A DNA stretch of 64,000 nucleotides from Alteromonas pelagimontana (lineage in GTDB: Bacteria; Pseudomonadota; Gammaproteobacteria; Enterobacterales; Alteromonadaceae). The stretch lies in NCBI RefSeq assembly GCF_002499975.2, contig NZ_CP052766.1, forward strand, positions 620,001 through 684,000, written 5' to 3'. The position numbers were made by a program, and so were the translations under genes. The notes under the pieces were generated by a model, which searched no databases, was not told the origin of the DNA, and worked only from the letters and a program-made list of their open reading frames with translations. Every line of letters begins with the position of its first letter. Position 1 is the first letter of the stretch. Positions 1-64,000 of the stretch are shown here, piece after piece.

Positions 1-947
1 GACCAAGCGGGTTCAGTATCTATTGCGCGATTGTGAGTAATTCGCCGCAAATTCTTTGATGCAATGTCCATGATATAAACTTCAGGATTGCCATCTTTTG
101 ATAGAACCATCGCTAACTGCTTGCCATCAGGAGAAAAAACCGGGCTACTGTTAATCCCCGGGAAATCCGTCATCTGCTTGCGTTGCATGGTATATATATC
201 TTGGATGAAAATTTGCGGGCGCTTATTTTCAAAGCTGACATAGGTAAGCTTCTCACCGTCCGGCGACCATGAAGGAGACATGAGCGGTTCTGGAGAAGAC
301 AGTAAGCGTGTTTCATTTTCGCCATCATAGTCTGCAATGACTAACTGGTAGGGTAATTTGTTTTCCTTCCTGTCTCGCACTACCACATAAGCGATACGAG
401 TTAAAAACGCGCCGCGCACGCCCGTTAGCTTTTCATATACAACATCGCTGATTCTATGCGCGTACTGGCGAAAATCTTTTCCATCAATAACAGCCTCACG
501 GGAAGCTATTACATGGTCTCGAGCAGTGACCAGTTCGCCATTTTGAAGACCATGTGATTTTCCGCCCGTAACCTGGGCACGCAGCACATCAATTAACTCA
601 TACTTTACTTTGTATCTGTCAACTGACTCTTGTTCAATGGTTCCTACCAATATCGTGTCGACGCCTGTAGATGCCCAGGCGGAATAATTAACTTCGCTAT
701 CGGTGGTAGGCTGCTGCGGCATTTTTTCCGGAGCAATAGGATTAAATTTTCCACTGCGCATTAAATCTGCCATTACCACTTCTGAAATATTACCCGGCAT
801 TTGACCACTGCCTTTCCACTTGAAAGGCACCACGCCGATGGGGCGCGCACTATCGATACCTTCAGTGATTACTATTTCAAGTGCCGCACGCGCTAACGAG
901 CTAAATATCAGCACCGTCAAGCCGAGTATTAAACCTATTTTTCTCAT
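1..947 (-). CDS. tolB: Tol-Pal system protein TolB (3' end outside window)
   Basis: Periplasmic beta-propeller protein of the Tol-Pal envelope complex, which links TolA to Pal during outer-membrane constriction. The translation from the ATG at 945-947 starts with a signal peptide (MRKIGLILGLTVLIFSSLARA), continues with the TolB N-terminal domain (IGVVPF, ISEVVMADLMRSGKF), and then has propeller repeats of the type SPSWSPDGEKLTYVSF and SSPVFSPDGKQLAMVLS. About 315 of the usual ~430-450 residues are present; the C-terminus lies beyond position 1. It starts 5 bases after the tolA stop, so it is the last gene seen of the ybgC-tolQRAB operon; pal is expected next, off the edge. Confidence 0.95.
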   Translation of the reverse strand, partial: MRKIGLILGLTVLIFSSLARAALEIVITEGIDSARPIGVVPFKWKGSGQMPGNISEVVMADLMRSGKFNPIAPEKMPQQPTTDSEVNYSAWASTGVDTILVGTIEQESVDRYKVKYELIDVLRAQVTGGKSHGLQNGELVTARDHVIASREAVIDGKDFRQYAHRISDVVYEKLTGVRGAFLTRIAYVVVRDRKENKLPYQLVIADYDGENETRLLSSPEPLMSPSWSPDGEKLTYVSFENKRPQIFIQDIYTMQRKQMTDFPGINSSPVFSPDGKQLAMVLSKDGNPEVYIMDIASKNLRRITHNRAIDTEPAW

Positions 948-952
948 TGTCA

Positions 953-1804
953 CTACAGTTCCACCGTCAAATTAATGTTTTTTAGTTCTGCATATACGTC
1001 TGGTGCCTCTGACATTGGCATCCGATCAGGCCGCAAAACGGCGCTCTGCGCTGCACGGCACAAAGCAGGGTCGCCATCCACTACAGAAACTTTTGTTACT
1101 AAACCCGTCGTCGCAAGCCTGATATTGAGTCTACAGCGCTTGCCGTCAAAGTTCGAATCTTCAATTAAATATCGCATTATTGTCTGTTGTATTAATGCTT
1201 GATAGCGCTCTACTTCAGACATGACCTGCTTCGCCCGACGCTGCTGCTGAGCGGCCTGCTCTGCAGCAAGCTGCTCTTGCATAATCCTTTCCATTTCCGC
1301 TTTTTCTTGTGCTTCCTTACGTCTTTTCTCTGCAGCGGCTCTTTCCTGCGCTTCTTTCTCTTTTCTTTCCTTAGCTTGTTGTGCCGCCAACTCCTTTAAT
1401 TCCAACTGACGCTGCTTTTCTGCTTCTTCAGCTTGTCGTTTCTCTTGTGCTCGTTTCTGCGCAGCTTGTTTCGCAGCCGCCTCTTTTTGGCGCTGGCGCT
1501 CAGCAGCCTGTTTAGCCTGACGTTGTCGTTCCGCCTCTTGTTCCTTAGCCCTGGCTTGAGCTTCCGCCTGTTCTTTTGCCCGCTTTTGATCGGCGATGGC
1601 CTGAGCATCAATAAAAGTAGCCTTAATAACAGGCGCATTGGTGGCCGGTGCAGGAAGAGGATCATGAGAGAAACTGACGCTAATGAGTAACACCGCAGCG
1701 ATTAGCAAGTGCACACCAACTGACTTGTAAATTGCCGCCGTCATCGGTGACACTGCCGCTGGTTTCTTTGCGGACGTTTTTAACTCTGGTTTATTCGGGC
1801 TCAA
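953..1804 (-). CDS. tolA: Tol-Pal system protein TolA
   Basis: Inner-membrane anchored protein that spans the periplasm and couples the TolQR motor to TolB/Pal. One N-terminal membrane segment (about residues 25-46) is followed by a long Ala/Lys/Glu/Gln-rich helix (about 70-195), then a C-terminal globular domain with two Cys (CRLNIRL, ALCRAAQ). At 283 residues it is shorter than E. coli TolA (421), mainly through a shorter helix. The listed start is a TTG that overlaps the tolR end by 14 bases. An ATG at 1742-1744 just before the membrane segment is a possible alternative; neither has a strong ribosome binding site. Confidence 0.9.
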   Translation of the reverse strand: MSPNKPELKTSAKKPAAVSPMTAAIYKSVGVHLLIAAVLLISVSFSHDPLPAPATNAPVIKATFIDAQAIADQKRAKEQAEAQARAKEQEAERQRQAKQAAERQRQKEAAAKQAAQKRAQEKRQAEEAEKQRQLELKELAAQQAKERKEKEAQERAAAEKRRKEAQEKAEMERIMQEQLAAEQAAQQQRRAKQVMSEVERYQALIQQTIMRYLIEDSNFDGKRCRLNIRLATTGLVTKVSVVDGDPALCRAAQSAVLRPDRMPMSEAPDVYAELKNINLTVEL

Positions 1805-2216
1805 CGGGATCTGTCATCAAGCCTACCGAAGGTACGCCTGCTCCTTGTAACAGCACCATAAGTTGAATCACTTTATCGTACTCCACTTTACCATCACCTT
1901 TGACCACGACCGGCGTCTCAGGATTCTTTTTAAGCTGCGCCTGCACTAAGGCTGCCAGTTCGTCACCGGCCAGCGATTGCTCTTGCTCTTCTCCCACATT
2001 AAGAAAATAGTCTCCGCGCACATCAACTGACGCTATCAGCGGCGGGGTATCTTCCTGTTCAATAGGTTGGGCGCTTGCTTTCGGCAAGTCAACTTTAACC
2101 CCTTGGGAAATTAGAGGTGCCGTTACCATAAAGATAATAAGCAGCACCAGCATCACATCAATGTATGGAACCACATTGATTTCTGAGACCGGCCGGCGGC
2201 GTTTGCGCGTATACAT
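1791..2216 (-). CDS. tolR: Tol-Pal system protein TolR
   Basis: ExbD/TolR-family component of the proton-driven TolQR motor in the inner membrane. The 141-residue protein has a basic N-terminus (MYTRKRRRPVSEINVVPYID) and one membrane helix carrying the conserved proton-pathway Asp at residue 20, in PYIDVMLVLLIIF. A periplasmic domain ending in GLMTDPVEPE follows. Gene order tolQ-tolR-tolA-tolB is standard. The gap to tolQ is about 39 bases and it overlaps tolA. Confidence 0.96.
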   Translation of the reverse strand: MYTRKRRRPVSEINVVPYIDVMLVLLIIFMVTAPLISQGVKVDLPKASAQPIEQEDTPPLIASVDVRGDYFLNVGEEQEQSLAGDELAALVQAQLKKNPETPVVVKGDGKVEYDKVIQLMVLLQGAGVPSVGLMTDPVEPE

Positions 2217-2255
2217 CGATACTCTCCTTACAGAAACACTGCTAGAACCAGCATG

Positions 2256-2936
2256 TTACGCTGGCTGGGCTGCGAGGGCTTGACGATGAAGAATGGCGGA
2301 AAATTCTTCCATAAAGTTACCGTAGCTATTCTCCAGCTTTTCCACTTTGTGACTGAATCGGTTATAGGCGATAACTGCTGGAATAGCTGCGAAGAGACCG
2401 ATTGCTGTGGCAATCAACGCTTCTGCGATACCCGGCGCAACCATAGCCAGCGTCGCTTGTTGGACTTCACCTAAAGCGATGAAAGCATTCATAATGCCCC
2501 AAACCGTTCCAAACAAGCCGATATAAGGGCTAATTGAGCCTGCTGTTGCCAAAAAAGGTAATCGACTTTCCAATTCCTCTACTTCACGTGACATGGCTAC
2601 CCGCATCGCTCTGTAAGTCCCGTCAACAATAGCGGTACTGCCGGTATTGCCTTTACGTAATCGCACAAATTCCTTAAAGCCGGCACAGAAAATATTCGCA
2701 ATGCCTGTGATATCCGAACGGGCCGACAGTTCCTGATACAGACGATTTAGATCTGCACCTGACCAAAACTTATCTTCAAAGGTGCGCATCTGCTTTTGAG
2801 CCGCATTTAACGCTTTGGTGCGTTGAAATATAAACGTCCAAGAAGCAACCGAAACGCCCAGCAGTAACAACATAATCAATTGAACAACAAAACTTGCTTG
2901 TAAAAACAGACCAATAAACGTTAAATCAGATTCCAC
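2256..2936 (-). CDS. tolQ: Tol-Pal system protein TolQ
   Basis: MotA/TolQ/ExbB-family motor protein (226 residues) of the inner membrane. It has an N-terminal helix ([21 protein letters not shown]), a cytoplasmic loop, and the paired C-terminal helices with the conserved stretches [20 protein letters not shown] and [19 protein letters not shown]. The start codon is GTG at 2934-2936 inside the end of ybgC (11-base overlap), which suggests translational coupling. Confidence 0.96.
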
Positions 2937-3327
2937 CCGTTAAATCCCCTGCTAATGTATGTGGTATTCTTTTGGCTTTCATTTTTAAAGGATCCACACA
3001 CGCTACTTGTATTTCCGCCGTGACCAGCTGGTCATCTTGCGAGTTTCTTATCAATTGTTTGAATGTCATGCTCGCCCCCTTTAATTCTACAATGCGCGAT
3101 TCAATACTCAACAACTGATTGAATCGAGCAGGCGCAAAATTATGCATCTCCACGCGTTTGACGACGAAGGCGATAGATTGTTCCATCAAATCATCTTGTT
3201 CGTAGCCAAGCTCTCGTAACCATTCCGTTCTCGCTCGTTCCATAAACTTAAGATAATTTGCATAGTAGACAATACCACCGGCATCTGTGTCTTCATAGTA
3301 CACACGTACTTGCCACTTGTGCATCAT
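2926..3327 (-). CDS. ybgC: Acyl-CoA thioesterase YbgC (Tol-Pal associated)
   Basis: Hotdog-fold 4-hydroxybenzoyl-CoA thioesterase-like protein that is almost always the first gene of the tol-pal operon. The family signature with the catalytic Asp is visible near the N-terminus ([19 protein letters not shown]). I place the start at the ATG pair 3322-3327 because GGTGGAAGG lies just upstream and family members begin close to this point. A longer GTG start at 3361-3363, adding 12 residues, is open and has AGAAAG before it. The end overlaps tolQ by 11 bases. Confidence 0.93.
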
Positions 3328-3389
3328 TAACCTTCCACCGCAATTAAAATAATCAGAACTCACCTTTCTTTCGCGTCATTCAAGCCCTT

Positions 3390-3418
3390 AATGTAGGCGT
3401 TATGCCCCTTTATGACAA
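3390..3418 (-). promoter_or_regulatory. Predicted sigma-70 promoter of the ybgC-tolQRAB operon
   Basis: On the minus strand TTGTCA (3413-3418) and TACATT (3390-3395) are separated by 17 bases. This places the transcription start near 3383, about 55 bases before the preferred ybgC start. The match is good for both boxes; there is no experimental support. Confidence 0.55.
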
Positions 3419-3511
3419 TGATTACAGGGAATTTTTAAATATTTATTGACGAGACATTAACACATGATTAACGCATTAGTTTTATTAATCTTAAATCTGA
3501 ATTTAACTCAA

Positions 3512-3539
3512 TTGTACAAGGGGGTATTATCTCTATAAT
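3512..3539 (+). promoter_or_regulatory. Predicted promoter of the ybgC-ruvB small RNA
   Basis: A perfect -10 box TATAAT at 3534-3539 is preceded at 16 bases by a weak -35 box TTGTAC (3512-3517). Transcription would start near 3546 and run rightwards, opposite to the flanking genes. Confidence 0.5.
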
Positions 3540-3545
3540 TAGCAT

Positions 3546-3690
3546 CATCAAGTCGTACAGAGCATGATGGTCATGACGAAAGTTGCTGACGGTCATGTGA
3601 GAGTTTTCTCCTGTTAGACATGAGTTCCCTGGATTTATTTCCTTCAACACTTGTTGTTTTAGCCCGTTCACTTGAACGGGCTTTTTTTTG
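3546..3690 (+). ncRNA. Candidate small RNA, about 145 nt
   Basis: A transcript from the TATAAT promoter would end at the strong intrinsic terminator at 3661-3689. No plus-strand protein gene lies upstream that could need this terminator, and the next plus-strand gene starts nearly 5 kb downstream, so an independent RNA is the simplest reading. Just before the terminator is a U-rich stretch (CACTTGTTGTTTTAG), as in Hfq-binding RNAs. GGTCATG occurs twice and CATGAC/GTCATG can pair. A 17-codon frame (MMVMTKVADGHVRVFSC) lies inside, without a convincing ribosome binding site. I do not recognise a known RNA family. Confidence 0.5.
3661..3689 (+). terminator. Strong intrinsic terminator of the candidate small RNA
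   Basis: AGCCCGTTCA (3661-3670) pairs perfectly with TGAACGGGCT (3673-3682) and is followed by eight T. The T tract exists only for rightward transcription; read leftwards the hairpin is followed by TAAAAC, so it is a poor terminator for ruvB. Confidence 0.85.
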
Positions 3691-3735
3691 CCTGTAAACC
3701 TGACTAGCCTTAGATTTTTTTACGCCTTAGCGTCA

Positions 3736-4737
3736 CTACTTCGGCGCGAAACCAAAATGTAAGTACGCCCGTTGAGACACAATGCGGCCTCTGGGTGTTC
3801 GTTGCAAAAATCCTTGTTGAATTAAAAATGGTTCAATAACATCTTCAATTGTTTCTTTCTCTTCACCAATCGCAGCGGCCAGATTATCCAGCCCAACAGG
3901 CCCACCATCAAATTTATCAATGATTGCGGTAAGCAGCTTACGGTCCATGTAATCGAAACCTTCTTTATCAATATCCAGCATGTCCAAAGCTTTTGCTGCA
4001 ATATTTCCCACCACATTCCCGTCGGCCTTAACTTCAGCATAATCTCTTACTCGCCGAAGCAAGCGATTTGCGATACGCGGAGTGCCACGTGAACGACGGG
4101 CAATTTCCTGAGCACCTTCTAGATTCATCTCCAGATTCAAATAACTTGCGCTGCGTTGAATGATGGTGGTGAGATCCTTCATGGTATAAAACTCCAGACG
4201 CTGCACAATACCAAACCGGTCACGCAAGGGTGACGTCAAAGAGCCGGCTCGGGTTGTAGCGCCAATTAACGTGAAGGGCGGTAATTCAAGTTTGATAGAG
4301 CGGGCAGCAGGGCCTTCGCCAATCATGATGTCTAGCTGGTAATCTTCCATTGCCGGGTACAAGATTTCTTCTACTACCGGGCTCAGACGATGAATCTCGT
4401 CAATGAATAATACATCGTTGCGTTCCAGATTGGTCAACAGTGCCGCCAAGTCACCCGCCTTTTCGAGCACGGGCCCAGATGTTGTTTTGATGTTTACATC
4501 CATTTCATTGGCAACGATATTGGCCAGCGTTGTCTTTCCCAACCCCGGCGGACCGAATATCAACAGGTGATCCAAAGCATCATCGCGCTTTCTGGCAGCC
4601 TGGATAAAGATCTCCATCTGCTCCTTTACGTGATCTTGCCCGGTGTAATCGGCAAGTAATTTTGGCCTAATGGCGCGATCAATAACTTCATCATCAACGG
4701 TCGCACTGGGAGCGATTAATCTGTCGGCTTCAATCAT
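3736..4737 (-). CDS. ruvB: Holliday junction branch migration ATPase RuvB
   Basis: Hexameric AAA+ motor that drives branch migration with RuvA and hands junctions to RuvC. Walker A is GPPGLGKT (about residues 64-71), Walker B is LFIDEIHRL, and sensor 1 is GATTRAG. A C-terminal winged-helix DNA-binding domain contains [14 protein letters not shown]. Length 333 (E. coli 336). It starts 13 bases after ruvA and closes the ruvCAB cluster. Confidence 0.98.
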
Positions 4738-4750
4738 TATTGCTTATCCA

Positions 4751-5368
4751 TTAAAGAGCGGCTTTAAGCGCTTCGCGGATAACCGTCTCGCTCTGCATGC
4801 CATCTTCATACACGCCACTAACCATTTTGCTGGCCTGCACAGCTTTATAACCTAACGCAACCAACGCACTTAATGCTTCTTCTTTAGCATCATTAACTGC
4901 AAAGATGGTATTGCCAGGCTTAGGCTGAGCCTGATCTGATGGTACGACATGTTGACTTTTACCAAATTTAGCTAAGCGGTCCTTTAATTCCACCACCAGC
5001 CGCTCGGCAGTCTTTTTGCCTATTCCCGGTAAGCTTACCAAGGCTGATACATCTTCGTTTTGGACATTTATCAAAAACTGACCGGCAGACATTCCCGACA
5101 ATATCGTTAAGCCCAATTTAGGACCCACGCCGTTTGCCTTTATTAACTCGCGGAATAATTCCCGCTCCATTTTTTCGACAAAGCCAAAAAGCAATTGAGC
5201 ATCTTCGCGCACGACGAAATGGGTATAAAGCATCACCGGTTCGCCCACTGCAGGCAATTGATAAAAACTTGTCATGGGCATATGAATTTCATACCCCACC
5301 CCACCTACATCAATTAGCACTTCCGGGGGCTGCTTTTCCTGCAGAATACCCTGAATTCTTCCAATCAT
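4751..5368 (-). CDS. ruvA: Holliday junction DNA helicase subunit RuvA
   Basis: Tetrameric junction-binding protein (205 residues). It has the N-terminal OB fold ([16 protein letters not shown]), the helix-hairpin-helix motifs ([14 protein letters not shown] and [20 protein letters not shown]), and after an acidic/variable linker the C-terminal RuvB-binding domain ([20 protein letters not shown]). It lies between ruvC and ruvB with short gaps. Confidence 0.98.
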
Positions 5369-5385
5369 ATTGCTTACACTACCTC

Positions 5386-5904
5386 TTATCGCAGCCGTCT
5401 GCGTACAATTTTAGTGGCCTGACCGGCAAGTCTTATCAGGCTTTGTTCGGAATGCGCGTGACAAAGCGCAACTGCCAGAGCATCAGCAGCATCGGCCTGG
5501 GGAGTACCGGGCAAGCTGAGCAAGTGCCGCACCATATGTTGTACCTGATTTTTTTCGGCGCTTCCCTTGCCTACTACAGCCTGCTTAATTTGTCGGGCAG
5601 AATACTCTGCCACCGATAAATTAGCCTGAGTAGCAGCAACAATAGCCGCCCCTCGCGCCTGCCCCAGTTTTAATGCCGAATCGGCATTTTTCGCCATAAA
5701 TACCTGTTCAATAGCAAACTGCTGCGGCTGAAATTGCCGGATTATATCGCTGACACCGCTGTAAATTTGCGCCAGTTTGTCTGCCAGCGCATCACCTTTT
5801 ACCCGAATGCATCCGCTGCCCACGTACACCAGCTTCCCCTGCGTGCGTGCCACCACTCCGTAGCCGGTTATCCGTGAACCTGGATCTATACCCAGTATTA
5901 TCAT
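5386..5904 (-). CDS. ruvC: Crossover junction endodeoxyribonuclease RuvC
   Basis: RNase H-fold resolvase that cuts Holliday junctions. Starting at the ATG 5902-5904 it begins [16 protein letters not shown] with catalytic Asp 7. The second acidic residue is in [15 protein letters not shown] and the last pair in [12 protein letters not shown]. The longer open frame upstream belongs to the end of nudB read in another frame. The ATG shares its A with the TAA of nudB (TAATG), so translation is probably coupled. Length 172 (E. coli 173). Confidence 0.97.
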
Positions 5905-6344
5905 TAAATGGCTCCAGGCACAAATTCTTCCACCGCCTGCCGATTCGATGCCGACCACAGCCGTTTTACGGCATCAGCAGCCGGAAGCCATTCATAGGCC
6001 AAATGTTCAGTAAGCAGCAAAGGCGTAGTGCTGTCGATCTTTGCAGAGAAAACATGTTCGGTATTATAAAGCGTATCCGGCGGATAGCGGTATCGCCAAC
6101 GAGGTCGAATTACAAAACGATTAACTCGCTGGCAATCTTTAATGGCGGCCACTTCTGTAGAAAGCTGTATGCCAGTTTCTTCCGCCACTTCTCGATAAGC
6201 GGTCTCAATAGGCCGTTCCCCCGCTTCCATGGAACCCGTTACGGATTGCCAGAATAAGGGGTCATCTTGACGTTGCAGTAACAGTACCCGGTGGTTCTGA
6301 TCGTACAACACCACCAATACTGATTCAGGCCGCTTGTAATGCAT
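5904..6344 (-). CDS. nudB: NUDIX dihydroneopterin triphosphate pyrophosphatase
   Basis: NUDIX hydrolase expected to remove pyrophosphate from dihydroneopterin triphosphate in folate synthesis. The NUDIX box is complete: [20 protein letters not shown] followed by TGIQL. The N-terminus ([14 protein letters not shown]) matches NudB. Length is 146 residues. Order aspS-nudB-ruvC agrees with E. coli, where yebC lies between nudB and ruvC; yebC is absent here. The start follows the aspS stop with no gap. Confidence 0.93.
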
Positions 6345-8108
6345 TTATTCCGCAGATTTCACTACCGTCGCGATGGCTAAGTCAGCTAGTTGTTGTGGAC
6401 TAGCAGGACTTGGGGCATTTGTAAGCGGACAAGCGGCCGTGGTTGTTTTAGGAAATGCCATAACGTCTCGAATCGATGTTGCGCCAGTCATCAGCATTAC
6501 CAGACGGTCAAGCCCAAACGCCAATCCCGCATGAGGAGGAGCACCAAATTGTAAGGCGTTAAGCAAGAAGCCGAATTTGTTGTTGGCTTCTTCCTCATCA
6601 ATACCTAGTATGGCGAATACCGCAGATTGCATATGCTGCTCATGAATACGCACTGAACCACCGCCTAACTCTACGCCGTTTAAAACCATATCGTAGGCAT
6701 CAGATAACGCGCCTACCGGATTGGCTTTAAGTTCTTCAGCAGACATCTCTCGGGGCGAGGTAAATGGATGATGCAGCGCATAAAGTTGTCCGTCTACTTC
6801 TTCGAACATGGGGAAATCTACTACCCACAGAGGTTTCCACTCTCCTTCCAGTAAATCGAAATCCTCACCTAGTTTTAACCGTAAAGCGCCCATGGCTTCG
6901 GTAACCACAGTGGCGTTATCAGCTCCGAATAATAGAATATCCCCGGCTTGTGCGCCGGTGCGTTGAATAATTGCGTCGGTAATATCTTCGCTAAGAAACT
7001 TGAGTACCGGCGACTGTAACCCTTCCTGACCCGCCGCCAGTTCATTGACTTTGATCCAGGCTAAACCCTTCGCGCCGTAGATACCCACAAATTTTGTATA
7101 CTCATCAATTTGTTTGCGGGAAAGGCTAGCCCCACCCGGTACTTTCACTACAGCAACACGCCCTTTAGGATCGGTGGCCGGGCCGCTGAAAACTTTGAAT
7201 TCAACAGATTCCAGTAGATCCGCTACATCAACCAATTCCAGCGGATTACGCAAATCCGGCTTATCACTGCCGTAGCGTTTCATGGCCTCAGCGTATGTCA
7301 TACGCGGAAAATCGCCCAGATCTACATCCAGCATCTTCTGAAATAAATCCCGAATCATGCCTTCTGTAATTTCCATTACGCCTTCAGCATTTAAAAACGT
7401 GGTTTCTATATCAATTTGAGTAAATTCAGGTTGACGATCTGCCCGTAAATCTTCGTCGCGAAAGCATTTTACAATTTGGTAATAGCGGTCCATGCCGGAC
7501 ATCATCAGCAATTGCTTAAACAACTGCGGCGATTGCGGCAACGCAAAGAATTCTCCTTTATGCGTGCGGCTTGGCACCAGATAATCCCGCGCGCCCTCAG
7601 GGGTAGCCTTGGTCAGAATAGGGGTTTCAATATCCAGAAAACCGTCATTTTCCAAATAACGTCTGACAGCAGCGGTAACTTGAGCGCGAAACTTGAGACG
7701 CTGACTCATTACCGGACGACGCAGATCCAAATAGCGGTAACGCAAACGTTGCTCTTCAGAGTTTTCCTGATTCCAATCCAAAGGCAATACCGCAGATTTA
7801 TTAAAAATTTCCAAACCGGTGCCGAGAATTTCAATTTCACCTGTACGCATCTGTTTGTTGATCTGCCCTTCAGGGCGAGGACGCACTTTGCCGGTAAGTT
7901 TGATACAGAATTCGCTACGCAAGGTATTAGCAATTTCCAGCACGTCAGGTAAATCAGGGTCGAATACGACCTGTACAATGCCTTCACGATCGCGAAGATC
8001 GATAAAGATGACACCGCCTAAGTCGCGACGTTTGTTTACCCAACCGCAAAGTGTAACTTCTTGCCCAACAAAAGATGAATCGATGTTCCCACAGTAATCT
8101 GTGCGCAT
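6345..8108 (-). CDS. aspS: Aspartate--tRNA ligase
   Basis: Class II aminoacyl-tRNA synthetase charging tRNA-Asp. It has an N-terminal OB-fold anticodon domain ([23 protein letters not shown]), a class II core (motif 2 in [18 protein letters not shown]), a bacterial GAD insertion in the middle, and motif 3 GLAFGLDRL near the end. The start is the ATG 8106-8108 with AGAGGT upstream, giving MRTDYCG as in homologues; a further 25 codons are open upstream but unlikely to be used. Length 587 (E. coli 590). Confidence 0.97.
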
Positions 8109-8298
8109 GGTCCCGGACCTCTGGTAGTGTCTACGCTGATGTGAATCCGCTATTTTACGCAACTTGCGCATTTGGGCGCGCAATGCTTCAATGTCGGCAC
8201 TATGAATAAGTTATCTAGCGGCGCCTGCGCAGCAGTCACATCAGCAACGCGATGTAAATTAAGGCCGCATAGTATAAACAAATGCACTCCAAACCCCA

Positions 8299-9195
8299 AT
8301 GACTAATAATACTTCGTCAACGCTTTATAGTGGTGTTCTGCCAGATGTTTTAATCGGGCTACCAATATGGCAGGAAACGACCTGGCCACTGCACTGGTTT
8401 GGCAATATTGCCGCTCGACACCGCCCACTGAATTATTATGCTAAAGAATTGAACAGCGTGGAGGGAAATACCACGTTTTATCATCTGCCCGCCCCTGATC
8501 TTGTCGAACGGTGGGGCAATGATGTTCCCGCCGCTTTTCGCTTTACTTTTAAATTTAATCAGCGCATAACCCACGAATATCAACTTCGCCATGTAGAAGC
8601 GCTGGTAAAGCAACAATTAACGCTACTTGCGCCCTTAGAAGAAAAGCTGGGGCTTTATCTCATTCAGTTACCTGCGAGCTTTGGTCCGGACGATTTACCA
8701 GCGCTTGAGCAACTGTTAAAAATATTACCCGACACTTTCCAGTACGCTGTAGAAATGCGTCATCCGGCCTTCTTCGCAAAACAGGAATGTGAGCGGCAGT
8801 TTAATCAGTTGCTTATTCGCTATGGGGTCAATCGAATAATCATGGATACCCGGGCGCTTTTTACTGGCCCTTGTGACAGCGCTCTTACCGCCGACGTAAG
8901 AATGAAAAAACCTCGCGTGCCCGTTAACGTCATTGCTACCGGTCAGCATCCGGTATTGCGATTTGTGGGAGGAAATGATGAAAACGTCAATCGCCAATGT
9001 TTGCAGCCATGGGTGAAGAAGTGCCATCAGTGGCGTTTGGAGGGCCGAAATCCCTACCTCTTTTTTCATCGTCCTGACAACAAAGACGCACCCTGGCTGG
9101 CCCAGCTGTATCTTAAAATGTATAACGCCGCTTATCCTCAAGCGGCGTTGCCCCTATTGCATTTTGCAGCTTCCCAACAAGAGGCGCTATTTTAA
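8299..9195 (+). CDS. yecE: DUF72 family protein (YecE-like)
   Basis: Member of the DUF72/YecE family (298 residues), whose TIM-barrel-like fold is known but whose reaction is not established. Recognisable stretches are LIGLPIWQETTW, YAKELNSVEGNTTFYHLP, YAVEMRHPAFF and NPYLFFHRPDNKDAPWLAQLY. It is divergent to aspS, the neighbour it also has in E. coli. It ends six bases before the converging glrR stop. Confidence 0.9.
   Translation: MTNNTSSTLYSGVLPDVLIGLPIWQETTWPLHWFGNIAARHRPLNYYAKELNSVEGNTTFYHLPAPDLVERWGNDVPAAFRFTFKFNQRITHEYQLRHVEALVKQQLTLLAPLEEKLGLYLIQLPASFGPDDLPALEQLLKILPDTFQYAVEMRHPAFFAKQECERQFNQLLIRYGVNRIIMDTRALFTGPCDSALTADVRMKKPRVPVNVIATGQHPVLRFVGGNDENVNRQCLQPWVKKCHQWRLEGRNPYLFFHRPDNKDAPWLAQLYLKMYNAAYPQAALPLLHFAASQQEALF
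9124..9149. other. Perfect inverted repeat in the 3' end of yecE
   Basis: AACGCCGCTT (9124-9133) and AAGCGGCGTT (9140-9149) form a 10-bp stem with a six-base loop inside the yecE coding end. It lies next to a convergent junction with almost no intergenic space. No T tract follows on either strand, so a role in ending either transcript is only a possibility. Confidence 0.3.
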
Positions 9196-9201
9196 TGTTT
9201 G

Positions 9202-10542
9202 CTAACGGAAGTCGCCTGCATCCAGTTCGTGTTTTTTCATTAATTTATGCATATCGGTGCGATTACGACCAGCGAGTTCCGCAGCACGAGTCACATTTCC
9301 GTCTGTCATTTTAAGCAGCTTGTATAAATATTTCTGTTCAAACGCGTCGCGAGCTTCGGTCAAAGTTGGCCAGCTTTGCTTAGTGGCAGAAAGGGCTTGT
9401 TCAACCAAATGCAGCGGAATGACCGGAGTTTGCGTTAGTGCCACGCATTGTTCCACCACGTTCACCAACTGGCGCACATTGCCCTGCCAATCCGTTTTTA
9501 CCATCAGCTGCATAGCATCATCAGAAAACTGGCTGACATTCACGCCGTGCCGCTGAGCACTCATTTGTAACAATGAGCGGGCCAGTAACGGAATATCTTC
9601 GCTTCGTTCTTTCAGAGAAGGCAGTTTTAGATTCACCACATTCAGTCGGTAATACAAATCTTCCCGGAATGTGCCCTCTTCCATCTCTTTGTGCAGATCT
9701 TTGTGAGTAGCAGAAATAATACGAACATCGATATCCACATGTTTGCTGCTTCCTACCGGCCGAATCTGCCGTTCCTGCAGCGCTCGCAGTAATTTCACCT
9801 GCAGCGTCATTGGCATGTCGCCAATTTCATCTAAAAACAGCGTGCCGCCGTCAGCTTCTCTGAATAGCCCTTGATTCGCCTGAACCGCACCGGTAAATGC
9901 GCCTTTAGCATGGCCAAAGAGTTCTGACTCCAGCAAATTTTCTGGCAGCGCGCCGCAGTTTATAGCCACAAAGGGTTGATCGTGGCGATTACTCGCCCGA
10001 TGAATGGCGTTGGCCAGCAACTCTTTACCTGTGCCGCTGGCGCCGCTTATCAACACACTGACTTCACGCTGTGCAATGCGGTAGGCCTGATCCAGCACAT
10101 TCAGCATGTCAGGAGAGCGGGTAATGATATCCTGACACCACTCACCCGGCTGCGCAGCCTGAGATTGACTTAACGCCTTTTTCAACAAACTTCGTAATTC
10201 TTCATGATCAACCGGCTTCGGCAGAAAGCCAAACACCCCGCGTTGCGTTGCTGCTACCGCATCCGCTATGGTGCCGTGAGCCGTCATCAGAATTACAGGG
10301 ATATCTTTACGGATTCCCATAATTTCTTCAAAAAGACTCAAACCATCAAGCCCAGGCATCCGCAAATCACTTAGCACCACATCAAAGTCGTCACTGCGAA
10401 TTTTACGTAACGCTGCCTGGCCATCTTCTACTGCTGTGACACGATAACCTTCGCCTTCAAGGCGAATCGTCAACAAACGCAATAAGCTTTTATCGTCATC
10501 TACCAACAAAAGTTGCGGGTGATTTCCTTTAATTTCGCTCAC
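9202..10542 (-). CDS. glrR: Sigma-54 dependent response regulator GlrR
   Basis: NtrC-type activator (446 residues; E. coli GlrR 444). The receiver domain has LLLVDDDKS, phosphoacceptor Asp in [13 protein letters not shown] and Lys in LPKPVDHEE. The AAA+ domain has Walker A GASGTGKE, the sigma-54 loop GAFTGA and Walker [15 protein letters not shown] Fis-type helix-turn-helix closes the protein ([20 protein letters not shown]). It starts with GTG overlapping the upstream gene (GTGA). In enterobacteria GlrR activates the GlmY small RNA; the targets here are unknown. Confidence 0.93.
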
Positions 10543-11126
10543 TGCTGACTACTCCTGTTCTTATCCATCAAAGTGGCTTCTACTTCTAATAATTCTTGCA
10601 TTTTTTTGCGTTGCGCTTCCAACTCGGCATGAAGCGCTTGCAACGATTGTGTCTGATCAGAATTCACGCGATTTAAAATCGTCATTGCCGATTCAAGCTC
10701 AAGCATCTCGTCGTTAGGTGAAATAACCAGAGTTTGCACAACCTGCTGCATCTGCGGTGTTAGCTTATCCTTTACCGAGGTTAACCAATGTTGTGCCCGA
10801 AGCCTATCCTGATAAGGCGTATCCACGGGCAAGGCAAGCACAATCTTCCTAATCATATCCGGTAAGCTACTACCTAGCGCAGAAATTGCTTTCTTACGTT
10901 CGGGCCAGCGAGTCGCTTCTGCGTGCACCCACAAACTAATCCAGTAATTCAGTTCACATTGATGATCAAATTTAGCCGTTTCTTTACTGACTAAACAAGG
11001 CATATCGTCTTCATCCAACACAGGGTTGTCCGACACGGCCGGCGTCTCGGGCAAACTGATTGTTTTATCTATCGCTGCACATCCTGTCATGAACAGAATT
11101 ATGGGCAATAACAAAACTTTATTCAT
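10539..11126 (-). CDS. qseG: QseG/YfhG-like outer-membrane lipoprotein
   Basis: A short lipoprotein signal (MNKVLLLPIILFMTGC, lipobox Cys 16) precedes a 180-residue helical domain. Similarity to E. coli QseG is inferred mainly from position: it lies between the sensor kinase and the sigma-54 regulator, overlaps both genes, and has the right size (195 residues). In E. coli QseG interacts with the kinase in the periplasm. The C-terminal third (SLQALHAELEAQRKKMQELL) looks like coiled coil. Confidence 0.75.
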   Translation of the reverse strand: MNKVLLLPIILFMTGCAAIDKTISLPETPAVSDNPVLDEDDMPCLVSKETAKFDHQCELNYWISLWVHAEATRWPERKKAISALGSSLPDMIRKIVLALPVDTPYQDRLRAQHWLTSVKDKLTPQMQQVVQTLVISPNDEMLELESAMTILNRVNSDQTQSLQALHAELEAQRKKMQELLEVEATLMDKNRSSQQ

Positions 11127-12522
11127 TAAAATTTTCCTTTTGCGGGATTGCTACTCTAAAACATACATCCGCATAGTCCACATCGACTACGGCGACATCA
11201 CCGTGCATCAATCTTGCACAGTCTGACACAATGGACAGGCCGAGGCCTGTACCGATGACGTTATCATTTCGGGGATCATCTCCACGGGTAAAAGGTTCGA
11301 ACAACTTTGCCACCTTCTCCTGCGGAATGCGTTTCCCTCGATTTGCTACATCCAATATGGTGTTTTTTCCTTTATTATAAATAGTCATATTGATTGGGCG
11401 CCCTACGGCACCATGGGCAACCGCATTAGATATCAGATTATCCAAAATTCTTCGGTATAATTCTTCATCCACATAGATGCTGGCTACCTTAATATCAACT
11501 GTGACTTCTCGTTCCTGTAAGGCAAGCGCGTAATCTCCAAGACAGTCTTTAACCATCTGATGCGGATTAACATCCGAAAAGGTCGGCTGAGCCTGTTGTA
11601 ACAAAAGATTATAATCCAGAAGCTTTTCAACAAGGGTATTTAATCGTTGGGTACTGGAAGAAAGTAAGGTCAAAACCTCAGCTTGCTGCGGATTTAGGTG
11701 GCCCACTACATTCTCCGAGAGCAAACTACATCCCTCTTTGATACTGGCTAAAGGTGTTTTCAATTCATGCGCCGCGTGACGTAACAACGCAGTGCGAATA
11801 TGTTCTAGCTGTTGCAACCGCTCTGCCAGCCAGTGTAAGTCTCGTTCTACGCCAATCAATTCTTTCGGTGCTTGCGTAGAAAGTGGGGGAAGCTCTCCCT
11901 GTTGCTGAGCAAGAATTCGAATAATTTGCTTCAGCTTTTTCACCGGATTTACGATTAGTTGCGATCCGAGTAAGATTAGCAATAATGAAACGCTTACCAG
12001 CATCGCAGTAGACCAGGCTTGCTTAGCCTGCATCGCGTTTAGATCGTCCTGTTGAATCGCCAATCGCTGCTGAATCGCCTTTTCCACATCACCGCGCATT
12101 GCGGAAACGCCAGAACCTAAAGACGCCAGATACGCGTTCAAGAGCAACTGATCCTGAATACTCCGAAAGTTTTTTAACTGCGCGATCTGTTTATCCAAAA
12201 GAGAACAAGTCTCGCTGCCTGCGATAGTACTACATAAATCCTCTTTTGCATCTACAAACTGTCTAAGCGCGCTGTCTGTAAGCTCAGCCACCGTGTCATT
12301 TTGGATAATAGCGTATTGACGTAACGTTCTCTCTAAATCAATTGCCGCACCGTCAAGTTGCTGCATTAATCCTACTACGTTTACCACATAACGTGTTTCT
12401 ACACTTGCCATCTGACCGACTTTTGCCAGATCGTTTTGACTTTGCCAGAGCAATGCGATGAGAGGAACTAAGGCCAGTACGAAACTGCCTACTGTTAATT
12501 GTCTTAAAGAACCGAGTTGCAC
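11119..12522 (-). CDS. glrK: Sensor histidine kinase GlrK (QseE)
   Basis: Membrane histidine kinase (467 residues) with two N-terminal helices (about 8-28 and 173-195) around a helical periplasmic domain. A HAMP-like linker follows, then the H-box HAAHELKTPLASIKEG, the N-box RILDNLISNAVAHG and the ATP lid VIGTGLGLSIVSDCARL. It is first in the glrK-qseG-glrR operon; starts GTG at 12520-12522. The periplasmic region contains two Cys close together (DLCSTIAGSETCSLL) that could form a disulfide. Confidence 0.9.
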   Translation of the reverse strand: MQLGSLRQLTVGSFVLALVPLIALLWQSQNDLAKVGQMASVETRYVVNVVGLMQQLDGAAIDLERTLRQYAIIQNDTVAELTDSALRQFVDAKEDLCSTIAGSETCSLLDKQIAQLKNFRSIQDQLLLNAYLASLGSGVSAMRGDVEKAIQQRLAIQQDDLNAMQAKQAWSTAMLVSVSLLLILLGSQLIVNPVKKLKQIIRILAQQQGELPPLSTQAPKELIGVERDLHWLAERLQQLEHIRTALLRHAAHELKTPLASIKEGCSLLSENVVGHLNPQQAEVLTLLSSSTQRLNTLVEKLLDYNLLLQQAQPTFSDVNPHQMVKDCLGDYALALQEREVTVDIKVASIYVDEELYRRILDNLISNAVAHGAVGRPINMTIYNKGKNTILDVANRGKRIPQEKVAKLFEPFTRGDDPRNDNVIGTGLGLSIVSDCARLMHGDVAVVDVDYADVCFRVAIPQKENFNE

Positions 12523-12576
12523 GAATGGATCACTGATAATTAAACGGTCGGTCAGGATGGCACACCCCTAAAACCC

Positions 12577-12606
12577 AGGCAAGACCAGAAAGCATGAATC
12601 TTGCCT
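12577..12606 (-). terminator. Hairpin between EF-hand gene and glrK, weak terminator candidate
   Basis: AGGCAAGA (12577-12584) and TCTTGCCT (12599-12606) are perfect complements with a 14-base loop. Read leftwards the stem is followed by GGGTTTTAGG, a poor T tract, so it may be only partly effective. Confidence 0.3.
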
Positions 12607-12624
12607 TCTTCACGCTAAACGCAA

Positions 12625-12888
12625 TCAGGATTCCGACGCCAGGGTTTTAACAAATTCACTTTTTGCCAACTCGTCAGCGCCCAATAAACCATCTTTGTTT
12701 TTGTCAATTTTGCTAAAGTTTCGCAGCAGTTCGGTATTGCTAACCGCTTCTTTCAGAGAAATTGAGCCATCCTGATCAACATCCAGTTTCTTCAACAGAC
12801 GGGATTGAGAGTCCGTATCCGCTATCGCTACGCCTTCAAATGCCACTGAGGTAAATAAAAGAAAAAAAGCTTTTCCAACACGTTTCAT
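12625..12888 (-). CDS. Small exported EF-hand calcium-binding protein
   Basis: From the ATG at 12886-12888, preceded by GGAG at good distance, the product is 87 residues. It has a signal peptide (MKRVGKAFFLLFTSVAFEG, then VAIA) and two canonical EF-hand loops: DVDQDGSISLKE and DKNKDGLLGADE. All calcium-coordinating positions are filled. It is most likely a periplasmic calcium-binding protein of unknown partner. Upstream in-frame starts (12898-12900 and 12964-12966) would spoil the signal peptide. It is probably monocistronic. Confidence 0.8.
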   Translation of the reverse strand: MKRVGKAFFLLFTSVAFEGVAIADTDSQSRLLKKLDVDQDGSISLKEAVSNTELLRNFSKIDKNKDGLLGADELAKSEFVKTLASES

Positions 12889-13402
12889 CACGGTCTCCAT
12901 GTATGCCGTAAAGTGATTAAGAAGACACCTCTGTATTCTTCTGTAGGGTTTTACAATTTCTGTCACCAGGAGCTATGGCCTGCCGAAGCCCTGACAGATA
13001 GAATGATCATCTACGACCGTCGTTTGCGTAAATGCAAGCAAATGCAATCATCGGGCCAAAATAAAATATCTTAATAATCAAAAGGAAGTAGAAAGAGGTA
13101 CTTTCCAATAGCGCATGAATGTCGCGGATAACAAACAACGATTACTTCCTGTTGCTGTAGTTAACCGATAGACGATTAAGCTGCTAAAGCCTGATGTTCT
13201 TTGCTGGCCGAATTTTCTAAACAACCCCTTCAGGCAGTGCTTGCAGGCTCTTTTCACTGTGATATCAACTGATCATGTAGATCCAGCCTCAGTCTTACAT
13301 AACATAAGGAAGCTGTAGTCGCTGCAAACTTAATATCAAGGCTCAGCAGGCACTCAATAGCGGTTCGTAAGTGTGCTACATATGAGAAGTAGAAACAGTT
13401 AT
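12889..13402. other. Gene-poor stretch between EF-hand gene and GGDEF-EAL gene
   Basis: About 510 bases without a supportable gene. AAATGCAA occurs twice in tandem near 13031-13046 and short A/T-rich runs are present. I see no RNA gene, terminator or convincing promoter. Confidence 0.5.
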
Positions 13403-15484
13403 TTAAATAGCAACTTGTTCAGTAAGCTCAAATTTTTCTGGTAAGGAGCCAATTTCTGACAGGGGAATAGGTTTGCTAAACAAGTATCCTTGAAGATGGT
13501 CACAGCCGTGTTCAAGCAGGTACTCCCACTGCTGATAATTTTCGATACCTTCAGCGCAAATCGTCAGCGACAACCGCTTCGCCAAATCAATAATCGTACC
13601 GGTAACCAATCTACTGCGTTCAGAGGATTCCAGCTCTCGAATAAACTGGCGATCAATTTTTAATGTATCGATGGTGATTTGCGTCAGGTAACTTAATGAA
13701 GAATAGCCAGTACCGAAATCATCCAACGCTATCGCGCAGCCCATATTACTTAAGCGGCGAAAAAATTTGTTGGCGAACGCAAAGTTTTCAAGATAGGCCG
13801 ATTCGGTGACCTCAAATTCAATACATTCAGGATTCACCTCATGCAGAATAAACGTATCGTGTATGAGGTCAAACAAGCCATTGTGGCGCAGATCATGACC
13901 TGACAAATTTATGGCGACGCGGAATTTATATTTTACCTGTTGCTGAATGAGCGGCATCTCCATACACACACGTTCAATAACCCAGCGGGTAATAGCCGAA
14001 ATCTTCCCACCTTGCTCCGCGATGGGAATAAATTCACTCGGCATAATTAGCCCAAATTCTGGATGTTGCCACCTAATTAAGGCTTCAAAACCCATAATTC
14101 TGCCGTCTATCGCTACCTTTGCCTGGTAATACAATACCATTTCATCGTTAATAATGGCTTGATCAATGCTGTTAGCGATAGACATCTTGCGTTTATGAGA
14201 CTCCACCATGTCGGGGGTAAAAATTGTGTATGTTCCCCTTCCCCGAGCTTTCGAGCGATACATGGCTAAATCGGCGTTACTCATTAGCTGACTCAATTCG
14301 AAATCTGCATCTGATGCTTTAGCGATGCCAAGACTTACGCCTACCGTCAGTGCCAGTCCACGAAACTGGAAAGGCTCTCCGAAGGCATTGATCACTCGGG
14401 TGGCAAGGTTAATTAACGCAGTTTCATTAACATCCCGATCCGGGATGATAATGAACTCATCTCCTCCTAGACGAGCGACCAGATCTCCTTCACGCAACAT
14501 TGAGGTTACTCTGTCTGCCACTTCAATTAAAATTAAATCGCCGGTTTCATGACCAAGAGAATCGTTAATGCCTTTGAAACCATCTAAGTCAAAAAACATT
14601 AACGCCAGGTCTTCCCCTACCCTTTTTGCGCGGGCCAGCTCCAGTCGTAAGTTGTCCATCACAAACTGACGATTAGGCAAACCGGTTAAGCTGTCGAAGT
14701 TTGCTAACCGTGTCATGGTTTGCTGTTGCTCAAATAGCGTATGATTCTGTTCCTGATTAATTGTCAGCTCGACTTCGATTATCTCCATTAGGCTATTAAT
14801 GTTTTCACCTAAACGAGATACCTCATTCTCACGCCGTGACAAGAACCGCAAAGAGTAATCTTTGGTTTCTCCTACCTGTTGCGTAAAGCGGGAAAGCGCA
14901 TCCAGCGGCTTCAGCAGCCGGCTTACCCAAAATAAACACACGCCAATAGTAAGAAGCAAACCGAACACCACAAAAGGGAAGGATTGCAACAATAAACTTT
15001 GGCGACTTTGCTCTACCCTACTTTGAATATTTTCAGCAACAACCAGATATCCTAAGGGAAAAGCTTGATCACCAATGCGTTCCAGGGCAATAACCTGGCG
15101 ATTGAGGCGATGGATACCGAGGGGATGGGACAACACCGTAGCGAGAAATTCTTCGGTAGGAGCGTCGTGGCTCAGTCCATATTTAGTGGTATGAGACGCC
15201 AGTAACTTTTTATCATCACTGTACACCTGAGCGTAAAGCATGTGTTGGTATGAGGAAAGGCGAGCCAATAGCTTCTCGACTTGCGCCACGTTTGCCGGTG
15301 TGGCTTCTAATAGCGGTATAAGGTCTTCACTTAAATTGCGAGACAGTGCAGATAAATCATCCCGCACTGACTTATAGTACAATTTTTCATGCTCATTAAT
15401 AGCTAACCATAAAACAATAACAGACGTAATAACGACTGCGCCCACTATCGTAGCCGCTAATGGGGTTCTGATCGATTTAAACAA
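13403..15484 (-). CDS. Membrane GGDEF-EAL protein (c-di-GMP turnover)
   Basis: 693-residue protein starting with TTG at 15482-15484 (AGGTAG upstream). It has an N-terminal helix (about 10-28), a periplasmic sensor domain, a second helix (about 165-188), a HAMP linker, a diguanylate cyclase domain with intact GGDEF (near 340), and a phosphodiesterase domain. That domain carries FEALIRW, INLSGHD, EFEVTES, ALDDFGTGYSSLSYL, LKIDRQF and QGYLFSKP. Both active sites look complete, so it could make or degrade c-di-GMP depending on the signal. It is probably a single-gene unit. Confidence 0.92.
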   Translation of the reverse strand: MFKSIRTPLAATIVGAVVITSVIVLWLAINEHEKLYYKSVRDDLSALSRNLSEDLIPLLEATPANVAQVEKLLARLSSYQHMLYAQVYSDDKKLLASHTTKYGLSHDAPTEEFLATVLSHPLGIHRLNRQVIALERIGDQAFPLGYLVVAENIQSRVEQSRQSLLLQSFPFVVFGLLLTIGVCLFWVSRLLKPLDALSRFTQQVGETKDYSLRFLSRRENEVSRLGENINSLMEIIEVELTINQEQNHTLFEQQQTMTRLANFDSLTGLPNRQFVMDNLRLELARAKRVGEDLALMFFDLDGFKGINDSLGHETGDLILIEVADRVTSMLREGDLVARLGGDEFIIIPDRDVNETALINLATRVINAFGEPFQFRGLALTVGVSLGIAKASDADFELSQLMSNADLAMYRSKARGRGTYTIFTPDMVESHKRKMSIANSIDQAIINDEMVLYYQAKVAIDGRIMGFEALIRWQHPEFGLIMPSEFIPIAEQGGKISAITRWVIERVCMEMPLIQQQVKYKFRVAINLSGHDLRHNGLFDLIHDTFILHEVNPECIEFEVTESAYLENFAFANKFFRRLSNMGCAIALDDFGTGYSSLSYLTQITIDTLKIDRQFIRELESSERSRLVTGTIIDLAKRLSLTICAEGIENYQQWEYLLEHGCDHLQGYLFSKPIPLSEIGSLPEKFELTEQVAI

Positions 15485-15547
15485 AATACTACTACCTGCC
15501 TTAACGTTTCAAAGCAAAAATTGTCTGCTCGACCAACCCCATTCTAT

Positions 15548-15988
15548 TTATTTTTCGTCAGTGACTGCGAGCTTGGTCTTAATGTACTGACTATGCGGGA
15601 TATACAGCAAATCTGCAATACGCCGAATAGTATGTTCTTCAATAGGAGCAATATCTTTGTCGGCGTAAGCGACTTCCCAGAGGCTTTTTAAAATAGCCTG
15701 TTTTTGATCATTATCGCACTGCTGATTGATCACTTGAGTAAATTGCACCATATCAACCGCTTCTTCGGCGCTTTCTCGTCCCTCGTCCATCAATGTGTGC
15801 AATGCCTGTTCATCTAATTTGAACTGCTTGGTTAACATTACCCGGTATGCCTTTAGCTCACGTTCATCTGATTCACGATCAGCGCGGATAATTTCGCTTA
15901 ACAATACCGCAGTTGCAAGTTCAACAGAACCATTGGTGTCTTTCTCTTCATGCTTATCACGAAACAAATCTAATACGGATTTTAGCAT
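15548..15988 (-). CDS. TerB-like (tellurite resistance/DjlA N-domain family) protein
   Basis: 146-residue soluble helical protein of the TerB superfamily. The conserved patches are ELATAVLLSEIIRADRESDE and LWEVAYADKDIAPIEEHTIR, with the pairs of acidic residues that bind metal in TerB-like folds. Its function here is unknown. GGAAG lies before the ATG at 15986-15988. It precedes the GGDEF-EAL gene by about 60 bases and may be co-transcribed. A second, divergent TerB-like gene is at 38858-39268. Confidence 0.8.
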   Translation of the reverse strand: MLKSVLDLFRDKHEEKDTNGSVELATAVLLSEIIRADRESDERELKAYRVMLTKQFKLDEQALHTLMDEGRESAEEAVDMVQFTQVINQQCDNDQKQAILKSLWEVAYADKDIAPIEEHTIRRIADLLYIPHSQYIKTKLAVTDEK

Positions 15989-16199
15989 TATCAGCTTCCT
16001 ATATTAAAATGACATTATTCATTTATTACGACCACGGCTACATTTAGTTTGTTACGCGCTTTATCTGGGATATTACCTCATCCAGCTTAGTAAGGCCGTA
16101 AAATTGCTCCTGATAGCTCTGCTGGAGCTTTCCTGCTCGAAAAATTGGGCTAAGAAATTTTCGCTTATTGTTTAAAAAGCGTTCGCAATCTCTCTGCCT

Positions 16200-16228
16200 T
16201 TGTAGACCGGTCATTTTTTTAATATGAT
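16200..16228 (+). promoter_or_regulatory. Predicted promoter of yciH
   Basis: TTGTAG (16200-16205), 17 bases, then TATGAT (16223-16228). Transcription would start near 16235, some 40 bases before the GTG start of yciH. Confidence 0.45.
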
Positions 16229-16276
16229 TCGCTTCTTTATACTACCGAATGGTATGTCTGAAAATGGGAGAAAGTT

Positions 16277-16600
16277 GTGGCGAACTCAAATCTGGTTTAT
16301 AGCACCGACGGTGGCAGGATAAAAGCTGACCATTCTGCGCCTTCGCGGTCATCATCAAAAGACGGAATTGTGCGTATTCACCGAGAAACAAAAGGGCGAA
16401 AAGGAAAAGGTGTTTCTGTCATTCACGGCCTGAACATGGAGCCCGGTACACTAAAAGTCCTGTGTACAGAACTCAAAAAGAAATGCGGCTGTGGCGGCGC
16501 GGTGAAAGACGGCACGATAGAGGTACAGACGGATGATCGGGAAAAACTTAAAAGCTTACTGCAAGACCAGGGCTTTACCGTTAAACTTGCAGGCGGCTAA
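16277..16600 (+). CDS. yciH: SUI1/eIF1-family translation factor YciH
   Basis: 107-residue bacterial SUI1-domain protein. It has IVRIHRETKGRKGKGVSVIH, LKVLCTELKKKCGCGGAVKD and a C-terminal TIEVQTDDREKLKSLLQDQG, all typical of YciH, which resembles eIF1 and can affect start-site selection. The start is GTG (16277-16279) with GGGAGAAAG before it; no ATG start fits the domain. Confidence 0.92.
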   Translation: MANSNLVYSTDGGRIKADHSAPSRSSSKDGIVRIHRETKGRKGKGVSVIHGLNMEPGTLKVLCTELKKKCGCGGAVKDGTIEVQTDDREKLKSLLQDQGFTVKLAGG

Positions 16601-16647
16601 CGCTGTTTTTAGCTACACTAATTCTCATAGATTCAACGAAGTACCGA

Positions 16648-17460
16648 ATGAGACCCGTTATGGAAAAGCTGCAAATCTCTGATCTGCACATCGTATTGGT
16701 TGAGCCGTCTGATACGCAGAGAAAAATTATTACTACTTTACTTTTAAAAGAAAAAGTAAAGGAAATAGATCCCGTCAGCACCCTGGCTGAGGCTAGAGCG
16801 GCTATTAAGTCCCACGGCGCAGATTTAATCGTTAGCGCCATGTATTTTGAAGATGGTACTGCACTGGAACTACTCAAATTTATTAAAGAATCAAAAGATT
16901 ACTGCACCATTCCTTTTATGCTGGTATCGAGTGAAAACCGGATTAGTAAGCTAGAAGAGTTCAAACAAGCCGGTGTCGCAGCTATTTTACCCAAGCCATT
17001 TGAGCCCCTTCATTTATCCCGCGCGCTAAACGCCAGTCTTGATCTCATTAATCATGACGAATTAGAGCTGGATTTGTTTGATGTGCAGGATGTTCGGGTG
17101 TTACTTGTAGACGATAGTCGCCTGGCCCGTAATCATATCAGGCGAGTTCTCGAAGGCATGGGCTTGCAGAAAATTCGTGAAGCCGAAAACGGAGCGATGG
17201 CGCTGACATTCATTAAAGAGGAAGAATTCGATCTGGTAGTTACCGATTACAACATGCCTGAAATGGATGGTCGGGAACTGTCAGAATTTATCCGATTTAA
17301 TCCAGAAACGACGCATATCCCCATTATTATGGTGACCTCAGAATCTGCTGATAGCGCTCATATGGCAAATATCCAACAAACCGGTGTCAATGCTCTGTGT
17401 GATAAGCCGTTTGAACCTAATGAAGTTCGTGCGATGCTGGCGGCATTGTTGAGCGAGTAA
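16648..17460 (+). CDS. Tandem pseudo-receiver/receiver protein
   Basis: 270 residues with two CheY-like domains and no output domain. The first (about 10-125) has lost key residues: the acidic pocket reads LVEPSD and the phosphoacceptor region reads LIVSAMYFEDG, although the Lys (LPKPFEP) is kept. The second (about 143-268) is canonical: LLVDDSRLARN, VVTDYNMPEMDG, MVTSES and CDKPFEP. It probably acts as a phosphorylated adaptor. The start could be the ATG at 16648 or the one at 16660. No kinase gene adjoins. Confidence 0.85.
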   Translation: MRPVMEKLQISDLHIVLVEPSDTQRKIITTLLLKEKVKEIDPVSTLAEARAAIKSHGADLIVSAMYFEDGTALELLKFIKESKDYCTIPFMLVSSENRISKLEEFKQAGVAAILPKPFEPLHLSRALNASLDLINHDELELDLFDVQDVRVLLVDDSRLARNHIRRVLEGMGLQKIREAENGAMALTFIKEEEFDLVVTDYNMPEMDGRELSEFIRFNPETTHIPIIMVTSESADSAHMANIQQTGVNALCDKPFEPNEVRAMLAALLSE

Positions 17461-17552
17461 CAGTATATAGGTAATCGAAGAATTGCTATCACAGATAGTA
17501 CGCATTTTAAAGAGAGCAGCAATATCTGTCCTAACAATCATGTAAAAAACGG

Positions 17553-17581
17553 TTGACACTTTTCGAGAGGACGAATAGAGT
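17553..17581 (+). promoter_or_regulatory. Predicted promoter of pheL-pheA
   Basis: A perfect -35 box TTGACA (17553-17558), 17 bases, then TAGAGT (17576-17581). The implied transcription start (about 17588) lies almost at the leader ATG, so either the leader is translated nearly leaderless or the true -10 is elsewhere. Confidence 0.45.
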
Positions 17582-17589
17582 CTGAACGT

Positions 17590-17649
17590 ATGAACACAAG
17601 CATATCTCACGTTTACGCATTCTTCTTTGGATTTACCACCTTCAATTGA
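17590..17649 (+). CDS. pheL: pheA leader peptide (attenuation)
   Basis: A 19-residue reading frame, MNTSISHVYAFFFGFTTFN, holds five Phe codons (three adjacent) and one Tyr. It ends just before a pair of overlapping RNA hairpins ahead of pheA. This is the classical architecture of Phe-dependent attenuation: stalling at Phe codons would leave GGGAGG (17650-17655) free to pair with CCTCCC (17674-17679) and prevent the terminator. A ribosome at the stop codon (17647-17649) would cover GGGAGG and allow termination. It occupies the same position as E. coli pheL, though the peptide sequence differs. Confidence 0.9.
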   Translation: MNTSISHVYAFFFGFTTFN

Positions 17650-17670
17650 GGGAGGATGCGTCGTGTATAA

Positions 17671-17699
17671 AAACCTCCCGAGCGGGAGGTTTTTTTTTG
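17671..17699 (+). terminator. pheA attenuator terminator
   Basis: AAACCTCCCG (17671-17680) pairs with CGGGAGGTTT (17683-17692), followed by a T run to 17698. The left arm is also complementary to GGGAGG at 17650-17655, giving the alternative antiterminator. Confidence 0.9.
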
Positions 17700-17718
17700 C
17701 CATCACTGAGTAGGAATT

Positions 17719-18900
17719 ATGACTGAAACAGCCTTGGATGCCGTACGAAAACGAATTACCGATCTGGATAGCCAATTACTTACCTTGTTGTCTGAACGTA
17801 GGCAGTTGACCAATGAAGTCGCTGAAACGAAAATCAAACATCATATTCCGGTACGTGATATTAAGCGCGAAGAGCAGTTGTTGATTCGCTTGATCAAAGA
17901 AGGCCAAAAGGTAAATCTGGATCCGCACTACGTCACCCAGATTTTCCATGTCATTATTGAAGATTCGGTATTGAATCAACAGGCCATGCTGGCAGCAAGA
18001 GCAAATCCAGGTAGCGCGTTACCGCTAAATCGGGTCGCGTTTTTGGGCGATAAAGGTTCTTATAGCTATCTCGCTACGCAAAAATATTTTTCCCGTCGGC
18101 CAGGAGAATTGTTGGAAATTGGTTGCCAAAGCTTCAGCGAAATTATCCAAAAAGTTGAAAATTCAGAAGCCGACTATGCAGTACTCCCGATAGAGAACAC
18201 CAGCTCCGGCAGCATTAATGAGGTTTATGATCAGCTTCAGCATACACAATTGAATATTATCGGCGAGCTTACTCACCCAATTCGACACAGCCTGTTAGTC
18301 GCGAAAAATACTTCTTTGGCAAATATCAAAACGCTTTACGCACACCCGCAAGTATTTACCCAATGCAGTCATTTTCTTGCTGAACTGGGAAATGTAGAGG
18401 TTAAAACTATGGACAGCACTTCCACCGCGATGTTGACGGTAAGCCAGATGAACCGGGATGATGTAGCGGCAATTGGGAGTGAGGCAGGCGGGAATCTTTA
18501 TGGTTTAATGGCGATTAAGTCGAACCTGGCAAACCAAAAAGAAAATCATAGTCGATTTTTTGTTGTTGCCAGGGATCCCGTTAATGTACCTTTACAAGTG
18601 CCCGCCAAAACTACCTTAATTATGTCTACTGTGCAAAAACCAGGTGCGTTGGTAGAAGCGTTAATGGTACTGAAAGATAATAATATTAATATGACCAAAC
18701 TTGAATCGCGGCCGATAACGGGCAACCCTTGGGAAGAAATGTTCTATCTGGATGTAGAAGGAAATGTTCAAGATGGCCCTATGGAAACTGTGCTGGCTAG
18801 GCTACGCAAAATGACTCGATATCTGAAAGTGTTAGGATGCTACCCAAGTGAAGAAGTCAGCCCCACAAAAGTGGCTGCGGCAAATGCGTTAGCTGAATAA
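17719..18900 (+). CDS. pheA: Bifunctional chorismate mutase/prephenate dehydratase
   Basis: P-protein of phenylalanine synthesis (393 residues; E. coli 386). An AroQ chorismate mutase domain (about 1-90, with RKRITDLDSQLLTLLSERR and the conserved VRDIKREEQLL) is fused to a prephenate dehydratase (about 103-285, with FLGDKGSYSYLA and LPIENTSSGSINEVYD). An ACT regulatory domain follows with GALVEAL and KLESRPITGNPWEEMFYLD, the Phe-binding motifs, so feedback inhibition is expected. Expression is likely controlled by the upstream attenuator. Confidence 0.97.
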   Translation: MTETALDAVRKRITDLDSQLLTLLSERRQLTNEVAETKIKHHIPVRDIKREEQLLIRLIKEGQKVNLDPHYVTQIFHVIIEDSVLNQQAMLAARANPGSALPLNRVAFLGDKGSYSYLATQKYFSRRPGELLEIGCQSFSEIIQKVENSEADYAVLPIENTSSGSINEVYDQLQHTQLNIIGELTHPIRHSLLVAKNTSLANIKTLYAHPQVFTQCSHFLAELGNVEVKTMDSTSTAMLTVSQMNRDDVAAIGSEAGGNLYGLMAIKSNLANQKENHSRFFVVARDPVNVPLQVPAKTTLIMSTVQKPGALVEALMVLKDNNINMTKLESRPITGNPWEEMFYLDVEGNVQDGPMETVLARLRKMTRYLKVLGCYPSEEVSPTKVAAANALAE

Positions 18901-18956
18901 CCCGCATCAGATTTCGAGCTAATTACTCAGTGTAGCCAACGGCTCACCGTTCTTGT

Positions 18957-18985
18957 AAGAAGATTGAAAGATCTCAGTCTTCTTT
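18957..18985 (+). terminator. Weak hairpin downstream of pheA
   Basis: AAGAAGATT (18957-18965) can pair with AGTCTTCTT (18976-18984), with one G-U pair, followed by only a short T run. A possible pheA terminator. Confidence 0.3.
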
Positions 18986-19050
18986 GGTGCCGGCTCTGGG
19001 GCATGATATAGAACTTCGCTTCTAACCTTAAATGGTATAATCATAAAACA

Positions 19051-19218
19051 TCATTCAGTGTTGAGCTCTATCTCTATTCGGGCGCGGCCAGCAGCGCGCA
19101 GCCAGGCGGGCGCGGCTTTTTCAGCTTTGAGCTGCGCCCACTGCGTTCGATTTAGCCCCGCGAAACCTTCACGAAATTGACTTGTCACAAGTGGAAAATT
19201 CTCGCGCTGGGTGAACAA
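19051..19218 (-). CDS. Small unrecognised open frame, possible second half of a broken gene
   Basis: A 55-codon frame starts with TTG at 19216-19218 and ends with TGA at 19051-19053. It contains FREGFAGLNRTQWAQLKAEK and then an Ala/Arg-rich stretch ending RARIEIELNTE. It is in the same frame as the 50-codon frame just upstream, separated by one TGA and one Cys codon. The composition looks protein-like, but I know no family. It could be a separate small gene or part of a gene interrupted by a stop. Confidence 0.3.
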   Translation of the reverse strand: MFTQRENFPLVTSQFREGFAGLNRTQWAQLKAEKAAPAWLRAAGRARIEIELNTE

Positions 19219-19221
19219 ACA

Positions 19222-19374
19222 TCATTGCTGATTAGTAGTAGGTTGTAAATAAGGCAAAGCAGCATTTTGATTGGAAACTACAGAATTACTAATACGCGTT
19301 GTTTCTAGCAATTTATAACGAATCTCTGGCATGGCAGTGGTATTAGGCTTAATCCGTAAGCACCGTCTTTCCAT
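19222..19374 (-). CDS. Small unrecognised open frame downstream of the PAS-GGDEF gene
   Basis: An ATG at 19372-19374, with AAAGG five bases upstream and seven bases beyond the GGDEF gene's stop, opens a 50-codon frame (MERRCLRIKPNTTAMPEIRY...). No known domain. The ribosome site and spacing favour translation as the last member of the GGDEF operon, but conservation cannot be judged here. Confidence 0.35.
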   Translation of the reverse strand: MERRCLRIKPNTTAMPEIRYKLLETTRISNSVVSNQNAALPYLQPTTNQQ

Positions 19375-19381
19375 TCGACCT

Positions 19382-20341
19382 TTACGCAGAGTTATTGATA
19401 CGGTCTCTGCCGTCTGACTTAGCTCGGTAAAGCGCCGTATCTGCAGCACACAACAGCGCTTCTGAGGTACGATACTGGCCATTTTCATCACACGCGATGC
19501 CTTGACTTACGCTCACATTTACGGTGTGACATAACCCTTGGTCGACAAACATCAGCGACTTAACCTGTCGCTGAATACATTTGGCGACGACCTGCGCATT
19601 TGTGGCGTTACAGCGTGGCAGCACAATCACAAATTCTTCACCGCCATATCGGCAGCCAACGCTATCGCGTGATGGCAAACAATCGGTGATGACACCGGCA
19701 ATTTTCTGTAAACACTTGTCACCCTGAATATGCCCGTAGTGGTCATTAAAGCTCTTAAAATAATCGATATCGATCATAATAAGGCTGACCGGTTGTTGCT
19801 GACTCAGGCAATCATGCCAAATTTGCTGTAAGCTCCTTGATAGCTGATGCCGGTTCGCTAAACCAGTCAAATGATCAGTGGTAGCTTGTTCTTTAAGCGC
19901 ACGATACGTTTTTTTGTGTTCAGTAAGGTCATGTAACACGCCCATGTACAGTGATCCAGATTTACTATACATATCCGGCAGACGTGATAATGATAAATCT
20001 GCTTCCAGACAAGAACCATCCAAGCAGTCAATAACGACTTCTTTTGGCCCCATATTCAAGGGAATACTGCTGCTGTTTTTCCATTGTTGTTGTGTATTTT
20101 CATAGTGGTCACGAAAATTTTCATGCAGAAAATGGAGCCATTTTTGTCCAACCAGTACGTGTTTGGTTGTACCGAAAAACGATGCAGCCAAAGCGTTTAT
20201 TACTTCAATTACGCCCTCTTCATTAACAATAAATATACCTTCAGCAGTGGCGTTAATAAGAGCGTGTAAAGCAGTAAGATGTTCATTGGTGGGAGCATCA
20301 GGCACTGATGCAGAATGAATGATGTTGTCTTGCTGAGGCAT
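19382..20341 (-). CDS. PAS-GGDEF diguanylate cyclase
   Basis: 319-residue cytoplasmic protein. A PAS domain (about 22-145: LINATAEGIFIVNEEGVIEV, then LYMGVLHDLTEHKK) is joined to a GGDEF domain (about 160-315). The active site is GCRYGGEEFVIVLPR and the metal-binding Asp is in IMIDIDYFKSFNDHYG. No inhibitory RxxD motif is obvious. The start is the ATG at 20339-20341 with AGGAAG at ideal distance; 12 more codons upstream are open but lack such a site. Confidence 0.92.
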   Translation of the reverse strand: MPQQDNIIHSASVPDAPTNEHLTALHALINATAEGIFIVNEEGVIEVINALAASFFGTTKHVLVGQKWLHFLHENFRDHYENTQQQWKNSSSIPLNMGPKEVVIDCLDGSCLEADLSLSRLPDMYSKSGSLYMGVLHDLTEHKKTYRALKEQATTDHLTGLANRHQLSRSLQQIWHDCLSQQQPVSLIMIDIDYFKSFNDHYGHIQGDKCLQKIAGVITDCLPSRDSVGCRYGGEEFVIVLPRCNATNAQVVAKCIQRQVKSLMFVDQGLCHTVNVSVSQGIACDENGQYRTSEALLCAADTALYRAKSDGRDRINNSA

Positions 20342-20490
20342 TTTCGTCTTCCTGAGCGCATCTTGCGCAACTACCAATGCCTGTAATTTACAAAATTTTC
20401 AACCGAAAAGCCTTCCGATAAACTTCGGATATAAGACGCTGAATTATAAGGAATTCGTATTTTTAAATGAAGGTAATTCTCTGCCAGGAA

Positions 20491-20519
20491 GGGCGCGATG
20501 CACCTAAGTGCATCGTCCC
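20491..20519. other. Hairpin after the DP-EP-like gene
   Basis: CGATGCAC (20496-20503) and GTGCATCG (20508-20515) form a perfect stem, with flanking GGG and CCC extending it. No T tract follows in either direction. It may still shape the 3' end of the STAND/DP-EP transcript. Confidence 0.3.
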
Positions 20520-20533
20520 CGTGAAAAGAGATC

Positions 20534-20908
20534 TTAGTTTTCAGGTTTGTTTTTAATTTGCGGATCTGGACTGGTGTATTGCACATCGGGTGTCGCTAGC
20601 CGTGCCACAACAAGCCGCAAGCAAATATCCTCATTATCTGCATCAGAATCCAGAATAATCACCTGCTGCTTATTTTTCCCCAACGTGATTTGTAAATTCT
20701 GTTTGTCGTCACCTTCTACTTTCGGGTCGCAAAAAATCCATTCGTCGTTATTGTTGATTAAAGAATATTCAATTGTGGTGTCAGGTGCATCAATCTGAAT
20801 AGGTGCGGTGGCGTCGTTACCCGCTTCATCTTTAATATCAAAAGTTATATCGTCACCATTTTGCTTAATGGCGACAGTGAAACCTTTCATTTGCGCATCA
20901 CCCGTCAT
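20534..20908 (-). CDS. DP-EP family-like small acidic protein
   Basis: 124-residue soluble, beta-rich, acidic protein (FTVAIKQNGDDITFDIKDEA, then DEWIFCDPKV) with a Pro/Asn-rich tail SPDPQIKNKPEN. The tail resembles the motif naming the DP-EP family in Alteromonas relatives; this is recognition from memory, not a search. No signal peptide. GGAAAT precedes the ATG at 20906-20908. It follows the STAND regulator by 26 bases, so the two are almost certainly one operon. Function unknown. Confidence 0.6.
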   Translation of the reverse strand: MTGDAQMKGFTVAIKQNGDDITFDIKDEAGNDATAPIQIDAPDTTIEYSLINNNDEWIFCDPKVEGDDKQNLQITLGKNKQQVIILDSDADNEDICLRLVVARLATPDVQYTSPDPQIKNKPEN

Positions 20909-20934
20909 AGTATCATTTCCTTAAGATTGCTTTA

Positions 20935-23900
20935 TTAGAATTCGAGGCGTGTTACGCCCATATTGTGTAACAGTGAAATCTTATCTTTAACTTTTTCCAG
21001 ATCCCCAGAACAATCGTGCGCTCTTACATAAGGCACCAAAATTTCAACATTCTTTGAACCTTCTACTACCCCAGATAGGCGTTGGATTACATCGCCACAA
21101 GCTTCTTGAGTCGCATTAACCCGACCATAATGTTGGTACTGCTTGGCTTCAAGTAATCGAAACTTGGCAACCAACGGCTGAAATGTTTTTGCTGCTCCGG
21201 TTGAGTTTACATATTCATCTTTTACATCTAACGCTTGCAGAAGCGCTTCACTGCTCTTCCAGTTGCCCCGCAACTGATAGTACGCTATCAGATTATGCTG
21301 GGTGCTCCATTGTAGACCTTCTACTGCGCCAGCCTTTTCAATAGCTTCCTCAAAATCAGCGGTTACGGTGGCACCATCTTGTACTGCCAGCAAACCATTA
21401 TAAATCCGTAATTCTGCAATATCTCTTTGCCACCTTACATTGGATTTATCTTGATCAAGAGCCTGTTCATACAACGCTATCGCTTGCTTTATTTGAAACC
21501 TTGCTTCGCCTAACGCATTGGTATAGTCCAATAACCTAGCATACTGCCAATGAGAAAGAGCTAAATTTTCGATAATATATGCATCATCTTGTTGAAGCAT
21601 CAGCATGTCAAGCAACTCGCTTTGCACTTGTGTCTGTAAGCTCACTGCAACCTCTAACTTTCCCCGTTTAAATTCAGTAGAAGCCAGCCAGGACAGGGTA
21701 TCTGCCCTATCGGCTAACAGCACTTTATCATCTGGATTAGCTGCAATTATCTTATTCTTTAAAGTTAAAGAGGTGGTAAAAGCCTGACTAGCCTCATCAT
21801 ACCGGTACTGTCTTAGAAATACCGATCCCAAGGCATTATGTGCGTAAGATAGCTCACTCCAAACATCGTAATTTTTCGGTTCCAGAATATACTGTTGTTG
21901 GCTATAGGCTCGGTAGCGTTCGAAGTGCTCTTGGGCACTGATATAGTCTTTTAGATCAAAGCGTAACTGCCCCAGCCAAAAACTGGAAATTCCAGCCATC
22001 TTAAGATTTTCCAGATCATCAGGATTGGCTGACGACAAAGCAGAAAAAAGAGTAAACGCGGCGTCAAATGCCTTCTTTGCTTCCTTCTGACTGCCCCGGG
22101 AATAGGCGACTTCCCCCATGGCAAGCAGCGTTTGCGCAAGCTGAAATTTTTCCCGTTCACTTCTTTTTTCAGAAGCTGCAACAATTCCTGAATCTGAACC
22201 CGCTTGGGTAAAGTATTCAAGCGCTTTATTGCTTATACCATCCAGTAAATCCATGCGGTTAACGCTACGAAGTTTATCGGCAAACTCACCCACCATAAAA
22301 CCCAATAGGTTTTCTGCGTCAAGCCGTCGTTGCTGTGCTTCAATCTGAGCTTGATAGCGAGTTATACTCATGACAACCGATATTATTGTTAACACCAAAA
22401 GTACAGTAAAAACAATTCGCTTCTTCCACCGCCTGGCGCAAACCTTCGCTTCAGAAGCATTAATTAATGCAAGCTCTTGTTGCGTAACGTAAAATTGTGG
22501 ATTATTTACCAAGTCCCTCGCTTGCTGTAATGGCTTTCCTTCTGCCAATAAAAATGCCGTAGCACGAGATTCTTGATGCCAGCGTAAAGAGGAATTTCGT
22601 AGATGGGCTTTCACTTTTAACGATTCATTATGTTGTTCTATCCATGATGCTGCCCGCTCCCAGCAACGCAATAATGCTTCATGAGCGAGACTGAAAGACG
22701 CTTGTTGATTATGTAGGTGCGAAACAAAAAGGCGGTTTTCCACCATTATTTGAACAAACAAGATCTCAGCTTCAATCTTTAACTGCGACCATAAGACCGT
22801 TCGGCTGGTATATCGCTTTCCGTCCGCCGCCAGCGTAATAAGCAACGCAAAAACCGCAGGTAAAACATTCTGCTGCTCCTTTGGCAGCGAACAAAAGACT
22901 TGTTCGGCCTTTCTACCTATAGCGCCGTCGATGCCGCCAAGTTCACGATAAACAGCCACCGACATTTGCTTATCCTCCCGCCTTAGGTACAGTTCCTGTA
23001 AGGTATATTGCAACATTGGCAGAGCGTCAGGATGCTCTGCAGCATCAGTACCTATTATGTCGTCAAGCGGCATCTTGCTCTCGTTATCAATCTCCCATTG
23101 CACATTGGCTACCAAAGCTGGCAACCGGATCATTTGCATCAATTCTCCGCGGCTGGGAGCAGACAGATCAAAATGAGCACCCTTCGCTTTACCTGCCATA
23201 AGCGTTGGGTAGGCCACCACTTGCGGGTAAAAATCATTGCGACAAGCGCTGATTATCATTATCACCCCCGATAATGCGAACACATCAATACACTCAAGAA
23301 AATGCTGTCGCAATGCTGGTGTAAAATAAGGAGCCGCAAGAAGTATCTCAAGGTGGTCGAGGAACAAACAGACGAATGGCCGCTTGTAGAGGGAGTGACG
23401 CTGCAGCGCCTTTTTGCATATGCGCACAATGTCCTGTGGCACCGTTTCCAGGGTGGCGGCAAGATGCTGTGCACTCACACCCCTTATTATGGGTATATTA
23501 TCTATTTCCCAGTCCAATATGGCGCTGGCAAGCGTTAAAAATAAAGCTTCGCCTGTCACATCAGCGCAATCCATTTTGACTGAAGATATAACTCCTATTC
23601 CACGATATCCTTCCGGGGACGTTAATACTGGTAAGATGCCTGCTTGAACCAATGATGATTTGCCCGTGCCGCTGGGGCCTAAGACCAGGGAAAAGGCCCT
23701 GCCAAACTTTACTTGACTCTGAATTCGCGTCAGCAGCGTAGATACCTGTTCTTTACGACCATAAAAAACAACAGCATCTTCGGCATTGAACGCTGTCAAA
23801 CCGGGATATGGCGAGCGTTCATTCCACTGCATTTGTGTGGCGGTTTCTACCGCGGTCTGAGGCGAAGTGACCGGCGCGATTACGCGATAACCACGTTTTC

Positions 23901-24177
23901 GAATAGTTTCGATAAAAGCAGGATTTGCAGATTTATCGCCTAATGCCCGCCGTAGCTGATTAATTGCTTTATGAACCGGATTGTCACCTACATCTTCGTT
24001 CTGCCAGCAAGATGACAATATTTCCTCAACAGTAACCACCTGAGGGTGTTTTGCGCAAAGAAGCACCAACACATCCATGACTTTGGGTTCAATATGGCGG
24101 CGGGTTTTACCTAGACGAAGGGTATTATCTGAAGGCGTAACCTTCCATTCTCCGAGAAAAATCAGTTGGGGGTTCAT
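20935..24177 (-). CDS. Membrane winged-helix/nSTAND NTPase/TPR regulator
   Basis: A 1080-residue one-protein regulator. An OmpR/CadC-type DNA-binding winged helix (1-105: RHIEPKVMDVLVLLCAKHPQ, HKAINQLRRALGD, FIETIRKRGYRVIAPV) is followed by YPGLTAFNAEDAVVFYGRKE. This leads an nSTAND1-type NTPase domain with Walker A GPSGTGKSS (about 163-171) and Walker B-like VCLFLDHLEILL. One membrane helix (about 585-605) and a periplasmic TPR array (about 620-1040) follow. The start is taken at the ATG 24175-24177, where the winged helix begins; a TTG at 24214-24216 is possible. It probably senses a periplasmic signal and binds DNA directly. Confidence 0.82.
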   Translation of the reverse strand: MNPQLIFLGEWKVTPSDNTLRLGKTRRHIEPKVMDVLVLLCAKHPQVVTVEEILSSCWQNEDVGDNPVHKAINQLRRALGDKSANPAFIETIRKRGYRVIAPVTSPQTAVETATQMQWNERSPYPGLTAFNAEDAVVFYGRKEQVSTLLTRIQSQVKFGRAFSLVLGPSGTGKSSLVQAGILPVLTSPEGYRGIGVISSVKMDCADVTGEALFLTLASAILDWEIDNIPIIRGVSAQHLAATLETVPQDIVRICKKALQRHSLYKRPFVCLFLDHLEILLAAPYFTPALRQHFLECIDVFALSGVIMIISACRNDFYPQVVAYPTLMAGKAKGAHFDLSAPSRGELMQMIRLPALVANVQWEIDNESKMPLDDIIGTDAAEHPDALPMLQYTLQELYLRREDKQMSVAVYRELGGIDGAIGRKAEQVFCSLPKEQQNVLPAVFALLITLAADGKRYTSRTVLWSQLKIEAEILFVQIMVENRLFVSHLHNQQASFSLAHEALLRCWERAASWIEQHNESLKVKAHLRNSSLRWHQESRATAFLLAEGKPLQQARDLVNNPQFYVTQQELALINASEAKVCARRWKKRIVFTVLLVLTIISVVMSITRYQAQIEAQQRRLDAENLLGFMVGEFADKLRSVNRMDLLDGISNKALEYFTQAGSDSGIVAASEKRSEREKFQLAQTLLAMGEVAYSRGSQKEAKKAFDAAFTLFSALSSANPDDLENLKMAGISSFWLGQLRFDLKDYISAQEHFERYRAYSQQQYILEPKNYDVWSELSYAHNALGSVFLRQYRYDEASQAFTTSLTLKNKIIAANPDDKVLLADRADTLSWLASTEFKRGKLEVAVSLQTQVQSELLDMLMLQQDDAYIIENLALSHWQYARLLDYTNALGEARFQIKQAIALYEQALDQDKSNVRWQRDIAELRIYNGLLAVQDGATVTADFEEAIEKAGAVEGLQWSTQHNLIAYYQLRGNWKSSEALLQALDVKDEYVNSTGAAKTFQPLVAKFRLLEAKQYQHYGRVNATQEACGDVIQRLSGVVEGSKNVEILVPYVRAHDCSGDLEKVKDKISLLHNMGVTRLEF

Positions 24178-24376
24178 AAATTTGCAGGCGCTCACTACTA
24201 CTTGCACAAAGCGCAAAGCAGGGAAATGATTCTATTAGTTACTTGGAAACATCGGCAGAACGTCAGAAAACCTGAAAGGAAATTGCATTATTCTACGAAA
24301 TTCATCTTAATATTCGTGTTTTCGCATTGCTGAACATGAAATACTGCCCGCTGCAGCGACCGGTGGAAGTGGTGAA

Positions 24377-24412
24377 ATAATACTAATCCGCATCAATGTG
24401 GATTAGTATTAT
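24377..24412. repeat. Perfect 13-bp inverted repeat between tyrA and the STAND gene
   Basis: ATAATACTAATCC (24377-24389) and GGATTAGTATTAT (24400-24412) are exact complements around a 10-base loop. Read leftwards, after tyrA, it is followed by TTTCACC, so it could terminate tyrA weakly. It could equally be an intergenic repeat; I found no second copy in the window. Confidence 0.6.
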
Positions 24413-24442
24413 AGTTAAAGCAATTTCGCAGATCCTGCGCTG

Positions 24443-25585
24443 CTACTTCCTCAACATTTCGTCGTCGTCAGCTTTTAGTAACAAGCGCTTGCTGCCCACA
24501 AGGCATTTTTTTGCATAGTCACCAAACCATTTACCGATGGAAAGAAACTGTTTGATAAACGCTTTTTTATCTCCGCTTTCCAGCACGTCAAGCGCATCGC
24601 CAAACCGATTATGGAACCGCCTTAACAGCGCAAAGTTCTTGGGATTGTGAAAAATAATATCGGCGTACAACTCAGGTGCCTGAGCAAATAGTCTGCCAAC
24701 CATGGCAAGTTCCAGTCGATAAATAGGCGAGCTAAATACCGTCAACGAACGCAAATCAGGATTTTCGCCTTTTAAATGCGCACCGTAAACAAAGGTATTG
24801 AAGTGGCGCATTACCTGAATATAAGCCATTGCCTGATCATGTTCTTCCGCTGAACTATAATGGAGGGCGGCACCCCAGGTGATCATTTGTTGCAACAGCC
24901 ATTCGTAGCTGGCTTCGTGCCGACCATGACACACCACTACCACTTGTTTAATCATTCCGGGTGAATCTGGCCCAAACATTGGATGCAAACCCACAACCGG
25001 CCCCTGGTGAGTTTCGAGCATGGCTTCAAGGGGTTTTGCTTTAACACTGGTAATATCAGCAAGAATACAGTCTCGCGGTAAGTTGTTTAACCTGCGGATG
25101 ACGCTCTCCGTAAGCGTAATAGGCACGGCGACAACAACCAGTTTCGCGTTGGCCAATACGGTGGCAATGGCGGGTTTTTCCCAGTCATCCTTTTCAACCA
25201 CACTCACATTGTAGCTGCTTTTTTCAAACAACCCGACAAACACTCGTCCTAGCGCCCCGCGACCGCCCACAATAACAATATTGCCAGCCTCGGGATTAAC
25301 GCACCGGTATCGATTATTTTGAGTGTGGTAGGATTCGCGCATAATCCGGCGCAACAAATCTTCAGTAAGATCAGCGGAAACGCCAGCCTCTTCGGCTTGA
25401 GCACGTCGTTTAGCGATCAACGCCTTCTCTCTTTCAGGAACATAGACAGGCATACCGGTCTCTGCCTTTACCTGTCCGACCTGAGTCGTGAGCTCTGCGC
25501 GTTTTGCAAGAAGCTGAACAAGCTGGGAATCCAGCTCGTCAATGCCCTTTCGCAAGTAATTGAGGCGCTGTGAGAAATCAGTCAT
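24443..25585 (-). CDS. tyrA: Bifunctional chorismate mutase/prephenate dehydrogenase
   Basis: T-protein of tyrosine synthesis (380 residues; E. coli 373). An N-terminal chorismate mutase (1-90: [38 protein letters not shown]) is fused to an NAD-dependent dehydrogenase with [20 protein letters not shown] (about 107-126). The active-site region is [20 protein letters not shown]. It lies 28 bases behind aroF and convergent to pheA, as in E. coli, though pheA is 5.5 kb away here. Confidence 0.96.
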
Positions 25586-25613
25586 ATTGTAAAGCCATTA
25601 GCCTTTTCAGCGC

Positions 25614-26705
25614 TTATGCCACGGCATCGCGTTTGTTTTGCCGTAACGGTAACACCGTAATCAATTTATCTCTGGTTTGGGAAATTAGATTTTCTGTCGT
25701 TGCCCAATCTATACAGCCATCGGTAATAGACACGCCATATTCCAGTTCGTCGGGCTTCTTACCCTCTGCTTTCTGGCTCCCTGCATGGATATGACTTTCC
25801 AGCATTACACCTATAATCGATTGATTACCTTCCAAAATCTGATTCACCACATTTTGCGCCACCAATGGCTGACGACGGTAATCTTTACTGGAATTGGCGT
25901 GGCTACAGTCTACCATCAGGCCGGCAGTAAGGTTTGCGTTGACGAGTTCCCCCTCACATTCAGATACACAGACTGAGTCATAATTAGGCTGCTTGCCACC
26001 GCGCAAGATAATATGTCCGTCGGGGTTCCCGCGGGTACCGATAATGCTGACCTGCCCTTGTTTATTTATTCCCATAAAGCGATGGCCAGACGCTGCAGAC
26101 TTCAACGCATTGATGGCAATATCTAAACTACCGTCGGTACCATTTTTAAAGCCTACTGGCATAGACAAACCGCTGGCCATTTCCCGGTGCGTCTGTGATT
26201 CGGCGGTTCTGGCTCCAATGGCACTCCAACTGAAAAGTTCGGCGAGATATTGCGGACTGATAGGATCCAGTGCTTCGGTGGCAACAGGAAGCTGCAGTTC
26301 TGCTAACCAGATTAGAAGTTCGCGCGCTTTCCTTAGGCCCGCTTCAATATCAAAAGTACCATCAATATGGGGATCGTTGATTAACCCTTTCCAGCCCGTG
26401 GTAGTGCGTGGTTTTTCAAAATATACGCGCATAACGATAAACAGCGTATCTTTACAGGATTCGTGAAGTTCTTTTAGGCGCAGCGCATAATCTTTTGCTG
26501 CATCAATATCATGAATTGAACAAGGCCCACAGACCACTAAAAAACGATGATCCCGGCCATGGATAATATCGGAAATCGTCTTACGCGCCTCGGAGATTGC
26601 CTGAAGTGCAGAATCTGAGACGGGTAATTCAGCCGCTAGCGCATCCGGCGTCACTAGTACATCTTCGGCGCTCACATGTACGTTATTAACTGTGTCCTTA
26701 ATCAT
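25614..26705 (-). CDS. aroF: 3-deoxy-7-phosphoheptulonate synthase, Tyr-type
   Basis: Type I DAHP synthase, first enzyme of the shikimate pathway (363 residues; E. coli AroF 356). Motifs are VVCGPCSIHD, MRVYFEKPRTTTGWKGLINDP, SWSAIGARTAESQTHREMAS and GLMVDCSHANSSKDYRRQ. The start is the ATG 26703-26705, with AGAGAA upstream; the longer open frame before it is leader. The linkage to tyrA and the TyrR box upstream both point to the tyrosine-regulated isozyme. Confidence 0.95.
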   Translation of the reverse strand: MIKDTVNNVHVSAEDVLVTPDALAAELPVSDSALQAISEARKTISDIIHGRDHRFLVVCGPCSIHDIDAAKDYALRLKELHESCKDTLFIVMRVYFEKPRTTTGWKGLINDPHIDGTFDIEAGLRKARELLIWLAELQLPVATEALDPISPQYLAELFSWSAIGARTAESQTHREMASGLSMPVGFKNGTDGSLDIAINALKSAASGHRFMGINKQGQVSIIGTRGNPDGHIILRGGKQPNYDSVCVSECEGELVNANLTAGLMVDCSHANSSKDYRRQPLVAQNVVNQILEGNQSIIGVMLESHIHAGSQKAEGKKPDELEYGVSITDGCIDWATTENLISQTRDKLITVLPLRQNKRDAVA

Positions 26706-26805
26706 AAAATTCTCTTGGTAATAAGGCAAAAAAACCAGTGGGTGAAAGAGGCAATGTTTATCATGCAGCCACACCATCGTGTATCTACAGAACGATTACA
26801 ACTAC

Positions 26806-26823
26806 TGTAAAATTATATTTACA
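26806..26823 (-). promoter_or_regulatory. TyrR box overlapping the aroF promoter
   Basis: TGTAAA-N6-TTTACA, a perfect match to the known TyrR operator. Its six-base centre, read on the minus strand, is TATAAT, a perfect -10 box placed about 100 bases before the aroF start. Bound TyrR would therefore cover the promoter, which implies repression by tyrosine. The -35 region is poor. Confidence 0.8.
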
Positions 26824-26957
26824 TCTAAAAAGTGACTTTATAACTCGCCCTCATTGACTTTTTACCTATCATTGATATGGAAAGCAACCTCAAACGCAGA
26901 TTTATTTTTTTGCGTTGGTTTTGGGAATCCTTATCTAAATAAGAGAACACGTAAATT

Positions 26958-27485
26958 TTAAAAATTTCGTGGTGCCGTTACCACAGTTCCCGCTTGAACG
27001 TGAGTGTTGGCGGGAACTATTGCACCTGGGCAAATAGTCACTCCAGCGCCTAAAACAACATTTTCTCCCACCATCACCGGTAGCGCCTGTTGCCACCCCT
27101 GCGCGCGCCTTTTTGCATCTTTATGATGAGTAAGCGCACTAATAACTACCCTATCTTCTAGCGTGACATTTTTGTCAAAACGGATGCTACTCGCATCGAG
27201 CATAACGACATTATCCCCTACACTCAGCCCTTCTGCTGCGAATATGTTAACACCATAATCACAATAAAATTGCTTCCCGACGCTTAATGATGAAGGCGAT
27301 ACATTGGGAAGCAGAGTTTGCAACTTAGCAAGACGTTCTGCACTATCGGGTAAGAGTTGATTGATTTCCTGACAACGGATTTTGGTCGCGGCTCTTGCCT
27401 GGCTAAGCAACTTTGCCCCGGTCAGATACCATTGTCCGCTTACCATCTTTTGCCACTCTGGATGAGAAGTGTCTACTGTCGGCAT
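26958..27485 (-). CDS. Hexapeptide-repeat acetyltransferase (Maa/LacA/NodL-like)
   Basis: 175-residue left-handed beta-helix O-acetyltransferase. It has the maltose-acetyltransferase N-terminal part (EWQKMVSGQWYLTGAKLLSQ), hexapeptide turns (GDNVVMLDASSIRFDKNVTL, VMVGENVVLGAGVTICPGAIV) and the loop FYCDYGVNIF, resembling FHCDYGYNI of the family. The usual His is present in ISALTHHKDAKRRAQG. The sugar or other acceptor is unknown. It starts about 50 bases after the rplS terminator; a GTG at 27491 is an alternative start to the ATG at 27485. Confidence 0.85.
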   Translation of the reverse strand: MPTVDTSHPEWQKMVSGQWYLTGAKLLSQARAATKIRCQEINQLLPDSAERLAKLQTLLPNVSPSSLSVGKQFYCDYGVNIFAAEGLSVGDNVVMLDASSIRFDKNVTLEDRVVISALTHHKDAKRRAQGWQQALPVMVGENVVLGAGVTICPGAIVPANTHVQAGTVVTAPRNF

Positions 27486-27533
27486 GATCACACAAACAAG
27501 TTAAGAATGAAGATGAAGATATTACAGCTACAA

Positions 27534-27559
27534 AAAAGCCCGCTGTAAAGCGGGCTTTT
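27534..27559 (-). terminator. Terminator of the rpsP-rimM-trmD-rplS operon
   Basis: Read leftwards, AAAAGCCCGC, a six-base loop and GCGGGCTTTT form a perfect stem continuing into further T. It begins about 30 bases after the rplS stop codon. Confidence 0.85.
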
Positions 27560-27591
27560 CGAAGTTAACAGTAACGCAAGGATTAGTAATC

Positions 27592-27951
27592 TTAGTTAAG
27601 CTTCTCTTTGATACGTGCAGATTTACCTGAACGCTCACGCAGATAGTAAAGCTTAGCACGACGAACCGCACCACGACGTTTCACTTCAATAGAAGAGATT
27701 GCCGGGCTGTGTGTTTGGAAAACACGCTCAACGCCTTCGCCGCTTGAGATTTTACGTACTGTAAAAGCTGAGTGCAGGCCACGGTTACGTTTAGCAATAA
27801 CAACACCTTCATATGCCTGAAGACGCTCTTTGTCACCTTCGGTAACGCGAACTTTAACGATAACTGTGTCGCCTGGACCAAATGCAGGGACATCAGTTTT
27901 GAGCTGTGCTTGCTCGATTTTCTTGATGATATCTTGACTGACTTTGCTCAT
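27592..27951 (-). CDS. rplS: 50S ribosomal protein L19
   Basis: Ribosomal protein at the 30S/50S interface. Near-complete identity to the family is seen in [31 protein letters not shown] and [20 protein letters not shown]. About 119 residues. Two adjacent ATG codons exist; the second (27951) sits at better distance from GAGAGG. It is last in the conserved rpsP operon. Confidence 0.98.
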
Positions 27952-27969
27952 CATATCCTCTCGTCCTAG

Positions 27970-28731
27970 TTAACTGTCATCTTGCTGCAACTGCAATTTA
28001 AACGTATCGAGTAAACGCTGTTGCTCCTCAGTCAGAGCTAGGTGATTTAGTAATTCAGGGCGACGCTGCCAGGTTCTACCTAACGATTGCATGAGTCGCC
28101 ACTGCCTGATTTTTTCGTGATCACCACTTAACAACACTGGCGGCACCGCTTCGCCGTCGAGCACTTCAGGCCGCGTATAATGCGGACAATCCAGTAACCC
28201 GTCGGTAAAAGAATCTTCAACTGCTGAAGCCTGATGGCCCAACACGCCGGGAACTAACCGTGCTACTGCGTCCATCAGGACCATCGCGGGTAGTTCTCCA
28301 CCACTTAACACGTAATCTCCAATCGACCATTCTTCGTCAACCAGATTATCGATTACACGCTCGTCGATTCCTTCATAACGTCCGCAAATTAAAATTGTGC
28401 GGTCGTATTGGGCCAGCTTTTTTACACCGGCCTGATCAAGCGGTTTGCCCTGCGGTGATAAGTAGATCACCTTGCTTTGTTCTCCGCCCACCGTTTTGGC
28501 AGCAGAGATGGCGTCAGTTAAAGGCTTCACCATCATCAACATACCTGGACCGCCGCCATAAGGGCGGTCATCAACAGTACGATGACGATCATGGGTAAAT
28601 TCTCTGGGATTAAATGTATCGACGTTAAGAATGCCTGATTTAATTGCCCGCCCTACTACACCCTGCTGAGTGAAAGGGGCAAACATGTCAGGAAACAAAC
28701 TAACAATGCCAAACCATTTTTCCGCGTTCAC
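27970..28731 (-). CDS. trmD: tRNA (guanine-N1)-methyltransferase TrmD
   Basis: SPOUT-family enzyme making m1G37 in tRNAs. Seen are [19 protein letters not shown], the trefoil-knot AdoMet site with [20 protein letters not shown], then [12 protein letters not shown], and the C-terminal [20 protein letters not shown]. Length is 253 residues. It starts with GTG immediately after the rimM stop. Confidence 0.98.
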
Positions 28732-29253
28732 TTAAAAACCCGGGTCCCAGTCTACCGTAATTGCTTTGCCTTCTTTGTCCACCGTTTGCACGACAGAATC
28801 GAGATCAAACGGCAGTAATCTTTCTTTTTGACCAAATGCATCATTAGCCTTTGCTTTGACTTGTAATACGTCATTCGCGCCGGTATTAAACACATCTTTC
28901 ACAACACCCAGCTGGTAACCTTGCGTAGTTACTACCTGCATGCCGATCAGCTCGCGCCAGTAAAATTCATCGTCACCTAATTCAGGCAACTGGGCTGCAA
29001 GCATGTGAATGTCCAGATTTTTGATGCATTCTGCATCATTCCTGCTATCCACACCCACTATCTTTGCAACCAGAGTTTTACCGTGCGTTCGCCATTGGTC
29101 AATCTGGTATTCTTTGCTGTCTCCGATAATCCAGGGACAGTATTCGAAAATACCTTCTGGTGTATCGGTATAGCTGTTGATTTTGACCCAACCTTTCACA
29201 CCGTAAGGTGCACCGATTTTGCCAATCACAATATTGTCAGACGCTTGACTCAT
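28732..29253 (-). CDS. rimM: Ribosome maturation factor RimM
   Basis: 16S processing/30S assembly factor binding S19. N-terminal RimM domain (IVIGKIGAPYGVKGWVKINS) and PRC-barrel domain (EFYWRELIGMQVVTTQGYQL, then DVFNTGANDVLQVK, LLPFDLDSVVQTVD). 173 residues, between rpsP and trmD. Confidence 0.97.
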   Translation of the reverse strand: MSQASDNIVIGKIGAPYGVKGWVKINSYTDTPEGIFEYCPWIIGDSKEYQIDQWRTHGKTLVAKIVGVDSRNDAECIKNLDIHMLAAQLPELGDDEFYWRELIGMQVVTTQGYQLGVVKDVFNTGANDVLQVKAKANDAFGQKERLLPFDLDSVVQTVDKEGKAITVDWDPGF

Positions 29254-29277
29254 CTATACCCACCAGTACTGCATAGC

Positions 29278-29529
29278 TTACGCTGCAGTTTTTTTAGCTT
29301 CTTTAACCAGAGTAGTTACGCGCTCTGACAAACTTGCACCAACACCAACCCAATATTCAACACGGTCAAGATCTAAACGCAAACGTTCTGCCTGACCTTG
29401 TGCTGTAGGATTGAAGAAACCGACGTTTTCGATGAAACGACCGTTTCTGGCGCGGCTGCTGTCAGCCACTACTACTTGATAAAATGGACGCTTTTTCGCG
29501 CCACCACGCTGTAAACGAATAGTAACCAT
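29278..29529 (-). CDS. rpsP: 30S ribosomal protein S16
   Basis: 83 residues with [40 protein letters not shown] and the C-terminal [14 protein letters not shown], typical of S16. First gene of the operon rpsP-rimM-trmD-rplS. ffh, the usual next neighbour upstream, is displaced by about 17.7 kb. Confidence 0.98.
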
Positions 29530-29848
29530 AAATGCCTCAAACTCGTTGTAGCGTTACCGTTAACTTAACCTTCTCGTCGATGACAGTTGTACGCCACCAG
29601 TCAGAAGGCCGCGGAATTATACGGATCTTCAGCGCAAAAGCAAGTTTAATTGCCCGATACGCGCATGGAAAGGTAAAAGCATTAGGAACGAGATTTTACA
29701 AAAAATGAAGCGGCGAGAAATCATATTCCGCCTGCACTTTGCCATGCATATTCCACTGACTGCCGAAATTGCCTGTCGGCTTCGTTATCTACACTCTATT
29801 ATTACCACCTGATTTGGTTTAAACCCTCAACCATCGAAACTCTCAACC
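29530..29848. other. Divergent intergenic region rpsP / ABC transporter
   Basis: About 320 bases holding the rpsP promoter and leader on the left. The right part is upstream of the ABC transporter; TTGCCT and TACACT occur there at 15-base spacing, a poor promoter match. No gene or RNA is evident. Confidence 0.4.
29616..29643 (-). promoter_or_regulatory. Promoter of the rpsP operon
   Basis: On the minus strand TTGCTT (29638-29643), 16 bases, and a perfect TATAAT (29616-29621). The start would lie near 29609, giving an untranslated leader of about 80 bases. Confidence 0.65.
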
Positions 29849-31591
29849 ATGACTGAAGTCTCAACAAAGCATGTGCTTTTCTGGTTTGCATCGCTTCTTA
29901 AACAGTATCGCTGGCGCGTTGCCGGCGCTGTCGTAGCTCTGCTTGTAGCCTCGTCTGCCTGGCTGGTGCTAGGGCAAGGTATTCGCTACGCCATTGATAA
30001 AGGTTTTGTCGCAGATAATTCAGATGTATTGAATCAAGCGGTCATTGCGGTGCTGGTAATCTGCACCGTAGCAAGTTTTGCCACTTATTGTCGCTTTTAC
30101 CTGATGACCTGGTTAGGCGAGCGGATCAGCGCGGATATCCGTGTACAGGTCTTCCGTCACCTCATGACGCTACCGCCTTCGTTCTTTGCTAAGATCCGTA
30201 CCGGCGAGGTTATTTCCCGCTTTACCAGCGATACTGCGGTATTGCAGACCGTCATTGGAATGAGTCTCTCCATGGCGCTACGCTCATCCATCACTTTTAC
30301 CGGCGCACTACTGCTGATGCTGATCACAAGCCCAATGTTGACGTTTTGCGTACTATTAGCAGTACCCGCAGTGCTGGTGCCTATTCGTCTGCTAGCGCCC
30401 CAGGTTAGGATTTATGCCCGACGCAGCCAGGATAAAATCGCCGATTTAGGCGCGCATATCGACCAGAGTCTTCATGAAATCATGACCGTTCAGGCATTTA
30501 ACGCACAAGCAGAAGAGTCGAACCAGTTTACCCGCAGCGTTGAAGATGCTATGTCTACGGCAAAAATGCGGGTTCATTATCGTTCACTACTTATCGGCTT
30601 TATTATGCTGTTAAGTCTTACCGCCATTATCATTATTGCGTGGATTGGTGCTCGTCAGGTATTTAGCGGAGATATGACAGGCGGTGAACTGTCTGCATTT
30701 CTGTTTTATGCGGTAATGGCCGGCGGCAGTATAGCGACAATAAGCGAAGTCATCGGCGAAGTACAACGCGGTGTCGGAGCTAGTGAGCGATTACTGGAAC
30801 TGCTCGCTACCCCGGCTACCATTCAGTCTGGTGATGTCCCTCTTGTATTGACCAAAGGTCATCCTCCCGCCATTACTTTTGATAATATTACCTTTGCTTA
30901 TCCTGGCTCCTGTCCGTTATTTCATCAGTTATCTCTGACAATTCGCGCTGGTGAGAAAGTGGCGCTAGTAGGTGCAAGCGGCGCTGGAAAAACTACATTA
31001 TTTCAATTAATGCTGCGCTTTTATGATGTCCAACAAGGGCAAATTCGGATCGGTACGCAGCCCATTTCTTCTCTTAAATTAGAAGCATTGCGTGCACATA
31101 TTGCTATAGTGACTCAGGAGCCTGTTGTTTTTGCTACCACTGTAATGGAAAATATTCGCTACGGTAACATTCATGCTTCGGATGATGCAGTGTTAAAAGC
31201 AGCGAAGGCCGCATTTGCTCATGAGTTTATAGACAGACTCGACAACGGCTATCATACGGAATTGGGTGAAAGAGGCGTACGGCTTTCAGGTGGCCAAAAA
31301 CAGCGTATTGCTATTGCCAGAGCCATACTCGCTGACCGGCCCGTATTGCTACTTGATGAAGCAACAAGCGCGTTGGACGCCATGAGCGAACGTATGGTTC
31401 AGCAAGCGTTAAATACGCTGATGGAAGGCAGAACAACTATTGTCATTGCGCATCGGCTGGCGACGGTTCAGCACGCCGATCGTATCGTAGTTATGGACAA
31501 AGGTACTATTGTTGCCACCGGAAGCCACGAAGTCTTGCTGAAAAACGATACATTGTATCGAGAGTACGCTGAGCTGCAGTTGCTTACTTAA
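29849..31591 (+). CDS. ABC exporter, fused membrane and ATPase domains (MsbA-related)
   Basis: 580-residue half-transporter expected to work as a homodimer. Six membrane helices (about 20-305) precede a nucleotide-binding domain with Walker A GASGAGKTT (about 373-381), signature LSGGQKQRIAIARAIL, Walker B PVLLLDEATSALD and the switch His in IVIAHRLATV. Size and layout are those of MsbA-type and multidrug/lipid exporters; the substrate cannot be told. It starts the accessory block between rpsP and ffh. Confidence 0.9.
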   Translation: MTEVSTKHVLFWFASLLKQYRWRVAGAVVALLVASSAWLVLGQGIRYAIDKGFVADNSDVLNQAVIAVLVICTVASFATYCRFYLMTWLGERISADIRVQVFRHLMTLPPSFFAKIRTGEVISRFTSDTAVLQTVIGMSLSMALRSSITFTGALLLMLITSPMLTFCVLLAVPAVLVPIRLLAPQVRIYARRSQDKIADLGAHIDQSLHEIMTVQAFNAQAEESNQFTRSVEDAMSTAKMRVHYRSLLIGFIMLLSLTAIIIIAWIGARQVFSGDMTGGELSAFLFYAVMAGGSIATISEVIGEVQRGVGASERLLELLATPATIQSGDVPLVLTKGHPPAITFDNITFAYPGSCPLFHQLSLTIRAGEKVALVGASGAGKTTLFQLMLRFYDVQQGQIRIGTQPISSLKLEALRAHIAIVTQEPVVFATTVMENIRYGNIHASDDAVLKAAKAAFAHEFIDRLDNGYHTELGERGVRLSGGQKQRIAIARAILADRPVLLLDEATSALDAMSERMVQQALNTLMEGRTTIVIAHRLATVQHADRIVVMDKGTIVATGSHEVLLKNDTLYREYAELQLLT

Positions 31592-31733
31592 CTTCCTTAT
31601 GTTGATATTACGTTAATATAATTAACTACCTCAAATAACCTGACTATGCGCCTGGAAACGGCATATTCCAAGCGTGCAGAATCAAGAATGAATCGCGCAG
31701 TTTGCGTTATCTTTGATATCGAGTGGACGTACA

Positions 31734-32789
31734 ATGATAAACAGTTTTTCCAAGGGTATTCGCCTGTTTGGCTGGTGCCTGCTTTTCAATGCTTATAGCG
31801 TTAGCGCTTATGCTCAGTTCTTTGGCGATAAGCAAGCCAAACTGGTGGTCACTGAACCGTTGGAGTTTCAGTTTGAAACGCTGGAGGTAGAAGCTGTTGG
31901 CACTGCAGAAGCGGTACGTTCAATTATACTTTATTCCCCCGTAAGCGACGAAGTCACTGAAGTTAATTTTGTGCCTGGACAATTTGTTGAAGCAGGTAAA
32001 GTGCTGGTTCGGCTTGACGATCGCCGTCAGCGGGTAGCGGTAGAACGAGCCAAACTCCAACTAACAGATGCTGAACGCACTTATAAGCGCCTACAGCAAA
32101 GCAGCAAACAAGGTGCCATTCCCGAAAGCGAGCTGGATCTAGCGCAAACTGCCAGAGATTTGGCTAAAGTCGCCCTTGAAGAAGCTCAGGCAGATTTAGA
32201 CGACAGACAAATTGAAGCGCCTTTCGATGGCGTAGTGGGAATTACCGATATAGAAGTGGGTGACCGCATTAATGACCAAACCGCCATTACTACGCTTGAT
32301 GATCGTTCTAAGCTGTTTGTTAATTTCCGAGCACCAGAAGCGTCTTTAGAGGTATTGCTTAATTCTCCAATGGTGACATTGGAGCCCTGGTCCAACCGCA
32401 ACAAAGATATTAAAGCTGAAATCGCAGAAGTAGACTCTCGGATTAACGAAGTGGACCGTACATTACGTGCGCGGGCTGTGTTGGATAATAGTCAGGACCG
32501 CTATCGTCCGGGCATGAGTTTTCGGGTTAATTTGTCAATTAATGGTAATCAGTATGCGGCCATTCCAGAAGCCGCTCTTTTATGGGGCGCCACAGGGGCC
32601 TATGTTTGGATAGCTGAAAATGGAAAAGCGAAACGCGTGGATGTAAAAGTCCATCAACGTCTGCGTGGCACGATTTTGGTTTCTGGAGAACTTGAAGAAG
32701 GCGATACGCTAATTTCCGAAGGCATCCAACGTTTGCGGGAAGGTCAGGATATCACCACCGAGCTGGCTCGGAGTGCGGCTGATGAGTAA
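31734..32789 (+). CDS. RND efflux periplasmic adaptor (membrane fusion protein)
   Basis: 351 residues with a signal peptide (starts MINSFSKGIRLFGW, cleavage likely after VSAYA). A lipoyl/barrel-sandwich pair follows (VVTEPLEFQFETLEVEAVGT, PGQFVEAGKVLVRLDDRRQR; IEAPFDGVVGITDIEVGDRI) around a helical hairpin. Adaptor beta-barrel domains come last (YRPGMSFRVNLSI). The ATG at 31734 has GTGGA upstream; an in-frame TTG at 31713 is less likely. It overlaps the permease gene by 8 bases, so the two form an operon. No outer-membrane channel gene is nearby. Confidence 0.93.
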   Translation: MINSFSKGIRLFGWCLLFNAYSVSAYAQFFGDKQAKLVVTEPLEFQFETLEVEAVGTAEAVRSIILYSPVSDEVTEVNFVPGQFVEAGKVLVRLDDRRQRVAVERAKLQLTDAERTYKRLQQSSKQGAIPESELDLAQTARDLAKVALEEAQADLDDRQIEAPFDGVVGITDIEVGDRINDQTAITTLDDRSKLFVNFRAPEASLEVLLNSPMVTLEPWSNRNKDIKAEIAEVDSRINEVDRTLRARAVLDNSQDRYRPGMSFRVNLSINGNQYAAIPEAALLWGATGAYVWIAENGKAKRVDVKVHQRLRGTILVSGELEEGDTLISEGIQRLREGQDITTELARSAADE

Positions 32790-35700
32790 AAATAATGTAC
32801 AGGTAAATGATTTGCCATCCACGGCAATTCGGCGACCGGTATTAATTGTGGTACTAAACCTGCTGATTGTAATTGCCGGGTTTGCCGCTCTGGAAGGTTT
32901 AGAAGTCCGTGAGCTTCCGGATGTAGATACACCAACCATTACCGTCACGGCGGAACTTCCTGGCGGATCGCCGGAAACCGTTGATGCTGAAGTCACCAGC
33001 CGGCTGGAAGGAGCGGTAGCGCGGGTAAGTGGTGTGAAGGATATTTACGCCCAAAGCGAAGAAGGATCGGCGCGGGTAAGAGTTGAGTTTCGGCCGGGAA
33101 TAAATTTAGAAGATGCAGCAAATGAAACCCGTGAGTCGGTGAGTCGGGTTCAACGCCAACTACCAGAGGATGTCGAGCAGGTTTCTATCATTCGCGCCGA
33201 TAATGATGCGCAAGCAGTAGTAAGTCTGGCGATTTCCAGCGATATTCTGGATATGGAATCCCTCACCCAGCGTGTAGATACCGATCTTGCTCCGCTGTTT
33301 TTGAGCATCCCCGGTGTAGCGGATGTGACTTTAAGTGGCGATCGCGAACGGGTATTACGTGTGTCCGTTGATCCTCTCCGACTGACCAGTTACGGATTGT
33401 CTATGACCGATGTGGGAGAGGCTTTGAGGTTAGCACCTTTTGATGTGCCTGCAGGCAGCATCCAGTCTGAAGATCAATCTTTAATTGTGCGTGCCGATGC
33501 CACCTCAGTCACCGCTGAAGATGTTGCCAGTATCGTATTAAGCGGCAATATTCGTATTGGCGATGTGGCAAGTGTGTATTTTAGTCCGGCAGATTCTACC
33601 AGCGTCGTCCGGCTAGACGGCAAAGCGGTTATTGGCCTTGGCATCATTCGCCAAGCCAGCTCTAATACTATCGAAATTTCAGACGAAGTATTAGCGATGG
33701 TGAAAGATTTAGACAAGCGCTTCACTGACATGGATATCGTAGTAACTGCAGACGATGCAGAATTTATCCGCGATTCGGTGAGCGAGGTGGTGGAATCATT
33801 GAGTCTCACCATCCTACTGGTAGTATTTACCTTGCTGGTATTCATCGGTTCCTGGCGCGCAACGCTTGTCCCCGCTCTTTCTATTCCAGTATCACTTGCG
33901 GGTGCACTGGCTATCATCTGGGCGCTGGGTTTTTCTGTTAATATTCTTACTCTTTTAGCCTTGGTACTCGCAACCGGCATGATTGTCGATGATGCCATTG
34001 TAGTTTCAGAAAATATTCAGCGACGTCGGGGCATGGGACTAGGCGCTCGGGCAGCTGCCGTTATTGGCACAAGAGAAGTTTTCTTTGCTGTAGTGGCAAC
34101 CACTGCGGTATTAGCTTCTGTGTTTATTCCTATTGCGTTTTTACCGTCTACCGCAGGAAAGCTGTTTCGAGAATTTGGCGGGGTGTTAGCCGGCGCGGTA
34201 ATTATCTCTTCTTTTGTCGCTCTGTCGCTAGTGCCTGCCTTAACGGCTCGTCTTCCTATAAAAGTCGACAACGGCAAAGAAAGCTTTTTCTCGAAAACCT
34301 TCGGCCGGTTTGGCAATTTCTGTTTGCATCTTTATCAGCGTTCACTTTTATGGTCGCTTAAATACGCCTGGTTAATCGTTGGTCTTAGCATCCTGGCGGG
34401 GGTCGGCGCATGGTTTACGGCGCAACACATTGATAATGAACTACTTCCGAGCGAAGACCGCGGCACCATTCGTATTTTTGCTCGCGGGCCAGATGGCGCG
34501 GGTATAAATTTCATGGATCGCCAGGCGTTTAAGATGGAAGAGCTGTTGATGCCTTACGTCGAAAACGGCACCATCGATTCAATTTATACCGTAGTGGGTA
34601 ATTGGGATCCAAATATAGTTTTTATTACGGCGCCGCTTAAACATTGGGATGATCGTGACAAGTCGCTTCAGGAGATAGTGGATGAAATTGGTCCTCCTTT
34701 ACAGAATATTCCTGGTGCTCCAGGCAATGCTTTTGGCGATAACAGCCTTAATTTACGAGGCCAGGGCGGAGGCATGGAATTAGCGCTAACAGGAGATAGC
34801 TATGACAATATATATCGTGCTGCCCAGGATTTTGCTGTTCAGATAGAAGACAATATTCCTGAGCTTGGGGCTCCGCGTATCAGCTACGAGCCCACGCAGC
34901 CGCAACTTCGAATAAATATAGATCGCCGCCGCGCGGAAGAACTGGGGATTCCTCTTAATGACATAGCCAGTACGTTACGTGCAGCCGTTAATGGTGATGA
35001 CATTACCGATTTGAATGTTGGCGATCAAGCCATTCCTATTATGTTGCAGTCCAGTGACAGGACCACCAGTGATCCTTCAGATCTAACTAACCTGTACGTA
35101 AAATCAAATACCGGCAATTTGGTTCCGCTTTCCAGCGTAGCGTATATAAGCGAAGAAGGTGTAGCCGCCGAATTGGAGCGTCAGGCCCAACGTCGCGCTA
35201 TTAAACTGGAAATGGAACTACCGGACGACATTGCGATAAATGAGGCCGTAGAGCGCATTCGAGCGTTACAAGGAAACCTTCCTGATGGTATTGGTCTTAT
35301 CTTTTTAGGAGAAGCACAAACTTTCGAGGAGACGTCGAAGCAGATAGCTCTGACCTATGTGTTAGCATTTATCATCGTGTTACTGGTTCTTGCCGCTCAG
35401 TTTGAAAGTTTGAACAGCGCTGTTGTGGTCATGTTGACCGTGCCTTTCGGCATTGCCGCAGCCATTTATGCCCTCTTTCTGACGAACACGACAATCAACG
35501 TGTACTCGCAGATTGGCTTAGTAATGTTAATTGGACTACTGGCAAAAAATGCAATTCTTCTCATTGAGTTTGCTGATCAGCTGCGTGACCAAGGCTATAG
35601 CGTTTACGACGCCATCGTAGAAGCAGGTAAGGTACGTCTGCGCCCAATTATGATGACATTGGTTTCTACCATACTAGGCGGTCTTCCCCTGATATTATCT

Positions 35701-35898
35701 ACCGGAGCGGGAGCAGAATCACGCAATGCTATCGGATGGGTGGTATTTGGCGGATTGGGTATTGCTGTAATTTTCACTCTCTACCTCACTCCGGTTTTAT
35801 ATCTGGGTCTGGCGAGATTTAGCAAACCCAGAGCCGATGAAAGTCAGCGTTTGGAGCGAGAATTGGCATCTGCCGATGAGCAACAAACGGCGATTTAG
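32782..35898 (+). CDS. RND efflux permease (AcrB/HAE1 superfamily)
   Basis: 1038-residue inner-membrane proton antiporter. N-terminal helix at RRPVLIVVLNLLIVIAGF, porter-domain motifs (ELPDVDTPTITVTAELPGGS), and central helices including the paired acidic residues in LATGMIVDDAIVVSENIQRR. The duplicated half has VMLIGLLAKNAILLIEFADQ and LRPIMMTLVSTILGGLPLIL. Start is the ATG at 32782, inside the end of the adaptor gene. It pairs with the adaptor and needs a TolC-type channel from elsewhere. Confidence 0.94.
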   Translation: MSKNNVQVNDLPSTAIRRPVLIVVLNLLIVIAGFAALEGLEVRELPDVDTPTITVTAELPGGSPETVDAEVTSRLEGAVARVSGVKDIYAQSEEGSARVRVEFRPGINLEDAANETRESVSRVQRQLPEDVEQVSIIRADNDAQAVVSLAISSDILDMESLTQRVDTDLAPLFLSIPGVADVTLSGDRERVLRVSVDPLRLTSYGLSMTDVGEALRLAPFDVPAGSIQSEDQSLIVRADATSVTAEDVASIVLSGNIRIGDVASVYFSPADSTSVVRLDGKAVIGLGIIRQASSNTIEISDEVLAMVKDLDKRFTDMDIVVTADDAEFIRDSVSEVVESLSLTILLVVFTLLVFIGSWRATLVPALSIPVSLAGALAIIWALGFSVNILTLLALVLATGMIVDDAIVVSENIQRRRGMGLGARAAAVIGTREVFFAVVATTAVLASVFIPIAFLPSTAGKLFREFGGVLAGAVIISSFVALSLVPALTARLPIKVDNGKESFFSKTFGRFGNFCLHLYQRSLLWSLKYAWLIVGLSILAGVGAWFTAQHIDNELLPSEDRGTIRIFARGPDGAGINFMDRQAFKMEELLMPYVENGTIDSIYTVVGNWDPNIVFITAPLKHWDDRDKSLQEIVDEIGPPLQNIPGAPGNAFGDNSLNLRGQGGGMELALTGDSYDNIYRAAQDFAVQIEDNIPELGAPRISYEPTQPQLRINIDRRRAEELGIPLNDIASTLRAAVNGDDITDLNVGDQAIPIMLQSSDRTTSDPSDLTNLYVKSNTGNLVPLSSVAYISEEGVAAELERQAQRRAIKLEMELPDDIAINEAVERIRALQGNLPDGIGLIFLGEAQTFEETSKQIALTYVLAFIIVLLVLAAQFESLNSAVVVMLTVPFGIAAAIYALFLTNTTINVYSQIGLVMLIGLLAKNAILLIEFADQLRDQGYSVYDAIVEAGKVRLRPIMMTLVSTILGGLPLILSTGAGAESRNAIGWVVFGGLGIAVIFTLYLTPVLYLGLARFSKPRADESQRLERELASADEQQTAI

Positions 35899-35922
35899 CT
35901 GAAATTCGCTTAACCTGATAAA

Positions 35923-35940
35923 AAGCCGAGCACCCCGCTC
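35923..35940 (+). terminator. Split terminator of the RND operon (left part)
   Basis: Joining the sequences either side of the insertion element, with one target copy removed, restores GCCGAGC-ACCCC-GCTCGG followed by eight T, a classic intrinsic terminator. The left remnant here keeps the stem but has lost its T run, which now lies at 37391-37398 beyond the element. Confidence 0.8.
35929..35940. repeat. Left target-site duplication of the IS4 element
   Basis: AGCACCCCGCTC, repeated exactly at 37377-37388. Twelve bases is within the usual IS4-family range. Confidence 0.95.
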
Positions 35941-35941
35941 T

Positions 35942-35979
35942 AATGCCAGTCAGTTAAGAGCTGACTGGCATTTTCTTTT
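35942..35979 (+). terminator. Terminator hairpin at the left IS end
   Basis: AATGCCAGTCAG (35942-35953) and CTGACTGGCATT (35961-35972) form a perfect 12-bp stem followed by a T-rich run to 35979 for rightward transcription. It overlaps the inverted repeat and the transposase stop. It could stop read-through from the efflux operon and so replace the terminator that the insertion destroyed. Confidence 0.75.
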
Positions 35980-37281
35980 GTATGGATACTTCTTGGGCTT
36001 TCGTCTAATCACTCGTGGATAATGCCTGTCTGGGATTTTATCGGGCAATGTAAACAGTCTCAGAGTATTAAGCAGCTCTTCATAGTGAGCAGGAAGCTTA
36101 CTTGCGCTTTGAACTGAAGTGAACATGAAGAACGCAATAACCTGCCTCATACAGAGATTGAAGCTCAATCTTGTCGGAGATAGTTCATCATAGTCTTTTG
36201 TCGCATCTATCATAGCGATCCTTATTAGGTTGTAAGCCAGCAACAATCCCCATAGCTCCTGGCGAACCATGTCAGGTTTTTTACTCCGTAGTGTATGTTT
36301 CGATTGATGCATTCCTTGTTTCATTTCCCTAAAACCTAATTCGATTTCCCAGCGTTGGGTATACACTTCTGTAACCTCGTCATAGGGGAAACGCAGTGGA
36401 TCGATTAGAGAGCTAAGGACGCGGTAGGTTTTTCCTTTTACCTGGTAGCTGGTTAGTCGAGCCGTTAGGTTTTCTGGCAGTTCGCTAAACTTCTTTCTGG
36501 CTTGAGGTGTGGTCGATAACGTCACAATTGCATCGTTCTTGCCTAGAGTATGCTTTACTTCATATTGTAAATCCTTTCTGGCAGGTATCATCCAGTGGGT
36601 ATCTTCTCCCACACTTTGCCAACTGTGTAGTAAACCAAGTGAGTAATATCCGCGGTCAAACAGGGTTAACGAGTGGCTAGGAACTGAAGGTAACAGTTGT
36701 TGAGCTAAACTCATTTCACCTGCATGCCGGCCATCAAACGCACTGTCTAATAGCAAATGGCTGGAAACTTCCATCAAACTGCACATCCGTACCTGTGGGT
36801 AGCTACTTTCCCCATGATTGTTGCTATCACAACCAAACTCATGACGGTTAATTTCGTTGTCGTGAGTCCGATATACCACGCCATCGACAGCCAGAAGGTT
36901 CAGTCCGCACCATTGCTCAAATGCCTGAGTGGTAAACGTTCTATGCGCTAATATTTGAAATGTTTGTTGTACAGCCTCGTAACCTAAACGTTGTCTACCC
37001 TGGACCAGCGCGCTGGGAGCAACAAGTTTATTTTTACCAGGCAAAGAAATATCCAGTCGACTGGCAATATCCCAAACTGTTTCATTGCGAAACAAGCTCA
37101 TTCCAACGACAGACCACATCACGGCTTCAAGCGGTAACCTCCTGCGCCGCACAGTTGCAACGCCTGCACGCTTAAAAGCTTGCTCAAGTATGTCAGGGTC
37201 AAGAATCGCTTTTAGTTTATCGAGGGAATTAACATCATCTAAAAATTGCGATGTATCAACTAATGCTTGAAGAAGAGACAT
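35950..37281 (-). CDS. IS4-family transposase
   Basis: 443-residue DDE transposase (E. coli IS4 442). Catalytic residues are visible as LAVDGVVYR (first Asp), TLFDRGYYSLG (second Asp) and the YREK signature YTQRWEIELGFREMKQ (Glu). The N-terminal FLDDVNSLDKLKAILDPDIL, RRRRLPLEAVMWSVVGMSLF matches IS4. No frameshift or stop, so it is probably functional. Confidence 0.96.
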   Translation of the reverse strand: MSLLQALVDTSQFLDDVNSLDKLKAILDPDILEQAFKRAGVATVRRRRLPLEAVMWSVVGMSLFRNETVWDIASRLDISLPGKNKLVAPSALVQGRQRLGYEAVQQTFQILAHRTFTTQAFEQWCGLNLLAVDGVVYRTHDNEINRHEFGCDSNNHGESSYPQVRMCSLMEVSSHLLLDSAFDGRHAGEMSLAQQLLPSVPSHSLTLFDRGYYSLGLLHSWQSVGEDTHWMIPARKDLQYEVKHTLGKNDAIVTLSTTPQARKKFSELPENLTARLTSYQVKGKTYRVLSSLIDPLRFPYDEVTEVYTQRWEIELGFREMKQGMHQSKHTLRSKKPDMVRQELWGLLLAYNLIRIAMIDATKDYDELSPTRLSFNLCMRQVIAFFMFTSVQSASKLPAHYEELLNTLRLFTLPDKIPDRHYPRVIRRKPKKYPYKRKCQSALN

Positions 37282-37285
37282 AAAA

Positions 37286-37315
37286 AATCCGATACCAGTT
37301 TCCTGATATCGGATT
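37286..37315 (-). promoter_or_regulatory. Hairpin immediately before the transposase start
   Basis: Read leftwards AATCCGATA, a 12-base loop and TATCGGATT are followed by TTTTATG, the ATG being the transposase start. The stem plus T tract resembles a terminator against outside transcription. An AGGA in the loop is the only ribosome-site-like sequence, so the structure may also limit translation. Confidence 0.55.
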
Positions 37316-37376
37316 GTGAACCCCTGAAAAGATCGGTCAACCGATCGCTAAAATATTTCTTAACTGATCGGCATTA

Positions 37377-37388
37377 AGCACCCCGCTC
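37377..37388. repeat. Right target-site duplication of the IS4 element
   Basis: Second exact copy of AGCACCCCGCTC, followed by GG and the T run of the split terminator. The rest, to 37646, has a short ACTTCGCT/AGCGAAGT hairpin (37446-37467) and no gene. Confidence 0.95.
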
Positions 37389-37646
37389 GGTTTTTTTTAT
37401 GGCAAAGTACGCTTCACCTGAATAGATTAAGTCACTCCGCCGATGACTTCGCTTCATATAGCGAAGTACATAATCAGCAAGATTGGAAGGTGCTCGGGGA
37501 CAGCGAATTGGCGCTCTCTACGGATTCACGTCAGGAAACAAAGGCTTTATAGACGGGCCAAGTAAAAAGGCCTGCGATTAATGCGCTACCTTGTCGCAGT
37601 TAGACTGTGGCAAGGCATAGAGGGATTTTGCCAAAGTAAACTGCGA

Positions 37647-38813
37647 TTACAGCGTAGAAAGAAAGCTTCCTAAGCGTCGCAGCATCTTATCGTAATAGGG
37701 ATTATAAGTCAGTCTGGCATATACTTTTTCCTCTTCCGTGAAACCCCACGGCCCGTACCATACTTTTTCTTCATCCTCACATTGCTGCGTTTTTTCCTCT
37801 GATTGGCCGTTATCGCAAATGCGAATACTGCCGTCGGCTCCGTACAATGGATTATCTGGTTTAAACATCACGCTCATATGGGATGCTGCACCTATTCTCT
37901 GTGCTGCTATTGGCATTGGCCATTTTTCCATGCCGTTAATGTCCGGAGCATCACTTCCCAGCCAATAAAGGCGTTTATGCGGTGAAGTCATACTCCTTTC
38001 GAAATATTCAGCGACTCTGTCTACATCCACGACGCTATCTTCCTGGGCTACTACCATGAATGCGGGCACTTCTAGCGCTCTTTCATCAAATTTGTCTGCT
38101 AAGACATCAACGCTTTGCTGATAAGCGGCGAAGCCCTGCATTGCCATCGAATTATATCGAGTGGGGTTGTCTTCAGGCTCCACGTTGGGCCAAGGATAAA
38201 CAGAAGTAATATAGGGAGCGAGCCAGGTATAGGCAAAGCTTGACTCAAAGGCCGGAGAAAACAGTAATAAAGCCTCAATATCTTCTCTTTCAAACGCTGT
38301 GATAGTGGCAAGATTAGCGCCCGTCGAAAAGCCAGCGAGCAACAACCTATCCACCTTCTTTGCAAATCCTGCTACTTGATAATCGACAATTTGCTGCCAG
38401 CTATTGTAAGAGACCTTGAGCATATCTCCCGGTTTGGAACCATGCCCTGGCAGCAGGATTGCCCTCACCCAGTAACCTTTGTCACATAAGTATTCACCGA
38501 CATCATTGAAAAAATAAGGAGAATCCCCAAGCCCGTGCACAAAGAGAACACCAGCGACTGCTTTGCCCTGCGGCTTGCATTCGAACGGCAGGTTCATCTC
38601 AATTTCCTGTTGCAGATTGTCCGTTACCGGAATTCGGTTGCTGGTCAGCCATTCCCGTGTGGCGCTGCGATAAGCCTGGAAATCCGCGATTTTCCAGGGA
38701 AGTATGCTTTCAGAGGGATGTAAACGGGCGCTTTTCGTCTGCTGACATCCAACAAGGGAGGCTAGCAGACAAAAAGCCACTAAACAGGTTGTTGTAAAGA
38801 GGAACTTAGCCAT
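37647..38813 (-). CDS. Lipoprotein alpha/beta hydrolase
   Basis: 388 residues with a lipoprotein signal (LVAFCLLASLVGC, lipobox Cys 23). An alpha/beta-hydrolase domain follows: VLFVHGLGDSPYFF (oxyanion region), nucleophile Ser in LLLAGFSTGANLAT, Asp in MVVAQEDSVVDVD and His in AASHMSVMFKP. A C-terminal extension of about 60 residues has a Cys pair (RICDNGQSEEKTQQCEDEE). Likely an envelope esterase or lipase; substrate unknown. Confidence 0.88.
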   Translation of the reverse strand: MAKFLFTTTCLVAFCLLASLVGCQQTKSARLHPSESILPWKIADFQAYRSATREWLTSNRIPVTDNLQQEIEMNLPFECKPQGKAVAGVLFVHGLGDSPYFFNDVGEYLCDKGYWVRAILLPGHGSKPGDMLKVSYNSWQQIVDYQVAGFAKKVDRLLLAGFSTGANLATITAFEREDIEALLLFSPAFESSFAYTWLAPYITSVYPWPNVEPEDNPTRYNSMAMQGFAAYQQSVDVLADKFDERALEVPAFMVVAQEDSVVDVDRVAEYFERSMTSPHKRLYWLGSDAPDINGMEKWPMPIAAQRIGAASHMSVMFKPDNPLYGADGSIRICDNGQSEEKTQQCEDEEKVWYGPWGFTEEEKVYARLTYNPYYDKMLRRLGSFLSTL

Positions 38814-38857
38814 ATGCGTTATATACTCTGCTATGGCTTACAATGATCAAGCAGCGG

Positions 38858-39268
38858 TTAATTAGTTTCCGCTGGCTCCACTAGCGGGCGGGTGCCATTT
38901 ACTAACGCTTTAGCAAGCAATTTATGAGTAAGTAACGAAAGAAGTTCGGTTTCTTCGTCACTGCGCTCTCCATCCACACCAGTTATTGCTATAGCGACTT
39001 CCATTGCCTTATCTGCATCAAAAAGCAGATCGCCTTTTAGTGCACGCAGGTAATCGATTTCCTGGCCTGCATCCAAAGCCTGACGGGTCTGATAAATGGC
39101 ATCATTAAAAAATGCTTCTCGACATATGGGGCTCTGCCAATCCAATTTTTCTAAAACGCTTTCAAGATATTCCTGTTCAGAAAGTGTGACTTTTTTGTCT
39201 ACCTGATAAAGTAAAACCGACAACCGGATTAACGCCTGATTAAAGGCCTGTTGAGGGGATAACTGCAT
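38858..39268 (-). CDS. Small TerB-like helical protein
   Basis: 136 residues from the ATG at 39266-39268 (GGAGAT upstream). FNQALIRLSVLLYQVDKKVTLSE and AMEVAIAITGVDGERSDEET repeat the pattern of TerB-like proteins, with acidic residues after each helix, but similarity is lower than for 15548-15988. Soluble, function unknown. It follows the SMC-like operon by about 200 bases in the same direction, but no link is proven. Confidence 0.6.
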   Translation of the reverse strand: MQLSPQQAFNQALIRLSVLLYQVDKKVTLSEQEYLESVLEKLDWQSPICREAFFNDAIYQTRQALDAGQEIDYLRALKGDLLFDADKAMEVAIAITGVDGERSDEETELLSLLTHKLLAKALVNGTRPLVEPAETN

Positions 39269-39474
39269 AAAACATCTCCATAGATGTGCGATACACTGCA
39301 CCACGACAACACTGCTCTGCGACCTTGCAGAACCAGCGATTTCACCATAGCATCAGTATGCATAATTTGAGTGACAAGCGTATTACGACCCTTTACTACA
39401 TAAAGTTCAGCTTGTTAACTAAATGTAAATAATTGGGACTTAAAAAAGAATCGCAAGGCCATTTTCGCACTTAA

Positions 39475-40341
39475 TTAAAGATAAATTTCTTGCAATGGAA
39501 TGGCATAAGCCAGCATGTGTTGTTGCAATACAGCCACCATGTTTGCTTCATTACACAGCGCCTGCAGTTTGGCATGAGTTGAACTAAAAACATTGCTGCG
39601 CAGAAATCCTACCGAACGCGCTTGCTTTTGATAAAGGTGTGGTTGATTAATTTTATAAAAAGCCTGTGGATTAATAGTGGTTAGATCAGGTAATAGCAAA
39701 CTCTGGATATGTGTAGTCGTTAACGCAATCTCTGCGCCTTTAGGGTCATAATCACAAAAGGCAATGATTCTTGCCTTTGTCGCGTAACACTCCAACAGCG
39801 AGGAAACGCCTCCGCTTTGAGATTTGTCATGCCCGCGATAGACAGCCAAAGTATTTTCATCTCTACCTGCCCACATCGCTTCATACCAGTGATCAAAGAT
39901 ATCCAGATTTTCTATTACGACTATCTTATTAATGCTGGTCTGCTGAAGTTGCGCGAGCGGCACCCGCAAAGAGGTTCCTTTGGGCAAAGGCGCGTTTAAC
40001 CCAATGCAAGCATAATTGCCTTGATGATGATTGACTAATACGTGAGTGTCTTCGGGTGCAAGCCTGGCCTGCTTTTCCGCACCAGAAACGCCAGCGAAGG
40101 CAACCCGGTTTTGCGTAGCAGTCGAGATAAAAAACAGATCTGGCTGATGTAAATGTAATTCCTGTTTTAATTTTTGTTTTGACTGCTCTGAGAATATCAG
40201 CTGCTTGCCCCGCCATTTGAGCAAGTCGCCGTAGTTATCGCTAAGATACCGCGCCAACCCGTCTGACGGTGTATAAACTAGCTTCCCCGGTTTAAGTAAA
40301 AAATCCCGCAGCGCATTTTGTTGGCGTCGATTAAGCACCAC
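39475..40341 (-). CDS. Toprim-domain protein of SMC-like (Wadjet-type) operon, JetD/MksG-like
   Basis: 288 residues. The N-terminal part looks like a small winged-helix region (YTPSDGLARYLSDNYGDLLK). The C-terminal half carries a Toprim-like site: Glu 144 in INKIVVIENLDIF, a Gly-rich VYRGHDKSQSGG, and the acidic pair Asp 197/Asp 199 in IIAFCDYDPKGAEIA. JetD/MksG nucleases of Wadjet-type systems have the same order of motifs. It shares one base with the preceding kleisin-like gene (TAATG), so it is translated with the complex. Expected to nick or cut DNA; not shown here. Confidence 0.7.
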   Translation of the reverse strand: MVLNRRQQNALRDFLLKPGKLVYTPSDGLARYLSDNYGDLLKWRGKQLIFSEQSKQKLKQELHLHQPDLFFISTATQNRVAFAGVSGAEKQARLAPEDTHVLVNHHQGNYACIGLNAPLPKGTSLRVPLAQLQQTSINKIVVIENLDIFDHWYEAMWAGRDENTLAVYRGHDKSQSGGVSSLLECYATKARIIAFCDYDPKGAEIALTTTHIQSLLLPDLTTINPQAFYKINQPHLYQKQARSVGFLRSNVFSSTHAKLQALCNEANMVAVLQQHMLAYAIPLQEIYL

Positions 40342-41561
40342 TAACGCAGCCCTAGCTCTACATCTTCAATAATAAAATTACCGGTGTACTGCGGGTGTGG
40401 CTGCCCGGTGGTGTCGATAGCAAAATAGGTTTGCTCTTCCAGCGTCAGGCCGTGATATCCGCCAATCACCTGATAAAGCCAGGCTTCAGCATCAAAATCC
40501 AGATCCCGAGCATGCAGATACTCCAGCGCGGTAATGCGCTTGCCACTTTCAATGACTTCACAAAAATACCTTTCAACCGCCTGTTTAAGTTTGTCTTCTT
40601 TAAACTCAACGGCGGTTTGTTGTTCTACCACTATCTGCTGTGCAGCGCGTTCGGGTTGTAATTCTTGTCGAGAACGATTTATTGCTTTAATCATTCCCAC
40701 CAGTTGCTGTAAATCGGCTTCATGTTCCATCCGATTTACATCGACAGCTGCTGGCGCTATGAGTCTTTGCGCCTGATTAAACAGTTTCGGCACCTGGCTT
40801 AAATTGTAATAATTGCCCGGCTGGAAATCCGGCTTTTGCTCCATATGTAAAACAAAGCCCTTCAGCAGGCGGGTACGACCTCTGAATTCGCGAAAACGCC
40901 CTAGCAGCGCCAGCAGGCGTGCCTGCACTATTGATAGTTCCTGAGTTACCCGTGAGAAGCTATGCTGTAAGGTAACAATCAACAGGTTTCGTAGTTCACG
41001 ATTGTTACCGGCCAACTCGCTCAATTCTTCAAACCGAAACATTTCCAGTTGCTTAAGCAACTCAGATACCTGACTTTGCGCCAGCTCGTTTTCGCGTATT
41101 TTGGCGTCGATAGAGGCAACATAACCAAATTCATTGTTGATCCGGCCAAACAGCGTACGTACGCTATTGGCAAGTGATTCGGTCAGCGTGTAGACATGCT
41201 CGGTTACGTCCGCCAGATGCACTTCACTTTCTGCAAACCGGCTATGAGCAAGTGCTTCTTTATAATGCTGCGCCAGGGTTTTGAGACTGGCCAAAGAAGA
41301 GCCGATATTCGCATCCAACTGACGATTGCGTTCGTCGTGCAAGCCACTTTCAAGAAGGTGGCGCACCGCATTTTTCAGGCGGATCCCAACTTCTTCATCA
41401 GGTCGCCACAATACCCCAAGCTGAAGTAAATTTTCAATAACTTTGGGGCTATGCTGTGTTTCATCCAACGTACCTGAAAGATATACTTCCATGATGAGAT
41501 CAGCATGTCTGCTCAAGGCGTTAAGGAGTTTTACCCCAGCCTGATGCAGGTTTGGATTCAT
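40341..41561 (-). CDS. MksF/JetA-like kleisin candidate
   Basis: 406-residue, largely helical soluble protein. N-terminal helices (HQAGVKLLNALSRHADLIME, VIENLLQLGVLWRPDEEVGI) suggest a winged-helix/dimerisation part. A long heptad-rich middle follows (about 85-235), then a second globular region ending DVELGLR. Sequence similarity to MukF is not obvious; the assignment rests on size, helix content and its place between the MksE-like and Toprim genes. It starts within the stop of the MksE-like gene. Confidence 0.6.
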   Translation of the reverse strand: MNPNLHQAGVKLLNALSRHADLIMEVYLSGTLDETQHSPKVIENLLQLGVLWRPDEEVGIRLKNAVRHLLESGLHDERNRQLDANIGSSLASLKTLAQHYKEALAHSRFAESEVHLADVTEHVYTLTESLANSVRTLFGRINNEFGYVASIDAKIRENELAQSQVSELLKQLEMFRFEELSELAGNNRELRNLLIVTLQHSFSRVTQELSIVQARLLALLGRFREFRGRTRLLKGFVLHMEQKPDFQPGNYYNLSQVPKLFNQAQRLIAPAAVDVNRMEHEADLQQLVGMIKAINRSRQELQPERAAQQIVVEQQTAVEFKEDKLKQAVERYFCEVIESGKRITALEYLHARDLDFDAEAWLYQVIGGYHGLTLEEQTYFAIDTTGQPHPQYTGNFIIEDVELGLR

Positions 41562-42196
41562 TACAGTAAGCTCCCTTGTTGCACGGCCTGCTCCGCCTGC
41601 TCTGTCAAACTTAACGCCTCAGTTTCATCAATAAACTTAATCACGTCGTAGAGGTATTCTATCTTTCCGGTGGCAAGGTAAATCTGCTTTTCCTGATTAG
41701 GCTTCATAAGATAGCCCAGATCAGTCAGTCGCTTGAACACCTGTTTAAGCTGTCCTTCCAACGCCGTACTGGTGGAGCCGAACATCCGATAGCGAGAAAT
41801 CTTTTCCAGTTGCTCATTAAATGCAGGCGTATCTTCGATGGTGCTTTGCAGCTCATTTAGCCGTATGGCGCTGCCTTGGGTAATGGGAACATCGTTGCCG
41901 CTCGCCTGCTGAACCAACAGCAGCCATTCTACAAGAGGCAATAAGCTGCTGGCGGTTTCCTGAAGCTGTTGACCGAGCACTTTACGCTCACTTTCGCCAA
42001 GAGTCTGATAAGCGGCGAAGAAGACCTCTCCTTCTGCTGCCGTGGCCAGCGTGCGATTTAGAACATTTAATTGGCTCTCGATTTTATCGCTGTTGCCGCT
42101 GACTTTAAGGTAGCGCCATGCTTCTTCATTAGTAATTTGACAAATAAATTCGCCCGACAACAAATGTTCCAGAATTCGGCCGTGTTCGGTAATCAT
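41561..42196 (-). CDS. MksE/JetB-like condensin accessory subunit
   Basis: 211 residues. EHLLSGEFICQITNEEAWRYL near the start, GEVFFAAYQTLGESERKVLG and a C-terminal winged-helix-like part (QLKQVFKRLTDLGYLMKPNQ) fit the MukE/MksE/JetB role of a small winged-helix subunit binding the kleisin. It overlaps the SMC gene by four bases (ATGA) and the next gene by one. Confidence 0.7.
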   Translation of the reverse strand: MITEHGRILEHLLSGEFICQITNEEAWRYLKVSGNSDKIESQLNVLNRTLATAAEGEVFFAAYQTLGESERKVLGQQLQETASSLLPLVEWLLLVQQASGNDVPITQGSAIRLNELQSTIEDTPAFNEQLEKISRYRMFGSTSTALEGQLKQVFKRLTDLGYLMKPNQEKQIYLATGKIEYLYDVIKFIDETEALSLTEQAEQAVQQGSLL

Positions 42197-45100
42197 GCAG
42201 AAGCCTCCTGCTGACGTTGTTTAATCAATTCACTAATGGCGCTGACACGCGGCTGCACTACCTGCAATTTACGGGTGGCTTTATCGATAAGATACCGGTT
42301 GTCGAACAATGACAGCACCTCCGATTCAGGATTGGGAAACGCACCTACCACAGAAATGTTGTTGTTTTGGCAGGCATCGAAAATTTTCTTAACGTTATTT
42401 TGGTGAAGTGTGCCCAATTCATCAATCGGCCAGTGGATTGTGGTGTTTGCCTTACCTCGTAACAACCGGGTAAAAGCCAGCAGGAATTTGCATAAAATTA
42501 AATATGCCATACCATGGCTGGATGACTCGTTCAGTTGACGGTCGGTGCGGATCACCAATTCCGAATTGCCTTCTTTTAAATGAAGTTCGATGTCGAGCAA
42601 CTTACTTATGCCGCCGGTAAGCGCGGCCCTTCCAAGAATATCCAGCACCCGGCGCATACTTAACGCATAATCATCATCCGGTAATTCCACCTTACCGCTT
42701 GCCAGCCACTCTTCATAAAGCAGATTAAACTGGGTAAGCTCTGGCCAGAATTCGAGTTCGCTGATGCGCGAGCGAATTTTTACTGCGGAATGAGAAACAC
42801 CGTCAAGAAAGAGTTCTTCGTCAACTTCTTTGCTAATTCGCTTACTTTGATTGACAATTCGCTTGTCGATATCTTCGAGTACCCGATAATAAGAAGTCAG
42901 ATCAGCACCAAATATTCTGCCCTGCTCTCGTAATCCCTGCAGCTTCTGCGGAACAATAACATTAAGTAGCTGCGCCAGATGACTTACCAGGCGTCGATGG
43001 TCGACACTTTTGTGCCCTTGCGTCGTGATTACCGCACATTCTTCCCGTGACCGCTCCCAGGTATCAGATAAACCAGTACCTGCCTGAGCTGCAATAAGCT
43101 GATCAAAATGCTCAACATGGGCTTTAATATCGTCCAGCAGACGCTGGCGTTCCTGAAGTAGGGTTAGCCCTTCAGAAATACGTTGACCGATGCTTACTGC
43201 GCTTTTGCTCTGTTCGTTCATCTCGGTAGAGACAGGCAGGTTTATTTTGCCAAGCTGACGAATTATTTGTTGTACATCATTTTCCTGCTCTCTGGCCTGA
43301 TTAAGATGCTGCTCAATCTGAGCCTGCAATTCCTTAAGCTGCTGACGCTTATTTTTATACTCGCTGCCCTGGCGTTCCAGCTCCCGCTCCGCCTTTGCGC
43401 TTTCTTTACGCGCCTTGGCCAATCCTTGTTGCCAGGTAACTTTGTGACCCATAAATACATTCTTATACCAATGGTCGTAATCGCTTACTTTATGCCGATG
43501 GCGTTCTGTGTGATTAATATCCTGCTGAAGCTGGTTAATCGCCTTTTGCAAGCTGCCGATTTCATCAATATCCACACCGCGATTTGCCAGTTCGTCTGCC
43601 AACCATTGTTCAGTCTTTTGTTTATCCTCTTTGGCACTGTCTTTGGCTTTTAGAATATGCCGCTCAATCTGGCGCAACTTGTCTTCGCTATCGGTGATCA
43701 ACTGCTGCCAATGGAACTGATGTTCGGTTTCGGCTTCACGCTGCTGGTCCCGTACTTCCTGCATCGCCTCTTTGTGCTGCGCTTGGCACTTTTCCTGCTC
43801 GGCAGCATTTGCCGTTACACGCGCCTGATTACCTTTTCTGCGCTCGCCTACAGCCTGTAAATATTCCTTTTGAACCTGATCTTTATTTAGCTGAACGCGT
43901 TTACGATTGGCTTCAGCACTGCGGTTTTCACTTTCATATCTAGCTTGCATCAACTCAGCATTACGCACTGATTCGCTGGCTTTCGCGAGCTCTGCCTCGG
44001 CATCGTTCTGCTGGGAAAGTTTCTCTGCCAGCTTATTCTGCGCCTGTGCCAGCCTGTTTTGCAGCGCCTGCTCAGAGTCGGCGTATGGCGGTGTATCAAC
44101 CGGTGCAAGATCAAGCATTAGCCCAAACAAGCTATCATGCTCGTCACCCACCTGAGGTTTCAAATCGTCTCGCGCTAACAGATCTGGATGAATGACTTTA
44201 CCAAGCGTAGACTCCCAACCGGCCTTTTCTCGACGAAGATATTCAAGCAGACTGTTATTACCTGGATACAATAACGCCTCTACCTTATCTACCTGTGCCT
44301 GCTGTGCCTGATAAGCAATAGACGTTTTTTCAAGCGCACTGTTCGCCTGAGCTCTTGCTTTCACTGCGCTCTCGTATTCGAGGTGGGCACGCCGATGATT
44401 ATCCCTGCTTGCATCTTCAACCATGCCGGCTTCTTTTATTTCGGCATCCAGCAAATCCAGCTGGCTTTGCTCAAATTCCGTGAAGCCCATATTGTTCAGC
44501 GCCGCTGCAATTTCCGCATGTTGGATTTTTAATTCGTTCAGCCGCGCGCTATATTCCTTCTCAACCTCATTTAGCTGCAGACGATATTCATCGCGAATAG
44601 CTTGCAGGCTCTCTTGTTGCTCGGATTTTTGCTGCGCCAGCTTGCTGTAGCCATTTTGTTTCTCTTCATCGAACGCTTCAAGCTCCATAAGGTGCTTTTC
44701 ACTTAACGCACGCATGCGTTTATTAAACGCCGATTCAATATCCTGATGTTTTTCGGTAAGCAGGTTATAGCGGGTAGATAAGGTACTGATTTCGCTCTGC
44801 CACTGTCCCAGTTTCTGTACACTGTCTTTAAGGGTGTCGATGTCTTGACTTTGCCAGTTTTCAAATTCCCGCTCTACATTATCCAACTCTTTTTCAAGCT
44901 TATTAGCATCGGCCCGTGCCTCTGATAGCTGCTGATTAAGGGTGTCCTGCGTGTTACTCCACTGCTGCTCATCTGTTTTGAGTGTATGCAGCGTATCATC
45001 CAGTTGTTGCTGTTTTTCTACCAGCATCGCGCTCAACGTGGATTCGTCCACTGCAAACTGGTGCTTGAGCAAGCCGAGACGTTGTTCATTCTGTTGAAGC

Positions 45101-45873
45101 TGATGATCGGCTTGTTCCAGTTTCGCAAATTCCGGTCGAATGGAATCGAACTCTTTAATGAGGTGACATTCCTTGATCCAGTCTTCAACCCGATTACGAC
45201 TTAAACTGGAACTTGGCGGTTTTACGCCGTCTTCCTCAAGAATCGCAGCAATCATGGCCTTGATGGTTTCCATTTTGCCTTCTTTGGAATGAACGGCTTT
45301 TGCCAGCTTTTCGATGTGACGAAGGTGAATGCCGGATTCGGTCATACTGAAGATTGATGCATAACCCAGCAACTCTCGGCTATTGGCTACACTACCTAAA
45401 GTGGCACGATCGTTCTGGAGAATTGCGCGATAGTCGCGGGTATTTAGCAGGTTCGTGACGAGCGTATGGTTGCGTTTGAGGTTTCTTGCTAACTCGTTCA
45501 TGCTGATACTGGCGTGCTCTTTAGACTTATTCTGGTAAAGATAATCCGTCAGTTCAAAGGGTTTGGCAATAAAGCGGTAATTGACGCCGCCGCCGGAGGA
45601 AGCCATCACAGCCTGGCACAAATCGCCTTGGCTGCGAATATACTCATAAATAATAAAGCTGGATTCCCGAGGCAGGTACCATTTTTCGAAGCTGTCTCGG
45701 GTTGCAGGAACTACGCGGCTGGGGTATTCACCATAGAAAACCGGAATCAAACGTTGCAAGGTAGTTTTACCGGAAGCATTAGTACCACATATATTGGTAT
45801 GTCCATCAAGTTTTAGCTCAACGACGCCTGGCAGATGGGTATCAATAAGAATAATGCGTTTTAAGCCAGCCAT
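42193..45873 (-). CDS. SMC-like ATPase (MksB/MukB/JetC type)
   Basis: 1226 residues from the ATG at 45871-45873 (AGGAAA upstream). The N-terminal head has Walker A GTNASGKTT (30-38) within KLDGHTNICGTNASGKTTLQ. Two long coiled-coil stretches (about 260-490 and 640-900) flank a hinge-like centre, with a further coiled coil to about 980. The C-terminal head has the ABC signature region NESSSHGMAYLILCKFLLAF and Walker B NTTIHWPIDELGTL. This is the ATPase of a condensin-like complex. First of four overlapping genes; order SMC-E-F-Toprim differs from the A-B-C-D order of described Wadjet operons. Confidence 0.85.
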   Translation of the reverse strand: MAGLKRIILIDTHLPGVVELKLDGHTNICGTNASGKTTLQRLIPVFYGEYPSRVVPATRDSFEKWYLPRESSFIIYEYIRSQGDLCQAVMASSGGGVNYRFIAKPFELTDYLYQNKSKEHASISMNELARNLKRNHTLVTNLLNTRDYRAILQNDRATLGSVANSRELLGYASIFSMTESGIHLRHIEKLAKAVHSKEGKMETIKAMIAAILEEDGVKPPSSSLSRNRVEDWIKECHLIKEFDSIRPEFAKLEQADHQLQQNEQRLGLLKHQFAVDESTLSAMLVEKQQQLDDTLHTLKTDEQQWSNTQDTLNQQLSEARADANKLEKELDNVEREFENWQSQDIDTLKDSVQKLGQWQSEISTLSTRYNLLTEKHQDIESAFNKRMRALSEKHLMELEAFDEEKQNGYSKLAQQKSEQQESLQAIRDEYRLQLNEVEKEYSARLNELKIQHAEIAAALNNMGFTEFEQSQLDLLDAEIKEAGMVEDASRDNHRRAHLEYESAVKARAQANSALEKTSIAYQAQQAQVDKVEALLYPGNNSLLEYLRREKAGWESTLGKVIHPDLLARDDLKPQVGDEHDSLFGLMLDLAPVDTPPYADSEQALQNRLAQAQNKLAEKLSQQNDAEAELAKASESVRNAELMQARYESENRSAEANRKRVQLNKDQVQKEYLQAVGERRKGNQARVTANAAEQEKCQAQHKEAMQEVRDQQREAETEHQFHWQQLITDSEDKLRQIERHILKAKDSAKEDKQKTEQWLADELANRGVDIDEIGSLQKAINQLQQDINHTERHRHKVSDYDHWYKNVFMGHKVTWQQGLAKARKESAKAERELERQGSEYKNKRQQLKELQAQIEQHLNQAREQENDVQQIIRQLGKINLPVSTEMNEQSKSAVSIGQRISEGLTLLQERQRLLDDIKAHVEHFDQLIAAQAGTGLSDTWERSREECAVITTQGHKSVDHRRLVSHLAQLLNVIVPQKLQGLREQGRIFGADLTSYYRVLEDIDKRIVNQSKRISKEVDEELFLDGVSHSAVKIRSRISELEFWPELTQFNLLYEEWLASGKVELPDDDYALSMRRVLDILGRAALTGGISKLLDIELHLKEGNSELVIRTDRQLNESSSHGMAYLILCKFLLAFTRLLRGKANTTIHWPIDELGTLHQNNVKKIFDACQNNNISVVGAFPNPESEVLSLFDNRYLIDKATRKLQVVQPRVSAISELIKQRQQEASA

Positions 45874-46352
45874 AAATTTCCTGTTCTGTTTACTACAATG
45901 GAGTATGAAAGTGGCGAGGCAAGCCATCGCCTAAACCTGAGGATCAAGTGAAAAGCTACGGCAGCAACGTGCTACCTTATGTAGCGGCTTTCATTTAAGA
46001 AAGTTACCCGACGTTTGCCTCACCTGAAGATTTATAGATCTGCCAGTTTATTACGAAACCTTTTCTTTGGACAGTCTATCAAGGCATGTGACAGAAGATC
46101 GTTGTGCAATTGCGGAATTTCTGAGCAAAAAAACGAAAGGTTCAAGGCTGGCTGGCCTTTGTCGTTCTACCGTTGTTCTACATTAACCTGTGTCGATCGC
46201 AGCGCGAACTATTAAGCCTAGCCAGCTAAACAGGCACAGAGCAACAACGAGCTAAACAGATTTACCGTTCCCTTCGAACAGGCTGCAAGGCTCTCAAGCT
46301 GCCATCTAAAGTCTTTTAAAAAATAGGGATGATAGGTTGCTAATACGCGAGT
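45874..46352. other. Non-coding stretch upstream of the SMC-like operon
   Basis: About 480 bases that must carry the operon's promoter. No strong sigma-70 match: TTGCCT followed at 17 bases by ATTGTA is the best I see. A 66-codon plus-strand frame at 46015-46215 has no protein-like character. No RNA gene recognised. Confidence 0.4.
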
Positions 46353-47195
46353 TCAATAACTAATATCTTGCCAGAACGCCTGCTGTGCTTGGTATTCTTC
46401 ATCCTGCAGTACCATTTTCAGCGCGTGGTTTATCTCCGTAATGGCTTTTGTACCCCATTCGTTTTTCGTGCATCCTACTGCGCCAGGAACATTTTTGTAT
46501 CCCAGTTCTTCTGTAGGCAGAAAGGTTAAATCATTGACGGGGTGAGAAAGACTGTAGTAACGAAGGATAGTCGGATACTCGAGTGCATAGTCCAGCCTTC
46601 CGCGGCTCACTTGTTTCATAACCCGGGTAGTAGCATCTTCACCAGCAATTTCAAAAAAGCGCGGTGTCTGTTGGTATTCATCAATTACTTCCTGAAGTTC
46701 TGGCGGAAATCGGCGAGCCACGGGTCTTCCAAAACGTAATTTATTGTTAGAAGCCAGTTCAGTAAAAGAAAGATAGGTGGCGTTTTCTTCAGCCAATCGC
46801 TGGGCAAGCGTTGCGCGCAGAATGATTCCCAGCGGAGGATGAGTAACAGTTACATCTGAATAATAGAAATAGGGGCTGTGTTCTCGTTTTATCATACAAG
46901 GAAAACAGAGATTCTGGTTCTGCATTGCATTGTATTTGATGCGGGTCTGCGGCATCACCCTGACTTCATGATTGATATTCGGTAGCGTTTTGGAAATCTT
47001 ATCAATTAAGATATCGCATATGCCCAGATTTTTATATTCCCCCTTAAGAATGTGAAAAGGCGGAGAAGGATTAATTGTCCAATGAATGGTAAACGAATCC
47101 TTATTTTGCTGCTGCGCTTGGGCATTACTGAAACACAGCACCCAACCCACAACAGCAACAACTGAAAGTTTGATCATGTTAACACGGACCTTCAT
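46353..47195 (-). CDS. Periplasmic solute-binding-like protein (SBP family 3 / TIGR02285-like)
   Basis: About 280 residues. A signal peptide (MIKLSVVAVVGWVLCFSNAQAQ) precedes a type II binding-protein fold with IHWTINPSPPFHILKGEYKN, GICDILIDKISKTLPNINHE, CFPCMIKREHSPYFYYSDVT and RFGRPVARRFPPEL. Starts at 47195 or 47177 (MIKLS) are both possible. Proteins of this type occur without a transporter and may sense or scavenge. It follows ffh in the same direction but its 5' region may hold its own promoter. Confidence 0.75.
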   Translation of the reverse strand: MKVRVNMIKLSVVAVVGWVLCFSNAQAQQQNKDSFTIHWTINPSPPFHILKGEYKNLGICDILIDKISKTLPNINHEVRVMPQTRIKYNAMQNQNLCFPCMIKREHSPYFYYSDVTVTHPPLGIILRATLAQRLAEENATYLSFTELASNNKLRFGRPVARRFPPELQEVIDEYQQTPRFFEIAGEDATTRVMKQVSRGRLDYALEYPTILRYYSLSHPVNDLTFLPTEELGYKNVPGAVGCTKNEWGTKAITEINHALKMVLQDEEYQAQQAFWQDISY

Positions 47196-47276
47196 TAGCA
47201 AAAGTAATACTCGTAAACTTGCGTTATGCCCTACTTTCAATTGTATATGCGATCCGTGTATTAGCAAACTCGCCGG

Positions 47277-48671
47277 CTATCTTGGTGGAAACATTCCGCC
47301 GCCACCACCCATTCCGCCAGGCGGCATCATGCCTTTCATTTGGCGCATCATCTTTTTCATACCGCCTCCAGACATTTTCTTCATCATCTTTTGCATCTGC
47401 GTAAACTGTTTAAGCAAGCGATTAACATCTTGAATCTGGGTGCCAGAACCTGCTGCGATACGGCGTTTGCGCGAACCTTTTATAATTTCAGGACGAGTAC
47501 GTTCAGCCGGTGTCATGGAATTAATGATGGCTTCCATCTGGTTAAACTGCTTATCGTTGGCCTGATCTTTAATTTTTTCCGACATACCGCCCATTCCAGG
47601 CATTTTGTCGAGCAAACCCATCATGCCGCCCATATTCTTCATTTGTTCAAGCTGTTCTTTAAAATCCTGCAGATCAAAGCCCTTGCCCTTCTGCACTTTT
47701 TTCGCCAGCTTTTGCGCTTTGTCCTTATCGACTTTACGCTCAACTTCTTCAATTAAGCTAAGAACATCACCCATGCCAAGGATTCGCGAAGCAATACGCT
47801 CGGGATGGAAAGGTTCTAAGGCATCAATTTTTTCACCCATACCAATAAACTTAATGGGCTTACCCGTAATCTGGCGAACCGACAATGCAGCTCCACCGCG
47901 AGCATCACCATCAGCTTTGGTAAGAATCACACCGGTGAGAGGCAAGGCATCATTGAACGCTTTGGCTGTATTTGCCGCATCCTGACCGGTCATAGCATCG
48001 ACGACGAAAAGCGTTTCGATAGGTTTTACCGCAGCGTGAAGCGCCTTGATTTCATCCATCATGTCGCTGTCAACATGCAGGCGTCCGGCGGTATCCACCA
48101 GCAGCACATCATAAAACTGACGTCTCGCCTGTTCGATTGCACCTTGTACGATATCGACCGGCTTCTGCAAAATAGTAGAAGGATGGAAACCAACATTGAC
48201 TTCCGTCGCCAGGGTTTCCAGCTGCTTAATAGCGGCAGGACGATATATATCAGCACTTACCACCATGACCTTTTTCTTTTCACGTTCAGTCAGGTATTTG
48301 GCGAGCTTCCCCACACTGGTAGTTTTACCCGCCCCTTGTAAACCGGCCATCAGCACAACTGCGGGAGGTTGAGTAGCAAGATTAAGCTTCTCATTCGCTT
48401 CCCCCATCACCGCTTCAAGTTCGGACTGGACGATCTTAATGAAAACCTGGCCTGGCTTTAAACTTTTGGTGACCTCAGTTCCTACCGCTCTGGCCTTAAC
48501 CTGCGCGACGAAATCTTTCACTACCGGAAGAGCAACGTCAGCTTCGAGTAAAGCCATGCGCACTTCACGTAAGGTTTCTTTAATGTTGTCTTCAGTTAAG
48601 CGCCCTCGCCCACTGACGTTTCTCAGTGTCTGGCCAAGACGTTCAGATAAATTTTCAAACATACGCTGCAA
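47277..48671 (-). CDS. ffh: Signal recognition particle protein Ffh
   Basis: SRP54 GTPase that targets nascent membrane proteins with 4.5S RNA and FtsY. N domain (LSERLGQTLRNVSGRGRLTE), G domain with GLQGAGKTTSVGKLAKYL, the DTAGRL motif and TKADGDARGGAALS. The Met-rich M domain ends in a Gly/Met tail (MKGMMPPGGMGGGGGMFPPR). 464 residues (E. coli 453). On the minus strand a TATAAT (48699-48704) lies 27 bases before the start, with a weak -35 (TACGTT). Confidence 0.97.
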   Translation of the reverse strand: MQRMFENLSERLGQTLRNVSGRGRLTEDNIKETLREVRMALLEADVALPVVKDFVAQVKARAVGTEVTKSLKPGQVFIKIVQSELEAVMGEANEKLNLATQPPAVVLMAGLQGAGKTTSVGKLAKYLTEREKKKVMVVSADIYRPAAIKQLETLATEVNVGFHPSTILQKPVDIVQGAIEQARRQFYDVLLVDTAGRLHVDSDMMDEIKALHAAVKPIETLFVVDAMTGQDAANTAKAFNDALPLTGVILTKADGDARGGAALSVRQITGKPIKFIGMGEKIDALEPFHPERIASRILGMGDVLSLIEEVERKVDKDKAQKLAKKVQKGKGFDLQDFKEQLEQMKNMGGMMGLLDKMPGMGGMSEKIKDQANDKQFNQMEAIINSMTPAERTRPEIIKGSRKRRIAAGSGTQIQDVNRLLKQFTQMQKMMKKMSGGGMKKMMRQMKGMMPPGGMGGGGGMFPPR

Positions 48672-48960
48672 TCTTCTTTCTTTTGCTCGTTTAAGGTCAT
48701 TATATAGAAAAAGGGCGCATTAACGTACCACCAAAACCCTTTGTTACGATTTATATGCCCTTAAAATGAGTAAAAACAATAGTGGAGGTTGAATTTATCA
48801 CTCACTTACAGTAACAATACCGTCACGTATTTGCGAAGCATAGCAAAGCGTCGAAAATGAGCTGCGCCGTTGGTACTGCTTTTAAACGTGGTGGTACGAG
48901 GCTGTTACCCTTCCACTCACCACGTTCGCGTTGCTGAAAAACAAACTCACAGGAAATTGA

Positions 48961-49752
48961 ATGACCACGCTTTTTGCCATTACAGGAGTATGCTTTTATA
49001 TACTGGCAGCTGTTGTTTTGATGGGCAGATTTGTGCATAAACAAGGGCCAAATAAAACGTTGGCTCTAACTCTGGCTTGCTTAGGCGCCGCCGCACACAT
49101 GATTTTTCTTACAAATGCCATCATGCTCTCGCCTGGCCAGAATATGAGTATTACCAATGTGTTATCATTGGTGGCATGTCTAATCACTATCTCGATGTTG
49201 ATCAGCGCCAGCCTGCTGCCGAATATTATTTTACTGCCGGTAGTGTTTGGTTTTTCCGCCATGACTATTCTCGCATCGTTGTGGGTCCCGGCTTCACACA
49301 TCATGCATATCGAATTGCAGCCAGGGCTGGTAGTTCACGTCACATTGTCTTTATTTGCGTATGGCACGCTGGTAATCGCATTTTTGTACGCACTACAGAT
49401 GTCATTTATCACCCACCGCCTTAAGCAAAAGGGCGCGTCGTTACTTCACTCTTCCCTGCCGCCGTTAATGTTGGTGGAAGGTGTACTGTTTAAGTTATTG
49501 TTGGTGGGAACGGTCTTATTGGTGGTGTCCCTGATTAGTGGATTCATCTTTCTTGATGACATGTTCAGCAAAATGTACGCTCACAAAACCGTACTTTCCA
49601 TTGCCGCGCTTGTGGTGTATTTAATCCTGCTGGCAGGGCAACAAATCTGGGGTTGGCGAGGCAAGCAGGTTATCGCACTGACCGTCACCGGCGTTATATT
49701 GTTAACTCTCGCCTACTTCGGCAGTCGTTTGGTCCGGGAAGTATTGCTGTAA
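48961..49752 (+). CDS. ypjD: CcsA-family cytochrome c assembly-like membrane protein (YpjD)
   Basis: 263 residues with eight predicted membrane helices. The His-containing segment HVTLSLFAYGTLVIAFLYAL is characteristic of CcsA/YpjD, and a second His region is in DMFSKMYAHKTVLSIAALVV. YpjD is next to ffh in E. coli too. The family relates to haem handling; the specific role is not settled. Confidence 0.88.
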   Translation: MTTLFAITGVCFYILAAVVLMGRFVHKQGPNKTLALTLACLGAAAHMIFLTNAIMLSPGQNMSITNVLSLVACLITISMLISASLLPNIILLPVVFGFSAMTILASLWVPASHIMHIELQPGLVVHVTLSLFAYGTLVIAFLYALQMSFITHRLKQKGASLLHSSLPPLMLVEGVLFKLLLVGTVLLVVSLISGFIFLDDMFSKMYAHKTVLSIAALVVYLILLAGQQIWGWRGKQVIALTVTGVILLTLAYFGSRLVREVLL

Positions 49753-49870
49753 TACTTTCTGAAGATTTATGCGAATGATGATAAGTTAGGTATCAAAGCT
49801 CAATTTCTCCTTGAAACGCCCACTGTAGGTTATTACAGTGGTCCGTCTGGAGGATATAGGAACCAATCAG

Positions 49871-51163
49871 TTGGACGACATCTCAACCAGTACACTTTTT
49901 ATTGTTTTAGGTGTGCTTATTTTTCTTTCGGCATATTTTTCCAGCTCTGAAACTGGCATGATGTCGATAAACCGTTATCGCCTGAAACATCTGCAAAAAG
50001 AGGGCAATAAAGCCGCCATCCGGGTGCAGAAACTTCTCGACAGACCTGACCGGCTGATTGGTCTCATTCTCATCGGCAATAATCTGGTAAATATTGCCGC
50101 CTCATCCATTGCTACCATTATTTGTACTCGCTTATTTGGTGATTACTGGGGCTTTTTTGCGACCACATTTGGTCTCACATTAATACTACTCATATTTGCA
50201 GAAGTTACCCCAAAAACTCTGGCAGCGCTGTATCCGGAAAAAATCGCTTTCCCAAGCTCATTGATCCTGCTGCCTTTATTGTTCTTGCTTTACCCGTTTG
50301 TGGCTTTAATCAATAGCTTTACCAACGGCATTCTGATTCTTTTACGCATTAACCCCACCAGCGGCGGCGATGACTCTTTAAGCCGGGAAGAACTAAGAAC
50401 GGTGGTATATGAAGCGGGCACGATGATCCCGAAAAAGCACCAGGATATGCTGATTAGTATTCTGGATCTGGAAAGTGTAACCGCCGAAGATATTATGGTA
50501 CCCCGAGCTGAAATTTTCGCTATTGATATTAATGATGACTGGAAGAAAATTCAGAAACAGCTTACCGGATCACAACACACCCGGGTGCTGTTGTATCGTG
50601 ACAGTGTAGACGACGCTGTCGGCTTTGTGCATGTGCGAGATGCACTGCGGCTGCTATCTAAAGATCAGTTTACTAAATCAAGCCTACTTCGGGCCGTCAG
50701 GGAAATTTACTTTACGCCGGAATCTACACCACTTCATACGTTGATGTACAAATTTCAGGCGGAAAAAGAACGTATTGCTCTGGTTGTTGATGAATATGGC
50801 GACATTATGGGCCTGGTGACGCTAGAAGATATTTTAGAAGAAATTATAGGCGACTTCACCACCAGTATGGTGCCGGACCATAGTAAGGAAGTAAACATTC
50901 AACAGGACGGAAGTGTACTGGTGGACGGCAGTGCAAATATCCGGGATCTCAATAAAGAGATGGACTGGCGCTTACCTACTGAAGGACCAAAAACGCTCAA
51001 TGGTTTGATTTTGGAGTATCTTGAAGAGATTCCGGACAATAAGGTAAGTGTTCGATTGGCGGGTTATCCGGTGGAAATTGTCGATATTAGCGAGAATATG
51101 ATTAAGACGGTGAGAATTCTACCGGAGTATTACGTGTCTAACACTTCGTCTTCAGGGGATTGA
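49871..51163 (+). CDS. yfjD: CNNM/CorC-HlyC family membrane protein (YfjD)
   Basis: 430 residues. A DUF21/CNNM membrane domain (LFIVLGVLIFLSAYFSSSET, then GMMSINRYRLKHL) is followed by a pair of CBS domains (VTAEDIMVPRAEIFAIDIND, ALVVDEYGDIMGLVTLEDIL) and a C-terminal CorC-type domain (LNGLILEYLEEIPDN). Probably a magnesium or other cation transport-related protein. I take the TTG at 49871 as start (product MDDISTST...) because the E. coli homologue starts at the same place; a GTG at 49838 would add 11 residues. Confidence 0.88.
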   Translation: MDDISTSTLFIVLGVLIFLSAYFSSSETGMMSINRYRLKHLQKEGNKAAIRVQKLLDRPDRLIGLILIGNNLVNIAASSIATIICTRLFGDYWGFFATTFGLTLILLIFAEVTPKTLAALYPEKIAFPSSLILLPLLFLLYPFVALINSFTNGILILLRINPTSGGDDSLSREELRTVVYEAGTMIPKKHQDMLISILDLESVTAEDIMVPRAEIFAIDINDDWKKIQKQLTGSQHTRVLLYRDSVDDAVGFVHVRDALRLLSKDQFTKSSLLRAVREIYFTPESTPLHTLMYKFQAEKERIALVVDEYGDIMGLVTLEDILEEIIGDFTTSMVPDHSKEVNIQQDGSVLVDGSANIRDLNKEMDWRLPTEGPKTLNGLILEYLEEIPDNKVSVRLAGYPVEIVDISENMIKTVRILPEYYVSNTSSSGD

Positions 51164-51230
51164 CAACAGCTGTGTGACTACTCTGGGTGCAGTGGCAGCG
51201 CTCATGGTAAACGTCGGGTCAAACCAGGAT

Positions 51231-51410
51231 CTACTTCTTGCCTAACGTGCGACGAGCGAGTACCTGCGCCTTAGCTGCCGCCACTTTGGCAGAAAGATCA
51301 GATAATTTACTTATAATTTCCCGTAACTCGTCATCATCCCGCAGGTCAGCCTCTTTCATATGGGATTCCAGTGAATGACGTAACAGTTCGGGTATCGACT
51401 TAGAAGCCAT
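51231..51410 (-). CDS. Small conserved-looking helical protein
   Basis: 59 residues from the ATG at 51408-51410: MASKSIPELLRHSLESHMKE and then a regular amphipathic helix (LREIISKLSDLSAKVAAAKA). The sequence looks like a real small basic coiled protein, but I know no family. The ribosome site (GGGCAG) is weak. Confidence 0.5.
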   Translation of the reverse strand: MASKSIPELLRHSLESHMKEADLRDDDELREIISKLSDLSAKVAAAKAQVLARRTLGKK

Positions 51411-51564
51411 TAAAATGCTGCCCTTGAAATACAGATACACGGATTACTCTCATTACTGAATTTATCGGACGCTAACAAAATTTCTAAAGGCCGTTCTTTA
51501 AAAATAGATTCCGCAATAACGAAGCTACTGATGTATACCGGATTTCTGCTTGGTAAAGCTAGTA

Positions 51565-52080
51565 TTACAATCCCTGGTAGTGCAGTAACAATTTGCCGCT
51601 CTGGTGCCGCAGCGAGTAGCTGATAACTGCGACAGACGCTGTTGAAAACAGACTTGTCGCTTCTAACCCACAGAGTTCATCGACTAAATAGCTAACCAGC
51701 GGCATGTGGCTCACCAACAAGACCCGTTTTAACGCACCCTTTTCTTTGCCACCGCTAGCAAGCAGCGCATCCAGATAATCATGAGCAAGCTGAGAATTAC
51801 CTTCAGGGATGATATCTTCACAAATTACTTTTCTATTTACCCGCAAATCCAGTGTCATCATATCTAATGTCTGCTGCGTTCGACGATACGGGCTCACCAG
51901 TGCCAGATCGATGACGTTATCTTGGCAATATTCCTTTGCCAGCCACCTTGCTGTGGCAATAGACTGTTTGCGACCATTTTCAGTTAACTCGCGACTTCTG
52001 TCATCCAGACACAGCGAAGCTGCCTCTCCGTGCCGCATGACGAAAAGTAAAATGTCGTCGTTGCTACTTTGACCTGACAT
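51565..52080 (-). CDS. sixA: Phosphohistidine phosphatase SixA
   Basis: 171-residue histidine phosphatase with FVMRHGEA near the start (the RHG catalytic motif), LALVSPYRRTQQTL, and a second catalytic His in VLLVSHMPLVSYLVDEL, as in SixA. SixA removes phosphate from His in phosphorelay or PTS proteins. Start taken at ATG 52080; a GTG at 52110 is also open. Confidence 0.88.
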   Translation of the reverse strand: MSGQSSNDDILLFVMRHGEAASLCLDDRSRELTENGRKQSIATARWLAKEYCQDNVIDLALVSPYRRTQQTLDMMTLDLRVNRKVICEDIIPEGNSQLAHDYLDALLASGGKEKGALKRVLLVSHMPLVSYLVDELCGLEATSLFSTASVAVISYSLRHQSGKLLLHYQGL

Positions 52081-52252
52081 AATATTACTAATATGATGAA
52101 CTACTACCACCTAACGATAGCAGACCACACATCTATAGCATAGAAATAAAAAGCGTTAACTTGGTCAACTTAGAATCATTTGGATTCAGGGATGAATGTT
52201 GTGAGGAAAATCCCGAAAAATGCGGCGAAATTAAACTTATACTGAGGGCATT

Positions 52253-55006
52253 TTGACAACATCACTGAAGCTGGAAAATTCGTCTTTCTTTACGTTAGCC
52301 AATGGGCTGCGCGTTATGCTATGTCATATCGACGACATAGATACCAGCTATGTATCTATGTCCGTCAAAAGCGGTCATTTCTATGATCCGGGCTCCTGCC
52401 AGGGCCTGTCCCATCTTCTCGAACACGTCATGTTCCTCGGTAGCAGGCACCTACCAAAAGCAAACAGCGTCAATGACTTAATTGAAAGTTGTGGTGGCTC
52501 GATTAACGCATGGACAGGCACAGAGTACGCCAATTACCACTTTAACTGTTATAGCCATTCATTAAAGGAAACATTGCCGGCATTTGCCGACATGCTTCGT
52601 TTGCCGTTGATGGATCCCGACGCGCTGGATAAAGAGATCCAAGCCATTGATGCCGAGTTCCAGTTTAAGCGCAAAGACGATTTACGGCGCCTCTATCAGA
52701 TTCATAAAGAAACCTGCAATCCCGCCCACCCTTTTAGTAAATTCTCAGTGGGAAATGCCGAAATATTCAAAAGTGTTCCGCTGGCAACCTTACACAGTAT
52801 GCTGCAACAGTTCCATCAGCAATATTATGTCGCCAGCAATATGTGTCTTTGTATATTTTCCTCACTGCCAAAAGATGAGGTTAAAGCAATTATCGGCCAG
52901 TCATTTAGCAGCATGAAAGCCGGCAGCGAAGCCCCGAGCGATTGGCCAGAACTCTATCAGGCAGAACAACTTGGCGTCCAAATTAACATTGTTCCGTTGC
53001 AAGCAGCGCGCCGGATGATTGTCACCTTTGCCATGCCTGGTTTACATCACGACTACCGCACCAAGTCGTTAAATTACATCAGTCATTTATTAGGGGATGA
53101 AGGCGAAGGGAGCCTTTTAGCCTTTTTAAAGGCAAGAAATTGGGTGACGAATCTTATCGCTGGCAGCGGAATTGAAGGCGAAGACTTTAAAGATTTTAAT
53201 GTCAACTTTCAGCTTACACAGCTTGGATTGGAACATCGTGCAGAAATTCTCTTAGCGCTGTTTTCCTATATCCGTCTTCTTTATGCCTCTCTTGATGATC
53301 CATGGCGTTATGAGGAAAAAGCGCAATTAGCAGCGCTTGCCTATCAATATGAAGATAATCCTAAGCTCCTCAATGTCGTGTGCGACTATTCCCAATACCT
53401 TTTTTGCTATTCGTTTGACGAGATTCCCCAGTTGCGCTCCACCATCGACTGCTTTGATCGCGAATGTATAGAAAACTCGTTATCATATATGGTTCCGGGA
53501 CGTATGCGCATAAAAACAATTGCTCCGGAAATGGACACTGACAAAGTCTGTGCTCATTATGATGCCCACTACCAAATGTCGACTTTGCCGGAAGAAATGC
53601 TTAACGCACTGCAGTCGCCACCCGACATAAAAAACATTTTCTTGCCGCCGCCGAATCCTTATCTTGGAGAAGAATATCATCTGACGTTACCAGAAGATGG
53701 CTACGATACCCCCCAACAAATTTTTTGCAGCGAGGGGAAGCGCTGCTGGTTCGCCCAGGATCATCAGTTTCACATTCCAAAAGGCGACATTTATATTTCT
53801 TTTGATTCGGCACCCTTTTGTGAAAGCCTTACTGCAATGGCAGCTAAGCGGATTTGGCTTGCAGCTTTGAACGATCATTTACAATCGAAATATTATCGCG
53901 CTGAAATCGCAGGGCTCCATTACAGAATTTACGGCCATCAGGCAGGTTTTAGTTTGCATACCCGCGGCTTTACGAATCAACAGACGTTACTCGCTTCACA
54001 GCTGTTATCAGCAATTCATGAATTTATTCCTAAACCGGAAAGCTTCGAACAACTTAAGAGCCGGCAAATTCAGAACTTGCAGAATTCGTTATTAAACAAG
54101 CCTACTAACCGGTTATTTTCCCGGCTAAGTGTACTGATACAGCGTAATACTCAAGCGCCAGTAAATCTTCTTAAAGCCGTACAGGATTGTACTTACGAGC
54201 AGTTGCTAAGCTACCGGACAGAGGCCTTTAAAAGCTACTATTTAGAATCATTTATGCACGGTAACTGGTCTTCCGAGGAAGCAATTCATTTCGGTCAACA
54301 TCTTGATCAATCCTGTCCTCATGCCAACGGCGCGCCGCTGTCTCGCGCCGTTACCCAGCTTCCGGTAGGCGAAAGCAGATTTCACGAAGTCCGCTGCGAA
54401 CATGATGATGCCGCCGTGGTTCTCTATTTGCAGGCCCCTTCCACTAACCTGCTGGATACAGCAATGTGTATGATCCTGGAGCAAATGTTGGCCGCGCCCT
54501 TTTTCAATGTGCTGCGTACCGAAAAACAACTGGGATATGTCGTCGGGACCGGATACGTACCGCATAATCAACATCCGGGTATCTCGTTTTACATTCAAAG
54601 CCCCAGCCACGGCCCAAAAGAACTACTCCATGAGATGACAACGTTCTTATTTGAACAACTTCAAGAAATAGAGTTTTACCGATTTTACTGGTCAACAATC
54701 CAACAGAATCTGCTTAAGCAGCTTGAAGAGAGAGACCTATCCATGTCTATGAAGTCTCAGCGATTGTGGGTTAGTCTGGGCATGAACGATCTTCAGTTTA
54801 ACCGCAATACACTGCTGGCAGAATGTGTAAGTAAACTCACGTTTGAAGATATACAAGCCTATGCCACCAAACTGGCTAACCGGGAACTTTTTGGTGAGCT
54901 GGTATTATTTGCATCAGGTAAGTTTTCTCCCATGGAAACTGACCCATCTACAACGCTCAATGACATTGCTGAATTTAAACGCAACACCGCCTATTTTACC
55001 GCCTAA
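52253..55006 (+). CDS. M16-family zinc peptidase (insulinase/protease III-like)
   Basis: 917-residue insulysin-type peptidase with the inverted zinc site HLLEH (54-58) in GLSHLLEHVMFLGSRHLPKA and the downstream Glu in EIQAIDAEFQFKRKDD. Four M16 half-domains cover the length; the C-terminal one has LRTEKQLGYVVGTGYVPHNQ. Start is TTG at 52253 with GAGGG upstream. No signal peptide is seen, unlike E. coli protease III, so it is probably cytoplasmic. Confidence 0.9.
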   Translation: MTTSLKLENSSFFTLANGLRVMLCHIDDIDTSYVSMSVKSGHFYDPGSCQGLSHLLEHVMFLGSRHLPKANSVNDLIESCGGSINAWTGTEYANYHFNCYSHSLKETLPAFADMLRLPLMDPDALDKEIQAIDAEFQFKRKDDLRRLYQIHKETCNPAHPFSKFSVGNAEIFKSVPLATLHSMLQQFHQQYYVASNMCLCIFSSLPKDEVKAIIGQSFSSMKAGSEAPSDWPELYQAEQLGVQINIVPLQAARRMIVTFAMPGLHHDYRTKSLNYISHLLGDEGEGSLLAFLKARNWVTNLIAGSGIEGEDFKDFNVNFQLTQLGLEHRAEILLALFSYIRLLYASLDDPWRYEEKAQLAALAYQYEDNPKLLNVVCDYSQYLFCYSFDEIPQLRSTIDCFDRECIENSLSYMVPGRMRIKTIAPEMDTDKVCAHYDAHYQMSTLPEEMLNALQSPPDIKNIFLPPPNPYLGEEYHLTLPEDGYDTPQQIFCSEGKRCWFAQDHQFHIPKGDIYISFDSAPFCESLTAMAAKRIWLAALNDHLQSKYYRAEIAGLHYRIYGHQAGFSLHTRGFTNQQTLLASQLLSAIHEFIPKPESFEQLKSRQIQNLQNSLLNKPTNRLFSRLSVLIQRNTQAPVNLLKAVQDCTYEQLLSYRTEAFKSYYLESFMHGNWSSEEAIHFGQHLDQSCPHANGAPLSRAVTQLPVGESRFHEVRCEHDDAAVVLYLQAPSTNLLDTAMCMILEQMLAAPFFNVLRTEKQLGYVVGTGYVPHNQHPGISFYIQSPSHGPKELLHEMTTFLFEQLQEIEFYRFYWSTIQQNLLKQLEERDLSMSMKSQRLWVSLGMNDLQFNRNTLLAECVSKLTFEDIQAYATKLANRELFGELVLFASGKFSPMETDPSTTLNDIAEFKRNTAYFTA

Positions 55007-55186
55007 AAGCTTATTTATTTTTATGATTTTATAAGCATTTGTTTAACATTTATACCATTCGTCCGGGGAGACAGAAAAAGTCCTTGTAGACCCGGAATGA
55101 ATTCGGCATATTGGCGTTTCGGTTTGAATGGAAGCAACCGATGAACCACGTAATTATAATGATAAGGCTAAAAAGCCGAAGGTGTA

Positions 55187-58100
55187 TTGGTGCGCTCATC
55201 CATAGCTCGTTCAGTATTATGTACGTTAATTCTGTGCGGAATATTATTCTGTTCAGACAGTGTTGCCGTTTCCATTACGGATATACATTTTTCTGAACTA
55301 AATCAAAGAGACGGTTTATCTGACAGTACAGTTCTGGATATTGCTGAAGGTAACCGCGGCTATATTTGGGTTGCGACGCTAAATGGGCTAAACCGCTATT
55401 CCGGTTCCGAATTCAAACAGTATCATCCCTCTGATGTGGACCCGCATTCTATCCCGTCTGGCTTTATTCGCAAGCTTTTTGTCGATAGTCATGGCACGCT
55501 GTGGATAGGCACCTTTAATGGTCTAGCCAAGTACGTTCCTGAAAATGATAACTTTATAGTCTTTAACAAGAGTAACTCTGGTCTTCAGTCTAACAATATC
55601 TCCTTTATCGGCGAAAGTTCCGACGGTAATCTTCTCATTGGTAACGGGCAGTCTTTACACTTTCTTGATCTGGAAAAAGATACCGTCAGCATTTTAAGCT
55701 CAAAGCTAACTTTTTCTTCTGATATTACCGTTTTACGTGATGAACCTTCTCGGATTTGGATAGGAACATACCAAAATGGAATGTATATATTTAACAAAAG
55801 CGACAAGCGCCTTTACACCACTCAAAAAGTGAACCCTTGGGGAATGAGTATTCCTTCTACCAATATCTTTGACTTACAAATTATTGAAGGGGAATACTGG
55901 GTATCGACAGAAAAAGGAATATTCCGCTTAACTAATTCAGGTGAAATTTCTGGTCTAATTAACCAGAAAATTTATCCCGAATTGTCCTCTGACCAAATAT
56001 TTTCTATAACAGAAGTTGATAACGCCGTTTGGTTAGGCACCCAAAAAGGTTTATCAATATTTGATTTGCAGTCTGGCCGGTTTGTTACTCTTGGCCCCGA
56101 GAGTAGCGTTCTTACAGGTTTGACAGAGAAAAATATTTTACAAATATTTGAAGATTCCACTGAAGGAGTATGGGTTGGTACGTACGGCGGCCTTTTCCGT
56201 TATCATCCTGAAGTAAATACTATAAAACTATTTCGAAACAAAAGGGAGTTTCAGAAGAAGCAAGATGGTAATACCGTCTGGGGGCTTGCTGAAGACAATA
56301 ACGGCTTTTTATGGTTTGTGACGCAAAATGAAGGGATTGGGAAATTCGATTTAGAAACAGGAAAAATTAATTATTTTTTATCCGAATCGTCAGAAACATT
56401 CTGGGATTTGGCTATTGATGAGTTTTCTCACTTTTGGGTAGCAACCTCAAACGGTTTAGAGGTATATTCTTTCGAAGAGGGAAAAATGGTCAAATTGGCT
56501 ACCTTATTTGAAGGTACCTTCATTGATACCTTTTTTTATAATGAGGGGCGTATCTGGCTTAACCTAGCTCACCAAAAGTTAGTTGCGGTAGACACTGCCT
56601 TACTAACGCTTTACCTTCAGGGAACATCGCCTGACCAACTAATAGAAAATATTGACCTAAAAATTGAAACAAATGATCTGGTGCCTATGTATTGGGACTC
56701 GGAAAAAAGACTATGGTTATCTGGCGAAGACGGCATTTTTATTTACAGCTATGCAAAAGAAAAAATTGTAAAGGTAATTGATGTTGAGGATGGCGTTCGG
56801 TCTCGCCCGTTGCAGGTTTACGAATGGAGTAATTTTTACTGGGTAACTACGCGTTCTAACGGCGTGCTACAAATCGATGCAAAAACATTAGAACTTCGTC
56901 GAAGCCAGGCCAGTGCTGTAGAAGGAGGAATGATTTTTTCCTCTATTGGCTTGGATGATTCTATCTGGTACGCCAACCACCTTGGGCTTCACAGAGTAGA
57001 TCTCGCAAGTTTAGCAGTAACAGAATCTTTAACATCCCCTCAGCTGAATTTCAATGTACTTAATGAAAGCGCTGTCGTAAAAACCTCTACCGGAGCCTTA
57101 GTTTTCGGCGGTAATGAAGGCTTTAACATACTCACTAAAGATGCAATAGAGCAAAGAGTTGAAACACAAAAAACCCGCGCTCCGGAATTAATAGACTTTA
57201 AAATATTTGGCGTAACAGCGAACAGTGATGATGAAAATATACCCCAAAGCTTCGCCATCGCATTTAATGATAAGATTTCGCTTAATCACGACCAGTCCCG
57301 CTTCAGCATTTCCTATAGCTTAATCAATCCTTTAATTCCTAGCGCTGTAGATTATCGTTACAGAATGCAAGGCTATGATAAAGAGTGGTTTAGTGCCCAA
57401 AATGTGAATACCGCACAATATAATAACCTCCCCTTCGGAAAGTACACTTTTGAAGTCCAGGCAAAGGAAGACGGTAAAGAGTGGTCCAACAGTAAACAAA
57501 TACCCATTGAAATTGGCCGTCCTCCTTGGCTACATAGCAGTGCGTTGATATTTTACACTCTTATTTTGGCGGGAGTACTTCTTCTTCTTGTACGCCAGTA
57601 TCAGATACGAAAATACAATCAGACTGCAATCAGAGAATCGGAAGAGCGTCTGAAGCTGACCTTGTGGAGTAGTGGCGATGAGCTTTGGGACTGGGATGTG
57701 TATCGCAGTCAGGTTTACCGTTCGAATACCTGGGGAACTCTCGACTTTCCCCAAGACAACATCCGCACCACCAGTGCCTATGATGCTAATATCCATCCGA
57801 ATGATATTCTTCGTGTCCAGGAAGCGCTAAAAGCACACCTGGAAGAGCGTACGGAATACTATGAACTCGCCTACCGCGCCAAAACCTTCAATAATAAATG
57901 GATTTGGATTTTAGATCGGGGAAAAGTGGTCACACGGGATCATAATAACCAACCCGTTCGAATGACAGGAACGCTAAAAGATATTCATCACTTAAAAGAA
58001 GCAGAGGAACAGCTCAACCTGTTCAAACGCTCTATCGAAACAATTTCCGAAGGGGTATTTATAACGAATACCAACTTCAAGTTTATCTCTGTTAATAACG

Positions 58101-59686
58101 CCTACTGTAACTATACCGGCGAAACTCGAGATCAAGCTTTAGCAACCTACATGTACTTCCATCAGTATCCTGATGCGTTTACCGAAGAAATTAAAAAGAC
58201 GCTCCGCACCAGAGGCAACTGGTTTGGCGAGGTTGAATCGGTACGGGTAAATGGTGAACGATACGAAATGGAACTGAATATTGATGCAGTGCATGATGAG
58301 GACGGACGCATCAGCCATTTTGTAGGAGTATTTTCTGATATCACTGCTCGTAAAGGCACCGAAAAAGAGCTATTGAAGCTCGCTAATACCGATCCGCTAA
58401 CGGACCTGCCCAATCGGTCTTTTTTCCAGGCTAGTCATCAGAATCTGGTACGTAAATCTGAGCCTCACGCCCTGCTCTGCCTAGACATGGATAATTTTAA
58501 GAAGATTAACGATTCTCTTGGACATCAGACAGGCGATGTACTAATTAAACAAATTGCTAAGCGATTGCAGCGCATTACAGGCAATGATGCTACCTGTTAC
58601 CGCTTAGGCGGTGATGAGTTCAGCGTGTTGATGGAAGATCATTCCGATATTCACACCATTACGCACTACGCGCAAAACGTATTAGATACCCTTTCAAGGC
58701 CATTTATTATTAATAAACAGGAATTCGTTCTTGGAGCCAGCATTGGTATAGCGTTTTATCCTGATGATGGTACAACGCCTCAGGAAATGCTGAAAAATGC
58801 TGACACTGCTATGTATTTTGCCAAAAATAACGGCGGCAATAGCTATAAATTTTTTAGTGGTGAAATGAATCAAAACGCAGTGCGCCAGTTGCAAATTGAA
58901 AACCTGATCCGACAAGGTATTAAAGACGATTTATTTACGGTTTACTATCAACCTAAGGTAGACATAGCCTCGGGCAAATTAGTCAGCATGGAAGCGTTGG
59001 TACGCTTTGAGCACCCTCATAAAGGGATTGTCAGCCCAGGGCAGTTCATACCTTTGGCAGAACAAACCGGCCAAATTATTGAAATTGGCGAACAGGTGTT
59101 GCGAAAAGCCTGTGCAGATACTAAGCGATGGGTAAACGAAGGTATATTCAGTGGCCGAGTGGCGGTAAATATCTCTGTAAAACAATTTGAGCTACCGGAT
59201 TTAGACGATCGCATTGACAAGGTACTGAACGAAGTGGGTTTATCGCCGTTACACCTGGAGTGTGAAATTACGGAAGGCACTCTTATGGAAAACCCTGAGC
59301 AAGGGTTACGAATGATGGAGCGCTTGCGGGAGCGCGGTATTCATTTAGCGCTTGACGATTTTGGTACCGGCTATTCCTCCCTTGCTTACTTAAAGCGCTT
59401 CCCTTTAAACACATTGAAGATTGATAAAGCTTTCATTGACGATATTGCAGAAAGCAGCGTAGACCGTCATATGACTGCCGCTATCATTAATATTGCTCAC
59501 AACCTGGGGCTCAAGGTAGTCGCTGAGGGTGTAGAGCATGAAAAGCAGCTTACCATCCTTAGGCGTTATGAATGTGAAATGCTGCAGGGGTACCTGTACA
59601 GTAAACCCTTAAATGCCGAACGGTTCGAAAAATTACTGCGGGAAAATCAGAAGTTACATCATTTAATTGGCCAACATTCCCTATAA
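55187..59686 (+). CDS. Giant sensor: beta-propeller, Y_Y_Y, PAS, PAS, GGDEF, EAL
   Basis: 1499 residues. A signal peptide precedes a periplasmic two-component-regulator propeller (about 35-680; repeats such as GYIWVATLNGLNRYSG, GTLWIGTFNGLAKY, GVWVGTYGGLFRYHPE). A Y_Y_Y domain follows (about 690-775, ending YNNLPFGKYTFEVQAKE), then one helix (about 784-803), two PAS domains, a cyclase domain with GGDEF (near 1142), and an EAL domain with MEALVRF, VNISVKQ, LECEITEG and ALDDFGTGYSSLAYL. Both catalytic sites look intact. The propeller-Y_Y_Y head, usual in Bacteroidetes hybrid kinases for sugars, is here wired to c-di-GMP. Confidence 0.93.
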   Translation: MVRSSIARSVLCTLILCGILFCSDSVAVSITDIHFSELNQRDGLSDSTVLDIAEGNRGYIWVATLNGLNRYSGSEFKQYHPSDVDPHSIPSGFIRKLFVDSHGTLWIGTFNGLAKYVPENDNFIVFNKSNSGLQSNNISFIGESSDGNLLIGNGQSLHFLDLEKDTVSILSSKLTFSSDITVLRDEPSRIWIGTYQNGMYIFNKSDKRLYTTQKVNPWGMSIPSTNIFDLQIIEGEYWVSTEKGIFRLTNSGEISGLINQKIYPELSSDQIFSITEVDNAVWLGTQKGLSIFDLQSGRFVTLGPESSVLTGLTEKNILQIFEDSTEGVWVGTYGGLFRYHPEVNTIKLFRNKREFQKKQDGNTVWGLAEDNNGFLWFVTQNEGIGKFDLETGKINYFLSESSETFWDLAIDEFSHFWVATSNGLEVYSFEEGKMVKLATLFEGTFIDTFFYNEGRIWLNLAHQKLVAVDTALLTLYLQGTSPDQLIENIDLKIETNDLVPMYWDSEKRLWLSGEDGIFIYSYAKEKIVKVIDVEDGVRSRPLQVYEWSNFYWVTTRSNGVLQIDAKTLELRRSQASAVEGGMIFSSIGLDDSIWYANHLGLHRVDLASLAVTESLTSPQLNFNVLNESAVVKTSTGALVFGGNEGFNILTKDAIEQRVETQKTRAPELIDFKIFGVTANSDDENIPQSFAIAFNDKISLNHDQSRFSISYSLINPLIPSAVDYRYRMQGYDKEWFSAQNVNTAQYNNLPFGKYTFEVQAKEDGKEWSNSKQIPIEIGRPPWLHSSALIFYTLILAGVLLLLVRQYQIRKYNQTAIRESEERLKLTLWSSGDELWDWDVYRSQVYRSNTWGTLDFPQDNIRTTSAYDANIHPNDILRVQEALKAHLEERTEYYELAYRAKTFNNKWIWILDRGKVVTRDHNNQPVRMTGTLKDIHHLKEAEEQLNLFKRSIETISEGVFITNTNFKFISVNNAYCNYTGETRDQALATYMYFHQYPDAFTEEIKKTLRTRGNWFGEVESVRVNGERYEMELNIDAVHDEDGRISHFVGVFSDITARKGTEKELLKLANTDPLTDLPNRSFFQASHQNLVRKSEPHALLCLDMDNFKKINDSLGHQTGDVLIKQIAKRLQRITGNDATCYRLGGDEFSVLMEDHSDIHTITHYAQNVLDTLSRPFIINKQEFVLGASIGIAFYPDDGTTPQEMLKNADTAMYFAKNNGGNSYKFFSGEMNQNAVRQLQIENLIRQGIKDDLFTVYYQPKVDIASGKLVSMEALVRFEHPHKGIVSPGQFIPLAEQTGQIIEIGEQVLRKACADTKRWVNEGIFSGRVAVNISVKQFELPDLDDRIDKVLNEVGLSPLHLECEITEGTLMENPEQGLRMMERLRERGIHLALDDFGTGYSSLAYLKRFPLNTLKIDKAFIDDIAESSVDRHMTAAIINIAHNLGLKVVAEGVEHEKQLTILRRYECEMLQGYLYSKPLNAERFEKLLRENQKLHHLIGQHSL

Positions 59687-59693
59687 CGGATTT

Positions 59694-59722
59694 TTGACGC
59701 TTTATAGAAAACCAACTATAAC
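59694..59722 (+). promoter_or_regulatory. Promoter of the small exported peptide gene
   Basis: TTGACG (59694-59699), 17 bases, TATAAC (59717-59722): one of the best sigma-70 matches in the window. The start near 59729 gives a leader of about 108 bases. Confidence 0.65.
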
Positions 59723-59836
59723 TTACTGAAATTTATGAATAAATAAATTATGGCACACTAATCGCTAATTCCTCTGTACCGGCAACAAAAAATAATAGCC
59801 GGCTGTTTGTTCAATTTAATCTCAGAGGAAGAAACG

Positions 59837-60010
59837 ATGTTGAAAGCATACGCAGTTGCACTAGTTCTATCTACAGCCACTCCAGTTGTTGCTGATACTC
59901 AAGATGGTGTTAAAGCACCAGCAACACAAAAAGAAGCAGCGACTCAGCCACAAGCAATTAAGCCAAGCGGCGGTATTTACGGTGGTTGCAAGTGCGGTAT
60001 TCATCTTTAA
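59837..60010 (+). CDS. Small exported peptide with C-terminal CKC motif
   Basis: 57 residues from the ATG at 59837, preceded by AGAGGAAG. A signal peptide (MLKAYAVALVLSTATPVVA) leads a Gln/Ala/Lys linker (TQDGVKAPATQKEAATQPQA) and a Gly/Cys end, GGIYGGCKCGIHL. The mature form would be about 38 residues. The two Cys and His at the extreme end could bind metal or be modified. Own promoter and UUCG-capped terminator suggest a well expressed single-gene transcript. No family recognised. Confidence 0.75.
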   Translation: MLKAYAVALVLSTATPVVADTQDGVKAPATQKEAATQPQAIKPSGGIYGGCKCGIHL

Positions 60011-60026
60011 GATGAAAAAATTCTAG

Positions 60027-60054
60027 AAAAAAGAGAGGTTCGCCTCTCTTTTTT
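60027..60054 (+). terminator. UUCG-capped intrinsic terminator
   Basis: GAGAGG-TTCG-CCTCTC (60033-60048) flanked by A and T runs; the tetraloop and six following T make it strong for the peptide mRNA. Confidence 0.9.
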
Positions 60055-60793
60055 ATCAATATATATAATAGTTTATGTGTGTTAAAGATAATAATATCAC
60101 CTTCACCATTAAATCCGCTTTCAGCCGTTCGTTCCTGTTTCCTCGCTGCAGTTCAATGCAATATTTTAATCCCTCTCCATAACATTCATTTATAAGTGAA
60201 TACAGCCGCGAAAAACTGCCGTTGTTAACCAGTCTAGCCTTGCCTCCACTATCATGATTATTCAAGCTGCTTTCAAAGCCAGTTGATACGCGAGAACAAG
60301 GGTCTTTAGTAAGCGCAAAGCTCAAGGCGTCGTGGGGCTCATTTTCATGTAGACCAGGCTAAATAAGAGGCTTTCAGCGACCCTTAGGACGTTTCTCTTG
60401 AGTCTTGTGGTTACGCTGTTTGCCAGAAAACAGCCTGTATAAGAATAGCGGCGACCTAATCATCAACCAGCGACTGCGTCACTTTTATTACCTACTGGCT
60501 AAACTCAGTGAAATAAAAATCGCTGCAACTGGCCAGCTTCTTTTATTTTCTCGTGCAGAGTCAATATTTTGACGTCAGCATGGAACTTAATTACCACTCC
60601 GTAGAATTAATGTTCTTCGAAAGCGTTAGGGTTTTTACTGGGAATATCGAGCTGGCTGGATTGAATGATTAATGAAGGCCACTCTCCTCTTTTGAAGGAA
60701 AAGTCAAATCAATGCCCCATAAAGAAAAATGCCAGTCAATTAACTGACTGGCACTGAGGCAATGAATGGCGTCTTCTTAGTTAAGATCGACAG
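60055..60793. other. Gene-poor stretch between the peptide gene and fadJ
   Basis: About 740 bases. An 89-codon minus-strand frame (60056-60325) has no good start, ribosome site or recognisable domain. The remainder has stops in all frames. It could be decayed sequence. Only the fadJ terminator is supported. Confidence 0.45.
60725..60753 (-). terminator. Terminator of the fadI-fadJ operon
   Basis: Read leftwards TGCCAGTCA, loop GTTAAT and TGACTGGCA are followed by TTTTTCTTT. It lies about 40 bases after the fadJ stop. It is strikingly similar to the hairpin at the left end of the IS4 element. Confidence 0.8.
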
Positions 60794-62959
60794 CTAATAA
60801 AACGTTTGCTCGTTTTCGGCCATAGTGACCAAAACTTCTGCTGGCGAAAAATTCCTGCTGCCGTTCTGCTCATAGTGCAATAAACGCTCTACAACGTTTT
60901 TAATTCCTAAAGTATCCATGTACCTGAAGGGACCTCCTAAAAATGGTGGAAAGCCGATTCCAAAAATTGCACCTATATCACCATCGCGGGCATTACGGAT
61001 AACACCTTCGTCAAGACAACGTGCCGCTTCATTAAGCATCAACAGCACGCACCGCTCCGCAATTGTTTTTTCACTTTTACTCGCAATGGGAGAAACGCCT
61101 AATAAAGAATAAATTGATTCGTCGACCTCTTTACCTGGCTTTTTCCCCTCGTAAGAATAAAAGCCTTTTTTATTCTTCTTCCCCTTACGATCGTCGGCTA
61201 ATACTTTTTCAAATGCGCCAGGGGCTGTAAAACGCTCGCCAAACTCAGCAACAAGAATCGGAATAATTTTGGTACCTACGTCGATTCCCACTTCATCCAA
61301 AAGTTTTATTGGTCCGATGGGAAAGCCAAATTTCACTAACGATTTATCGATATGATCAATTGGCTCACCAGCCAATACGAGTGAAGCAGCTTCATTCATA
61401 TAAGGTGCAAGAATGCGATTTACATAGAAGCCCGCGCCATCTTTTACCACAATTGGAGTCTTTCCCTGCCTGCGAGCAAATTCCACAGTTGTAGAAATTG
61501 TGTCATCAGACGTTGCGTCGTGAGCAATCACTTCTGCCAAAGGCATTTTATCTACAGGAGAAAAATAATGCAGACCAATAACATTACCTGGTCGTATCGC
61601 CTTAGCCGCTATCTGTGTGATAGGAATGGATGAAGTATTAGAAGCAAAAATCGTGGTTTCTTTACAGTGACTCTCAACATCCGCCACCATTTGTTGCTTC
61701 AGCTCGACATCTTCGAAAACCGCTTCAATTACCATCTCGGTGTCTTCCATACCGCGATAATCAAGAGTGCCGGTAAGCATAGACATATCTTTTTGCATTT
61801 CATTTTTGGAAATAAAACGACGCTTGACCTTTTTATTCAACAGGTCGTAGCTGTATTTCATTGCATTGGCTATTCCTTCGGGTCGCACATCTTTTATACG
61901 CACAGGCGCGCCCGCTTTCGTCGCTGTGACATAGGCAATACCACCACCCATTAAACCACCACCAAGCACTCCCACCTTTTTCACTTTGGCAGGACTCACA
62001 CCTGCAACACCCTCTTCTTTTTTCATTTCTGTGGTAGCAAAGAAGATTTGGCGTAGCTGAAATGATTCAGCAGTCATGACAAGTTTACCAAAGGCATCCG
62101 CTTCAGCAGCAAGACCCGCTCGCATACCTTCATTCATTCCTGTTTCAATAACATTAATGATTTGTGGAGGCGCTGGATAATTCCCCCTGGTCTTAGAAAA
62201 AGTTTGTTCTCGCGCTTTTTTAAACAGAAAATTGCGGCCAAAGCTGGTTTGCTCCAATGCCTTATTAAGCATCCCTTTCTGCGGGTTCTGACGAGAAGGC
62301 TTGTCTTTAAGCGCATATTGCGCAGCCACATCCATTAATACGCTTTGCGGCACGACATCATCGACTATACCGTACTTTTTTGCCTGTTTCGGGCGAGCAG
62401 GAGCACCGGTAAGCATCATTTTCATTGCCTGCTGAATCCCAATGAGCCGAGGCAAACGCTGAGTTCCTCCACTGCCTGGCAACAGACCAAGTTGGACTTC
62501 CGGCAATCCTAATTGCGTTTTCGAAGAATCGGTACATACGCGATAATGACAGGCTAACGCCAACTCTAATCCGCCACCAAGAGCCGCTCCATGAATAGCA
62601 GCCACAAACGTAGCACGCATTTTTTCGATTCGGTCAAATACCGCTTGGCCCCCCGCAGCCAACGCTCGTGCATCTTCCTCAGTCTGGCAGTTGGAAAGCA
62701 TGGATATATCGGCGCCCGCAACAAACGAAGATGGCTTACCGCTGGTAAGAATAACGCCTTTAATTGAAGAATCAGCCTCAATGTCATCCAGCATTGCCGT
62801 AATTTCTTCTTTAAATGCAGCCTTTAGCGTATTCATCGATTCGCCGGGTACATCCATAGTCAGAACAGCAATGCCACTATCCTGCTTTGTCAGAGTAAAG
62901 GCGCCATTTTGCGGAGTCGCGTTAGCGCTATTTACTTGAGTATTGTGATCCTGCGTCAT
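60794..62959 (-). CDS. fadJ: Fatty acid oxidation complex alpha subunit FadJ
   Basis: 721-residue multifunctional enzyme (E. coli 714). Enoyl-CoA hydratase domain (1-~200: VAAIHGAALGGGLELALACH, LGLPEVQLGLLPGSGGTQRL) and 3-hydroxyacyl-CoA dehydrogenase (about 335-720: VGVLGGGLMGGGIAYVTA, NVIGLHYFSPVDKMPLAEVI). ATG at 62957-62959 with GGAGAG upstream. It follows fadI by one base, the fadI-fadJ order of E. coli. Confidence 0.93.
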   Translation of the reverse strand: MTQDHNTQVNSANATPQNGAFTLTKQDSGIAVLTMDVPGESMNTLKAAFKEEITAMLDDIEADSSIKGVILTSGKPSSFVAGADISMLSNCQTEEDARALAAGGQAVFDRIEKMRATFVAAIHGAALGGGLELALACHYRVCTDSSKTQLGLPEVQLGLLPGSGGTQRLPRLIGIQQAMKMMLTGAPARPKQAKKYGIVDDVVPQSVLMDVAAQYALKDKPSRQNPQKGMLNKALEQTSFGRNFLFKKAREQTFSKTRGNYPAPPQIINVIETGMNEGMRAGLAAEADAFGKLVMTAESFQLRQIFFATTEMKKEEGVAGVSPAKVKKVGVLGGGLMGGGIAYVTATKAGAPVRIKDVRPEGIANAMKYSYDLLNKKVKRRFISKNEMQKDMSMLTGTLDYRGMEDTEMVIEAVFEDVELKQQMVADVESHCKETTIFASNTSSIPITQIAAKAIRPGNVIGLHYFSPVDKMPLAEVIAHDATSDDTISTTVEFARRQGKTPIVVKDGAGFYVNRILAPYMNEAASLVLAGEPIDHIDKSLVKFGFPIGPIKLLDEVGIDVGTKIIPILVAEFGERFTAPGAFEKVLADDRKGKKNKKGFYSYEGKKPGKEVDESIYSLLGVSPIASKSEKTIAERCVLLMLNEAARCLDEGVIRNARDGDIGAIFGIGFPPFLGGPFRYMDTLGIKNVVERLLHYEQNGSRNFSPAEVLVTMAENEQTFY

Positions 62960-62960
62960 G

Positions 62961-64000
62961 TTATTCACTCTCCACAATCATTGCTGCACCTAAACCTCCA
63001 GCCGCGCAAGCGGTTACTAATCCGGTTCCTCCACCACGGCGCTGTAGTTCGTTCAGCATCTGGGTAATCATTCGTGTTCCCGTTGCCGCAAAAGGATGGC
63101 CGTAAGCGATAGAGCTTCCCATTACGTTGAATTTGTCCATATCAATTTCACCCGTTGCTTTATCCCGCCCTAGTTTCTCACGGGCAAATTTCTCACTGGC
63201 AAACATTTTGATGTTCGCCAGTGTTTGCGCTGCAAAGGCTTCGTGCATTTCAATTAAGGTTAAATCCTGCAATGCCATTCCCGCTCTATCTAATGCCATA
63301 GGTGTGGCGTAAGAAGGCCCCATCAACATATCTTCCCACACATCAATAGCGGAAAACGCATAGCTTCTTATATAGCCCAGCGGAGTATAACCCAGAGCTT
63401 TAGCACGGCTTTCTGTCATCATTAATACGGCGGAAGCGCCGTCAGTCAATGGAGTCGCATTGGCAGCGGTAACCGAGCCGTACTTTTTATCAAACACTGG
63501 GCGCAACTTCGCGTAGCTTTCCAGTTTTGAATCAAAACGCACGTTGTTATCACGATGCATTGAGTGGGTGTAAGGTTCGGGATAGGCAGTCATGACTTCA
63601 TTGTCAAGCTTTCCCGATTCCCAACTTTGCGCAGCCAGCGTATGAGAACGGTGCGCGAGCTTATCCTGATCCTGGCGAGAAATATTATGGGTTTTTGCCA
63701 TCTGCTCAGCGGTCTGCCCCATCGAAATCCCCGTGGAATATTCGGCAACCGCGGGCGGCACAGGCAATAAATCTTTGGGTTTAAGTTTCTTAAGCACTTG
63801 CCACTTTTGACTGAGCGTTTTTGTCTTCTGTAAATCAACTAACGCTCTTGCCAGCTTTTTTGATACGCCAATTGGCGATACCGAAGCAGAATCAGCACCA
63901 CCGGCTATACCTACTTCAATATTCCCTGCCATCATACTCTCGGCAATATTAACAGTAGACTGGAAACTGGTAGCACATGCTCGCGAGACGCTATACGCAT
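62961..64000 (-). CDS. fadI: Acetyl-CoA acyltransferase FadI (5' end outside window)
   Basis: Thiolase completing the beta-oxidation complex. The frame is open to the right edge, where [21 protein letters not shown] contains the nucleophilic Cys (codon 63975-63977). Further motifs are [31 protein letters not shown] and the second active Cys in [15 protein letters not shown]. About 346 of ~436 residues are present; the N-terminus lies beyond 64000. Confidence 0.93.

Follow-up and report, generated by a model that had tools for sequence, protein, structure and literature searches.

A four-gene SMC/Toprim operon in Alteromonas pelagimontana: a probable Wadjet/MksBEFG-like machine with an often absent nuclease

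A window of 64,000 nucleotides of the Alteromonas pelagimontana genome contains an operon in which an SMC-like ATPase is encoded together with a Toprim protein, raising the question of whether these genes restrict incoming DNA or serve the chromosome of their host. The four-gene operon of the original prediction is real. All four frames are open on the minus strand, from 45873 to 39475, with overlaps of four bases (SMC/E), one base (E/F) and one base (F/Toprim), and they are not a chance grouping since SMC, E and F stand together in 128 loci. The genes and the two markers of their chromosomal site are the following:

42193..45873, minus strand: SMC-like ATPase (DUF3584, PF12128), 1226 aa, with Walker A GTNASGKTT, signature SSSHG and Walker B IDELG
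41561..42196, minus strand: E, KITE-type subunit of the MksE family, 211 aa (PF21980 and matches of family members)
40341..41561, minus strand: F, probable MukF-like kleisin, 406 aa (AlphaFold2 model and Foldseek)
39475..40341, minus strand: predicted Toprim nuclease (DUF7281), 288 aa, GTG start, with E144, D197 and D199; Toprim part at about residues 95-288
38858..39304, minus strand: TerB-like gene, marker of the chromosomal site, outside the system (PF05099, 21.2 bits, under the cut-off of 24.4)
47277..48671, minus strand: ffh, other flank of the site, outside the system (named from sequence)

The ATG at 45873 gives an SMC protein of 1226 residues, and an upstream in-frame ATG at 45927 one of 1244. 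None of the four proteins was named convincingly by PADLOC-DB or NCBIfam.

The SMC protein matched Pfam DUF3584 over the whole length of the family (1044.5 bits, residues 1-1191), and the motifs GTNASGKTT and IDELG from which it had been called SMC-like are present. Residues G30, N32, G35, K36, T37, S1119, G1121, D1151 and E1152 were invariant in 15 SMC rows. A check of the motif patterns flagged eight of 128 rows, seven for the signature pattern only; six of these read SSTG or SSNG and L178 contains unread bases, and in the eighth (L141) the SMC gene is split. Searched against the PDB, the SMC profile found coiled-coil matches, SMC3 among them, and the N-terminal part matched ABC ATPases and Rad50 through the Walker A region.

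The 211-residue protein E had been described as MksE-like, which agrees with its match to Pfam MksE (28.7 bits, cut-off 27) and with its family, in which 14 of 16 members match MksE and four of 16 match DUF4194 (E-values up to 0.01); a sequence search of E against the PDB gave no KITE match. For F no Pfam family passed its cut-off, and sequence comparison with kleisins gave no match. The AlphaFold2 model of F (pLDDT 78.8) had as best Foldseek match chain C1 of the MukBEF entry 7nz2 (E 3.2e-4), with chain 8as8_E of a JetABC entry in rank four (6.3e-3). The kleisin-like character attributed to this protein is thus moderately backed by the model and by Foldseek, VIA-align having MukF tied with unrelated helical bundles, and we regard F as a probable MukF-like kleisin. 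In public records, relatives of F are labelled phosphoenolpyruvate carboxylase.

The fourth protein matched Pfam DUF7281 with 139.1 bits, and the three acidic residues proposed as its Toprim-like site were all invariant in 34 homologues. The best PDB match of its profile was MksG, and its structural model matched topoisomerase VI-A, MksG, Spo11 and JetD, so that the Toprim fold, named beforehand as a point on which a structure model could refute the prediction, is well backed. About 95 residues lie ahead of the Toprim part in the model, helical and with a short hairpin; the VIA-align rows mostly cover residues 95-288 only, the N-terminal CAP part of JetD having been the comparison. Profile and model together identify the protein as a short Toprim nuclease, kin of topoisomerase VI-A, MksG and JetD, with predicted cutting activity.

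The suggested relation to Wadjet and MksBEFG is supported. The SMC ATPase, with Walker A, signature and Walker B present, is the counterpart of JetC, E is the KITE counterpart of JetB, and the Toprim protein would be that of JetD by fold and acidic residues, its activity being predicted. The unusual gene order was also confirmed: SMC-E-F-Toprim, in contrast to A-B-C-D (kleisin, KITE, SMC, nuclease) in Wadjet and to mksFEBG, the order described for MksBEFG (PMC10123090, accessible part of the text), the SMC standing first in the operon of the window. The nuclease is shorter than in Wadjet types I-III and, unlike in Wadjet, the motor is present in the whole genus and the nuclease often absent. 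The Wadjet models of PADLOC-DB 2.0.0 did not recognise the proteins of the window: the SMC reached 1.8e-4 over 43 residues and E 0.017, no Wadjet model matched F or the Toprim protein, and at 1e-5 no family of this database matched the SMC. An MksE-type subunit, MksG as the nearest PDB relative of the Toprim profile, and the existence of forms with and without the nuclease are all common to MksBEF/MksBEFG. Because the genes stand in another order and, in the case of Wadjet, the models do not recognise the proteins, we do not file the operon as Wadjet type I-III or MksBEF, and its best reading is a branch of the Wadjet/MksBEFG kind that, as seen in the window, is new to PADLOC-DB. A literature search, with most subscription journals and bioRxiv outside its reach, found no paper on DUF7281 or on MksBEF with Alteromonas, and for DUF3584 five papers, all with titles unrelated to SMC complexes.

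A motor of SMC, KITE and kleisin is also common to MukBEF, whose MukF was nearest to the F model in Foldseek. MukBEF itself was ruled out, as the SMC of the window matches DUF3584 only and none of the 36 genomes of the genus has a match to MukB (PF04310); in the 60 relatives MukB was found in nine and never together with DUF3584. Lamassu, in turn, shares the combination of an SMC-like ATPase and an effector in one operon, and its LmuB models gave weak matches (two of 15 SMC rows with one model and one of 15 with another, best 1.3e-6). An anti-phage system in which the motor senses circular or branched phage DNA and the Toprim protein cuts it would be in line with these matches, and with one phage that has the whole operon and may exclude competing phages by it. 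However, no Lamassu effector or partner was matched by the four proteins of the window, which together with the weakness of the LmuB matches ruled out Lamassu identity. Furthermore, the system has, unlike Lamassu, a KITE and a probable kleisin, and JetABCD, of like make-up, restricts circular plasmids by ATP-driven extrusion, recognition of small circles and cutting by a Toprim dimer (PMC10586767, accessible part of the review). An anti-phage role seems improbable to us.

By analogy, there is a good probability that the system works like Wadjet/MksBEF. We consider it likely that it is a machine of the Wadjet/MksBEFG kind that restricts circular DNA when armed with the nuclease, is an accessory condensin when disarmed, and in this species is represented by a replacement allele. 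From what is known of the families, two SMC heads bridged by the MukF-like F would form, with the KITE E, an ATP-driven DNA motor. If it behaves as Wadjet does, extrusion that exhausts a small circle would pass the DNA to a Toprim dimer, which would cut it and so remove the plasmid, and the chromosome would be too large to trigger cutting. The nuclease would be the detachable part, ancestral and lost many times. The disarmed motor is kept under strong purifying selection, and its constraint and its presence in every genus genome examined suggest that it most probably serves next to Smc as an accessory condensin. In this species the nuclease-bearing allele has displaced the older genus operon at the same chromosomal site.

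DUF3584 was found over cut-off in all 36 genus genomes; elsewhere in the order, eight of 24 single genomes from other families have it too. In the wider samples the counts were 92 of 196 genomes (family), seven of 274 (class) and 22 of 398 (phylum), these samples overlapping and holding part of each group's genomes only. Canonical Smc is present in all 36 genus genomes as well (in G026 and G035 as two pieces each, each under cut-off). DUF7281 passed its cut-off in seven of the 60 relatives, the genus members among them being only G000 and G012, in 27 of 196 genomes of the family sample and in 12 of 398 of the phylum sample. The alternative of defence or domestication originally put forward need not be exclusive, since every genus genome has the motor (36/36) and few have the nuclease (2/36). 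Phylogenetic spread had been offered as a check, and uniform presence in relatives had been named as part of a refuting outcome; within the genus it holds for SMC, E and F but does not hold for the Toprim gene.

We assembled 128 SMC-E-F loci, that of the window counted and all 36 genus genomes represented. The fragmented G462, G481 and G499 (family sample), G277 (class sample) and nine genomes new in the phylum sample were left out, and L063 is shortened by a contig end. By iterated profiles the nuclease adjoins F in 31 of the 128 loci. It starts between -12 and +104 bases from the end of F in 30 of them; in L153 the mechanically called ORF begins further up. All eight of the most divergent SMC-E-F loci have it. 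Outside the 128, where the profile scan of genome contigs took in at least three loci, the nuclease is present in Billgrantia campisalis, and Shewanella salipaludis has no such ORF after F. Near relatives differ: Bowmanella denitrificans and B. dokdonensis have the nuclease and B. pacifica lacks it, and so it is with two genomes both named Alteromonas ponticola (G012 with, G015 without). A divergent nuclease hidden after F was rejected, since the profile found none in the 97 nuclease-less loci save two fragments in L154, and tblastn of 33 nucleases (31 adjacent and two orphan) against the 1,600 bases after F detected a remnant in this locus only (1/97). For L172, where the contig ends 321 bases after F, absence is concluded from a whole-genome search of G005. 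Relocation elsewhere in the genome was rejected too, DUF7281 being in only two of 36 genus genomes; copies apart from their own SMC-E-F were seen in G483 and G497.

The operon had been placed in a block splitting a conserved neighbourhood, which is not the case: relatives in the genus hold SMC-E-F at the same site, and the difference lies in the allele and the Toprim gene. As far as the fetched stretches extend, SMC-E-F in the genus is flanked by rnd, TerB-like, ffh, ccsA and corC, with ffh in 35 and TerB in 35 of the 36 stretches, the window's counted. The aspS tree places the genome of the window deep within the genus (starred sets of 7, 9 and 13 rows), and the tree of six flanking genes places it beside G011 and G014 (support 91), inside a starred set of nine; G012 and G015 fall in another part of that tree, next to G006. 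The two trees conflict in the placement of G006, and both separate the window from G012 and G015; a lineage outside the genus is ruled out by them. In the SMC-E-F tree, by contrast, the window, G012 and G015 join loci of other genera (starred), away from the 33 other genus loci, which make up one starred clade. Forcing all 36 genus rows together cost 206.6 log-likelihood units (AU p 1.8e-6, 59 rows), the grouping having been suggested by the first tree and not picked blind. Of the 36 genus loci, 35 have a TerB-like gene after F on the same strand. So do six loci of the genera g255, g260 and g263, which join the 33 genus loci when SMC-E-F is used for the tree; the 86 others all lack it. This indicates that the line in question has long had the site and that the allele of the window comes from a line without it. 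Because the SMC-E-F tree conflicts with those of aspS and the flanking genes, the operon of the window is an in-place replacement by a nuclease-bearing allele with kin in other genera. Being a foreign allele, it might be a neutral acquired passenger without a current role, but its four frames are open with ATPase and Toprim residues intact and it occupies the site of the other members' own SMC-E-F, and we hold this to be very unlikely.

On the SMC-E-F tree the state of the nuclease changes at least 12 times, a count blind to gain versus loss, and 22 losses are needed if the nuclease is ancestral and its loss irreversible (24 weak branches collapsed). The nuclease tree agrees with that of SMC-E-F, at a distance correlation of 0.78 (n=31), with none of 999 permutations as high. 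Scars of deletion are seen in L154, where the 5' 208 bases and 3' pieces of the nuclease remain, in L142, with about its last 18 bases, and in L049, with 65 aligned bases at the 5' end (71% identity). Loss is a better reading of the pattern than gain, and from the trees and some deletion scars the ancestor would have had the nuclease, later lost many times. MksBEF of P. aeruginosa likely arose from loss of JetD and contributes to chromosome organisation (PMC10586767, accessible part); here, in comparison, loss would have occurred many times within one family, a few cases showing scars.

SMC-E-F without the nuclease is under strong purifying selection and is not decaying. The dN/dS of SMC was 0.016-0.045 for pairs without the nuclease (11 of 12, one saturated), 0.022-0.073 for pairs that bear it (five of seven, two saturated) and 0.017 and 0.051 for mixed pairs (two of three), several of the dS values being above 1 and rough. 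No column of SMC, E or F was at least 90% conserved with the nuclease and less than 60% without it; the reverse was found in 24 columns, as expected from the greater divergence of the nuclease-bearing set. Close relatives with and without the nuclease allow its loss to be studied repeatedly and over short distances. The armed and disarmed pairs of Bowmanella and A. ponticola make it testable whether removal of the cutter gives a chromosome organiser, and what role the bare motor has in cells that already have Smc. A 2023 review offered, as a tempting speculation, that machines restricting plasmids were the ancestors of MksBEF and MukBEF, calling the evolutionary relationship unresolved (PMC10586767, accessible part).

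Distant relatives of the SMC were found in 44 plasmid records, 17 of them typed as conjugative and five in which a single place covers 80% of the protein, and in the Dolichospermum phage Dfl-JY45 (99% of the protein aligned, at 30% identity). We examined 13 of the 44 plasmid records, mostly the best-scoring and therefore non-random, and the phage, that is 14 of 45. Profiles found SMC, E and nuclease in all 14 (nuclease E 2.2e-12 or better) and F in 13. All 14 nucleases have the residues that correspond in the alignment to E144, D197 and D199, in L218 without the following glycine, and 13 of the copies have the gene order of the window. In the Persicobacter plasmid L229, E precedes the SMC and a 397-aa gene without profile match stands in the kleisin place. 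Split genes were seen in L219 (SMC and F) and L228 (SMC), the latter adjoining genes annotated as TnsA and TnsD. The contrast between 14 of 14 mobile copies and 31 of 128 whole-genome loci with the nuclease is large, neither sample being random and the rows being related. We give even chances to a change from defence to housekeeping in progress, in which the armed form would be mobile (conjugative plasmids, a Tn7-like element, a large cyanophage), the disarmed form a fixed condensin of the genus, and armed alleles would re-arm a species in one step at one site; the species of the window seems to have been re-armed by such a replacement. The main interest lies in this repeated disarming and re-arming, in a new branch that PADLOC-DB does not recognise in the window and that is borne by plasmids themselves and a phage. 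In this family a defence system may be passing into the ordinary machinery of the chromosome.

The system could also be a chromosome-maintenance condensin throughout, the Toprim protein being an optional topological or repair partner acting on chromosomal DNA and not on plasmids. The constant presence of SMC with E and F in the genus, at one site where the stretch shows it, would fit this, as would the lack of relaxation in motors without the nuclease and the absence of DUF3584 from the nine MukB genomes, as if the two were mutually substitutable. We judge it unlikely, though less so than an anti-phage role, since the nuclease is kept in every plasmid and phage copy examined, one of them beside Tn7-like transposition genes, and has MksG and JetD as close kin. 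A plasmid-restricting nuclease, as we prefer, would also agree with its fast and apparently swapped gene, which looks like conflict. The nuclease changes faster than the motor: between L149 and L159 the SMC is 95.7% identical at a dS of 0.47, and the Toprim protein 57.9% at a dS of 1.69, so the nuclease gene seems, from these sequences, to be exchanged between alleles.

A complete SMC-E-F-Toprim operon was found in a cyanobacterial phage of 209 kb, the Dolichospermum phage Dfl-JY45 (PP438435.1 86907-93262), and each of the operon's products is annotated there as a hypothetical protein. Relatives of the kleisin-like F protein (40341-41561 in the window) are in many cases named phosphoenolpyruvate carboxylase in public records, what looks like a spreading misannotation.

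The operon is also carried by plasmids. The version in the Persicobacter (Bacteroidota) plasmid pPP6 (L229, 4272-10556) has the E gene followed by the SMC and then by the Toprim gene, an order resembling that of JetABCD, the plasmid-restricting Wadjet system, and it is possibly a link between the two gene orders. In L228 (6983-11955), from a plasmid of the IncC group that also bears genes for Tn7-like transposition, an IS256-like element interrupts the SMC gene. A transposase frame lies about 2 kb downstream of the A. pelagimontana operon, past the TerB-like and hydrolase genes:

35950-37281 of the window, IS4-like transposase frame (named by eye)

Toprim genes of the same family (DUF7281) were found separate from the genome's own SMC-E-F genes at two loci, L181 (5425-6288), where SMC-E-F genes are absent from the vicinity, and L180 (217-1131), situated at a contig end. 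Judged by eye, the genes adjoining both look like defence genes.

Genome G045 (locus L060), rated 100% complete, has the DUF3584 SMC and the nuclease, with neither Smc nor MukB above the family cut-offs, and may rely on its DUF3584 complex. Finally, weak DUF7281 and DUF3584 matches separated by a few kilobases were detected in three genomes:

G353, contig C28, 145620-148875, weak match pair
G393, contig C42, 3657-6906, weak match pair
G640, contig C19, 166684-170042, weak match pair

The SMC-like frames at these pairs have about 980-1016 amino acids, and the three loci possibly represent another Wadjet-like branch.
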